From Actinospica acidithermotolerans (lineage in GTDB: Bacteria > Actinomycetota > Actinomycetes > Streptomycetales > Catenulisporaceae), in contig NZ_JAGSOH010000062.1 in NCBI RefSeq assembly GCF_018139625.1, positions 1 through 42,961 on the forward strand: a stretch of 42,961 bases of DNA, read 5' to 3'. Below, in pieces: positions 1-42,961 of the stretch. Both the position numbers and the translations under genes were made by a program. Each line of letters starts with the position of its first letter. Within the stretch, counting starts at the first letter, position 1. The notes below the pieces were generated by a model that searched no databases, had not been told where the DNA came from, and worked only from the letters and a program-made list of their open reading frames with translations.

Positions 1-528
1 GTCGAGGAAGAGGAACCTGGCCAGGTTCGGGGGGCGGCCGGAGGAGGGGTCCGCGAAGACGGGGGACATCAGCGCGCGGCCCAGGCGGTTGCAGCCGAGG
101 ATGTCGAGACGGCGGTTGCGGGCGTAGGCCGGGACGGTCGCCATGGCGTCGATGACGCGCTGGACGCTCGGGCGGACCCTGGGCCGGACCGCGTTGCGGG
201 AGCCGCCGCCGCGGGTCGCCGCCCGGGCGTGGCCGCCGGAGCCCGCGTTGACGGCGTTCGCCAGGTCGAACAGGTGCGCGCGCTCGGCCTCGTCGAGCTG
301 CAGGGCCCTGGCCAGCGCCTCCAGGACGCTGTCGGAGACGCCCTTCGCGTTCCCGCGCTCCAGCCGCACGTAGTAGTCGACTGACATCCCCGCCAGCAGC
401 GCGACCTCCTCGCGGCGCAGCCCGGGCACGCGCCGGTTCCCGCCGTACAGCGGCAGTCCGGCCTGCTCCGGGTTGAGCCGGGCCCGCCGGGAGCTGAGGA
501 AGTCGTGGAACTCGGTGCGTGCGTCCAT
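1..528 (-). CDS. XRE-family regulator, MmyB-like (3' end outside window)
   Basis: Reading leftwards from an ATG at 528, an open frame runs 176 codons off the window edge. The N-terminus carries a helix-turn-helix (LRREEVALLAGMSVDYYVRL, about residues 37-56) followed by SDSVLEALARALQLDEAERA, the usual XRE layout. The later part (PAYARNRRLDILGCNRLGRA and following) matches the MmyB-like ligand-binding domain that follows this HTH in many actinobacterial regulators. It is divergent from an alcohol dehydrogenase gene across 133 bp; in this family the regulator often controls the adjacent dehydrogenase or reductase. That link is inference. The true C-terminus is not visible. Confidence 0.88.
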   Translation of the reverse strand, partial: MDARTEFHDFLSSRRARLNPEQAGLPLYGGNRRVPGLRREEVALLAGMSVDYYVRLERGNAKGVSDSVLEALARALQLDEAERAHLFDLANAVNAGSGGHARAATRGGGSRNAVRPRVRPSVQRVIDAMATVPAYARNRRLDILGCNRLGRALMSPVFADPSSGRPPNLARFLFLD

Positions 529-565
529 GCCTCCCACGGTACGTCGGAGCATTCCTCGATAAGGG

Positions 566-580
566 GGTAACAGTTTTACC
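566..580. promoter_or_regulatory. candidate operator between XRE regulator and alcohol dehydrogenase
   Basis: GGTAA (566-570) and TTACC (576-580) form a perfect inverted repeat around a 5-bp centre in an AT-rich patch of the divergent intergenic region. A regulator-target pair with one dyad between them suggests binding by the adjacent XRE protein. This is inferred from position and symmetry only. Confidence 0.4.
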
Positions 581-661
581 TGGCTGAACGCGCTGCCCGC
601 CGCGGGGCCGCTGGAAGAATGGAGGGCGCCACACCCGTTCAGCCCACTGCCTAGGAGCAGC

Positions 662-1702
662 ATGCCTACCGTCAACGCGTACGCCGCGACCTCGGCGACC
701 GGACCGCTCGGACCCGTCACCATCGAGCGCCGCGACCTCGGCCCGCACGACGTCAAGATCGACATCCAGTTCTGTGGCATTTGTCACTCCGACATCCACA
801 CCGTCCGCGGCGAGTGGGGCGATCGTCCCTGGCCGCTGGCGCCGGGCCACGAGATCGCCGGCGTCGTCAGCGCGGTCGGTGCGGCCGTCACGAAGCACGC
901 CGTCGGTGACCGGGTCGGCGTCGGATGCCTCGTCGACTCCTGCCGGGAGTGCGCCAACTGCAAGGCCGGCCTCGAGCAGTACTGCTCGCGCGGCATCCAG
1001 ACCTACGGCAGCGTCGACCGCGACGGCACGATCACCCAGGGCGGCTACTCGACACAGGTCGTCGTCACCGAGGACTTCGTCCTGCGCATCCCGGACGGCA
1101 TCTCCCTGGACGCCGCCGCGCCGCTGCTGTGCGCCGGGATCACGCTCTACTCGCCGCTGCGGCACTGGAACGCGGGCCCCGGCAGGCGCGTCGCCATCGT
1201 CGGTCTCGGCGGCCTCGGCCACATGGGCGTCAAGCTCGCGCACGCGCTCGGCGCCGAGGTGACCGTGCTCTCGCAGTCGCTCAAGAAGGAGAGCGACGGC
1301 CGCAGGCTCGGCGCCGACCACTACTACGCGACCGGCGACCCGGCCACGTTCGAGCAGCTCGCCGAGAGCTTCGACCTGATCATCAACACGGTCAGCGCGT
1401 CGGTCGACGTGAACGCCTACCTGGGCCTGCTCGACGTGAACGGCACCCTGGTCAACGTCGGCGCCCCGCCGCAGCCGCTGCCCGTCGCCGCGTTCTCGCT
1501 GATCCCGCGCCGCCGCTCGTTCGCCGGCTCGATGATCGGCGGCATCCCGGAGACGCAGGAGATGCTCGACTTCTGCGCCGAGCACGGGATCGGCGCCGAC
1601 ATCGAGGTCATCCCGGCGGAGCGGATCAACGAGGCCTTCGAGCGGGTCCTGGCCTCGGACGTGCGCTACCGCTTCGTGATCGACGCCTCGACGATCGGCT
1701 GA
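662..1702 (+). CDS. zinc-dependent NAD(P)-linked alcohol dehydrogenase (CAD/YahK type)
   Basis: 346 aa with an AGGAG ribosome binding site just upstream of the ATG. Medium-chain dehydrogenase features are complete: catalytic zinc ligand region with C41 (CGICHSDIH) and H63-E64 (GHE), four structural zinc cysteines (C94, C97, C100, C108), and a Rossmann motif GLGGLGHMG. Sequence and size fit the cinnamyl-alcohol dehydrogenase/YahK branch, cytosolic enzymes that reduce aldehydes to alcohols, usually with NADPH. The physiological substrate cannot be read from the sequence. It is divergent from an XRE-family regulator that may control it. Confidence 0.92.
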
Positions 1703-1782
1703 CCGAGCGGCGGATCGGTCGGCCGTCGCGGCGGTTGACGGGGCCGACGGCAACTACGGGACGTCGACGGACATTGATGCGC

Positions 1783-1836
1783 GTCGTCACGGACGCCGTT
1801 ACGGTCGTCACGGACGCCGTTACGCACGTCGTTACG
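1783..1836. repeat. 21-bp tandem direct repeat in convergent intergenic region
   Basis: A 21-bp unit beginning GTCGTCACGG and ending CCGTTACG occurs twice head to tail (1783-1803 and 1804-1824), followed by a degraded partial copy to 1836. Downstream, GGACNTCC-like words recur to about 1890. It lies between the 3' ends of the dehydrogenase and GGDEF genes; no gene or convincing terminator is seen here. Confidence 0.8.
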
Positions 1837-1882
1837 ACTTCTACCGGACATCCCCGGACGTCCCCAGGACGCTCCAGGACGT

Positions 1883-3064
1883 CTACGGGATGTCCGCGAG
1901 TGTCAGCAGGTGGTCGACGCTGGCCCGCGAGCGCTTGTGCGCGTACATCTCCCGGTCGGCCTGGTCGAGCAGTTCCTCGGCCCGGCCGGCCGGCGAAGCC
2001 GCGCCCTCCGGATCGCCCGAATCGCACACGAGGCCGAGCGAGGCCGACACCTCGAGCCGCAGGCCCATCGTCTCCACCGGTTCGGCCGAGAAGGCCTCGT
2101 CGATGCGCTGCATCAGTTTCGGCGCGTCCGGCTCCCCGACACCGGCGGCGATCATGACGAACTCGTCGCCGCTGTTCCTCGCCACGCACGCCAGGTCCGC
2201 CAGGTTCTCGGCCAGCCGACGCGCCGTCACCCGCAGCACCTCGTCCCCGACACTGTGGCCGTAGGTGTCGTTGATCTGCTTGAAGTGGTCCAGGTCGCAG
2301 AACACGACGGCGACGGGCGTGTGCGCGGCGAGCAGCTCCTCCAGCCGCTCCCGCAGTTGCACCCGGTTGGCCAGGCCCGTCAGCGGATCTCGGCGGGTCT
2401 CCGAGCGCAGGTGCGTCTCCCGCGCGCACTGCTCGGTGAACGCGGCGTGCAGCGCGGCCTTCTCCCGCTCCAGCGTTTCCATGGCCTGCAACGACTCTTC
2501 GTGCCGCCGGGCGTTGAGGATCGCGATCACCGCCTGCTCGGCGAAGACCTCGACGATCTCGTTGACCCAGGGCGCCGGGATTCGGCCGCCGAGCGGCTGG
2601 TCCATCGACAGCATGCCCACGAGCTCGCCGTCCGGTGCGTAGAGCGGCGCGTTGAGCTCGTAGTGCGGCAGCCAGGCGTCCGGGACGTCGAGCGGCACGA
2701 ACTCGGGCCAGACGGTCGTGATGCCGGCGGTCGTCTCCGGCCCGGATCGAAAACGGAGGCTGCCCCACGCCTCGCCGCCCTTGAGATGCTCTTCGAGCGC
2801 CTTGCGTCCGCAGCTTGTGTTGAGTAGCCCTGAGACGACCTCGTCCGAGCCGACGACGGCGATGGTGTCCAGTTCGGCTGCGTACGCCTGCCGCGCTACC
2901 GTGACCGCGACCTCCTGATAAGGGGTCGACGAGGTCACTCCTTCGGCGATCGCGTACAGAGTGGCCTGCAGTCCGATCGCCGTGTGCACGGTCATCAGCG
3001 CACGCTGGACGGGTCCGAGTGCCGACAACGGCATCCGCACATCCGCGCCCGCGCCTTCGTCCAC
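1883..3064 (-). CDS. GAF-GGDEF protein, probable diguanylate cyclase
   Basis: 393 aa from a GTG with an AAGGGAG ribosome binding site. The N-terminal 190 residues look like a GAF sensor domain, followed by a helical linker and a GGDEF domain starting at RRDPLTGLANR. The metal/substrate signature FCDLDHFKQINDTYGH is intact. The active-site loop reads NSGDEF, so the first Gly of GGDEF is Ser. No RxxD precedes the active site by five residues, so the usual product-inhibition site is missing. It is predicted to make c-di-GMP in the cytosol under control of a GAF ligand; activity of the SGDEF variant is not certain. No membrane segment is seen. The tetR gene lies 82 bp upstream on the same strand. 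Confidence 0.88.
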   Translation of the reverse strand: MDEGAGADVRMPLSALGPVQRALMTVHTAIGLQATLYAIAEGVTSSTPYQEVAVTVARQAYAAELDTIAVVGSDEVVSGLLNTSCGRKALEEHLKGGEAWGSLRFRSGPETTAGITTVWPEFVPLDVPDAWLPHYELNAPLYAPDGELVGMLSMDQPLGGRIPAPWVNEIVEVFAEQAVIAILNARRHEESLQAMETLEREKAALHAAFTEQCARETHLRSETRRDPLTGLANRVQLRERLEELLAAHTPVAVVFCDLDHFKQINDTYGHSVGDEVLRVTARRLAENLADLACVARNSGDEFVMIAAGVGEPDAPKLMQRIDEAFSAEPVETMGLRLEVSASLGLVCDSGDPEGAASPAGRAEELLDQADREMYAHKRSRASVDHLLTLADIP

Positions 3065-3146
3065 CGCACCGAGCTCCCTTCACCCACAGCTGTACGCATT
3101 GGTTGGGTGTGGTCACTCTACCCTCGGATTCGAGTACCGCGGGTTA

Positions 3147-3815
3147 CTACTGCTGCGTAGCCCAGCGTCCGGACAGCGCGGATTCCAGCTGGCTCCGCGC
3201 GGCGCCGAATTCGCGCAGGATCGCGTCGATCCCGGCCTCTTCGTCCGCCAGCGCGCGCTTGACCGCGTTGCCGACCAGGGTCAGGTGGACCGACGCAGCG
3301 AGCTGCGGGCGCAGGTCCGTCGCCGGATCGACCCCCTCGCGCTCGGCGAGCGTGCGCGCGAGCACGTCCTGCTGCTCGCGGATGTTCCGCAGGTACGCGG
3401 CGAGCAGCGGCGGGGTGTTCTCGATGAGCTTGACGACGCGCAGGTAGATCGACGCGGCGTCCGAGGCGGCCTGGTCCTCGCGGTACGTGCTGAGCACGGC
3501 GGTGAACGCGTTGTGCAGCGCCGCGAAGGGCGGCTCCCCGGCGGGCCGGGCGCGCACCTCGTCGAGGAAGCTCTCCGAGAACTCCTCGCCGAGCCGGACG
3601 ACCAGCTCCTCCTTGCTCGCGAAGTAGCGGAAGAAGGTGCGGGCGGCGACGTCCACGGCGTCGGCGATCTCGCGGACCGTCGTCTGCTCGTAGCCCTTGG
3701 CGTCGAACAGCTCCAGCGCGGCGCGGATGAGCGCCTCGCGGGTCTGCTGCTTCTTGCGCTCGCGCCGGTCGGGGCCCGCGGCCCGGGGCGGGGATTCGGA
3801 CGACGGCTCGCGCAT
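3147..3815 (-). CDS. TetR-family transcriptional regulator
   Basis: 222 aa. The HTH lies near the N-terminus (TVREIADAVDVAARTFFRYF) after a basic stretch RRERKKQQTREALIRAALEL, typical of TetR. The ATG at 3815 is chosen because a promoter with a perfect TTGACA -35 (3849-3844), 16-bp spacer and TAACCT -10 (3827-3822) ends 6 nt before it, so the message is probably leaderless; a GTG two codons upstream lies directly against the -10. Divergent from an MFS exporter gene, the classic arrangement for a drug-efflux repressor that also represses itself. The C-terminal ligand domain gives no clue to the inducer. Confidence 0.93.
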   Translation of the reverse strand: MREPSSESPPRAAGPDRRERKKQQTREALIRAALELFDAKGYEQTTVREIADAVDVAARTFFRYFASKEELVVRLGEEFSESFLDEVRARPAGEPPFAALHNAFTAVLSTYREDQAASDAASIYLRVVKLIENTPPLLAAYLRNIREQQDVLARTLAEREGVDPATDLRPQLAASVHLTLVGNAVKRALADEEAGIDAILREFGAARSQLESALSGRWATQQ

Positions 3816-3821
3816 GGCCAC

Positions 3822-3888
3822 AGGTTACCTTGACGTCGCCTGGTGTCAATTGTCCTTCATTGACAAGTGTCATCGAGTGCCATAATTT
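3822..3888. promoter_or_regulatory. divergent tetR/MFS promoters with candidate TetR operators
   Basis: Rightward promoter: TTGACA (3860-3865), 17 bp, TAATTT (3883-3888). Leftward promoter: TTGACA (3849-3844), 16 bp, TAACCT (3827-3822). The two -35 boxes form the inverted repeat TGTCAAT (3844-3850)/ATTGACA (3859-3865). A second dyad, TGACA-AG-TGTCA (3861-3872), overlaps the rightward -35. A TetR dimer bound here would block both promoters. The promoters are read directly; the operator role is inferred. Confidence 0.7.
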
Positions 3889-3938
3889 GGCGGAGGTCAG
3901 CCGTCAGCCGTCAGCCGGACGTCCCGAGGGGAAGCATC

Positions 3939-5543
3939 GTGAGCCAAGAGGTGGAAGCCGCCGAGATCGCGGGCCGGCAGGCGGGCGCGCCGCCGCGCGG
4001 CCTGCGCGGCAGCCCGAAGTGGACGCTGCTGGCCGCCGCCCTCGGCGTGATGATGGTCGGCCTGGACGGCACGATCGTGGCCGTGGCCAACCCGGACATC
4101 CAGGCCAAGCTCGGCGCCTCGCTCGCCGACATCCAGTGGATCACCAACGGCTATCTGCTGGCCCTGGCCGTCACGCTGATCACGATCGGCAAGATCGGCG
4201 ACCGCTTCGGCCACCGCAAGGTGTTCCTGACCGGCATCGTCGGCTTCGCGGCGACCTCGGCCGGCGTCGGCCTGTCCGGCTCGATCGGCAAGAGCATCTC
4301 GCTGATCATCGCCTTCCGCATCCTCCAGGGCCTGTTCGGCGCGATGCTCCAGCCGACCGCGCTCGCCCTGCTGCGCAACACCTTCCCGGCCGAGAAGCTC
4401 AACGGCGCCATCGGCATCTGGGGCGCGGTGATCGGCGCGTCGACCGCGGCCGGCCCGATCGTCGGCGGACTGCTCGTGCAGCACATCAACTGGGAAGCCT
4501 GCTTCTACATCAACGTCCCGGTCGGCGTCGTCGCGCTCCTGATGGGCCTGGCCGCGCTGCGCGAGACCCCGCCGTCGCACGCTCGCTCCTTCGACGTACC
4601 CGGCATCGCGCTGCTCAGCGGTTTTCTGTTCCTGCTCGTCTGGGGCCTGATCAAGGCTCCGGACTACGGCTGGGGCGACGGGAAGTCGATCGGGTTCTTC
4701 GCCGGTGCGGTCGCCGCCCTGGTGCTTTTCATCGTCCGCGAGTCGACGGCCCGCGAGCCGCTGCTCCCGCTGCGCCTGTTCCGCTCGGTCTCGCTCTCGG
4801 CCGGGACCGTGCTGGTGCTGTGCCTGATGTTCGCGATGTTCGGCGCGATGTTCTTCATGACCTTCTACCTGGAGAACGTGCACGGCCTCGACGCGATCGA
4901 CACCGGTGTCAGGCTGCTGCCGCTGACCGGCATGCTGATCGTCGGCTCGCCGCTGTCCGGGTTCGCCATCACCAGGTTCGGCGCGCGCATACCGATGGTC
5001 ATCGGCATGCTGCTCGCGGCGGGAGCGCTGTTCGGGCTCTCCCGGATCACGACGACCTCCGGCCTGAACGAGACGATCGTCTTCTTCGCGATGCTCGGCC
5101 TTGGGCTGAGCCCGGTGATCGTGGGCGCCACCGAGGTCATCGTCGGCAACGCCGAGGTCGAGCTCGCGGGCGTGGCAAGCGGACTGCAGTCCACCGCGAT
5201 GCAGGTCGGCGGCACGATCGGGACCGCCGTGCTCGGCGCCGTCATGTCGGCGAAGGTCGACAACCTGCTGCCGCAGCGCTGGACCGCCGCGCACCTGCCT
5301 TCGCTCACGTCGGCCCAGCTGGCAGAGGTCAAGAGCGCCGCGACGGTCGGCGTGGCACCGGTGACGTCGAGCACCTCGGCTCAGGTCGCGGCCGGCATCA
5401 CCGAGGTCACGCACTCGACGTTCATCAGCGGCATGTCCGCGTCGTTCCTCGTCGCGAGTTTCGTGGCCGTCGGCGGAGCGCTGATCGCGCTGCTGGCGAA
5501 GTCCGGCGGGAACTCGACCGAGGGCGCCGTCTCACTGCACTGA
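3939..5543 (+). CDS. MFS multidrug exporter, DHA2 (EmrB/QacA) family
   Basis: 534 aa. The frame is open from further upstream, but the GTG at 3939 is preferred: it has a GAGGGGAAG ribosome binding site (3926-3934), and earlier starts overlap the promoter. About 14 hydrophobic segments are visible, as in the DHA2 drug:H+ antiporters. The motif GKIGDRFGHRKVF between helices 2 and 3 is MFS motif A, and the GLDGTIVAVANP region in the first helix matches the family's LDxTIVNVALP signature. Predicted inner-membrane proton-driven efflux of a hydrophobic compound, regulated by the adjacent TetR protein. Substrate unknown. Confidence 0.93.
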   Translation: MSQEVEAAEIAGRQAGAPPRGLRGSPKWTLLAAALGVMMVGLDGTIVAVANPDIQAKLGASLADIQWITNGYLLALAVTLITIGKIGDRFGHRKVFLTGIVGFAATSAGVGLSGSIGKSISLIIAFRILQGLFGAMLQPTALALLRNTFPAEKLNGAIGIWGAVIGASTAAGPIVGGLLVQHINWEACFYINVPVGVVALLMGLAALRETPPSHARSFDVPGIALLSGFLFLLVWGLIKAPDYGWGDGKSIGFFAGAVAALVLFIVRESTAREPLLPLRLFRSVSLSAGTVLVLCLMFAMFGAMFFMTFYLENVHGLDAIDTGVRLLPLTGMLIVGSPLSGFAITRFGARIPMVIGMLLAAGALFGLSRITTTSGLNETIVFFAMLGLGLSPVIVGATEVIVGNAEVELAGVASGLQSTAMQVGGTIGTAVLGAVMSAKVDNLLPQRWTAAHLPSLTSAQLAEVKSAATVGVAPVTSSTSAQVAAGITEVTHSTFISGMSASFLVASFVAVGGALIALLAKSGGNSTEGAVSLH

Positions 5544-5564
5544 GGCGTTGGCCGTGTCATCCGT

Positions 5565-6092
5565 TCAAGCTGACGGCCGGAGCCCGGCGAGGCGCCTCGT
5601 CACCCGCTCGATCTCCCGCCGCATGCCCAGCCTCCGAAAGATCTCCAGCGCGTCGTCGAGATGCCTGACGGCGTCGCCGGCCTTGCCCTCCAGCACCAGG
5701 CACTCGCCGATGCCCCCCAGGGCCAGCGCCTCGTCGTCCGGCTGGGTGACCTCTCGGGCCATCGACAGCGCTCTGCGAAAGAGGGGCAGTGCCCGTGCGT
5801 GATCTCCCGTGTGTGCCAGGATCGCGGCCTGATGGCCGAGCGCCCACGCCTTGTTCGAGCGCGAACCGAGGTCGCGGAAGACCTCAACCGCCCGATCGAC
5901 GTCCCGCAACGCGCCCGGGCCGTCTCCGGTCGCGGCGCGTACGTCGGCGAGGTAGGTGAGCGAGTTGGCCTCGCCGAAGCGGTCGCCGAGCTCCCGGTAG
6001 ATGTCTGGGTCGTCAAGGTTCCCGTGCCGGCCATCCGCGTCCGGGCGAGGCGGAGACTCTCGTGAACGGTCTCCCGGGACTGCCCGTATTCA
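5565..6092 (-). pseudogene. remnant of a TPR-containing AfsR-like regulator
   Basis: On the minus strand the frame from a stop at 6092 to the stop at 5565 reads as C-terminal tetratricopeptide repeats: YRELGDRFGEANSLTYL, then RDLGSRSNKAWALGHQAAIL, DHARALPLFRRALSMAR and GGIGECLVLEGKAGDAVRHL. This layout is typical of the C-terminus of AfsR/SARP or NB-ARC-TPR regulators in actinomycetes, which are several hundred residues longer. Everything upstream of about 6010 has been lost or replaced, and the only in-frame starts are weak (TTG at 5909). The DNA-binding and NTPase parts are absent, so this is called a 5'-truncated pseudogene. A short expressed TPR protein is possible but less likely. Confidence 0.72.
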
Positions 6093-7243
6093 TGAATATG
6101 GCTCCTGAGAAGCGCCCGGAAGGCGACGACCAAACCCGCTTCGTCTGGGATGGCGGCGAGGTCGCGCAGGCGCCGGCCGCTGACGCTTCGGCGAAGGCGA
6201 TGGCCAAGCCGAAAGCGAAGGCCGAGCGGGAGAGCAGGCCCAAGACGCCAAAGCCGAAGGCGCCGACGCCGAAGACGCCCGCCGACAAGGGCGGCCGTCT
6301 GGCGGTGTCGCCTGCTCGCGTCTTCATCGCCACCGCGGCCGTGCTGCTGTTGGCCGGCGGCACGCTGGGCATCGTCGAAATCAGCTCGCAGAGTTCCGGG
6401 AGCAAGGCAGAGGCGGCGGGCGATCCGGCGTCGTCCGGGCACGTCTCCGGACTTGCTAGCCCGACGGCCCCCGCCACGCTCCCGGTGAGTCCGACCGCCT
6501 CGACGCGATCGCCGAGTCCGTCGAAGAGCCCCACTGTCGCCGCGTCCTCGACACAGGCGGCGCAGGAAGCAACCGTTGCACCGTCGCCCTCGACGTCGGC
6601 AGCGACCACGGCCTCCGGACCGAAGCCGCTCGGCGAATGGCTTCTCGGCAGCAACGCGCTCGACTCCGCTGGCGGCCACGACGGCGTTGCGTCAGATGTC
6701 TCCTTCTCCAACGGCGCCGCCGTGCTCAGCGGCTCGATCAGCAGCTACATCGCGACGTCCTCGACCGTGCTGAACACCGGCACCGGCGACAGCTTCACCG
6801 TCTCCGCCTGGGTCGACCTCACGGCCGCTCCCACCTCCGCCTCGCTGGCGTCGACAGCCGTCAGCCAGGATGCGAACATCAACAGCGCCTTCTACCTCCA
6901 GTACTTCGGCGGCACGGCCAACTGCTGGTCCTTCACGCGCATGGACACCGACACGGTCCTGTCCAACGGCAGCCGCGCCGAGTCCATCAGCACGCCGCAG
7001 TACAACACGTGGACGCACCTCGTCGGCGTCTACAGCGCATCGACGAGCGCTCTCTACCTGTACGTCAACGGCACCCTGGAAGGCACGGCCAAGGACACCA
7101 CGCCCGTCGCCTCCTCCGGTCCACTCATCATCGGCCGCGCCCGCTACGACAAGAAGGCCTCGGACGCTTTCACCGGCGCCATCAAGGACGTTCAGGTCTT
7201 CAATGCGGCTCTGTCCGCCTCCGAAATCGCGGCGATCAAGTAA
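6062..7243 (+). CDS. membrane-anchored LamG (concanavalin A-like) domain protein
   Basis: 393 aa from a GTG with GGCGGAG upstream; an ATG at 6101 is an alternative. Order: cytoplasmic stretch with a Lys/Pro-rich repeat (KPKAPTPKTP, about residues 50-78), one membrane helix (VFIATAAVLLLAGGTLGI, about 84-101), a Ser/Thr/Ala/Pro-rich extracellular linker, then a LamG/laminin-G-like jellyroll from about residue 190 to the end (FTVSAWVDLTA, NTWTHLVGVY, LYLYVNGTLEG, AFTGAIKDVQVFNAALSASE). Such domains bind carbohydrates or act as modules on secreted proteins; here there is no attached enzyme. It overlaps the start of the TPR remnant on the other strand. Confidence 0.85.
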   Translation: MNGLPGLPVFMNMAPEKRPEGDDQTRFVWDGGEVAQAPAADASAKAMAKPKAKAERESRPKTPKPKAPTPKTPADKGGRLAVSPARVFIATAAVLLLAGGTLGIVEISSQSSGSKAEAAGDPASSGHVSGLASPTAPATLPVSPTASTRSPSPSKSPTVAASSTQAAQEATVAPSPSTSAATTASGPKPLGEWLLGSNALDSAGGHDGVASDVSFSNGAAVLSGSISSYIATSSTVLNTGTGDSFTVSAWVDLTAAPTSASLASTAVSQDANINSAFYLQYFGGTANCWSFTRMDTDTVLSNGSRAESISTPQYNTWTHLVGVYSASTSALYLYVNGTLEGTAKDTTPVASSGPLIIGRARYDKKASDAFTGAIKDVQVFNAALSASEIAAIK

Positions 7244-7288
7244 GCCATCAGCCAGCGCCCCGCCTTCCGGCCGCTGGGCGTCACCCGG

Positions 7289-7834
7289 ATGGCATCCCAC
7301 GCGGCGCGCGTGCGCCGAGCTCCGCATGCTGGAGTGGTGACCCGCTACTCGCGCGTGCTCTGCGTTCCGTGCCACAGCGTGGACGCGGTGGTCGACGCCC
7401 TTGTCGCGATCGGGCCGAAGACCGCGATCGTCGACGTCGAGCCGATGATCGCCTACTGGGACACGGACCAGGCGACACTCGACGCGGGGCTGCGCGATTT
7501 CCTGGACGCCGCGGCAGGCCGGGTTCCGCCGCGGTGCGACATCGTGTTCGCCACCAACGCCCTGCGCCGGCCGTCCTCGGGCCCGACCCGGCCCGGTCGG
7601 CGCATCGGCTACGTCGCGGACGCCCGCAAGCCGCTGACCGTCGCGCGGTTCCTCAAGCTGGCCGGGCCGGGGGTGGTCGTGGGCGACCAGATCGCGACGG
7701 ACGGCGTTCTGGCCTGGCGTCTGGGGTTCACCTTCGTGTACTACAACCCGGGCGGCCTCGAGCTGCCGCGCGGCCCGCGGCTCATGCGCGCGCTGGGCCG
7801 TCCGCTGGAGCGCCCGCTGTTCCGGAATCCCTGA
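7289..7834 (+). CDS. HAD-superfamily protein resembling YqeG, with altered nucleophile motif
   Basis: Up to 181 aa; the conserved part begins at about 7340 and the start is uncertain (GTGs at 7334/7337 are likely alternatives). The fold order matches YqeG-like HAD-IIIA phosphatases: motif I IVDVEPMIAYWDT, motif II VFATNALRRPS, Lys region YVADARKPL, motif IV VVVGDQIATDGVLAWRLG. Motif I is normally DxDNT; here the second Asp is Glu (D-V-E) and the following NT is PM, so phosphatase activity is doubtful. Its 3' end overlaps the convergent lipid-kinase gene by 53 bp. Role unknown. Confidence 0.72.
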   Translation: MASHAARVRRAPHAGVVTRYSRVLCVPCHSVDAVVDALVAIGPKTAIVDVEPMIAYWDTDQATLDAGLRDFLDAAAGRVPPRCDIVFATNALRRPSSGPTRPGRRIGYVADARKPLTVARFLKLAGPGVVVGDQIATDGVLAWRLGFTFVYYNPGGLELPRGPRLMRALGRPLERPLFRNP

Positions 7835-9164
7835 GGCCCAGCGCCTCCCGGACCAGCACCCGCCACGGCACTCGCTCCGCGGGCACGTGCACGCCCGGCC
7901 GGTCCCGCGGCACCACGACGCGCAGGGCCAGCGCACGGATCTCGCACCGCACGGGCGTGGGCAGCACCACGGACTCGCCGTCGATGCCGACCGCGATGCT
8001 CGGGGCGTCGGCGTCGATCACCACCTCGCGGGCGGTGAGCCGGGTCAGCGAACGACTCTGGCCACGCCGGGTGAGCAGCGCGGCCGCCTGCGCCTGGGAG
8101 TCGACCTTCACACCGATCACGCCGAGTACGCCCTGGTCGAGCCTGGCCCGGCGGCTGAGCCCGGCGATGTCCCCGCCCTCGTACGGATTGTTGCTGACCA
8201 GTACAGCCTGCGGCGCGCTGAGCACGGACCGGTCGCCGTCGTGCAGCTCCAGGCGCGGGCCGCTGTGGCCGGAGATGAGGTCGGGCAGCGTGCGCAGGGC
8301 CGTCCCGGCCTTGTCGTCGCGGTAGGCGGGACTGCGGACCACCTCGGCGTACGCGCCGAACGAGGCGTTGTTGACGAACGGGCGGTCGTTGACGAAGCCG
8401 AGGTCGATGCGCATCTCGACGCCGTCGTGCAGGGCGTCGAGGCAGTGCGAGGGGTCTTCGCGGTCGAGTCCGAGGTCCATGGCGAAGTGATTGCGGGTGC
8501 CGGCCGCGATGACCAGCATCGGCACGCCGCGCCGTGCCGCGACCGCCGCGACCAGCGCCTGAGTGCCGTCACCGCCTGCGACGCCGAGGAGATCGGCGCC
8601 GTTGTCGACCGCGTGCTCGGCCAGTTCGGTCACGTCCGCGTGCCCGGTGGCCGGGAGCAGTTCCACGTTCGCGCCGAGCTCGCTGGCCTTCTCGGCGAGC
8701 TTGAACCGCACGACCTTTCCGCCACCCGAGCGCGGGTTCATGATCAAGTACGCGTGCCGCGGCGGAACGGCCGGCCGGGTCTGCGGTTGTGCGGCCTCCG
8801 AAGACGGCTGCCCGGCACCCTGTGAGGCCCACCATGCGAAGGCGGCCAGCACGACGCAGACGATGACCTCGAGCAGCAGTCCGGTCACGATGTAGGCGAT
8901 CGTCACAGCGATGGGCACCGCGATCAGTACCAGCGCGGCCAGCCAACGCCGCCAGCCCCGATGCGCCAAGAACATCCACACGCCGCCTGGCAGCAGCGCT
9001 ATCCCGATGAGTCCGACGACGAGCGCCGCGAGACTGTGCACCGCCCCGGCCGCAACGATGATCGCGACGATCGCAGCCAGCGCGAGCAGCGCGCAGCGCG
9101 CTAGGAGCCGCTGCCGCCGGTCCACGGGTCGGCGCGACGGCTCCCTGCTGTCTGGGACGACCAC
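7782..9164 (-). CDS. diacylglycerol-kinase-family lipid kinase with N-terminal membrane helices
   Basis: 460 aa from a GTG preceded by AAAGGTGG. About four hydrophobic helices occupy residues 20-120; the rest is a DAGK/sphingosine-kinase catalytic domain beginning AYLIMNPRSGGGKVVRFKL, with the nucleotide-binding loop GVAGGDGTQALVA and the downstream AAGTRNHFAMDLGL motif. NNASFGAYAEVV and SNNPYEG are also typical. It should phosphorylate a lipid or diacylglycerol at the inner face of the membrane. Relatives with N-terminal membrane segments are common in actinomycetes. The next gene upstream on this strand encodes a lipoprotein. Confidence 0.9.
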   Translation of the reverse strand: MVVPDSREPSRRPVDRRQRLLARCALLALAAIVAIIVAAGAVHSLAALVVGLIGIALLPGGVWMFLAHRGWRRWLAALVLIAVPIAVTIAYIVTGLLLEVIVCVVLAAFAWWASQGAGQPSSEAAQPQTRPAVPPRHAYLIMNPRSGGGKVVRFKLAEKASELGANVELLPATGHADVTELAEHAVDNGADLLGVAGGDGTQALVAAVAARRGVPMLVIAAGTRNHFAMDLGLDREDPSHCLDALHDGVEMRIDLGFVNDRPFVNNASFGAYAEVVRSPAYRDDKAGTALRTLPDLISGHSGPRLELHDGDRSVLSAPQAVLVSNNPYEGGDIAGLSRRARLDQGVLGVIGVKVDSQAQAAALLTRRGQSRSLTRLTAREVVIDADAPSIAVGIDGESVVLPTPVRCEIRALALRVVVPRDRPGVHVPAERVPWRVLVREALGLRDSGTAGAPADGPARA

Positions 9165-9198
9165 GACGCCACCTTTCGGCCCCTTGCCCGCGCGCCGA

Positions 9199-9720
9199 TC
9201 ACGACGACTCGGCGGCGGACGGGCAGCCGGAGCCGGCTCCGGCCGTGGCGACCGCTGTCGCCAGTGCGGCGATCTGGGGCTTCACCTGGGAGAACGCCTG
9301 AGTGGCCGACACGCCGCTTGGCAGACTGCTCAGGGCGGCGACGAGGGCGGAGTAAGCCGCCTTGATAGCCGTGATCTTGACGGACGCGGCGCCCTTGGCG
9401 TCCTGGGCGGCCTTGGTCAGGTTGTTCTGCGCATCGGTGATGATCGACTGCACCTCGTTGGAGGTCACGTTGCTCAGGTCCAGGGACTTGAGCTGGGTGA
9501 CGTTGTTGCGCAGCGCCTGGATGTCGTCGCAGTACGCCGCGCTCGCGGTCCCGTTCGTGGCCGCGCTGGTGGTGGCCGAGCCGGTCGGCGTGGAAGTCGA
9601 CGAGGAAGTACTACTGCACGCCGCGCTGGTCGCCAGCACGCACGCGAGCACAGCGGCTCCCAGGTTCCGGGTGAGTCTGGTGGCCGGGGAACGGCGCGGA
9701 CCTACGGGCTCCCGATGCAT
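9199..9720 (-). CDS. small secreted lipoprotein, helical
   Basis: 173 aa; ATG at 9720 with a GGAGG ribosome binding site. An N-terminal signal peptide (LGAAVLACVLATSAAC) ends in a lipobox-like SAAC followed by a Ser/Thr linker, so the protein is predicted to be lipid-anchored outside the cell. The mature part is mostly alpha-helical, with Ala/Asn/Gln-rich segments such as AQNNLTKAAQDAKGAASVK, and two cysteines (YCDD and SGCPS) that could pair. No known enzymatic motif is seen. Function unknown. Confidence 0.78.
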   Translation of the reverse strand: MHREPVGPRRSPATRLTRNLGAAVLACVLATSAACSSTSSSTSTPTGSATTSAATNGTASAAYCDDIQALRNNVTQLKSLDLSNVTSNEVQSIITDAQNNLTKAAQDAKGAASVKITAIKAAYSALVAALSSLPSGVSATQAFSQVKPQIAALATAVATAGAGSGCPSAAESS

Positions 9721-9824
9721 TGCGCAGCCTCCGGATGTCGGATCACGGCCGATTCGCGGCCGTAGTCGCCAGTTTCTGGTACCCCGAGTGCGGTCACGAG
9801 GCGGAGCGTCCAGCCGGGTGAGGG

Positions 9825-10439
9825 TCACGCGGTCGACTCCCGCAGCACCTCCGAAGTGCGGTGCCCGACCACGCGGACGGCGATGGCGACGCCGAGGTCG
9901 AACAGGCCGAGCAGGATCAGCCAGAGCCCGATCAGCCGCGCGAGCGCGATCACCGACTCCGTCGGATACCCCAGCACGAGGATCCCGGCCACGAGCGTGA
10001 GCCCGCCGATGGCGACGCGCGCTCCCCGATGCGGGGTGCTGCGGTCGGAGATCGACGTGTAGATCATCAGCACGCCGCCGATCAGCCACAGCGCGCCGAC
10101 GATCAGGGCGAGGACCGTGACCGTCTGCAGCTGGTGCCGCAGGCACAGGACGCCGGCCAGGATCGACAGGAGCGCGAAGAGCGCCGGCAGCACGCCCGCG
10201 CCGTGCCGCGAGTGCTCGGACCCGACCGCCATGACCAAGCGCACGACGCCGACCGCGATGAACTGCACGCCGATGACGATCGCGAAGACCCGCGCGGTCT
10301 CCTCCGGCCAGGCCAGCACGATGATCCCGGCGGCCAGCGTCACCAGGGAGCCGGCGAGCGCCCAGATCCAGCTGCGGCCGACCGCGGACAGGACCTCTTC
10401 GGCATCGGCACCACTGGATCCACCTGCGTTCACACTCAC
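9825..10439 (-). CDS. HdeD-family integral membrane protein
   Basis: 204 aa from the GTG at 10439, chosen because AGGGGAG (10451-10445) sits 5 nt upstream. About six hydrophobic helices in three pairs with repeated G-x-x-x-L-x-x-P-like loops (LVTLAAGIIVLAWPEETA, LSILAGVLCLRHQLQ, LTLVAGILVLGYPTESVIAL) are the hallmark of HdeD/DUF308 proteins. HdeD is linked to acid stress in E. coli; the role in actinomycetes is unknown. A perfect 14-bp palindrome (GCGACGGCCGTCGC, 10464-10477) and a 6-bp dyad, TCACCC/GGGTGA (10542-10558), lie in the upstream region. Confidence 0.85.
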   Translation of the reverse strand: MSVNAGGSSGADAEEVLSAVGRSWIWALAGSLVTLAAGIIVLAWPEETARVFAIVIGVQFIAVGVVRLVMAVGSEHSRHGAGVLPALFALLSILAGVLCLRHQLQTVTVLALIVGALWLIGGVLMIYTSISDRSTPHRGARVAIGGLTLVAGILVLGYPTESVIALARLIGLWLILLGLFDLGVAIAVRVVGHRTSEVLRESTA

Positions 10440-10667
10440 GACGACTCCCCTGGTCGAGCGCTTGCGACGGCCGTCGCGCCACCCGCTCGCGCCGGACATC
10501 GTCGAACGTCGCCAGTCTGGTCCGCCCGCTGAGCGGCCGCGTCACCCCGCACGGGTGATCCGGGGGCGGCCCGCCCGGCAGCAGGCAGGGGGCGCGGTAG
10601 GGGCCGCGTCGGCGACCGTCCCAGGGCTGCGAATTCTGAATGAGGATCAGGGTTTTTCCATCGGAGG

Positions 10668-11513
10668 TCACGGCGTGCCGGGCTCGTTGACCTCGGTGAA
10701 CAGGCCACCCTGGGCGGCGGCGGAGCCGGCCGTGCCGCCGCCTCGGCCGCGCAGGACGTAGGCCAGGCCGACCGCGATGACGGCGCCGGCCACCGGGCCC
10801 GCGACGTAGACCCAGTAGTCGGTGAAGTTGGTGGCGACCAGGTCCGGGCCGAAGGTCCGGGCGGGGTTCATCGAGGCGCCGGAGATGGGGGCGCCCCAGA
10901 GGCCGGCTACGGCGATGTAGCCGCCTACGCCGAAGGCGCCGATGATGCCGACGTTCTGGGCGCCGGAGGCGGTGCCCAGGATGACGCTGACCAGGACTCC
11001 GGTCAGCACGAGTTCCATCCAGAACGCGTTGACGGCCGAGTAGCCGTGGGCGGGGTAGTTGGAGCCGTACCGGGCCGAGACCTTGACCACGCCGCGCAGG
11101 AACAGCGCCGCGAGCGTGGCGCCGGCGAGCTGCGTCACCACGTAGCCCGGCACGCGCCGCCAGGGGAAGTCGCGGCGCAGCGCGAAGGCGATGCTGACGG
11201 CCGGGTTCAGGTGGGCGCCGGAGACCTTGCCCATGAACAGGATGATGGCCATGACCATGATGCCGGGGGCCACCACGGCCGCGGCGTTGCTGATGGCGCC
11301 GGGGAAGGCCTTGCCCATCATCCCGCCGCCGGCGGCGACGAGGACGAGGAAGAACGTGCCCAGCAGCTCCGAGACCAGGCGGCGCCATTCCTGGCGCGGG
11401 TCCGCGAAGTCCTCGATGCGCTGGACGACGCTCTGCTCGTAGCGCGCGATCAGGCCCGGCGGCTGGATCCGCGGCTCGGGTGGGCGCGGCTCGGGCGGGC
11501 GCTGCTCGGTCAT
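10668..11513 (-). CDS. aquaporin / MIP-family channel
   Basis: 281 aa from the ATG at 11513 (AGGAAGG upstream). Six membrane helices and the two pore signatures are present: GAHLNPAVS in the first half and GASMNPARTFGP in the second. The N-terminal 45 residues form a Pro/Arg/Glu-rich cytoplasmic tail (PPEPRPPEPRIQ) with a short helix. It should conduct water or small neutral solutes across the cytoplasmic membrane; whether it is AqpZ- or GlpF-like is not decided here. Confidence 0.94.
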   Translation of the reverse strand: MTEQRPPEPRPPEPRIQPPGLIARYEQSVVQRIEDFADPRQEWRRLVSELLGTFFLVLVAAGGGMMGKAFPGAISNAAAVVAPGIMVMAIILFMGKVSGAHLNPAVSIAFALRRDFPWRRVPGYVVTQLAGATLAALFLRGVVKVSARYGSNYPAHGYSAVNAFWMELVLTGVLVSVILGTASGAQNVGIIGAFGVGGYIAVAGLWGAPISGASMNPARTFGPDLVATNFTDYWVYVAGPVAGAVIAVGLAYVLRGRGGGTAGSAAAQGGLFTEVNEPGTP

Positions 11514-11595
11514 GGTGCCTTCCTCGCGGGGCGACGGATGCGCGGGTCCTTTGCGCGATCCCTCCATTACCCGGCGGGTGCGGCCGGACAGCAAA

Positions 11596-11626
11596 TCAGC
11601 GGCACCCATTCGATGGGTACCGCTGA
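11596..11626 (-). terminator. hairpin downstream of tRNA-Lys
   Basis: Arms of 14 bp with one mismatch (11596-11609 and 11613-11626) around a 3-nt loop, ACCCAT-TCG-ATGGGT at the core. On the minus strand the stem starts 12 nt after the tRNA 3' end and is followed by TTTGCTGT, so it fits an intrinsic terminator for the tRNA. Confidence 0.75.
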
Positions 11627-11637
11627 GGTGTCCTAGC

Positions 11638-11713
<76 letters not shown>

Positions 11714-11796
11714 GCAGCCGGTCCGCTGCGCGGCCGGTGCTTGGAACAACATACCCGATCCGGGGGGAGCGGGGCCAATCAGTACCGGCCGCCCGC

Positions 11797-12855
11797 TCAG
11801 CCGGCGGCGAGTTCCTCGGCGATCGCGGCGGCGAAGGCGTCGATGTCGGCCTCGGTGGTGTCGAAGCAGGTCATCCAGCGGACCTCGCCGGTGTGCTCGT
11901 TCCAGGTGTAGAAGCGGAAGCGCTTCTGCAGCCGCTCGGTGACGTGCTTGGGCAGCACGGCGAACACCTGGTTGGCCTCGACCGGGCGGGCGATCTCCAG
12001 GCCCTCGACGCCCGCGACCTCGCGGTAGAGGCGCTGGGCCATGTCGTTCGCGTGCCGGGCGTTGCGCAGCCACAGGTCGGTGCCGAGCAGGGCGGCGAAC
12101 TGGACCGAGATGAAGCGCATCTTCGAGGCGAGCTGCATCCCGGCCTTGCGCAGGTACTTGACTGTGTGCACGGCCTCGGGGTTGAGCACGACGATGCACT
12201 CGCCGAGCATCAGGCCGTTCTTGGTGCCGCCGAAGGAGAGCACGTCGACGCCCGCGTCGGTGGTGAACTCGCGCAGCGGCACGCCGAGGGTCGCGGCGGC
12301 GTTGGCCAGGCGGGCGCCGTCCACGTACAGCTTCATGCCGAGGCCGTGCGCGTGGTCGGCGATGGCCCGGATCTCGTCCGGCGTGTAGCACGTGCCGAGC
12401 TCGGTCGTCTGGGTGATGGCGACGACGGCGGGCTGGGCGCGGTGCTCGTCGTCGAAGCCGTACGCCTGACGGTCGATCAGCTCGGGCGTGAGCTTGCCGT
12501 CGGGCGTCGGCACGGTGAGCAGCTTCAGGCCCGCGACCTTCTCCGGCGCGCCGCACTCGTCCACGTGGATGTGGGCCGACTCGGCGCAGATCACGGCCTG
12601 CCAGCGGTCCGTCATCGCCTGCAGCGCGACGACGTTGGCGCCGGTGCCGTTGAACACCGGGAACGCCTCGGCGCGCTCGCCGAAGTGCTCGCGGAACACC
12701 TCCTGGAGGTGCTCGGTGTACACGTCCTCGCCGTAGGAGGTCTGGTGGCCGCCGTTGGCGAGGGCGATGGCTTCGAGCACCTCGGGGTGCACGCCGGCGT
12801 AGTTGTCGCTGGCGAAGCCGCGGGAGTCGGGGGAGTGCAGGCGGGAGATGGCCAC
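11797..12855 (-). CDS. ltaE: low-specificity L-threonine aldolase
   Basis: 352 aa, PLP fold-type I. It starts at a GTG reading (M/V)AISRLHSPDSRGFASDNYAG, matching the conserved DFRSDxxAGVHP-type N-terminus of threonine aldolases; the ribosome binding site is weak. K212 in SFGGTKNGLM is the predicted PLP-binding lysine, and LYVDGARLANAAATLG is the Asp that contacts the pyridine ring. It cleaves threonine or allo-threonine to glycine and acetaldehyde, or runs in reverse. It lies 35 bp downstream of the DUF6421 gene and is probably co-transcribed with it. Confidence 0.93.
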   Translation of the reverse strand: MAISRLHSPDSRGFASDNYAGVHPEVLEAIALANGGHQTSYGEDVYTEHLQEVFREHFGERAEAFPVFNGTGANVVALQAMTDRWQAVICAESAHIHVDECGAPEKVAGLKLLTVPTPDGKLTPELIDRQAYGFDDEHRAQPAVVAITQTTELGTCYTPDEIRAIADHAHGLGMKLYVDGARLANAAATLGVPLREFTTDAGVDVLSFGGTKNGLMLGECIVVLNPEAVHTVKYLRKAGMQLASKMRFISVQFAALLGTDLWLRNARHANDMAQRLYREVAGVEGLEIARPVEANQVFAVLPKHVTERLQKRFRFYTWNEHTGEVRWMTCFDTTEADIDAFAAAIAEELAAG

Positions 12856-12890
12856 GGGAGTCTGCTGTCCGTTCGGTGGGGGTCGGCTGA

Positions 12891-14303
12891 TCAGGCGGCG
12901 GCGGTGATGCCGCGGGTGGAGGCGATCACCGGGCGCATCTTCTTCTCCAGGGCCTCGTAGAACATGGAGAGCGGGAACTCGTCCGAGAGCACCAGGTCGA
13001 CCAGCCCCTTGTTCGGCCCGTCGAGCGGGAGCACCTGCGCCCACGGCTCGGTGCCCGGGTGGCCGGCGAGCCCGCGCGCCCAGGTGGAGGCCGGGTGCGG
13101 GGTGACGTACTCGGCGACGAGCTCGTACGCGGCGATCCAGTGCGCGGTCTTCGGCCGGTCGATGCCGTCCCGGTAGAGCTTCTCGACCTTGGCGCACAGG
13201 TCGATCACGGCGGGGGCCACGGCCTGCCAGTCGATCGTCAGCCGGTTGTCCGTCCAGCGCAGCACGTCGTTCTTGTGCAGGTAGGCGAACAGCAGCTGGC
13301 CGCCGAGGCCGTCGTAGTTGCGGACCCGATCGCCGCTGATGGGGAAGCGGAAGATCCGGTCGAACAGAATCGCCTGCTGCACGGCGCGGGCCTGCGCCAG
13401 CCCCTCGCCCTCCAGCCGGACCGCCTCGCGGAAGGTGTTCAGGTCGCAGCGCAGCTCCTCGAGGGAGTAGAGCCAGTACGGCATCCGCTGCTTGATCATG
13501 AACGGGTCGAACGGCAGGTCGCCGTGGCTGTGCGTGCGGTCGTGGATCATGTCCCAGGCGGCGAAGGCGTCCTGCGCCTTGCCCTGGTCGCGCAGCAGCT
13601 CGGCGACCTCCTCGGGCAGCTCGAGCCGGGTGATCTCGGCCGCCGCGGTGATCACGGTACGGAAGCGGGCCGCCTCGCGGTCGCTGAAGATGGCGCCCCA
13701 GGTGAACTTGGGCACCTCGCGCTTCGTCGAAGACGTGGCGGAGCCAACCGCCACGGTCTCCGGGAACAGCACGGCGGAGTTGGTGTCGTAGCCGGCGGTG
13801 AAGGCCTCGAAGGAGATCGAGAGGAACTGCGGGTTGTCGTAGCGGGTGGCCTCGAGCTCGGCGAGCCAGTCCGGCCAGAACACGCGCAGCACCACGGCCT
13901 CGAAGTTGCGGTTCGGGTTGCCGTTCTGGGTGTACATCGGGAACACGACGAGGTGGCGCAGGCCGTCCACCCGCTGCGTGTCGGGGCGGAAGGCGAGCAG
14001 CGAGTCCAGGAAGTCCGGCGTGCCGAAGCCCTCGTCGGCCCAGCGGCGCAGGTCGGCGAGCAGTGCCCGGTGGTACTCGGCGTCGTGCGGGAAGGCGGGG
14101 GAGAGCTCGCTCACCGCGTCGGCGATCGCGTCCACGGCCGCGCGGGCGGTCTCCACGTTGCCCTCGCCGGGTTCGACGGAGCCGTCCTTGGCCTGGACCG
14201 TGCGCAGCTGCTCGACGGCCTCGGCCAGCCGCGGCCATGCGGGGAATTCGATCGCGACGGCGGAATCGTCGCGGTCCAGGACGGCTTCTGCAATCTTCGC
14301 CAT
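12891..14303 (-). CDS. DUF6421 family protein
   Basis: 470 aa from an ATG with an AAGGAG ribosome binding site. It has the conserved DUF6421 blocks as I know them from streptomycete proteins: HLVVFPMYTQNGNPNRNFEA, GYDTNSAVLFPETVAV, MIHDRTHSHGDLPFDPFM, VRNYDGLGGQLLFAYLHKND and MFYEALEKK near the end. No signal or membrane segment is seen. H254, H258, H260 and D262 form a compact HxxxHxH-x-D cluster that could bind a metal. The function of the family is not established; the threonine aldolase partner hints at amino-acid or aldehyde chemistry, but that is only context. Confidence 0.85.
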   Translation of the reverse strand: MAKIAEAVLDRDDSAVAIEFPAWPRLAEAVEQLRTVQAKDGSVEPGEGNVETARAAVDAIADAVSELSPAFPHDAEYHRALLADLRRWADEGFGTPDFLDSLLAFRPDTQRVDGLRHLVVFPMYTQNGNPNRNFEAVVLRVFWPDWLAELEATRYDNPQFLSISFEAFTAGYDTNSAVLFPETVAVGSATSSTKREVPKFTWGAIFSDREAARFRTVITAAAEITRLELPEEVAELLRDQGKAQDAFAAWDMIHDRTHSHGDLPFDPFMIKQRMPYWLYSLEELRCDLNTFREAVRLEGEGLAQARAVQQAILFDRIFRFPISGDRVRNYDGLGGQLLFAYLHKNDVLRWTDNRLTIDWQAVAPAVIDLCAKVEKLYRDGIDRPKTAHWIAAYELVAEYVTPHPASTWARGLAGHPGTEPWAQVLPLDGPNKGLVDLVLSDEFPLSMFYEALEKKMRPVIASTRGITAAA

Positions 14304-14326
14304 GACCCGGCTCCTTCCATAGAATT

Positions 14327-14384
14327 TACGTCTTAGGCGTATGTCTTCGGTAAGAATTGTCGCCGATCAAGAGTAAGACGGCAA
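14327..14384 (-). promoter_or_regulatory. promoter and dyad upstream of the DUF6421-ltaE operon
   Basis: On the minus strand TTGCCG (14384-14379), 17 bp and GACAAT (14361-14356) make a plausible promoter. Between it and the start codon lies the imperfect palindrome TACGTCTTAGGCGTA (14327-14341, 12 of 15 positions symmetric), inside the untranslated leader, where a bound regulator would act as a roadblock. This AT-rich patch stands out from the flanking sequence. The regulator is unknown. Confidence 0.5.
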
Positions 14385-14469
14385 GGTGCGGGCATGGCAC
14401 CGGGGTCGGCGCCGCGCGGAGACGCAGGTCAGGAGGTTGTCGGTGGGCCGGCCGTGCGGCGGCGGCCGG

Positions 14470-15213
14470 TCAGCTGTGCGGCAGCGCGAGGTGGGCGGTC
14501 CAGCCGGGGATGAGCCAGTGCGCGCCGAGCAGGGCGGCGCCGAGCGCGACGACGCCGAAGAAGAGGACCCAGAGCAGGCCGGGCACGCCGGTGAGCCTGG
14601 CGAGCTGGTCCGCGTCCGACTGCGGCGCCCGGCCCCGGCCGCGCTGCCACTGCAGCTCGAAGACCGGCCGGACCCCGCCGAACAGCAGGAACCAGACGGC
14701 GAAGTAGGCGAACGCGGCCTGCACCTGAGCGGTCGCGTACCAGGTCACGCCGAACACGAGCGCGCCGGTGGCCACCAGCGCGAGCACGCCGTACCAGTTG
14801 CGGATCATCAGCAGCATCAGCCCGAGCAGCGCGACGCACGCCCACAGCAGTGCTGTTATATGGCCGGTGCCGAGCAGCGCGGCGCCGGCGAGGCCGAGCA
14901 GCGCGGGCGCGACGTAGCCCGCCAAGGCCGTGAAGACCATGCCTGGGCCGTGCGGCTTGCCGTACGAGACGGTTACGCCGGAGGTGTCCGCGTGCAGTTT
15001 GATGCCGCTCAACCGGCGGCCGGTGCACACGGCGATCAGCGCGTGGCCCCCCTCGTGCGCGATCGTCACGGCGTTGCGGGTCAGCCGCCAGACCGGCTGC
15101 GGGACGACGGCGACGAGCGCCGCGCCGGCGGATGCGAGCAGCAGCGTGTGCGTCGGATCCGTCTGCGTACCCGTGATCTCGTGCCAGAGTTCGGTCAAGC
15201 TCGTCACAGCCAT
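14470..15213 (-). CDS. M50B-like membrane metallopeptidase
   Basis: 247 aa from the ATG at 15213 (AGGGTG upstream). HEGGH at residues 53-57, at the end of a hydrophobic helix, matches the zinc site of the M50B peptidase family, and the following TGRRLSGIKLHADTSGVTVS block is typical of the actinobacterial members. Five or six further membrane helices follow. It would be an intramembrane zinc protease, but the third zinc ligand is not obvious and the substrate is unknown. A small, possibly regulatory cytoplasmic loop (QRGRGRAPQSDADQLARL) lies near the C-terminus. Confidence 0.83.
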   Translation of the reverse strand: MAVTSLTELWHEITGTQTDPTHTLLLASAGAALVAVVPQPVWRLTRNAVTIAHEGGHALIAVCTGRRLSGIKLHADTSGVTVSYGKPHGPGMVFTALAGYVAPALLGLAGAALLGTGHITALLWACVALLGLMLLMIRNWYGVLALVATGALVFGVTWYATAQVQAAFAYFAVWFLLFGGVRPVFELQWQRGRGRAPQSDADQLARLTGVPGLLWVLFFGVVALGAALLGAHWLIPGWTAHLALPHS

Positions 15214-15285
15214 GCGGGACACCCTAGGGCAGTCGAATGAGAAGAGGCGGTGCGCAACCGTGTGACGCGCGTTGAATCCGGTCCG

Positions 15286-16362
15286 TTATTGAGCCGTCTG
15301 ATTCGCGACCGCTTGGGTGCTCGCGTTCGAGCCCGAGCTCGTCGCCGTGGCGTCGGTGACCTGGACGAGGGCGTCGTACGTCGCCAGGTCGCACTGGCCG
15401 AGCGTGGTGTAGCCGACGCTGTAGTTCTGCTGGAACTCGGCGATCGCGTCCGCGGTGGCCGAGCCGTAGTAACCGGTCGGGTCCGGTGCCGCCGCGTAGA
15501 GGGAGTACTCCGGGAGCACGTACATCCTGCGCCGCCACGGCTGCAGATAGCCGATGGTGTCCAGCAGGCTTTGGACGTCGGTGGTCTCCTGCTTCCGCGC
15601 AGTGGTGCCGTACTCTCCCTGGTAGAGGGTCTGCCAGTCCGCGCTGGAGGCGATCGGCGCGTCGGGCGGGGATATGGAGGCCGCCGGGTCCGTGCCGCTC
15701 GCGGTGGCCGAGGCCGAGGAGCCTGTCGTGCCGGCGGTGCTCGACGCCCCGGCCGGGCCCGTCGTCCGGCTCACCGCGACCGGGTCCACATCCGCCGTGG
15801 AACGCGAAAGGCTCGGCGCGGCGCTGGCCGACGTCGAGCCCGTGCCCAGGGGATGCGCCCCTCCGTGGGCGGAGTTGGTGCTGGGGGCCACGGGTATCGC
15901 GCCGCTCGCGGGCAGCGAGACGGATTGGCTCGCGGAGCCGTCGGAGGACAGGACCAGCGCGCCCGCGGTGCCGACCGAGAGAGCGGCGGCCACCGCGACG
16001 AACGCGGCGATCCTGCCCAGCCTTCTCGGCCCGCTGTGCCGCCCCCCGGCGCGGGACTCCTGCGGGCGCGCGGAAGCGGCCGAAGTGCTCGCGAACGCGG
16101 GCGCGGCGGAAGCGGCGGACGTCGCCCTGGCGCGCGGCCCGGTGGTGGCCAGTGCCGCGCGGATCTCGGCGATGTTCAGCGGGACGGTGAGGTCCAGAGG
16201 GCCTTCCGTCGCCGCCGTCTCGTCCAGCGCCCGCCGGGCCGCCGCGGCCTGCCCCGGGAATCCGGGTCCTGCTTCGGTCGGCTCAGAGGTCTGGGTTCGG
16301 TCCAAGGGTCCTCGTAGGGAGAGTGGGTAGAGCAGCCGTGGGCCAACCGGACGGTACCGCAT
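15286..16362 (-). CDS. membrane-anchored protein with C-terminal peptidoglycan-binding-like domain
   Basis: 358 aa from the ATG at 16362; a TATATT -10 (16378-16373) ends 10 nt upstream and no ribosome binding site is visible, so the transcript is probably near-leaderless. A TTG at 16305 with GAGGA upstream is an alternative. Order: cytoplasmic Ala/Thr-rich region of about 110 residues, one membrane helix ([20 protein letters not shown]), a long Ser/Thr/Ala/Gly linker, and a C-terminal domain resembling PG_binding_1 ([43 protein letters not shown]). It probably spans the wall and holds peptidoglycan. No catalytic domain is present. Divergent from leuS. Confidence 0.75.
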
Positions 16363-16448
16363 TACGAAGGCAAATATAAGACCGGCGGATGCTGGCGCGG
16401 CGCTTCTCACAGATGGTATTGCCCGGACGGAGTGCCCGAAACGGGTGG

Positions 16449-16454
16449 TATCCT
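16449..16454 (+). promoter_or_regulatory. -10 box of the leuS leader transcript
   Basis: TATCCT ends 6 nt before the leader-peptide ATG at 16461, the spacing expected if transcription starts at the A of the ATG. No strong -35 is visible. TGGTAT occurs at 16414 and again at 16446, 32 bp apart, and may be a regulator half-site or chance. Confidence 0.5.
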
Positions 16455-16460
16455 GCTGCC

Positions 16461-16499
16461 ATGCGAGCTGTACGCCTGCTCCTTAGCCGGCCGCGCTGA
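16461..16499 (+). CDS. leucine-rich attenuator leader peptide upstream of leuS
   Basis: A 12-residue reading frame, [12 protein letters not shown], with three consecutive leucine codons (CTG CTC CTT, 16476-16484) and a TGA at 16497. It sits directly before a strong hairpin and an intrinsic terminator and 95 bp upstream of leuS. Slow decoding of the Leu codons when charged tRNA-Leu is scarce would stall the ribosome and alter leader folding. The ATG seems leaderless. That the peptide is translated is inferred from its composition and position; it is too short for homology. Confidence 0.72.
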
Positions 16500-16546
16500 C
16501 GGAAGTCCTCTCAGCGTGGCGACCCCTCCTGTGCGAGGGGTTTTTT
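16490..16546 (+). terminator. attenuator: leader hairpin plus intrinsic terminator of leuS
   Basis: First hairpin: GCCGCGCTGA (16490-16499, containing the leader stop codon) pairs with TCAGCGTGGC (16511-16520), 10 bp with one G-U and an 11-nt loop. Only one base later the terminator begins: ACCCCTC (16522-16528), loop CTGTGC, GAGGGGT (16535-16541), then six T (16541-16546). The first stem's 5' arm would be covered by a ribosome finishing the leader. I do not see a simple long antiterminator, so the exact switch is open. Confidence 0.75.
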
Positions 16547-16593
16547 CATTGGCGGGCGGCGTCCGCAGACCTACTCGACGTGAGGGAAGAGCG

Positions 16594-19458
<2,865 letters not shown>

Positions 19459-19504
19459 GTGCGTATACGCCGATATACGCCGAATGACAGACGACCCGCT
19501 CCGC

Positions 19505-19527
19505 GACCCCGTTGTATCTTCGGGGTC
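19505..19527 (+). promoter_or_regulatory. leaderless promoter of the prepilin peptidase gene with flanking dyad
   Basis: TATCTT (19515-19520) ends 7 nt before the ATG at 19528. It lies inside a perfect inverted repeat, GACCCC (19505-19510) and GGGGTC (19522-19527), which reaches the start codon. A repressor bound there would cover the -10 and start site; alternatively the dyad is a leuS terminator without a T-run. A short direct repeat TATACGCCG occurs at about 19464 and 19474. Confidence 0.55.
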
Positions 19528-20001
19528 ATGGAGTGGGTCGTCAGTCTTGTTTACGCGGGCTTCCTAGCCGGGACCGGGGCGCTCGCGGTCATCGACGTGC
19601 GCACCAGGCTGCTGCCGAACCGCATCGTGTACCCGCTCTTCGCCTTCGGCGTCGTCGGGCTGACGCTCGCCTCCTGGCTCGGCCACGAGTGGTGGCGCCT
19701 GATCGTGGCCGCGGCCGCGGCAGCGCTGTGCTTCGGGCTCTTCTGGCTGCTGTGGTTCTTCGGCGGCATGGGCTTCGGCGACGTGCGCCTGATCGGCGTG
19801 ATCGGCCTCTACCTCGGCTGGATCGGGATCTCGGCGGTCGAGGCCGGCGTGCTGCTGGGCACGCTGGTGGCCTCGGTCTACCACATCGGCAAGCTGCTGC
19901 TGGGCAAGGCCTCGCGCAAATCAGAGCTCGCCTTCGGCCCCTACCTGATCGGCGGGGCCTGGGCGGCGCTGGCGCTGGAGGCCGTGCTGCTGGCCAGGTA
20001 G
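19528..20001 (+). CDS. A24-type prepilin peptidase (TadV/CpaA-like)
   Basis: 157 aa, leaderless ATG. It is a polytopic membrane protein with the two catalytic aspartates of the family: D23 in VIDVRTRLLPNRIVY and D85 in GGMGFGDVRLIG. It lacks the N-terminal methyltransferase domain of PilD, as expected for Tad-type peptidases. It would cut the leader peptides of the Flp pilin and the TadE-like pseudopilins encoded downstream. It is separated from the pilus operon by two minus-strand genes, so it is transcribed on its own or from leuS read-through. Confidence 0.93.
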   Translation: MEWVVSLVYAGFLAGTGALAVIDVRTRLLPNRIVYPLFAFGVVGLTLASWLGHEWWRLIVAAAAAALCFGLFWLLWFFGGMGFGDVRLIGVIGLYLGWIGISAVEAGVLLGTLVASVYHIGKLLLGKASRKSELAFGPYLIGGAWAALALEAVLLAR

Positions 20002-20014
20002 GGCCGGCGGCACG

Positions 20015-21121
20015 TCAGCCGTTGTTGATGGTCTGTACTTCCTGGGCGGTGACGGCCTCGTCGGTCTCCGTCGTCGGCAGCGGCTGCGGCGACTGCCATT
20101 GACCGCCGTTCCAGGTCACCGTGATGAGCCATGAGGTGAGCACCTTGAGGTTGTAATTCTCCGGGTTCGTGAACGTCACCCCGCACGGCGGATCGCCTTT
20201 CGAGCCGGCGTACGGCGTACCGATCGTCCCGGTGGCCTGGTCCAAGGTGCAGCCGCTGTTGTAGAGCACCGAATCGGCGGGGTCGGTGCCGAGCGTGAAC
20301 GACTCCGCCTGGGCGTTGAGGTTCACGCAGATGGCCGGGTCCTCGGTGAGGCAGATGTCGTTGACGCTGAACGAGGTGTCGGCCGCGTTCGCCCACACCC
20401 ACGTCGGCAGGTTCACCGTCGACTTCGATCCCAGCGCCGGACTGGCCTGCACTTGGAGCTGGGGCAATTGGACCTTGCTTGCCACGTAGAGCGCCAACTG
20501 CTCGGCGGTCACGGTCGGAGCGTCGCCGGTCGTGGGCGCCGCTCCGCCGGTGGGCACCCAGTACCAGTCCTCGGGGAAGTGCTTGGTGTCGATGTCGGAG
20601 CACTGCTGCATCTGGGCCAGGGTGTCATCGTCGTTCCAGATCAGGCCCCACCACGTACCGGCCGGGCCCGCTCCGACGTTGTAGCTCTGCCACTTCGGGC
20701 CGTCCGTAGAGAGGTAGCCGGGCTTGAGCGGGGCGAGGCCGCCGTGCCCGTTGTCGCCGTTGACGTCGTACTCCTGCTGGAACGCCGAGTAGGTGAGCTG
20801 GGAAGAGCTCTGATCGAGCTGCCCGACGGTCGAGTAGAGCTCTTCGGGCGTGTACTCGGGCGCCCACCAGCACGCCGGCGGCGTCCAGCTCGTACCCCCG
20901 GTGATCGAGGAGCTGCCCGAGCCGCACAGGTGCTCGGTCTTGGTCAGCGAAGCCCACATGGTGACCTGGCTGCCGGAGACAGACCCACCGCCGCTGGTTC
21001 CGCCGCTCGACGTACCGCAGCCGGACCCGGAGTCCGCGAGCGCGGACGGAGCCGAGGCGAACACGGTGAACCAGCCCGACGCCAGCACGAGGCACGCCGC
21101 CAGCGCGGCGCGTCCCATCAT
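20015..21121 (-). CDS. exported protein of unknown function next to the Tad locus
   Basis: 368 aa. The ATG at 21121 overlaps the stop of the upstream lipoprotein gene (ATGATG), indicating coupled translation. A signal peptide (ALAACLVLASGWFTVFASA, cut near SALADSGSG) is followed by a Gly/Ser linker and a Trp- and Cys-containing extracellular domain: CWWAPEYTPEELYSTVGQL, WWGLIWNDDDTLAQM, EDWYWVPTGG, and a C-terminal beta-rich part ending in SWLITVTWNGGQWQ. Six or more cysteines could form disulfides. I do not recognise the family. It is probably an accessory surface factor of the pilus, a guess from location only. Confidence 0.8.
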   Translation of the reverse strand: MMGRAALAACLVLASGWFTVFASAPSALADSGSGCGTSSGGTSGGGSVSGSQVTMWASLTKTEHLCGSGSSSITGGTSWTPPACWWAPEYTPEELYSTVGQLDQSSSQLTYSAFQQEYDVNGDNGHGGLAPLKPGYLSTDGPKWQSYNVGAGPAGTWWGLIWNDDDTLAQMQQCSDIDTKHFPEDWYWVPTGGAAPTTGDAPTVTAEQLALYVASKVQLPQLQVQASPALGSKSTVNLPTWVWANAADTSFSVNDICLTEDPAICVNLNAQAESFTLGTDPADSVLYNSGCTLDQATGTIGTPYAGSKGDPPCGVTFTNPENYNLKVLTSWLITVTWNGGQWQSPQPLPTTETDEAVTAQEVQTINNG

Positions 21122-21777
21122 CCGTCCATGCACTGTTTCGCCCCGTTCTGGGTCAGAAGCGTGTACACCGCCCACAACTGCCCGGCACCCTTGACGAGCT
21201 GGCCCTCGCGCAAGGTGTGGTTGGCGGCGGCGCTCATGGTGTTCGGGATCCTCTTACCCGAGGAGAGGTTCCGGTAGGACAGGGCCGTCGAGTCCTCGCA
21301 GTACGAGAAAGTTGTCAGCCGGGACCCCGGCTTGCCGATGGTGAAGTCGTAGACCCGGTCGGCGCCGGTCACGCGTTCGTCCTGCTGTTTCCACCAGGCG
21401 AGTTCCGCGTTCTCGGTTTTCAGCGCGTCGCCCACGGTCAGCGACCGGTAATTCGCCTCGGCTGCCCCGCTCGAGCTCAGCGCTTCGATATAGGCCTTGT
21501 ACTGGTCGACGAGGATGGTCTGGATCTGCTCGGCGACGGCCGAACTCTGCGCGGAGGTCTGCACCTCGATGTCCAGGTCCGCCGGGATCTTGAACGTCAG
21601 GTTCAGCCCGGCGACCGCGGTGGAGGCGGCGGTGGCGCCGGCCGTGCTGTCCGTCGCCGACGCGGCCGCGCTGCCCGCCCCCGCGATTGCCCCGTTGTGC
21701 TGAACGGAACTAGAACAACTATTCAGAGATAGTGCGGCGAGCACTATCGCGAGGGCTGCGATGGAACGCGGGCGCAC
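21118..21777 (-). CDS. lipoprotein of unknown function, coupled to the downstream exported protein
   Basis: 219 aa from a GTG with an AGGGGGAAC ribosome binding site. The signal peptide (IAALAIVLAALSLNSC) has a lipobox LNSC; a Ser/Ala/Thr linker follows, then a domain of about 150 residues (LTFKIPADLDIEVQTSAQ, QIQTILVDQYKAYIEALSSS, LAWWKQQDERVTGADRVYDF) resembling the small alpha/beta cone folds of SnoaL-like lipoproteins, although I cannot assign a family. Divergent from the Tad operon across 290 bp and overlapping the next gene by 4 bp, so the two products likely act together on the cell surface. Confidence 0.8.
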   Translation of the reverse strand: MRPRSIAALAIVLAALSLNSCSSSVQHNGAIAGAGSAAASATDSTAGATAASTAVAGLNLTFKIPADLDIEVQTSAQSSAVAEQIQTILVDQYKAYIEALSSSGAAEANYRSLTVGDALKTENAELAWWKQQDERVTGADRVYDFTIGKPGSRLTTFSYCEDSTALSYRNLSSGKRIPNTMSAAANHTLREGQLVKGAGQLWAVYTLLTQNGAKQCMDG

Positions 21778-22000
21778 GGTTCCCCCTGCGGTGGTCTCCG
21801 ACTCTCACCGGAAGACGCTGTTCGGCACTATTCGACAACTGAGCCGACCCGGATCGTACCCGCGTCGGCGCCCGTTCGGTACCCGGTGGGGCGGTATTCG
21901 AACCGGTGCGCTGATAACGATCCGGATTTCCTTGTTCACACCATCGTTCACGCAGCACGCGACAGTTCAGGTGTTCCCTGTAGTTCGGCTTCCGGGTCTG

Positions 22001-22028
22001 TTGAGTTTCGCCTCCGTGCCGCTACTAT
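22001..22028 (+). promoter_or_regulatory. promoter of the Tad pilus operon
   Basis: TTGAGT (22001-22006), a 16-bp spacer and TACTAT (22023-22028) give a good sigma-70-type promoter, with a predicted start near 22035 and a leader of about 33 nt to the cpaB-like GTG. It is the best match in the 290-bp divergent intergenic region (21778-22067), which otherwise holds no gene. Confidence 0.65.
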
Positions 22029-22067
22029 CGGGAGCCAGTCGGCCACTTTCGGGGGTTGGGAAAAACG

Positions 22068-22841
22068 GTGAGCAGCAACACAGAGAACAGCGTCGCCGGG
22101 ATGACCGGATGGAAGCCCTCTGGCTCGCCGTCGCCCAACCGCAACGCGGTACCGGTCGGCGCGCCCGGCGGGCCGGTGCGTCCGCCCACGGCCGCCCGGG
22201 AGCGCAAGCCCGCGCTGGCCGCGCTCGCGCTGCTGCTGATCGCCGTGGGCGTGCTGGCCTCGGTCTACCTGCAGATGCAGGCGGGCAACCGAGTGGGGGT
22301 GATCGAGCTGACGCAGCGGGTGCCGCAGGGCCAGCAGATCACCGCCGGCGAGATCACCGAGGTCATGGTCGCCCAGGACGGCAACGTCAACTACGTGACC
22401 TGGGCGCAGCGCGACCTGCTCTCGAAGTACACGACGCAGACCGACCTGGTCTCCGGCACGATCCTGATCGGCCAGATGCTGACCACCGCGCCCGCGGCCG
22501 ACGGTTCGACCTCGACCATCGCCGTCACGCTGAAAGCCGGGCAGTATCCGCCGACCATCGAGGCCGGCGACACGGTCAACGCGTACTACGTCGGCCCGGC
22601 GCAGAGCACGTCGACGTCCACCGGCTCGGGCAGCTCGTCGAGCAGTAACAACGACGTCTCGACCCTGCTGGCCGGCGGTGTGAAGGTCGTTGAGCTGCCG
22701 CAGAGCAGCGGGGGCTCGCTCGGCTCGGCGGCCTCCTCCAGCAACGTGTTCGCCGTCACCGTGGACAAATCCGTCGTCAGTGCCCTGCTGACCGCCTCGG
22801 CCGAGGGCGACCTGGTCTTCACCAGCGGCGCGGGCAGCTAG
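22068..22841 (+). CDS. CpaB/RcpC-like SAF-domain pilus assembly protein
   Basis: 257 aa from a GTG with a G-rich upstream stretch. Cytoplasmic Pro-rich N-terminus, one membrane helix (LAALALLLIAVGVLASVYL, about residues 50-68), then a SAF-like domain: VGVIELTQRVPQGQQITAGE and a second beta region IAVTLKAGQYPPTIEAGDTV. Ser-rich loops interrupt the C-terminal part. This is the usual CpaB/FlgA-like arrangement; in Tad systems the protein sits at the outer face of the membrane with the pilus base. First gene of the operon; the next starts 10 bp later. Confidence 0.84.
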   Translation: MSSNTENSVAGMTGWKPSGSPSPNRNAVPVGAPGGPVRPPTAARERKPALAALALLLIAVGVLASVYLQMQAGNRVGVIELTQRVPQGQQITAGEITEVMVAQDGNVNYVTWAQRDLLSKYTTQTDLVSGTILIGQMLTTAPAADGSTSTIAVTLKAGQYPPTIEAGDTVNAYYVGPAQSTSTSTGSGSSSSSNNDVSTLLAGGVKVVELPQSSGGSLGSAASSSNVFAVTVDKSVVSALLTASAEGDLVFTSGAGS

Positions 22842-22851
22842 GCAACGGATC

Positions 22852-23940
22852 ATGGCACTGATAGCACTCGCGGCCGACAAGGGCTCGCCCGGCGTCACGA
22901 CGTCGGCGGTGGCATTGGCCGCGGTCTGGCCCCGGCGCGCGCTCTACGCGGAGTGCGATCCGCACGGCGGCGACCTCGTCTACCGCATGGCCGCCGAGCA
23001 CGGCGGCCCGCTCGACCCGAACCGCGGCCTCGTCTCGCTCGCCGTCGAGGCGCGCCGCGGGTTCGACGCGGCCGTCCTGCCGCGGCACACGCAGCGGCTG
23101 CACGGCGGCCTGGAAATCATGGTGGGCCTGGGCAACGCGGACCAGGTACACGGCATGGCCGGGCTGTGGACGCCGCTCGGCCGCGCCTTCGACCGGTACG
23201 CCGAACTGCCCTACGGCGCCGACGTCATCGCGGACTGCGGACGCGTCGGCCCCGACTCGCCGACCGTCGAACTGCTCGCGCAATCGGCCCTCGTGCTGTT
23301 GATCGCGCGCACCGAGGCGGAGAACATCGCGCACGTCAGAGACCGCGCCAACAGCCTCTCCGCGCGGCTGCACGCGACTCAGGGCACGTCCGTCTCCATC
23401 GCCCGGCCGCCGATCGGCATCGTGCTGATCACGCCGCCGGGCAAGGCGCGCCAGGTCGCCAAGCAGGTCGGCGACCTGCTCGCCTCGACCACCGCCGGCG
23501 CCGAGGTGCTCGGCGTCATCGCGCAGGACCCGGCGGGCGCCGACGCGCTCAGCGGGCGCTCGCGGGCGCGCGTGGACAAGGCGATGCTGACCCGGTCGGC
23601 GCGCGAGCTGGCCGCGAACCTGAGCCACCGCTACGGCCTGAACCGGCCGGCGGACCGGGCCGCCTACGTCTCGCCGATGGCCGAGACCCAGGCCGTGCCG
23701 ATCGCGCCGAGCGCGGTGCACCCGGCCGGGACCGGCGAGATACCCGTGATGCCGCCGAACCTGACGAGCGTCCCGCATCCGAACCCGTACGTGCAGCAGC
23801 CGCAACCCGCGCAGTATCCGCAGCAGCCGCAATCCGCGCAGTATCCGCAGCAGCCGCAATCCGCGCAGTACCCGCAGCAGCCGCAATCCGCGCAGTACCC
23901 GCAGCATCCTCATCCGCCGACGGTGAGCGGGGTGGCCTGA
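22852..23940 (+). CDS. TadZ/CpaE-like MinD-family protein with degenerate P-loop
   Basis: 362 aa. The N-terminus (IALAADKGSPGVTTSAVALA) aligns with the deviant Walker A of MinD/ParA proteins (KGGVGKTT), but the second lysine is Val (position 15), although K10 is kept. The Walker B-like stretch is YGADVIADCGRVGPDSP. TadZ proteins localise the Tad machine at the membrane, and several are weak or inactive ATPases. The C-terminal 90 residues are Pro/Gln-rich and include four copies of a 9-residue repeat. One base separates its stop from the next gene. Confidence 0.82.
   Translation: MALIALAADKGSPGVTTSAVALAAVWPRRALYAECDPHGGDLVYRMAAEHGGPLDPNRGLVSLAVEARRGFDAAVLPRHTQRLHGGLEIMVGLGNADQVHGMAGLWTPLGRAFDRYAELPYGADVIADCGRVGPDSPTVELLAQSALVLLIARTEAENIAHVRDRANSLSARLHATQGTSVSIARPPIGIVLITPPGKARQVAKQVGDLLASTTAGAEVLGVIAQDPAGADALSGRSRARVDKAMLTRSARELAANLSHRYGLNRPADRAAYVSPMAETQAVPIAPSAVHPAGTGEIPVMPPNLTSVPHPNPYVQQPQPAQYPQQPQSAQYPQQPQSAQYPQQPQSAQYPQHPHPPTVSGVA
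23794..23901 (+). repeat. 4 x 27-bp tandem repeat in the tadZ-like gene
   Basis: Four nearly identical 27-bp units in frame encode QQPQ(P/S)AQYP. Units 2-4 differ only at the TAT/TAC codon, and a partial fifth follows. High identity suggests recent expansion and possible length variation between strains. Confidence 0.92.
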
Positions 23941-23941
23941 G

Positions 23942-25240
23942 ATGGACCACGCACTCGTCAAGCGGCTGAGGCAGGAGGTGGGCGACCGGGTCGCGGAGCA
24001 GCGCCGCGTCGACCAGCTCAGCGGCCTGCCGGCGATGACCCCCCAGGACGAGCGGCAGTTCGCCCGCGCCGTGATCGGCCAGGTGCTCTCGGAGCACGCG
24101 CACACCGAGATGACCTCGGGCCGGCGCCCGCCGAGCGCCGAAGAGGAGGAGGCGCTGGCCGGCGGCATCCACGCCGCGCTGTTCGGCGTCGGCCGGCTGC
24201 AGCCGCTGCTGGACGACCCGGAGATCGAGAACATCGACGTCAACGGCTGCGACCGGGTCTTCGTGCAGTACTCGGACGGCCGCGAGGCGATGGCCGAGCC
24301 GATCGCCGAGACCGACGAGGAGATGGTCGAGCTCATCCAGGTGCTCGGCGCCTACTCCGGACTGAGCTCGCGGCCCTTCGACTCGGCGAACCCGCAGCTG
24401 GACCTGCGGCTGCCGGACGGCTCGCGGCTGAGCGCCGTGATGGACGTGACCCGGCGCCCGGCCCTCTCGATCCGCCGCGCCCGGATGGGCAAGGTCTTCC
24501 TGAGCGACCTGGTCGGCAACGGGACGCTGCTGGCCGAGCTCGGCTCGTTCCTCTCGGCCGCCGTGCTGGCCCGCAAGAACATCATGATCGCGGGCTCGAC
24601 GAACGCCGGGAAGACGACGCTGCTGCGCGCGCTGGCCAACGAGATCCCGCCGCACGAGCGCCTGGTCACCGTCGAGCGCGCCCTCGAACTCGGCCTCGAG
24701 CAGTTCCCCGAGCTGCATCCGAACGTGGTGGCGATGGAGGAGCGGCTGCCGAACTCGGAGGGGCTCGGCGCGATCTCGATGGCCGAGCTCGTCCGCCGCT
24801 CGCTGCGGATGAACCCCAGCCGGGTCATCGTCGGCGAGGTCCTCGGCGACGAGATCGTCACCATGCTCAACGCGATGTCGCAGGGCAACGACGGCTCGCT
24901 CTCCACGATCCACGCGAACTCCTCGCTCGAGGTGTTCAACCGCATCGGGACGTACGCGCTGCAGGCGCAGGAGCGGCTGCCGGTCGAGGCCAGCCACATG
25001 CTGATCGCGGGCGCGGTCAACTTCGTGGTCTTCCTCGAACGGCGCAACGACTACCACCGCGGCGGCACGATGCGCCGCCTGGTGACCTCGGTCCGCGAGG
25101 TGAACGGCGTGGACGGCCGGGTGCTGTCCTCCGAGGTGTTCGCGGCGGGGCCGGACGGGCGCGCGATGCCGCGCTCGCCGATCAGCTGCATCGACGAGCT
25201 GATCGCGTACGGCTACCAGCCGACGGGGGTGTGGAGGTGA
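23942..25240 (+). CDS. cpaF: CpaF/TadA-type secretion ATPase of the Tad pilus
   Basis: 432 aa. A helical N-terminal domain (NIDVNGCDRVFVQYSDG) is followed by the GspE/VirB11-type ATPase core: Walker A GSTNAGKTT with K224, LVTVERALELGLEQFPELHP, Asp/Glu box EGLGAISMAELVRRSLRMNP, VIVGEVLGDE (Walker B), and the His box GSLSTIHANSS. It powers pilus assembly, and in bifunctional Tad systems also retraction, as a cytosolic hexamer on the TadB/TadC platform. It is followed within 8 bp by tadB. Confidence 0.96.
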   Translation: MDHALVKRLRQEVGDRVAEQRRVDQLSGLPAMTPQDERQFARAVIGQVLSEHAHTEMTSGRRPPSAEEEEALAGGIHAALFGVGRLQPLLDDPEIENIDVNGCDRVFVQYSDGREAMAEPIAETDEEMVELIQVLGAYSGLSSRPFDSANPQLDLRLPDGSRLSAVMDVTRRPALSIRRARMGKVFLSDLVGNGTLLAELGSFLSAAVLARKNIMIAGSTNAGKTTLLRALANEIPPHERLVTVERALELGLEQFPELHPNVVAMEERLPNSEGLGAISMAELVRRSLRMNPSRVIVGEVLGDEIVTMLNAMSQGNDGSLSTIHANSSLEVFNRIGTYALQAQERLPVEASHMLIAGAVNFVVFLERRNDYHRGGTMRRLVTSVREVNGVDGRVLSSEVFAAGPDGRAMPRSPISCIDELIAYGYQPTGVWR

Positions 25241-25247
25241 TGGCGCG

Positions 25248-26114
25248 GTGAATCCGCAGGAGCTCTTCCAGGTGCCGACGCTCGAGGCGCTGCTCGCCGG
25301 CGTCTGCGGCGGAGGCGGCCTGGCGCTGCTGATCGCGTCGCTGATCGGCTTCAAGCCGAAGGAGCCCTCGCTCCGGCAGGCGCAGGCGGGCGAATGGCTG
25401 CGAAAGGCTGGCCAGCGGCTGGCCATCGCGATCCTCGTCGCCGTCGTCGTCGGCCTGATCACCGGCTGGCCGGTGGCCGGCGTCGGCGTGGCGGTCCTCG
25501 TGTTCTTCTGGAGCCAGCTGTTCGGCGGCCTCTCGCACGAGCGGCTGGGTATGCAGCGCGTCGAGGCCCTCGCGATGTGGACCGAGTCGCTGCGCGACAC
25601 GATCGCGGGCGCGGTCGGCCTGGAGCAGGCGATCCCCGCCTCGGCGCGCACCGCCGGCCCGCTGCTGCGGCCGCACCTGGACGCGCTGATGGACCGGCTG
25701 CGCGGCCGCATGCCGCTCTCCGAGGCGCTGCACCTGCTCGCGGACGACATCGACGACCCGAGCGCGGACATCATCATCGCCGCGCTGATCCTCAACTCGC
25801 GGCTGCGCGGTCCCGGCCTGCGCGAGGTGCTCGGCGCACTCGCCAAGTCGGCCCGCGAGGAGGTCGACATGCGCAACCGCGTGATGGCCCAGCGCGCCGG
25901 CATGCGGCGTGCCGTGCAGATCATCGTGGTCGCGGTCACCGTCGTCGTGGTCGGTATGGCGGTGCTCGACCGCAAGTACGTCGCGCCGTACGGCACGCCG
26001 GTCGGCCAGCTCGTGCTCGCCCTCGTGATGCTGCTGTTCGCCGGCGGATTCTTCTGGCTGCGCAAGCTCTCCGAGGTCAAGACGCCCGAGCGCTTCCTCA
26101 TGCGGGTGCGGTGA
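25248..26114 (+). CDS. tadB: TadB-like inner-membrane platform protein
   Basis: 288 aa from a GTG with GGAGGTGA overlapping the cpaF stop. Two N-terminal helices, a cytoplasmic T2SSF domain (LRDTIAGAVGLEQAIPASA, MPLSEALHLLADDIDDPSAD, LRGPGLREVLGALAKSAREE) and two C-terminal helices, the standard TadB topology. With TadC it forms the membrane platform driven by CpaF. Confidence 0.92.
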   Translation: MNPQELFQVPTLEALLAGVCGGGGLALLIASLIGFKPKEPSLRQAQAGEWLRKAGQRLAIAILVAVVVGLITGWPVAGVGVAVLVFFWSQLFGGLSHERLGMQRVEALAMWTESLRDTIAGAVGLEQAIPASARTAGPLLRPHLDALMDRLRGRMPLSEALHLLADDIDDPSADIIIAALILNSRLRGPGLREVLGALAKSAREEVDMRNRVMAQRAGMRRAVQIIVVAVTVVVVGMAVLDRKYVAPYGTPVGQLVLALVMLLFAGGFFWLRKLSEVKTPERFLMRVR

Positions 26115-26121
26115 GGCCGGG

Positions 26122-27024
26122 ATGCTGCTCGAATACGTACTCCTCGGCGCCGTCGTCGGCCTCGGCGTCTACCTGCTGATCCGTGCCCTGATACCGGCCA
26201 GGCGCAGCGCGACCGCGACCGTGGCGCAGATCGACGCGCTGCGCGAGCTCGGCCCGTACTCGGCCGAGGCCGGCGGCGGCAGGTCGTCCTTCAAGGAGAA
26301 CGTCGGCCGCCGGATGGCCGAGTTCTACGTCCGGCAGGGCTGGCAGCAGCGCTCGCTGCGCGCCGACCTCGCGATCCTGGACCGCGGCTGGGAGTCGTTC
26401 CTGACCACGAAGATCGGGCTGGCCGCCTACGGCTTCGTCTTCGTGCCGCTGCTCTACGCGATGCTCTGGGTCCTCGGCGCGCACCTGAGCTTCCTGGTGC
26501 CGCTCTGGCTCACGCTGATCGTCGCGGCCGGGTTCTTCGTGCTGCCCGACCTCGAGGTGCGGCAGAAGGCGCGGGAGCGGCGCGAGGACTTCCGGCGCGT
26601 CGTCTCCGCCTACCTGGACCTGGTCGCCATGAACCTCGCCGGCGGCCGTGGCCTGCCGGAGGCGCTGATGGCGGCCGCGGAGATCAGCGACGGCTGGGCC
26701 GTGCGCCGGATCCGCAACACGCTCTCCGACGCCCGCCTGTCCGGCCAGACCCAGTGGGCCGCGCTCGCGTCCCTCGGCCAGGCCGTCGGCGTCGAGGAGC
26801 TCGTCGACCTCGGCAGCGCGCTCGCGCTGACCGCCGACGACGGCGCGAAGATCCGCACCTCGCTCGCCTCGCGCGCGGAGACCATGCGCCGCCGCGAGCT
26901 GTCCGAGATCGAGGGCAAGGCGGGCCAGAAGTCCCAGTCCATGCTCGTGGCGCAGGTCCTGCTCTGCGCCGGTTTCCTGGTGTTCCTCATCTATCCGGCG
27001 ATCACCCAGATCGCCGCCATCTGA
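26122..27024 (+). CDS. tadC: TadC-like inner-membrane platform protein
   Basis: 300 aa, 7 bp after tadB. One N-terminal helix, a central helical pair (YGFVFVPLLYAMLWVLGA, LWLTLIVAAGFFVLPDL), a T2SSF domain (YLDLVAMNLAGGRGLPEAL, VEELVDLGSALALTADDGAK, RRRELSEIEGKAGQKSQSM) and a C-terminal helix. Paired with TadB. Confidence 0.92.
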   Translation: MLLEYVLLGAVVGLGVYLLIRALIPARRSATATVAQIDALRELGPYSAEAGGGRSSFKENVGRRMAEFYVRQGWQQRSLRADLAILDRGWESFLTTKIGLAAYGFVFVPLLYAMLWVLGAHLSFLVPLWLTLIVAAGFFVLPDLEVRQKARERREDFRRVVSAYLDLVAMNLAGGRGLPEALMAAAEISDGWAVRRIRNTLSDARLSGQTQWAALASLGQAVGVEELVDLGSALALTADDGAKIRTSLASRAETMRRRELSEIEGKAGQKSQSMLVAQVLLCAGFLVFLIYPAITQIAAI

Positions 27025-27039
27025 GCAAGGGGTCTGACG

Positions 27040-27291
27040 ATGTTCGGTTACTCGCCCTTCGCGTCGGCGGTGGACTTCCTCCGGACGACGCTCTCGGCCC
27101 GGCTCGCTGCGGCCCGCTCCCGCGACCCGGAGGAGGGCGCCTCCGTCGTGGAGTGGGTGGTCATCACGACGATCGTGGTCGTACTCGCCGTCACCATCGG
27201 CGTGATCATCACCAACGCGCTGAACCAGAAGGCCACCACGATCCAGAACTGCATCAACTCGGCCGGCGGCACCAGCGGCTGCGGCAACTAG
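27040..27291 (+). CDS. flp: Flp-type prepilin, likely major pilin
   Basis: 83 aa. A long 33-residue leader ends EEG, then ASVVEWVVITTIVVVLAV: cleavage after G33 gives Glu at +5, the class III (Flp/type IVb) signature, and a hydrophobic assembly helix. The mature pilin is about 50 residues. Two cysteines near the C-terminus (NCINSAGGTSGC) could close a loop, unusual for such a small pilin. The leader is longer than in many Flp pilins. Expected substrate of the prepilin peptidase at 19528-20001. Confidence 0.88.
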   Translation: MFGYSPFASAVDFLRTTLSARLAAARSRDPEEGASVVEWVVITTIVVVLAVTIGVIITNALNQKATTIQNCINSAGGTSGCGN

Positions 27292-27303
27292 GCGGCCGCG
27301 GAC

Positions 27304-27747
27304 ATGAGGCGGCGGCAGCGGGACAAGGAGTCCGGGGCCACGGCGATCGAGTTCGTCGTGTTCACCCCGCTCCTTTTCCTGCTCATGTTCGGTTCGGTGC
27401 AGATCGGCCTGGCCCTGTTCGCGCGGCACGTCGCGGTCTCGGCCGCGCAGGAGGGCGCGCGCGAGGCCCGGGAGACGGCCGTGAGCACGACGACGAACTG
27501 GCAGACCGCCTCGACGTCCGCGGCGACGAACTGGGTGACGCAGCTGCTCGGCACGATGGTCCAGGGCACGCCGACCGCGCAGCCCCTCGAACCGGTGCCG
27601 CTCGGCAACGCGTACCCCGAGGTCGGGGTGAGCGTGCAGTTCGACGTCGTCTCGGTCGTGCCCGGCTGGACGTTCTCGGTGAGTTCGAGCAGCGTCGGCC
27701 CGGTCGAGTGCTTCTACCAGACCGACGGGCACTGCAATGGCTACTAG
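27304..27747 (+). CDS. TadE-like pseudopilin (minor pilin)
   Basis: 147 aa. An 11-residue basic leader ends SG, then ATAIEFVVFTPLLFLLMFG with Glu at +5, a processed TadE-type N-terminus. The extracellular part is Thr/Ser-rich and ends with two cysteines. TadE-like proteins prime or cap the Flp pilus. It overlaps the start of the next gene by 11 bp, indicating coupling. Confidence 0.9.
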   Translation: MRRRQRDKESGATAIEFVVFTPLLFLLMFGSVQIGLALFARHVAVSAAQEGAREARETAVSTTTNWQTASTSAATNWVTQLLGTMVQGTPTAQPLEPVPLGNAYPEVGVSVQFDVVSVVPGWTFSVSSSSVGPVECFYQTDGHCNGY

Positions 27748-28267
27748 GGCGGCCCGGCTCGGCCGGCGGGTCCTCGAAGGTCGTGAAAGCGGTCCGGGTC
27801 GTCCGGGCTGTCCGCGTCGTCAGGGCCGGCAGGACTGTCAGGGCCGTCCGGGTCGCCAGCGCCGGAAGCGGGACGAGGCGGGGATATCGACCGTCGAGGT
27901 CGTCATCGGCACGCCGATCCTGTTCCTGTTCGTCGTCACGATGGTCGGGCTCGGGCTCTACGCGCAGAACGTCGGCCAGGTCCAGGACGCGGCGCAGGAC
28001 GCGGCCCGGATGAGCTCGCTGCAGCGGACGACGAGCGACGCGTACAACTTCGCGTACGACGTCGCCAAGGACGACCTCGGCGGCACGTGCAACGACGGCG
28101 CCGGAGGCCTGCCCACCGTCACCGTTCCCACGACGTCGAGCGGCACGGACGGCGTCACGCTGCTCACGATCACGGTCGAGTGCAAGGTGACCGAGCTCGG
28201 CATCACCTACACGATCGACGAATCCTCATACGCTCCGGTCGACACGTATCGGGGTGGGCAGCCGTGA
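27737..28267 (+). CDS. second TadE-like pseudopilin with very long repeat-built leader
   Basis: 176 aa. Its start overlaps the previous gene, and no in-frame start exists closer to the pilin part, so the 49-residue leader is real if the gene is. The leader is strongly basic and Gly/Pro/Gln/Cys-rich, encoded by eight 9-bp units. Processing site EAG then ISTVEVVIGTPILFLFVV, with Glu at +5 (E54). The extracellular part has two cysteines (GTCND, VECKV). Probably a minor pilin distinct from the preceding one. Confidence 0.85.
   Translation: MATRAARLGRRVLEGRESGPGRPGCPRRQGRQDCQGRPGRQRRKRDEAGISTVEVVIGTPILFLFVVTMVGLGLYAQNVGQVQDAAQDAARMSSLQRTTSDAYNFAYDVAKDDLGGTCNDGAGGLPTVTVPTTSSGTDGVTLLTITVECKVTELGITYTIDESSYAPVDTYRGGQP
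27792..27863 (+). repeat. 8 x 9-bp degenerate minisatellite in the TadE-like leader
   Basis: Eight consecutive 9-bp units related to GTCCGGGTC (27792-27800) run without a break. In frame they give (P/Q)-(G/R/D)-(R/C) tripeptides: PGR, PGC, PRR, QGR, QDC, QGR, PGR, QRR. Confidence 0.88.
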
Positions 28268-28749
28268 ATCCCCGTTCTCTGCGACGACGGCTCGGGAAGC
28301 GGAAGCGCGACGAGCGCGGCTCGATGACGGTGTTCGTCGTCCTGTGGTCGCTCGTCATCGTCATGGTCGCGGCCCTCGTGATCGACGTCGGACTGGCCAT
28401 CTCGCAACGCGAACGCGCCGCCGACATCGCGGACCAGGCGGCGCGCGCGGAGGCGCAGAACCTCAGCATCGTCTCGCTGCGGCAGAGCGGCGGCGCGGTG
28501 ATCCAGGACGACGGCTGCCGGCGGGCCACGGACTACCTCGCGGCCGCCGCGGCCAGCGTGCACTACGGAAGCGCGAGCCTGAACACGGGCTACGGCAACG
28601 GGGGGTGTCTGGTGAACGATCCGGGCACGCCGGGCAACTCCGTGACGGTCTCGGTGAACGTCACTTACTCGCCGTTCGTCTTCGATCTGTTTTCGGGGAC
28701 TGTCACGGTCACCGAAACGGGTACGGCTACGGCAGCGACGGGCAATTAG
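28264..28749 (+). CDS. TadG/TadE-like membrane-anchored pilus protein
   Basis: 161 aa from a GTG whose last two bases overlap the previous stop (GTGA). The basic N-terminus ends DERG, then SMTVFVVLWSLVIVMVAALV, a single helix, and IDVGLAISQRERAADIADQA, which matches the N-terminal part of TadG/putative Flp assembly proteins. The +5 position is Phe, not Glu, so it is probably not processed. It is much shorter than a full TadG (no von Willebrand domain). Extracellular Gly/Thr-rich domain with two cysteines. Confidence 0.85.
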   Translation: MNPRSLRRRLGKRKRDERGSMTVFVVLWSLVIVMVAALVIDVGLAISQRERAADIADQAARAEAQNLSIVSLRQSGGAVIQDDGCRRATDYLAAAAASVHYGSASLNTGYGNGGCLVNDPGTPGNSVTVSVNVTYSPFVFDLFSGTVTVTETGTATAATGN

Positions 28750-28772
28750 TCCGAGGGAGGGATGGACGGACC

Positions 28773-31700
28773 ATGAGCGAGATCAGGACCTACCGGCGAA
28801 CGTTCGCTGACGTGCTCCGGGCGTTCGGCGCGATGCTGGTGCTCGTCGTGCTGCTCGGCGCCGTTCCGTTCGCCCTCGTGCGCTTCATCGGCTGGCCGCT
28901 GCCGCATCAGATGCCGACGATGGACCAGCTGCGCAGTCCGCTCAGCGGCGACGTGCTGATCAAGGCGCTCGCGGTCGTCGTCTGGCTGGCGTGGGCCCAG
29001 TTCACCGCGTGCGTCATCGTCGAGTTGTCGAACGCGCGGCGCGGAGTGGGAATCCCCGCGAAGGTTCCGGCCGCCGCGCCGAGCCAGTTCCTGGCGCGCC
29101 AGCTCGTGGCGGCGCTGCTGATGCTGACCGCCACGGCCGCCTCGTTCGCGCCGGACATCACGCATCTCGCGCAGACCCCGGCCGCGATCCCCAGGCCGCA
29201 CACGGCGATCTCGCTGCAGCTCGACGCGGCCGGGACGCCGGCCAAGTCCGGCGGCGGGACGGTGGCGACCACCGGCTCCGGCGGCAGGACCACCGGCAAC
29301 CTGCCGAGCGTGCGCAACGGACATCAGGTGGCGCGCGCGGCGAGCACGTCGCTGACCCAGGTCTCGACGCAGACCGTGGCGGGCACGAAGCTCTACCGCG
29401 TTCAGCCGCCGCACGGCCGCAACTACGACTCGCTCTGGGAGATCGCCGAACGGCACCTCGGCGACGGCCGCCGCTACAAGGAGATCTACGAGCTCAACAA
29501 GGACCGCATCCAGCCGGACGGCCAGCAGCTGACGGACGCCTCGCTCATCCGGCCCGGCTGGATCCTGGAGATGCCCGCCGACGCGACCGGCGGCGACCTG
29601 ATCGCCGAGATGCCGGCCGCCGCCGCCTCGACGACCGTGCCCGAAACCTCGTCGAGCAGTTCGGCGAACGGCGCTTCGGCACAGACGCAGAGCTCGCGCA
29701 CCGACGCCAATGCGCAGACCGTCTCGGCGAACACCGCCGATCAGAGCAAGGGCGGCGGTTCGGTCAACGGCGGTTCGGCGAACGGCGCCTCGGATCAGCA
29801 GAAGGGCGTCGCGCAGGAGGCCGGCTTCGTCTTCGGCAGCGCCGCGACCGCGCCGTCCAAGCTGACCCCGGCCAATCCGCAGGGCGTGAAGGTCAGCCAG
29901 GAGGCCACCGACATCGCGCAGGCCGTCGCCGCGGCCGCGCGGGCCGCCGCCGCGATGGAGAACGCGCAGCAGAACGGCTCGAGCACGGAGCCCGGTGGCG
30001 GGGTGATCACCAGCGCCGGCCTGCCGCGCAACTCGCATCGCGGCTCGACGTCGGCCGACGAGCGGCAGCTCGGCCCGGTCGAGGAGCGCGTGCTCTACGG
30101 CATCGCGGGCTCCCCGCTGATGGCCGCGGGCCTGCTGCTCGCGCTCGGCCGGCATCGCCGCCGCCAGCTGTGGAACCGCGTCGGCGGACGTCGCCCGACC
30201 ACGCCGACCGGGGACGCGGCGGTGGCCGAGGAGTCGATCAGGGTCGGCGCGGGCGAGGTCGAGGTCTGGTTCCTCGACCTGGCGCTGCGCGGCCTGTCCG
30301 CCGAACTGCACAAGCGTGGCCGGGTCCTGCCTCGCGCGAGCGCGTTGCGGCTGCGTTCGCAGGGCATCGAGCTGATGCTGACCGAGACCGCGAACACGAA
30401 GAGTCCCGAGCAGGCGCCGCTGCCGTGGTTCACCGCGTCGGACGGCCGCTCCTGGAACTTCCCGCGCACGGCCATCGGCCAGATCGACTCGGACGCCGCA
30501 CACCAGCGCTTCGCGCCGTACCCCGGCCTCGTCACGATCGGCACCGCCGGCGAGGACCGCATCCTCGTCGACCTGGAAGACACCCCCGGAGTGCTCGCCG
30601 TGTCCGGGCCGCGCGAGCAGGCGAAGGCGCTGATCTCGGCGATGGCCGTCGAACTGGCGACGAACGCCTGGTCGGACCGGATGTCGATCACCCTCGTTGG
30701 ATTCCCCGGCGACCTCACGCCGCTCGCCCCGGCGCGGGTGCGGCACGTGAAGGTGCTCGACGAGATCATTCCGGTGCTGGAGGCAGAGGCCGCCGAGCGC
30801 ACCGAGGCGCTCTCCGGCGCGGGCCTCGACTCCGTGCTCGACTCGCGGATCCGGGCCGGCCAGGCCGGATCCCTCGCGCCGCACTTCGTGCTCGTCGCCG
30901 AGGAGCCGCATCCGGCGATACTCAGCAGGCTGATCGAGATCGCGCCGCAGACCACGCGCGTCGGCATGGGCTTCGTCGTGGCGGGCGACGTGCCGGACGC
31001 GGCCGGTCGACTCGAGGTCGGCGACGACGGCTCGGTGCGCGAGTCCAATTTCGCCGGACTCGACGTGCGCGCCCAACTGCTCCCGGAGGATCAGTACGCG
31101 GCGATCCTCGGCCTGTTCCGGGCCGTCGGCGACGTCGAAGGCGTGCCGCTCAGCGGCGGCGCGGGCGGCGTGGCGCGGGTGGCCGGGGTCGGCTACACGG
31201 GTCCGCTGCCGGACGAGCAGCCGTCGGTCTTCGTGCGGGTACTCGGCGAGCTGGAGACGACCGGCACCGGCATCGCGGAGCCGGAGCGCGCCCCGCTGCT
31301 CAACGAGGCGCTCGTCTTCCTGCTGCACCACCGCGACGGCGTGCACCCGAGCGTGCTGGCCGCAGCGCTCTGGCCGCGCGGCACGACGGCGGACGTGGCC
31401 CGCGCGACGGTGGAGCGGCTCGGCGAGTGGCTGGGCACCGACCCGGACGGGAATCCGAACCTGATCAGGGAGACGGACGGCCGGCTCCGCCTCGGCCCCT
31501 GGGTATGGTCGGACTGGGACATGTTCGAGTCCTTGCAGTCCCGCGCGCTCTACGACGCGAGCCTGCAGTCCCCGGTCCCGCTCGACAACCTGCTGAGCGC
31601 CGCCCTCGACCTGGTCCGCGGCCGGTTCCTGGCGAACAGGACCAAGGGCCGGTACGGCTGGCTGGCGTACGAGATCGTCGAGGCGCAGATCCCGGCGCAG

Positions 31701-31991
31701 ATCGCCGACACCGCGCTGCGGCTGGCCGACGCCCGCATCGCGAACGGCGCCGCGGAGAAGGCCATCGCGGCCGTCGAGGCGGGCCTGAAGGCGAGCCCGG
31801 AGGACGAGGAGCTGTGGCGCGGCCTGCTGCGCGCCGTCTTCGCGACCGGCGACGTGCCGCGGCTGACCCAGACGATCGCCTCACTGCGGGACCGGACGTG
31901 GCGCGTCCACGGCATGCGCGAACTGCACCCGCTCACCGAGGCCCTGATCGCCGAGCTGTCCCCGTCGAGCGCCGCGCCCGTCGAGGCCTGA
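28773..31991 (+). CDS. membrane LysM-BTAD regulator-like protein of the Tad locus
   Basis: 1072 aa. Two or three N-terminal helices (LRAFGAMLVLVVLLGAVPFA, LIKALAVVVWLAWAQFTA, LVAALLMLTATAASF), a LysM domain around residues 207-270 (YDSLWEIAERHLGDGRRYKE), a long Ser/Ala/Gln-rich stretch, another helix near residue 440, then a large cytoplasmic region. It ends in a winged-helix-like segment (HPSVLAAALWPRGTTADVAR) and a BTAD-type helical repeat domain (TAIADTALRLADARIANGAA region to the end). BTAD domains belong to SARP-type activators; tethering one to the membrane with a LysM suggests wall sensing linked to gene control. Last gene of the pilus operon, 24 bp after the TadG-like gene. Role inferred. 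Confidence 0.87.
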   Translation: MSEIRTYRRTFADVLRAFGAMLVLVVLLGAVPFALVRFIGWPLPHQMPTMDQLRSPLSGDVLIKALAVVVWLAWAQFTACVIVELSNARRGVGIPAKVPAAAPSQFLARQLVAALLMLTATAASFAPDITHLAQTPAAIPRPHTAISLQLDAAGTPAKSGGGTVATTGSGGRTTGNLPSVRNGHQVARAASTSLTQVSTQTVAGTKLYRVQPPHGRNYDSLWEIAERHLGDGRRYKEIYELNKDRIQPDGQQLTDASLIRPGWILEMPADATGGDLIAEMPAAAASTTVPETSSSSSANGASAQTQSSRTDANAQTVSANTADQSKGGGSVNGGSANGASDQQKGVAQEAGFVFGSAATAPSKLTPANPQGVKVSQEATDIAQAVAAAARAAAAMENAQQNGSSTEPGGGVITSAGLPRNSHRGSTSADERQLGPVEERVLYGIAGSPLMAAGLLLALGRHRRRQLWNRVGGRRPTTPTGDAAVAEESIRVGAGEVEVWFLDLALRGLSAELHKRGRVLPRASALRLRSQGIELMLTETANTKSPEQAPLPWFTASDGRSWNFPRTAIGQIDSDAAHQRFAPYPGLVTIGTAGEDRILVDLEDTPGVLAVSGPREQAKALISAMAVELATNAWSDRMSITLVGFPGDLTPLAPARVRHVKVLDEIIPVLEAEAAERTEALSGAGLDSVLDSRIRAGQAGSLAPHFVLVAEEPHPAILSRLIEIAPQTTRVGMGFVVAGDVPDAAGRLEVGDDGSVRESNFAGLDVRAQLLPEDQYAAILGLFRAVGDVEGVPLSGGAGGVARVAGVGYTGPLPDEQPSVFVRVLGELETTGTGIAEPERAPLLNEALVFLLHHRDGVHPSVLAAALWPRGTTADVARATVERLGEWLGTDPDGNPNLIRETDGRLRLGPWVWSDWDMFESLQSRALYDASLQSPVPLDNLLSAALDLVRGRFLANRTKGRYGWLAYEIVEAQIPAQIADTALRLADARIANGAAEKAIAAVEAGLKASPEDEELWRGLLRAVFATGDVPRLTQTIASLRDRTWRVHGMRELHPLTEALIAELSPSSAAPVEA

Positions 31992-32324
31992 GCGGCCGGT
32001 TCGAGGCCCTGATCGCCGAGCTGTCCCGTCGAGCGGGCGTCCGTCGAGGCCTGTGCGGCCGGTTCGCGGCCGTGCCGACGAGCTGTCCCCGTCGAGCGCG
32101 GCGCCCGCCAGCGCTTGAGCGGCCGGTTCGCGACCGCGCCGACGAGTCCAGCTAAGTCCAGCCGGGGCGAGATCACGACGCCCGCCAGTGTCTGAGCGGC
32201 CGGTTTGCGCCCTTGCCGACTAATCCGGACGATCGAGCGCGGCGCCCGCCGACGCCGGAGCGCCCGGCTTGCACCCTTGCCACCGACTAGCTAGTCAGTC
32301 CAGCCGGGGCGAGATCACGACGCC
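31938..32324. repeat. degenerate ~64-bp tandem array copied from the ends of two convergent genes
   Basis: The last 54 bp of the LysM-BTAD gene plus its stop and GCGGCCGGTTC are repeated, with decay, in about five units ending near 32002, 32065, 32129, 32206 and 32270. The fourth unit carries a perfect 28-bp copy (32155-32182) of the 3' end of the opposing degV gene (32297-32324). It fills the 303-bp gap 31992-32294, where no gene is seen. No terminator is obvious. Confidence 0.85.
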
Positions 32325-33146
32325 GATCACGCCTGGTCCCGCGTGCGCGCCGATGACCGCTCCGACCTCGCTGATCGTCAGCTCGCCGAGCCCGGGCAGC
32401 CGGTGCCGCAGCTGCTCCGCGAGCAGCTCCGCGCGCGGCAGTGAGTTGAGATGGTGCACGGCCACGTCCACCGGCCCGTCGCCCGCCCGCTCCAGGGCGA
32501 CCTGCTCGATCCGGGCCAGCGCGCGGGCGGCGGTCCTGACCTTCTCCAGCGGCGCGACCTGACCGTCCACCAGATGCAGCAGCGGCTTGACCGCGAGGGC
32601 CGATCCGACGAAAGCCTGCGCCTTGCCGATCCGGCCGCCGCGCCGCAGGTACTCCAGCGTGTCGACGTAGAACAGGATCGACGTCATCGTCGAGCGCTTC
32701 GCGGCGATGTCCGCGCAGACCAGCGGACCGGCCCCCGCGTTCGCGGCCTCGGCGGCGGCCAGCGCGGCGTAGCCGAGGCCCATCCCCAGGCTGCGCGAGT
32801 CGACCACCTCGACCGGCACCTGCGCACTCTTCGCGGCCAGCCGCGCCGCCTCGCCGGTGGCGGAGAGCTGCTCGGACAGGTGGACGGACACGATGCCGCC
32901 CGCACCCTGCTCGACGAGCTCCCGATAGCACGCGGCGAACTGCTCGGGGGAGGGGCGCGAGGTGGTCGCGGGCTGCCGTCGGCGCAGCGCGGCCATCAGC
33001 GCGGCCTGCGCCTCGTGCGTCCCTTCGGTGTACGACTCGGTGCCGATCACCACCTGGAGCGGCACTACGACGATGCCCGCCGCGTTCGCCCGCTCCGCCG
33101 AGAGGCACGCCGTCGAGTCCGTCACCACCACCGTCGGGCCAGTCAT
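32295..33146 (-). CDS. DegV family fatty-acid-binding protein
   Basis: 283 aa, ATG at 33146 chosen for the leaderless promoter 7 nt upstream. DegV signature: VVVTDSTACLSAERANAAGI at the start, TTSRPSPEQFAACYREL, VVDSRSLGMGLGY, and FYVDTLEYLRRGGRIGKAQA. DegV/FakB proteins bind fatty acids and, with FakA kinase, feed host or recycled fatty acids into phospholipid; many actinomycete members have no known partner. Convergent with the LysM-BTAD gene, divergent from comEA. Confidence 0.93.
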   Translation of the reverse strand: MTGPTVVVTDSTACLSAERANAAGIVVVPLQVVIGTESYTEGTHEAQAALMAALRRRQPATTSRPSPEQFAACYRELVEQGAGGIVSVHLSEQLSATGEAARLAAKSAQVPVEVVDSRSLGMGLGYAALAAAEAANAGAGPLVCADIAAKRSTMTSILFYVDTLEYLRRGGRIGKAQAFVGSALAVKPLLHLVDGQVAPLEKVRTAARALARIEQVALERAGDGPVDVAVHHLNSLPRAELLAEQLRHRLPGLGELTISEVGAVIGAHAGPGVIGVVISPRLD

Positions 33147-33153
33147 AAATCGC

Positions 33154-33159
33154 ACGATA
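33154..33159 (-). promoter_or_regulatory. leaderless promoter of degV
   Basis: On the minus strand TATCGT (33159-33154) lies 7 nt before the ATG, with CTGTCG (33182-33177) at 17-bp spacing as a weak -35. No ribosome binding site is present, consistent with a leaderless message. Confidence 0.55.
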
Positions 33160-33256
33160 GCCGAAGATCGCTCAGCCGACAGCGGCCTCGCCCCGAAGAG
33201 GCTCACCATTTCGGCGCCATGGTGTGATTCATCGCTGGGCCGAATGTGTGCCGAGG

Positions 33257-33283
33257 TTATCCACACCCGGGGTTTCGTCCACA
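33257..33283 (+). promoter_or_regulatory. two DnaA-box-like sites upstream of comEA
   Basis: TTATCCACA (33257-33265) is a perfect consensus DnaA box. TCGTCCACA (33275-33283) differs by one base from the actinobacterial preference TTGTCCACA. Same orientation, 18 bp start to start, between degV and comEA and about 50-80 bp before the comEA start. Sites are read directly; DnaA control is inferred. Confidence 0.6.
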
Positions 33284-33323
33284 GATCCGGCCGCCGGGAG
33301 AGACGGCCGCCCGGCGCGCCGCC

Positions 33324-33329
33324 TAGCGT
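33324..33329 (+). promoter_or_regulatory. leaderless promoter of comEA
   Basis: TAGCGT ends 7 nt before the ATG at 33337 and no ribosome binding site precedes the ATG. The -35 is not recognisable. Confidence 0.45.
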
Positions 33330-33336
33330 CCGGATC

Positions 33337-34212
33337 ATGAATCAGAACGACAGGCACTGGCGTTGGGCCACGCCGCAGACCGAGGGCGCGGCCGCCGATC
33401 CATCTCTGCTGCCACCCGTGGTGACCAGGCGCGATCGCCTCAAGTCCGCGGTCGCCGACCGGCTGCCCGCCACGCTTCGCGGCCGCTGGGGGCTGGACCG
33501 CACGACGGGCATCGTGCTGGCCGTCAGTGTTCTGCTCGGCGCGCTGCTGATCGGCGGCTGGGCCGTGCTGCGCGCCAGGCCGCATGAGATGTCCGTAGCC
33601 CGCGAACGCCCCCTGGGCGCCGCCCCCGGATCGCCCGACATGGAGACGGGCCCGACACTCCCCGGCGTCCCAGTGGCCACCGACGGCGCCGGTGCCGCCT
33701 CCGGCATGCTCCCCGGCTATGGAACCGCGGTCGGTCCAGCATCCACCTCCACTTCCTCCCCCGGGGTGATCGTCGACGTCGAAGGCAAGGTCGCCAAGCC
33801 CGGTGTCCGCACGCTGCCGACCGGCTCGCGCGTCCTCGACGCCCTCAACGCCGCCGGCGGCGCGCTTCCCGGCACCGACCTGACCGCGCTCAACCAGGCC
33901 CAGGTCCTCGTCGACGGGCAGCAGGTGCTGGTCGGCGTCACCCCGCCGCCGCAGGCCGAGACCGGCGCCCCGTCCGGCCGCGGCAAGAAGTCCCGCGGCC
34001 GGGCCGGCGTCGGCGGAGCCCAGCCCGTCCACCTGAACACCGCAGGCGTCGAAGACCTCGAACAGCTCCCCGGCGTCGGTCCGGCGCTCGCCCAGCGCAT
34101 CGTCGACTTCCGCACCGAGCACGGCCCGTTCCACAGCGTGGACGACCTCCGGCAGGTCAGCGGCTTCGGCGGCCAGCGGTTCGCGAACCTCGCGCCCATG
34201 GTCGCGCTGTAG
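33337..34212 (+). CDS. comEA: ComEA-like DNA-binding competence protein
   Basis: 291 aa. Cytoplasmic N-terminus, one membrane helix (GIVLAVSVLLGALLIGGWAV), linker, an SLBB domain (VIVDVEGKVAKPGVRTLPTG), a basic linker (SGRGKKSRGRAG) and a C-terminal helix-hairpin-helix DNA-binding domain (VHLNTAGVEDLEQLPGVGPA, AQRIVDFRTEHGPF, VDDLRQVSGFG). ComEA captures incoming double-stranded DNA outside the membrane and hands it to ComEC. The next gene is the ComEC channel, 15 bp later. Confidence 0.95.
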   Translation: MNQNDRHWRWATPQTEGAAADPSLLPPVVTRRDRLKSAVADRLPATLRGRWGLDRTTGIVLAVSVLLGALLIGGWAVLRARPHEMSVARERPLGAAPGSPDMETGPTLPGVPVATDGAGAASGMLPGYGTAVGPASTSTSSPGVIVDVEGKVAKPGVRTLPTGSRVLDALNAAGGALPGTDLTALNQAQVLVDGQQVLVGVTPPPQAETGAPSGRGKKSRGRAGVGGAQPVHLNTAGVEDLEQLPGVGPALAQRIVDFRTEHGPFHSVDDLRQVSGFGGQRFANLAPMVAL

Positions 34213-34227
34213 GCGGGGAGCGCGACC

Positions 34228-35832
34228 ATGGGCCGTTCGCATCCCACAGTCCCCGACCTGCGCCTGCTCCCGCCGGTGCTCGCGGGCTGGCTGGCCGTCC
34301 GACTCGGCCTGACTCACGCGCCCGCCACGACGCTCGCGCTCTCCGCGGCGGCCGCCGCCGTCTCCGTGCCAATGCTCTGCTTCTCAGGCCGCTGCAAGCC
34401 GCTCGTCCCCGTCGGCGCGACGTTCCTCGTCGCCGCCTCGCTCGCGACCTCCGCCGCCCTGCACGTCTACGCGCTCCAGCTCGGCCCCGTCTCCGAACTC
34501 GCCGCATCCCGCGCCCGCGTCACCGTGACCGCCGCCGTGACCGGCGACCCCAAGCCGGTCAAAGGCATCATCCTGCTCCCGATCAGCATCGACACGGTCA
34601 CCGCGCACGGCACCGCCCTGCGCGTCCACTCGCGCGCCACCGTCCTGGCCCGCTCCGACAGGTCCGCCGCCTCCTCCGCGGGTGCTTCCGCCGCATCCGG
34701 CCTGTCCGGTGCATCCGGTACGTCCTCCGCGTCTGGTGTGTCCTCCGCATCCCGTGCATCCGATGCGTCCAGCGCGTGGTCGGCACTTTTGCCCTCCATG
34801 CACGTCGAGCTCACCGGCCGTCTCCTCCCGCCGAAGGACCCCGCCGACGGCGACGCCGCCACCCTGACGGTCAATCAGCCGCCCCGGGTCATCGGCGGTC
34901 CGAGCGTCATCCAGAGCATCGCCGGCGCCCTGCGCTCCGACCTCCGCCGCGCCGTCGCCGGGCTGCCGACCGAGCCCGCCGCCGTCCTGCCCGCCCTCAC
35001 GCTCGGCGACACCAGCGCCGTTCCGGCCGACACGACCGCCGACCTGAAGACCGCCGGCCTCAGCTACCTCGTCGTGGTCTCGGGTGAAAACCTGGTCTTC
35101 CTCTCAGCCGCCATCCTCCCGCTAGCCCGCTACGCCGGGCTGCGCGCCCACGCGCTCCCGGTCTTCGCCGCGCTCCTCGCCCTCGGCTTCACCGCCCTCG
35201 CCCGACCCGGGCCGCCGATGGTCCGCGCGACCGTGACCGCGCTGCTCGCGAGCGTCGCCCTCTCGACCGGCCGCCGATTCCGCGGCCTGACCGCGACCGC
35301 GGGAGCCGCCCTCATCCTGATGCTGATCGATCCGTGGCTCGCTCACCAATACGGCTTCGTCCTGTCCGTGGCCGCGACCGCCGGACTGCTGATCAGCGCC
35401 CCCGGCTGGCGGGACAAGCTGATCGTCGTCCACCGCGTGCCGAGTTGGATCGCCACGACCGCCGCGTACACCGCGGCCGCAGAGCTCTACTGTGAACCGC
35501 TGCTCGTGACCTTCACCGGCTCGCTCCCGCTGTACTCAGTGATCTCGAACGTGCTCGCCGTCCCGGCCGCGCCGCCCGCCACCGTGCTCGGCATCGCAGC
35601 GATGGCCGGCTACGCGATCTGGCCTCCCGCAGGTCACGCCGCCGCCTGGTTCGCCCAGTGGCCGACGCGCTGGATCTGCCTGGTCGCGCACGGCGTCGCG
35701 CAGGTCCCCGGCGCCAAAGTCCCGTGGCCGAACGGCCTGGTCGGCATGTCCGCGCTGCTCGGCGCCTACGTCATCGGCCGCAGGCTCACCCGCTCGCTGC
35801 ACCGCATCCACGACCGCCGGAGCCCCGTATGA
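34228..35832 (+). CDS. comEC: ComEC membrane channel half (split ComEC)
   Basis: 534 aa with GGGGAG upstream. N-terminal helices, an OB-like soluble domain interrupted by a Ser/Ala repeat (about residues 147-185), then the competence channel domain (LPALTLGDTSAVP, DLKTAGLSYLVVVSGENLVF, RPGPPMVRATVTALLA, LSVAATAGLLISAPGWRDKL) with about eight helices. It stops after RRSPV where normal ComEC proteins continue into a metallo-beta-lactamase domain; that domain is the next gene, joined by a 4-bp ATGA overlap. Imports single-stranded DNA in competent bacteria. Confidence 0.92.
   Translation: MGRSHPTVPDLRLLPPVLAGWLAVRLGLTHAPATTLALSAAAAAVSVPMLCFSGRCKPLVPVGATFLVAASLATSAALHVYALQLGPVSELAASRARVTVTAAVTGDPKPVKGIILLPISIDTVTAHGTALRVHSRATVLARSDRSAASSAGASAASGLSGASGTSSASGVSSASRASDASSAWSALLPSMHVELTGRLLPPKDPADGDAATLTVNQPPRVIGGPSVIQSIAGALRSDLRRAVAGLPTEPAAVLPALTLGDTSAVPADTTADLKTAGLSYLVVVSGENLVFLSAAILPLARYAGLRAHALPVFAALLALGFTALARPGPPMVRATVTALLASVALSTGRRFRGLTATAGAALILMLIDPWLAHQYGFVLSVAATAGLLISAPGWRDKLIVVHRVPSWIATTAAYTAAAELYCEPLLVTFTGSLPLYSVISNVLAVPAAPPATVLGIAAMAGYAIWPPAGHAAAWFAQWPTRWICLVAHGVAQVPGAKVPWPNGLVGMSALLGAYVIGRRLTRSLHRIHDRRSPV
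34705..34776 (+). repeat. 8 x 9-bp degenerate minisatellite in comEC
   Basis: Eight consecutive in-frame 9-bp units starting TCC/TCT (TCCGGTGCA, TCCGGTACG, TCCTCCGCG and so on) encode Ser-X-Ala/Thr/Val tripeptides in the periplasm-side soluble domain. Less regular related sequence extends about 30 bp upstream. Confidence 0.85.
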
Positions 35833-37016
35833 CCAACAGTCCGTCCAACGGCCCGTCCAACGGCCCGTCTAGCCGCCCGATCAGCCGCCCGGCCAAGCAC
35901 CTGACAGAACACCTGACGAGGCGCCGCGTGATCATCCTCGTCTGCCTGCTCCTCGTAACCGCCTCCGCGATCCCGCTGATCCGCCAGCTCACCGGGCCGC
36001 CCGCCACCTCGTCGTCGCCGTGGACCCTGGCCGTCTGCGACATCGGCCAGGGCGACGGCATGTTCCTCAATCTCTCCCCGCACACCGCCATCGCCGTCGA
36101 CACCGGCCCCGACCCGGCCAAGGAGGACACATGTGCCCGGCGACTCGATATCACCGACGTTCCCCTCGCGATCCTCACCCACTTCCATGCCGACCACGTC
36201 GACGGACTATCCGGCCTGCTCCAAGGCCGCAGGGTCGGCCAAATCGAGACGACGACCGTCGATGACCCGCCCGCCGGAGCCGCCCAGGTCAACCGCCTCG
36301 CCGCGGCCGCCGGAATCCCCGTCGTCCGGGTGCGTCCGGACGAGCAGCGCGCCCTCGGCGACCTGACCTGGCGCGTCCTGTGGCCGCAGGCCGAGCATCC
36401 GCTCCAGGCCTCCGCCGCAATGGGCGACGGCGGCGGCAGCATGGCCGAGGACGGTCCCGCCGAGAACTCCGGCCCCAACGACGACTCCATCGTCATGGCC
36501 GTCACCGTGAACGTGCGCGGCGCGCCTTTCCACATCCTGTTGACAGGCGACATCGAAACGCCGGTCCAGCAGTCCCTGCTGCAGGACCGCAGGCAGTACC
36601 TCAAAGCCGACGTACTCAAGGTTCCGCACCACGGCAGCGCGAAGCAGGACCCGGATTTCCTCGCCGCCGTCGCGCCGAGCCTCAGCGTCATCTCCGTCGG
36701 CCAGGGCAACCCGTACGGCCACCCCAATCCCAAGACCGTCTATCTCGCCGGCGCCGACGGCGCCCGCGTCTACCGAACCGACCTCGACGGCATGGTCCTG
36801 ATCAGCGCCCCAGCGACGCCCGACGCGGCCATCCCGGTGCAGGCCGACCGCGGCGATGGCACCGTGCCCACCGCCCCGCCGAGCTCCGGCGCGACGTCAC
36901 GCGGACATCACGGCGGCGGCCGCAGCCGACGTCATCGGTACTCCAGCCTTCCCTCTTTGATGAGCGCCCGCTTCAGCGCGCGCCGGGCCACCTATAGTTT
37001 CGCCGACCCCGCGTGA
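35829..37016 (+). CDS. ComEC C-terminal metallo-beta-lactamase domain as a separate protein
   Basis: 395 aa; ATG overlaps the stop of the channel gene. Ser/Asn/Pro-rich start built from a 12-bp repeat (NGPSNGP), one membrane helix (VIILVCLLLVTASAIPLI, about residues 34-51), then an MBL-fold nuclease-like domain as in ComEC: VCDIGQGDGMFLNL, HFHADH at 118-123, LLTGDIE, KVPHHGSAKQD and SVGQGNPYGHP. All expected metal ligands are present. In fused ComEC this domain is proposed to degrade the non-transported strand. The C-terminal tail is basic and Ser/Arg-rich. Confidence 0.93.
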   Translation: MTNSPSNGPSNGPSSRPISRPAKHLTEHLTRRRVIILVCLLLVTASAIPLIRQLTGPPATSSSPWTLAVCDIGQGDGMFLNLSPHTAIAVDTGPDPAKEDTCARRLDITDVPLAILTHFHADHVDGLSGLLQGRRVGQIETTTVDDPPAGAAQVNRLAAAAGIPVVRVRPDEQRALGDLTWRVLWPQAEHPLQASAAMGDGGGSMAEDGPAENSGPNDDSIVMAVTVNVRGAPFHILLTGDIETPVQQSLLQDRRQYLKADVLKVPHHGSAKQDPDFLAAVAPSLSVISVGQGNPYGHPNPKTVYLAGADGARVYRTDLDGMVLISAPATPDAAIPVQADRGDGTVPTAPPSSGATSRGHHGGGRSRRHRYSSLPSLMSARFSARRATYSFADPA

Positions 37017-37081
37017 CTCTCCATCACCTGTCCCGCCAACGAAAAGGCCGCGTCAGCCGCCCGCGTGTCGGATCGTGGACT

Positions 37082-37087
37082 TAGGAT
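37082..37087 (+). promoter_or_regulatory. leaderless promoter of oligopeptidase B gene
   Basis: TAGGAT ends 6 nt before the ATG at 37094, with no ribosome binding site between. GGATCG recurs at 37070 and 37084. The -35 is weak. Confidence 0.45.
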
Positions 37088-37093
37088 CGGACC

Positions 37094-39331
37094 ATGAAGC
37101 AGCCACCCGTCGCGAAAATCCAGCCGCACGAGCGCGTCCAGCACGGCGACCACGTCCAGGACCCGTACTACTGGTTCCTCGACAAGGACGACAAGGACGT
37201 CACGGCGTACCTCGAGGCCGAGAACGCGTTCACCGCCGCGGCCACGGAGGGCCAGGCCGCGCTCCGCGAGCGGATCTTCCAGGAGATCAAGGGGCGCACC
37301 AAGGAGACGGACCTGTCGGTGCCCACCCGCAAGGGCGACTGGTGGCACTACGCGCGCACCGAGGAGGGCAAGCAGTACCCGATCCACTGCCGCCTCGCCG
37401 CGACCGGCCCGAACCCGCCAGAACTGCCGGAGGACGGCTCCGCGCTGCCCGGCGAGCAGGTCCTGCTGGACGGCAACGTGCTCGCCGAGGGCCACGACTT
37501 CTTCTCTCTCGGCGCCTTCGACCTCTCCCCGGACGACCGGCTGCTCGCCTACTCCACCGACTTCGACGGCGACGAGCGGTACACCATGCGCTTCCGGGAC
37601 CTGGAGAGCGGCCAGGACCTGGCCGACGAGATCCCGAACACGCACTACTCCACCGCGTGGTCCGCCGACAACTCGGTGATCTTCTACACGACGGTGGACG
37701 ACGCTTGGCGCCCCTACCGCGTGCACCGGCACGCGATCGGCACCCCCGCCGAGCAGGATGTGCTGGTCTACGAGGAGCCGGACGAGCGCTTCTGGCTCGG
37801 CGTCGGCCTCAGCCGCAGCGAGAAGTACCTGGAGATCTCCCTCGGCTCGAAGATCACCAGCGAGTCCAGGCTGCTGCGCGCCGACGACCCGACCGGCGAG
37901 TTCCGCCCGGTCAAGGAGCGGCAGACCGGCGTCGAGTACGCCGTCGACCACTGGGCACACCCGACCGACCCGGCCAAGGACGTGCTGCTCGTCGTCCACA
38001 ACGCCGACGGCAAAGAGAACTTCGAGCTCGCCACGGCCCCGATCGCCGACCCTGGCACCTGGACCCCGCTGCTCGCGCACGACCCCGCGGTCCGCATCCT
38101 CGAGGCCGAGGCCTTCGCCGACCACTTCGTGCTCGAATACCGCAAGGACGGCCTGACCGGCGTGGCGGTCCACAAGATCGTGGACGGCGTACCCAGCGCG
38201 ACAGGCACGCCGATCACCTTCGATGAGCCGATCTACAGCGTCGGTACCGGCAGCAACCCCGAGTACACCACCGACCGCGTGCGCATCGGCTACGGCTCGA
38301 TGGTCACCCCGTCCTCGGTGTACGACTACGACATCGCCACCGGCAGCCTCGAACTGCTCAAGCGCCAGCCCGTCCTCGGCGACTTCGACCCCGAGCAGTA
38401 CGTGCAGCGCCGCGTCTGGGCCACCGCCGATGACGGCACCCGTGTCCCCATCTCCGTGGTCCACCGCAAGAACGTGCAGCCCGACGGCACGGCCCCGTGC
38501 CTCCTCTATGGCTACGGCTCCTATGAAGCATCCATGGACCCGTACTTCTCGGTCGCAAGGCTCAGCCTCCTCGACCGCGGCTTCGTCTTCGCCATCGCGC
38601 ACGTCCGCGGCGGCGGCGAGATGGGCCGGTACTGGTACGAGCAGGGCAAGCTGCTGCACAAGAAGAACACCTTCACCGACTTCGTGGCCTGCGGCCGCGC
38701 GATGATCGCCGAGGGCTGGTCCGCCTCCGACCGCATCATCGCCCGCGGCGGCTCCGCCGGCGGCCTGCTCATGGGCGCCATCGCCAACCTCGCCCCCGAC
38801 CTGTGGGCCGGCGTCCTCGCCGAGGTCCCCTTCGTGGACGCGCTGAACACCATCCTCGACCCGAGCCTGCCGCTCACCGTCATGGAGTGGGACGAGTGGG
38901 GCAACCCGCTCGAGTCCGCCGAGGTGTATCAGTACATGAAGGAGTACAGCCCCTACGAGAACGTCGCCGCGGTGACCTACCCCCCGATCCTCGCGCGCAC
39001 CAGCGTCAACGACACGCGGGTCGGCTACCACGAGCCCGCCAAGTGGATCGCCCGCCTGCGCGCCACCGCCCTCAACGGCCAGAGCAGCGACATCCTGCTC
39101 AAGACCGAGATCGAGTCGGCCGGCCACGGCGGCAAGTCCGGCCGCTACGACGCGTGGCACGAGGAAGCCTTCGCCCTGGCCTGGATCTGCGCGGCAGCCA
39201 AGGTCGCCGAAGCCGAGAGCAGCGCCCCCGCCGCCAAGGCCACCAAGCCCGAAGTAGAGGTCGAGGGCGCGGCAGAGGTCGGGGGCGCGGCTGCCGGGGG
39301 CGAGGCCGAGGCCGCCGAGGCATCGCAGTGA
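37094..39331 (+). CDS. ptrB: oligopeptidase B-type serine peptidase (S9A)
   Basis: 745 aa. N-terminal beta-propeller (DPYYWFLDKDDKDVTAYL at the start is family-typical) and C-terminal alpha/beta hydrolase with catalytic S554 (GGSAGGLLMG), D640 (SVNDTRVGYHEPAKW) and H678 (GHGGKSGRYDAW). MEWDEWGNP is characteristic of the oligopeptidase B branch, which cuts short peptides after Lys or Arg in the cytosol. The final 45 or so residues are an Ala/Glu/Lys/Gly-rich low-complexity tail absent from most relatives. The stop overlaps the holA start by 4 bp. Confidence 0.94.
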   Translation: MKQPPVAKIQPHERVQHGDHVQDPYYWFLDKDDKDVTAYLEAENAFTAAATEGQAALRERIFQEIKGRTKETDLSVPTRKGDWWHYARTEEGKQYPIHCRLAATGPNPPELPEDGSALPGEQVLLDGNVLAEGHDFFSLGAFDLSPDDRLLAYSTDFDGDERYTMRFRDLESGQDLADEIPNTHYSTAWSADNSVIFYTTVDDAWRPYRVHRHAIGTPAEQDVLVYEEPDERFWLGVGLSRSEKYLEISLGSKITSESRLLRADDPTGEFRPVKERQTGVEYAVDHWAHPTDPAKDVLLVVHNADGKENFELATAPIADPGTWTPLLAHDPAVRILEAEAFADHFVLEYRKDGLTGVAVHKIVDGVPSATGTPITFDEPIYSVGTGSNPEYTTDRVRIGYGSMVTPSSVYDYDIATGSLELLKRQPVLGDFDPEQYVQRRVWATADDGTRVPISVVHRKNVQPDGTAPCLLYGYGSYEASMDPYFSVARLSLLDRGFVFAIAHVRGGGEMGRYWYEQGKLLHKKNTFTDFVACGRAMIAEGWSASDRIIARGGSAGGLLMGAIANLAPDLWAGVLAEVPFVDALNTILDPSLPLTVMEWDEWGNPLESAEVYQYMKEYSPYENVAAVTYPPILARTSVNDTRVGYHEPAKWIARLRATALNGQSSDILLKTEIESAGHGGKSGRYDAWHEEAFALAWICAAAKVAEAESSAPAAKATKPEVEVEGAAEVGGAAAGGEAEAAEASQ

Positions 39332-40254
39332 CGGACGTCCCACCCCTCACCTTGGTCACCGGCCCGGAGGAGCTGCTAGCCGACCGGGCCGTGGCCGAGG
39401 TGGTGGCCGCCGCCAAGAAGCAGGACCCGGCCGTCGAGATCTGCGACGTCATTCCCGGCCAGCTCTCGGCAGGCGGCTTCGCCGAGCTCGTCTCCCCGTC
39501 CCTGTTCGGCGAGGCGAAGGTGGTCATCGTCCGCGGCGTCCAAGACCTGACAGCGGAGCAGACCACCGAGGTAACCCGCTACCTAGCCGACCCGGCCGAC
39601 ACGACAGTCCTCGTCCTCGTCCACGCCGGCGGCGTAAAAGGCAAGGCCTTCCTAGACGCCGTCAAGAAGCGCAAGCCCAACCTCGTCGACTGCCCCAAAC
39701 TCAGCAAGCCCGGCGACCGCATCGGCTTCATCAAGTCCGAGGTCAGGCGCGCCAAGCGCGCCATCACCGACGACGCCGCCAGAGCCCTCTCCGACGCCGT
39801 AGGCTCCGACCTCCGCGAACTAGCCGCCGCCGTCAGCCAACTGGTCGACGACACCGAAGGCACCGTAGACGAGACCACCGTCGCCAAGTACTACCAGGGC
39901 AGAGCCGAAGTCTCCGGTTTCACCATCGCCGACCTGGCCATCGAAGGCAGGCGCTTCGAGGCCCTGGAACAGCTCCGCTTCGCCCTGGACACCGGCGTAG
40001 CACCCGTCCTCATCGTCAGCGCCCTGGCCACCGGCCTACGCCGCCTAGGCAAGGTAGCCGCCTCCGGCGGCGGCACCGCCAAGGACCTCGGCCTACCCCC
40101 CTGGCAACTGGACAAGCTCCGCAAGCAATCCCGCTCCTGGTCCCCACCCCGCCTAGCCGCTGCCCTTCGCGCCGTCGCCGACGCCGACGCCGCCGTCAAG
40201 GGCGCCGCCGCCGACCCCTACTACGCCCTGGAGAAGCTGGTCCTCTCGCTCTAA
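39328..40254 (+). CDS. holA: DNA polymerase III delta subunit
   Basis: 308 aa; GTG overlaps the previous stop (GTGA). HolA layout: LTLVTGPEELLADRAVAEVV at the N-terminus, VVIVRGVQDLTAEQTTEVTR, the AAA-like lid helices, SDLRELAAAVSQLVDDTEG, and the C-terminal collar helices (APVLIVSALATGLRRLGKVA, ADAAVKGAAADPYYALEKLV). It is the wrench that opens the beta clamp in the clamp loader. From about 39560 on, it uses CTA (about eight) and GTA (about six) codons far more than its neighbours. In many actinomycetes holA is next to rpsT, as here apart from one inserted gene. Confidence 0.94.
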   Translation: MTDVPPLTLVTGPEELLADRAVAEVVAAAKKQDPAVEICDVIPGQLSAGGFAELVSPSLFGEAKVVIVRGVQDLTAEQTTEVTRYLADPADTTVLVLVHAGGVKGKAFLDAVKKRKPNLVDCPKLSKPGDRIGFIKSEVRRAKRAITDDAARALSDAVGSDLRELAAAVSQLVDDTEGTVDETTVAKYYQGRAEVSGFTIADLAIEGRRFEALEQLRFALDTGVAPVLIVSALATGLRRLGKVAASGGGTAKDLGLPPWQLDKLRKQSRSWSPPRLAAALRAVADADAAVKGAAADPYYALEKLVLSL

Positions 40255-40370
40255 TAACGCGCTCTAAGAAGCCGTCGCTGCGGTCCGTAGCGCTGGCCCT
40301 CGTGAGATCACAGCCGCCCGCCCCGCCCGGCGGTTAGCGTGCCCCCGAATCGTCGGCGTCCTGCGTGCAC

Positions 40371-41294
40371 CTATGCGGCGGCTACAAACTGCGCGTAGCG
40401 ATCTTCCAGTGCTTCGGGATGCGGTCGATCCACTCGAGCGCTGGGGACCCTCAGCGTTACGCCGGCCATCTCCTGGAGCCCGTGCAGAAGCATCGGGCCG
40501 TCCTTCTCGTGAAGGATGTCTCTGCGAATCTCGACTACCAGATCGGGGCGGATGCCGAGGATGTTGGCGTCGTACGCGGCATGATGAATCTTGCACAGAG
40601 CCAGACCATTGGACACTTGGGGAATGCCGCCTTGTGCATCGGCGGTGATGTGCGCGGCGTCGAGCAGTTCAGAGTGGCGCAGGTGGCAGATAGCGCAACT
40701 TGTCCGGTATGCCTCGAGAACTCGTGCCCGGAACACTGGTTGGTGAAGACGCTGCCTGGTCATGCGATCTGCGTATGCGCGTTCGGGCGCGCTTCTTGGA
40801 GGGGCGTGGAACGTCGTCGGCTCGCCCGATGATCCCTGTTCCAGACTCACGACAAACTGGTGCTGCTCAGGCTCCTCGGCGACCAGGATCACCGGATAGA
40901 TCGCGTGGAAGACTCCGGGGGCGGCGCCCACAAACCAGATCAGCGGCAGGCCACGCGCACAAACTTCGCGAAGCGCGCGATTGTCGGAGTGGTTGGGGTC
41001 CTCGCCTCGCCACTTATAGCGCATCATTCCGTCTTCACCGGGCACGTCGTTGTACGGCGCTGAGCGACCGGGTCGCGTGAAAGTGGTGAGAATCGACAGC
41101 GCTGCGCTCAGTTGCCGTGGCTTTCGAATACCCTGTTGAGGATCAATGAGGGGAAGGCGCTCGCCGTCGAACATGAAGTTCGACAATTCGGTGCGCGTGA
41201 CGGAGGCGGCCCCATTGCTGGTCTTGTCGTCGAGCCAGGCCATCGCCTCGGCGCGCAGACGGCGGTCGATTTCGTCCTCAAGCGCACTACGCAT
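40371..41294 (-). CDS. HNH endonuclease, possible modification-dependent restriction enzyme
   Basis: 307 aa. The C-terminal HNH domain has two zinc CxxC-like pairs (SCAICHLRH, LCKIHH) around LLDAAHITADAQGG and QVSNGLALCKIHHAAYDANI. The N-terminal 180 residues form a separate domain (YKWRGEDPNHSDNRALREVC, LPLIWFVGAAPGVFHAIYPV) of the kind fused to HNH in predicted restriction endonucleases (COG3440-like), likely recognising modified or phosphorothioated DNA. No methyltransferase is adjacent, as expected for a stand-alone type IV-like enzyme. GC content and codon use look lower than neighbours, suggesting horizontal gain. Target specificity unknown. Confidence 0.85.
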   Translation of the reverse strand: MRSALEDEIDRRLRAEAMAWLDDKTSNGAASVTRTELSNFMFDGERLPLIDPQQGIRKPRQLSAALSILTTFTRPGRSAPYNDVPGEDGMMRYKWRGEDPNHSDNRALREVCARGLPLIWFVGAAPGVFHAIYPVILVAEEPEQHQFVVSLEQGSSGEPTTFHAPPRSAPERAYADRMTRQRLHQPVFRARVLEAYRTSCAICHLRHSELLDAAHITADAQGGIPQVSNGLALCKIHHAAYDANILGIRPDLVVEIRRDILHEKDGPMLLHGLQEMAGVTLRVPSARVDRPHPEALEDRYAQFVAAA

Positions 41295-41297
41295 AGT

Positions 41298-41314
41298 ACA
41301 TCAATACACGATGT
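41298..41314. promoter_or_regulatory. dyad at the HNH gene start
   Basis: ACATC (41298-41302) and GATGT (41310-41314) form a perfect inverted repeat with a 7-bp AT-rich centre, 3 bp upstream of the HNH start codon. It may be an operator; the regulator is unknown. Confidence 0.35.
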
Positions 41315-41377
41315 CGCCGGCGCGCCGCTAGGGCGTCCCTTGCTGCTAGCCGTAAACAAGAGGCTTAGTAACGGCAG

Positions 41378-41417
41378 CAGGGCCCCGCGTCACGTTTCGG
41401 TGATGTGGGACCCTGCT
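41378..41417 (-). terminator. hairpin downstream of rpsT
   Basis: GCAGGG (41378-41383) pairs with CCCTGC (41412-41417), with further GGG/CCC and GTG/CAC pairs inside and a short loop. On the minus strand it lies 22 nt after the rpsT stop. No T-run follows, typical of actinomycete terminators. Confidence 0.65.
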
Positions 41418-41439
41418 TGCGCGGTGAGCGCGGAGAAGA

Positions 41440-41706
41440 TCAGGCGTTCAGGGTGTTGACGGCCTTGGCCAGGGCGGACTTCTTGTTGGCGGCCTGGTTG
41501 GCGTGGATGACGCCCTTCGAGACGGCCTTGTCCAGCTTGCGGGAGGCGTAGGCGGCGGCCTCCTGGGCCTTGGCGGCGTCGCCGGCGGCGATGGCCTCGC
41601 GGGTGCGGCGGATGGCCGTCTTCAGCTCCGACTTGTAGGCCTTGTTGCGCAGGCGGGCCTTCTCGTTGGTCTTGATGCGCTTGATCTGCGACTTGATGTT
41701 CGCCAT
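41440..41706 (-). CDS. rpsT: 30S ribosomal protein S20
   Basis: 88 aa: [20 protein letters not shown] at the start, [19 protein letters not shown], and [20 protein letters not shown] at the C-terminus are the S20 signature. It binds 16S rRNA early in 30S assembly. Length is normal. A TATGAC hexamer about 30 bp upstream may be the -10. Confidence 0.98.
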
Positions 41707-41871
41707 GTAGGAAACAGCCTCTTCTAGGTCATATCTTCGTGGTTAGCGCGGCGAGTCTGGCCCTGGGGCCGACCGTGCGGTGTCTTGGTCACCACTGCTG
41801 AGTTCAGGCTGGCAACACCGCACTACGAGGCCACGCGATCGACCAGTCTACCAGCGGGGGAGGGCGGTCCT

Positions 41872-42004
41872 GACCGCCTCGCCCCCCGACCGCCCTGCTG
41901 GCTGCGTCGTCCTCACCGCGTCGTTCCCGACCGCCTCGCTGGCCGCCTCGCCCTCACCGCCTCGCCCCTGACCGTCCCCCTGCCATGCTGACCGCCTCGC
42001 CCCG
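41872..42004. repeat. degenerate GACCGCCTCGC repeat between rpsT and the ATPase gene
   Basis: The word GACCGCCTCGC and close variants recur about eight times with 12-20 bp spacing. The whole 303-bp gap (41707-42009) holds the rpsT promoter side, a weak TAGACT -10-like box on the minus strand (41850-41845), and this array. No gene is seen. Confidence 0.7.
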
Positions 42005-42009
42005 GGGGC

Positions 42010-42961
42010 TTAGAGCTCTACGCGGTGGAGGCCGGCGATGGGGAAGCGGCTGGGCTCGTGGCTGAGCAGGATGATCTGGGTTCGGTCGGCTACCTGGCCG
42101 AGGATCACGGCGATGTCGCCGAGGCGGTCGCGGTCGGAGTGGCCTAGGACGTCGTCCAGGATCAGCGGGACGGAGCCTACGAGGTCGGCGCAGGCGATGC
42201 GGGCCAGCAGGCTCAGTTGCTCGCGGGCACCTGCGGAGAGGGAGTCGAAGGGGACGGTCACTCCGGCGACTGTCTTGGAGAGGATCGTCAGGTCGGGGCC
42301 GATCTCCACGTGCACGCCGGGGCTGAACAGGCGCTGGGCGTAGCGTTCCACGCGCTGGCGGAACGGGGTGGTGTGGCGGTCGCGGGCCGCGTCGCGGTGG
42401 GCGGTGAGGGTCTCGAACAGCAGCTTTGCGGCCTGGGCGCGGCGCTCCAGGGCGTCGTACGCCCGTTGGGCGCGCTTCTGCTCGGTCTCGGCCAGGGCCA
42501 CCTGCTCCTCGGGGGCGGAGCGGCCGTGGCGGGTGAGGCGGTCGGCCAGCACTTCGAGGTTCGTGCGGCGGTCGTTCTGCGCGCGTTCCAGGTCGGGGAG
42601 CAGGCGACGCTGGTTGTTGAGCTGGGCGGTCAGGTGCTGCGGGTCCAGCCGGGCCACGCGCTCGGCGGCGGCGTCGCGTTCGGCGCGGGCGCGGTCCAGC
42701 TCGGAGGCCAGGAGCGGGGTGCCCAGGTCGCTCAGGCGCTTGCGGGCGAGTTCCAGCTCGTCGGACGCGTCCTGCACGGCGCGGGCCGCGGCGCTCAGCG
42801 AGGCGCGGAGTGTGCTGACGCGGGTTGCGAGCCGGCCGGCGTCCTTGTCGGCGGCGAGGAGGCGGTCTTCGGCGACTTCGAGGGCGGCGCGGGCGGACTG
42901 GTCGGCGGCCAGTGCGCGTGTCAGTGCGGCGGTGACGTCGGCTGTGGGCTCGGAGTCAGCG
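42010..42961 (-). CDS. SMC/YhaN-type AAA ATPase, C-terminal part (5' end outside window)
   Basis: The open frame runs off the window's right edge, so at least 316 C-terminal residues are seen. First a long Ala/Arg/Glu-rich coiled coil (ALERRAQAAKLLFETLTAHR), then FDSLSAGAREQLSLLARIAC (ABC signature), VPLILDDVLGHSDRDRL (Walker B and D loop) and QIILLSHEPSRF (H loop). The Walker A is in the missing N-terminus. This is the YhaN/SbcC-like chromosome-structure or repair ATPase family; a nuclease partner may lie outside. Confidence 0.9.
   Translation of the reverse strand, partial: ADSEPTADVTAALTRALAADQSARAALEVAEDRLLAADKDAGRLATRVSTLRASLSAAARAVQDASDELELARKRLSDLGTPLLASELDRARAERDAAAERVARLDPQHLTAQLNNQRRLLPDLERAQNDRRTNLEVLADRLTRHGRSAPEEQVALAETEQKRAQRAYDALERRAQAAKLLFETLTAHRDAARDRHTTPFRQRVERYAQRLFSPGVHVEIGPDLTILSKTVAGVTVPFDSLSAGAREQLSLLARIACADLVGSVPLILDDVLGHSDRDRLGDIAVILGQVADRTQIILLSHEPSRFPIAGLHRVEL

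Follow-up and report, generated by a model that had tools for sequence, protein, structure and literature searches.

A predicted leucine-codon attenuator upstream of leuS in Actinospica acidithermotolerans: range, folding and a possible mode of action

The leucyl-tRNA synthetase gene (leuS) of Actinospica acidithermotolerans is preceded by a short leader that very probably acts as a ribosome-mediated transcription attenuator and would permit transcription of leuS when charged tRNA-Leu runs low. This is a real, conserved element already published for Streptomyces, another instance of the leuS attenuator described there and hence no new element. The explanation that we favor as a whole, with a probability of roughly 0.45, adds a mechanism drawn from computed folds, in which a hairpin termed P1, or a ribosome drawn in by it, would block the terminator (T). 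More tentative still is the broader reading, that an antiterminator-free attenuator of this kind extends across the class, with P1 serving as a distance switch between stall codons and T. No description of the class-wide range or of the non-classical anatomy was found in the literature searched, subscription journals lying outside its scope. A comparative study of 2010 on attenuation in aminoacyl-tRNA genes may already record a wider range.

The leuS leader in the window

The window, by which we mean the whole stretch of DNA analysed (42,961 nt), carries leuS on the plus strand at 16594-19458 (TIGR00396, 881.6 bits against a cut-off of 548.4), and all parts of the leader lie on the same strand. 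A -10-like box, TATCCT (16449-16454), ends 6 nt before the ATG of a 12-residue leader frame (16461-16499), which reads ATG CGA GCT GTA CGC CTG CTC CTT AGC CGG CCG CGC TGA and closes at the UGA at 16497-16499; leaders of the same kind occur in relatives. Its three successive Leu codons, CTG CTC CTT (16476-16484), are the putative control codons, the last of them being CTT in most relatives as well. The base right after this run (16485) is A in 117 of 140 leaders of the set described below, for which no reason was found. When the RNA from 16461 to 16550 is folded (z -2.7, an equally good fold being reached by 1 of 200 shuffles), P1 spans 16490-16520, starts 5 nt past the last Leu codon and has a base helix (GCCGCGCUGA/UCAGCGUGGC) of ten pairs, 16490-16499 with 16511-16520, with the UGA inside its 5′ arm. 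The intrinsic terminator T (16521-16546) adjoins P1 on its 3′ side with no gap and consists of a hairpin of eight pairs (16521-16542) and a U-run (16541-16546); the terminator scan reported it as two overlapping sites, compared with a shuffle average of 0.2, and 53 nt separate its last G from the leuS ATG at 16594. These folds and counts bear out the first-pass annotation, which had described a 12-residue frame with three Leu codons in a row, ending inside a 10-bp hairpin that abuts a terminator 53 bp before leuS.

The same annotation had seen no T-box, and indeed Rfam returned only a tRNA on the whole window, and on 16380-16610 only two matches, both far under the gathering scores. A T-box or other Rfam family was thus rejected, and the leader matches no Rfam 15 family at threshold. 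The tRNA gene lies at 11641-11713 on the minus strand (RF00005). Regarding the leader start, a TAnnnT box stands 6-7 nt 5′ of the start codon in 139 of 142 leaders, which supports the earlier suggestion that the leader itself is leaderless, and the homologue in S. lividans was assigned a leaderless start from RNA-seq (PMC8079986, 2021). In the mechanical reading the leuS frame stays open through the leader region (16432-16593) up to a GTG at 16432, so that automatic annotation could set the leuS start too far upstream.

Conservation, range and codon choice

By itself the Leu run means nothing, given that the pattern ATG-N(6-30)-CTS CTS CTT occurs 72 times in the genome and a reversed control pattern 84 times. 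The element is significant because it is conserved, with a leader present at 77 of 80 loci that were chosen by LeuS similarity and with helices that covary. The three loci where the leader is missing belong to Nocardia (two) and Ilumatobacter (one). The comparison among relatives proposed along with the first description, for a shared Leu run, hairpin and terminator, has therefore turned out positive, and its central proposal of a leucine-codon attenuator before leuS is well supported by sequence and conservation.

A covariance model built from 43 leaders matched all 197 genomes searched in the window's order (E 0.001) and 162 of 394 genomes of the class (E 0.01), representing 68 of 138 genera; by our own count from the listing, the window's order contributes 40 of these 162 genomes, and both searches used stricter filters, by which weak elements may be missed. 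LeuS is encoded just downstream at 58 of 60 fetched class loci, the two others being L162, which has no LeuS match, and L167, where the sequence ends too early. The 56 downstream LeuS proteins with alignments of at least 250 residues fall into two lineages of 31 and 25 members, at least 57% identical within each lineage and 33-46% identical between them. One genome (G388) possesses two leuS genes of different lineages (L149 and L153, with 41.7% identity across 295 aa), and each of the two is preceded by an attenuator of its own.

As a control for ascertainment, 20 class genomes without a model match were searched for LeuS, and the 420 nt upstream of leuS were read in 19 of them (G203 being the exception). 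Scanning these 19 regions by script gave no short ORF in which three Leu codons follow one another, and hence no leader of another spacing there. By eye, the upstream regions of three leuS loci (L214, L216 and L230, in G212, G218 and G223) contain possible remnants of decayed leaders, in the form of a -10 box plus start, a terminator-like hairpin, or a PR-stop end that has no Leu run. In another class genome (G507), weak matches (L238, L242) correspond to a Leu leader with no evident terminator. A search of the phylum matched 13 of 149 genomes, 8 of which are from the window's class; among the five matches outside the class, L243 has LeuS downstream, L244-L246 are followed by an acetolactate-synthase ORF, and L247 looks like a chance match and was set aside.

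The geometry of the element was read from 142 leaders, comprising 82 (the window, four family members and the 77 of 80 LeuS-selected loci) and 60 taken from the class matches, one to several per family. The set includes duplicates, e.g., L102 and L190, which are the same element, and three doubtful members, namely L162 (probably a false match), L142 (cut by a contig end) and L169 (one in-register Leu codon); L162 and L169 were excluded wherever at least two Leu codons were required and otherwise kept, as was L142. At the 60 class loci it was the model match that set where the folded segment begins and stops; the folding itself is independent of the model. P1 and T are both present in the minimum-energy fold of all 142 leaders. 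The gap between them, measured from the outermost pairs with weak pairs counted too, is 0 nt in 110 leaders, 1 nt in 17 and 2 nt in 15, although this spacing is part of the model by which the 60 class leaders were found. P1 itself spans 24-69 nt. P1 begins 5 nt after the Leu run in 119 of the 142 leaders and 3-5 nt after it in 134, and the stop codon starts at position +7 of P1 in 114; elsewhere it ranges from 2 nt before P1 to 23 nt inside it (-3 in the doubtful L162), and in one leader none was found. At least four U within 8 nt past the last G-C pair of T are seen in 139 of 142 leaders.

On the aligned sequences P1 covaries. In the 73 matches aligned to the model, 72 of them distinct, pairing holds in 98.0% of cells, and changes on both sides are found in 11 of 16 pairs (60 cells), a count reached by none of 500 shuffles, this alignment being fitted to the structure. 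An earlier free alignment (A1) also had 98.0% paired cells, with double changes in two pairs, a count reached by 11 of 500 shuffles; A1 shows few double changes because most of its rows are Streptomyces. The base GCCGC/GCGGC is conserved in sequence as well as in pairing, and the apical part is free in both length and sequence. The 5′ part of the leader was considered as an alternative partner of P1 and dropped, since its length and sequence vary across the class.

Codon choice within the Leu run is likewise conserved. CUU, a codon served by the GAG isoacceptor, is the last Leu codon in 49 of the 58 class leaders that have two or more such codons, and in every one of the 82 leaders of the window's order and the LeuS-selected loci. 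Downstream, CUU accounts for 14 of the 1479 Leu codons in those portions of 57 leuS genes that were fetched, and for 0 of 70 in leuS of the window. Codons sensitive to charging are expected in such sensors, and rare codons have been described in the E. coli leu leader (PMC1183508). Pairing of the Leu run with the Shine-Dalgarno region of leuS was rejected as a cause of the CUU bias, for its mean duplex energy was -6.76, no better than the -6.88 obtained when the regions were permuted among loci, in a test that is rough because the automatic leuS start is plainly wrong at some loci, the window included; moreover, CTC would pair better.

How P1 may act on the terminator

In the mechanism that we favor, transcription would start at the leader ATG, as the -10 box suggests. 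When leucyl-tRNA is ample, the ribosome would reach the stop codon and mask the 5′ arm of P1, and T would close and end transcription. When leucyl-tRNA is short, the ribosome would stall within the Leu run, which mostly ends in the rare CUU, and P1, starting 5 nt further, would fold. The folded P1, or the ribosome drawn near by it, would then keep the last base pairs of T open, and RNA polymerase would read through into leuS. P1 would thus be a distance switch, not an antiterminator; it shares no bases with T in the computed folds, which leaves no competition by pairing. That P1 would fold on stalling but not at the stop codon is what the size of the ribosome suggests. If this is true, the folding of P1 presses the stalled ribosome, or P1 itself, against T, and the covering of P1 by the terminating ribosome frees T.

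Published distances for ribosomes near terminators allow a comparison. According to passages of PMC4824070, the ribosome occupies some 10 nt of RNA beyond the A site, and by estimate 10-15 nt of free RNA between the A site and the terminator hairpin are needed for full closure. When Li and colleagues shortened the distance between a stop codon and a terminator from 28 to 5 bp, termination dropped from about 90% to less than 10%, and full termination in their E. coli system was seen only when more than 27 nt lay between stop codon and terminator (PMC4824070). That closure of the last pairs would be the committing step accords with the relevant passages of PMC6624301. A folded P1 would loop out its 24-69 nt, and the path then left to T measures 5-10 nt (median 8) when counted from the last Leu codon, in all 140 leaders with a stop and two or more Leu codons, and 11-18 nt when counted from the first Leu codon (11-15 in 117 of the 140). 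A ribosome at the stop codon would stand 19-71 nt from T in the same 140 leaders, 24 nt in the window. The 10-15 nt limit thus separates the path from the last Leu codon and that from the stop codon. The agreement is suggestive, not tight. The stop-to-T distance is at most 27 nt in 39 of the 140 leaders, the window among them. If about 10 nt are covered past the A site, a ribosome at the last Leu codon would also lie over roughly 5 nt at the start of P1; were the first Leu codon in the A site, P1 would be free, but the path to T would then be inside or above the limit.

Among the other explanations, the one that survives best, though we consider it unlikely, treats P1 as a pause hairpin at which RNA polymerase waits for the ribosome, so that the decision would be kinetic and P1 itself would not block T. 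Pause hairpins are an established part of classical attenuator leaders, and P1, placed directly before T, would have its base about 10-12 nt behind a polymerase inside T, judging from the fold. Such a role alone would not account for why P1 so regularly starts 5 nt after the Leu run, and it does not say what blocks T on starvation.

Considerably less probable is classical attenuation, in which P1, or P1 extended into T, would take up terminator bases as a true antiterminator. The 2005 paper does name the Streptomyces leuS leaders classical (PMC1262725), and in some Streptomyces leaders inspection by eye shows room for about two additional weak pairs between P1 and the first bases of T. Against it stand the coexistence of P1 and T in every minimum-energy fold and a capture test, in which the upstream pairing of T's 5′ arm was computed by folding with the ribosome stalled and T's 3′ arm not yet made. 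Capture was at most 0.056 in all 142 leuS leaders, whereas six E. coli leaders known as classical (trpL, leuL, thrL, hisL, pheM and ilvL), with terminators placed by hand, gave 0.67-0.90. From 12 genomes of the window's order nine trp leaders were obtained, and these gave 0.70-0.80, again with T placed by hand (the automatic finder located it in one of the nine), which indicates that the test works on GC-rich actinobacterial DNA. Folding began at the first base of P1 in the leuS leaders and 5 nt past the control codons in the controls, which is the same point in 119 of 142 leaders. A classical antiterminator is thus not seen, in support of the first-pass annotation, which had noticed none, and as far as computed folding can tell the leuS leader fails the defining feature of the classical design. 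A point against the mechanism that we favor is that masking of P1's 5′ arm leaves T's 5′ arm half captured in 16 of the 142 leaders, including the window (0.54), which would weaken termination in the replete state.

About equally improbable is that P1 serves as the site of a regulatory protein, e.g., LeuS itself, with the leader peptide being secondary. The base sequence GCCGC/GCGGC is kept even where the stop codon precedes P1 (L158, L180, L181), as a protein site would have it; the free apex, the occurrence of the same element before two LeuS lineages that share 33-46% identity, and the Leu run with its CUU bias, which this idea leaves unexplained, speak against it. Slightly weaker again is the possibility that the terminator is unregulated and gives rise to a small RNA or peptide, constant read-through being what drives leuS, an idea favored by the negative ilvB codon mutants of S. 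coelicolor (cited in PMC1262725) and by the fact that regulation of this leader has been read from sequence alone, and opposed by the conserved choice of a rare codon, the near-constant spacing of Leu run and P1, and the presence of the element before both LeuS lineages. In that S. coelicolor ilvB leader, changes of the regulatory codons were without effect (cited in PMC1262725), and actinobacterial leaders can therefore look like attenuators yet not act so. Leucine control of the leuS leader through the distance switch is in this sense a prediction from sequence and folding.

Relation to known attenuators

The first description had treated such an element as unusual before a tRNA synthetase gene, but leuS attenuators have been in print since 2005, when they were predicted in S. 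avermitilis and S. coelicolor (Seliverstov 2005, PMC1262725). There the Streptomyces leuS leaders are described as classical, i.e., with antiterminator and terminator hairpins. A reannotation of 2021 added LeuL2 of S. lividans, a leaderless leader peptide followed by a hairpin and a U-stretch before leuS (PMC8079986), to which the leader peptide of the window is nearly identical. The window shares with LeuL2 the gene leuS, a Leu-rich leader, a hairpin and a U-run terminator directly before leuS, as well as the leaderless start, which in the window follows from the -10 box only. Two points differ, namely the mode, classical in the 2005 paper and with a terminator that is not captured in the pairing test here, and the range, which is three Streptomyces species in the relevant passages of the two papers together (PMC1262725, PMC8079986) and extends across the class here. 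The passages of PMC8914203 and PMC13236596 in which leuS was sought contain nothing on it, nor does PMC13289151 in its text under "upstream hairpin", the only term applied there.

With classical attenuators (E. coli trp, leu, thr, his, ilv and pheM, and Streptomyces trp) the leuS leader shares a short ORF with control codons, an intrinsic terminator between leader ORF and structural gene, and, as in E. coli leu (PMC1183508), rare codons. It differs in that its hairpins are adjacent and compatible and an antiterminator is not seen. In textbook attenuation the two hairpins share a strand, whereas the leuS leader keeps them apart, with near-constant spacing on both sides of P1. The proposed direct block by the ribosome resembles attenuation of the pyrBI type, where a ribosome near the terminator represses it (PMC4824070), with the difference that 19-71 nt lie between the stop codon of the leuS leader and T, and that the folding of P1 would bring the ribosome close. 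If the distance switch is true, it explains how actinobacterial leaders with no visible antiterminator can work, and the leader would also make a self-contained leucine sensor for use in Streptomyces engineering and a candidate for an Rfam family. If the switch is wrong, the locus remains a well-conserved leuS attenuator outside the Rfam 15 families at threshold.

Three of the phylum matches outside the class (L244-L246, family f51) carry a Val-Leu-Ile run, a P1-like hairpin and a T close behind, with capture of at most 0.001. The acetolactate-synthase ORF was recognized by NCBIfam after L244, as a fragment below the whole-protein cut-off, and by eye after L245 and L246. These ilvB leaders of another actinobacterial class seem to be built like the leuS leader, as a lead from three matches, not a survey, and together with them the distance switch, if true, could be a second general design of amino-acid attenuators.

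The LEU element found before leuA in Actinobacteria shares with the leuS leader an MR..LLLLS leader peptide and the sequence CTTAGC. For this element a pseudoknot and pairing with the Shine-Dalgarno box of leuA have been proposed (PMC1262725), and the leuA leader of S. lividans is described in a passage of PMC8079986 as having no typical terminator, unlike the leuS leader. The leuS model weakly matches such leaders in two genomes (G198 and G452), at L240 (1501-1640, leader MRAELLLLSCRGEASDAI), which precedes a 2-isopropylmalate synthase gene, and at L241. The presence of CTTAGC and MR..LLLLS in both leaders hints at a common origin of the leuS leader and the LEU element.
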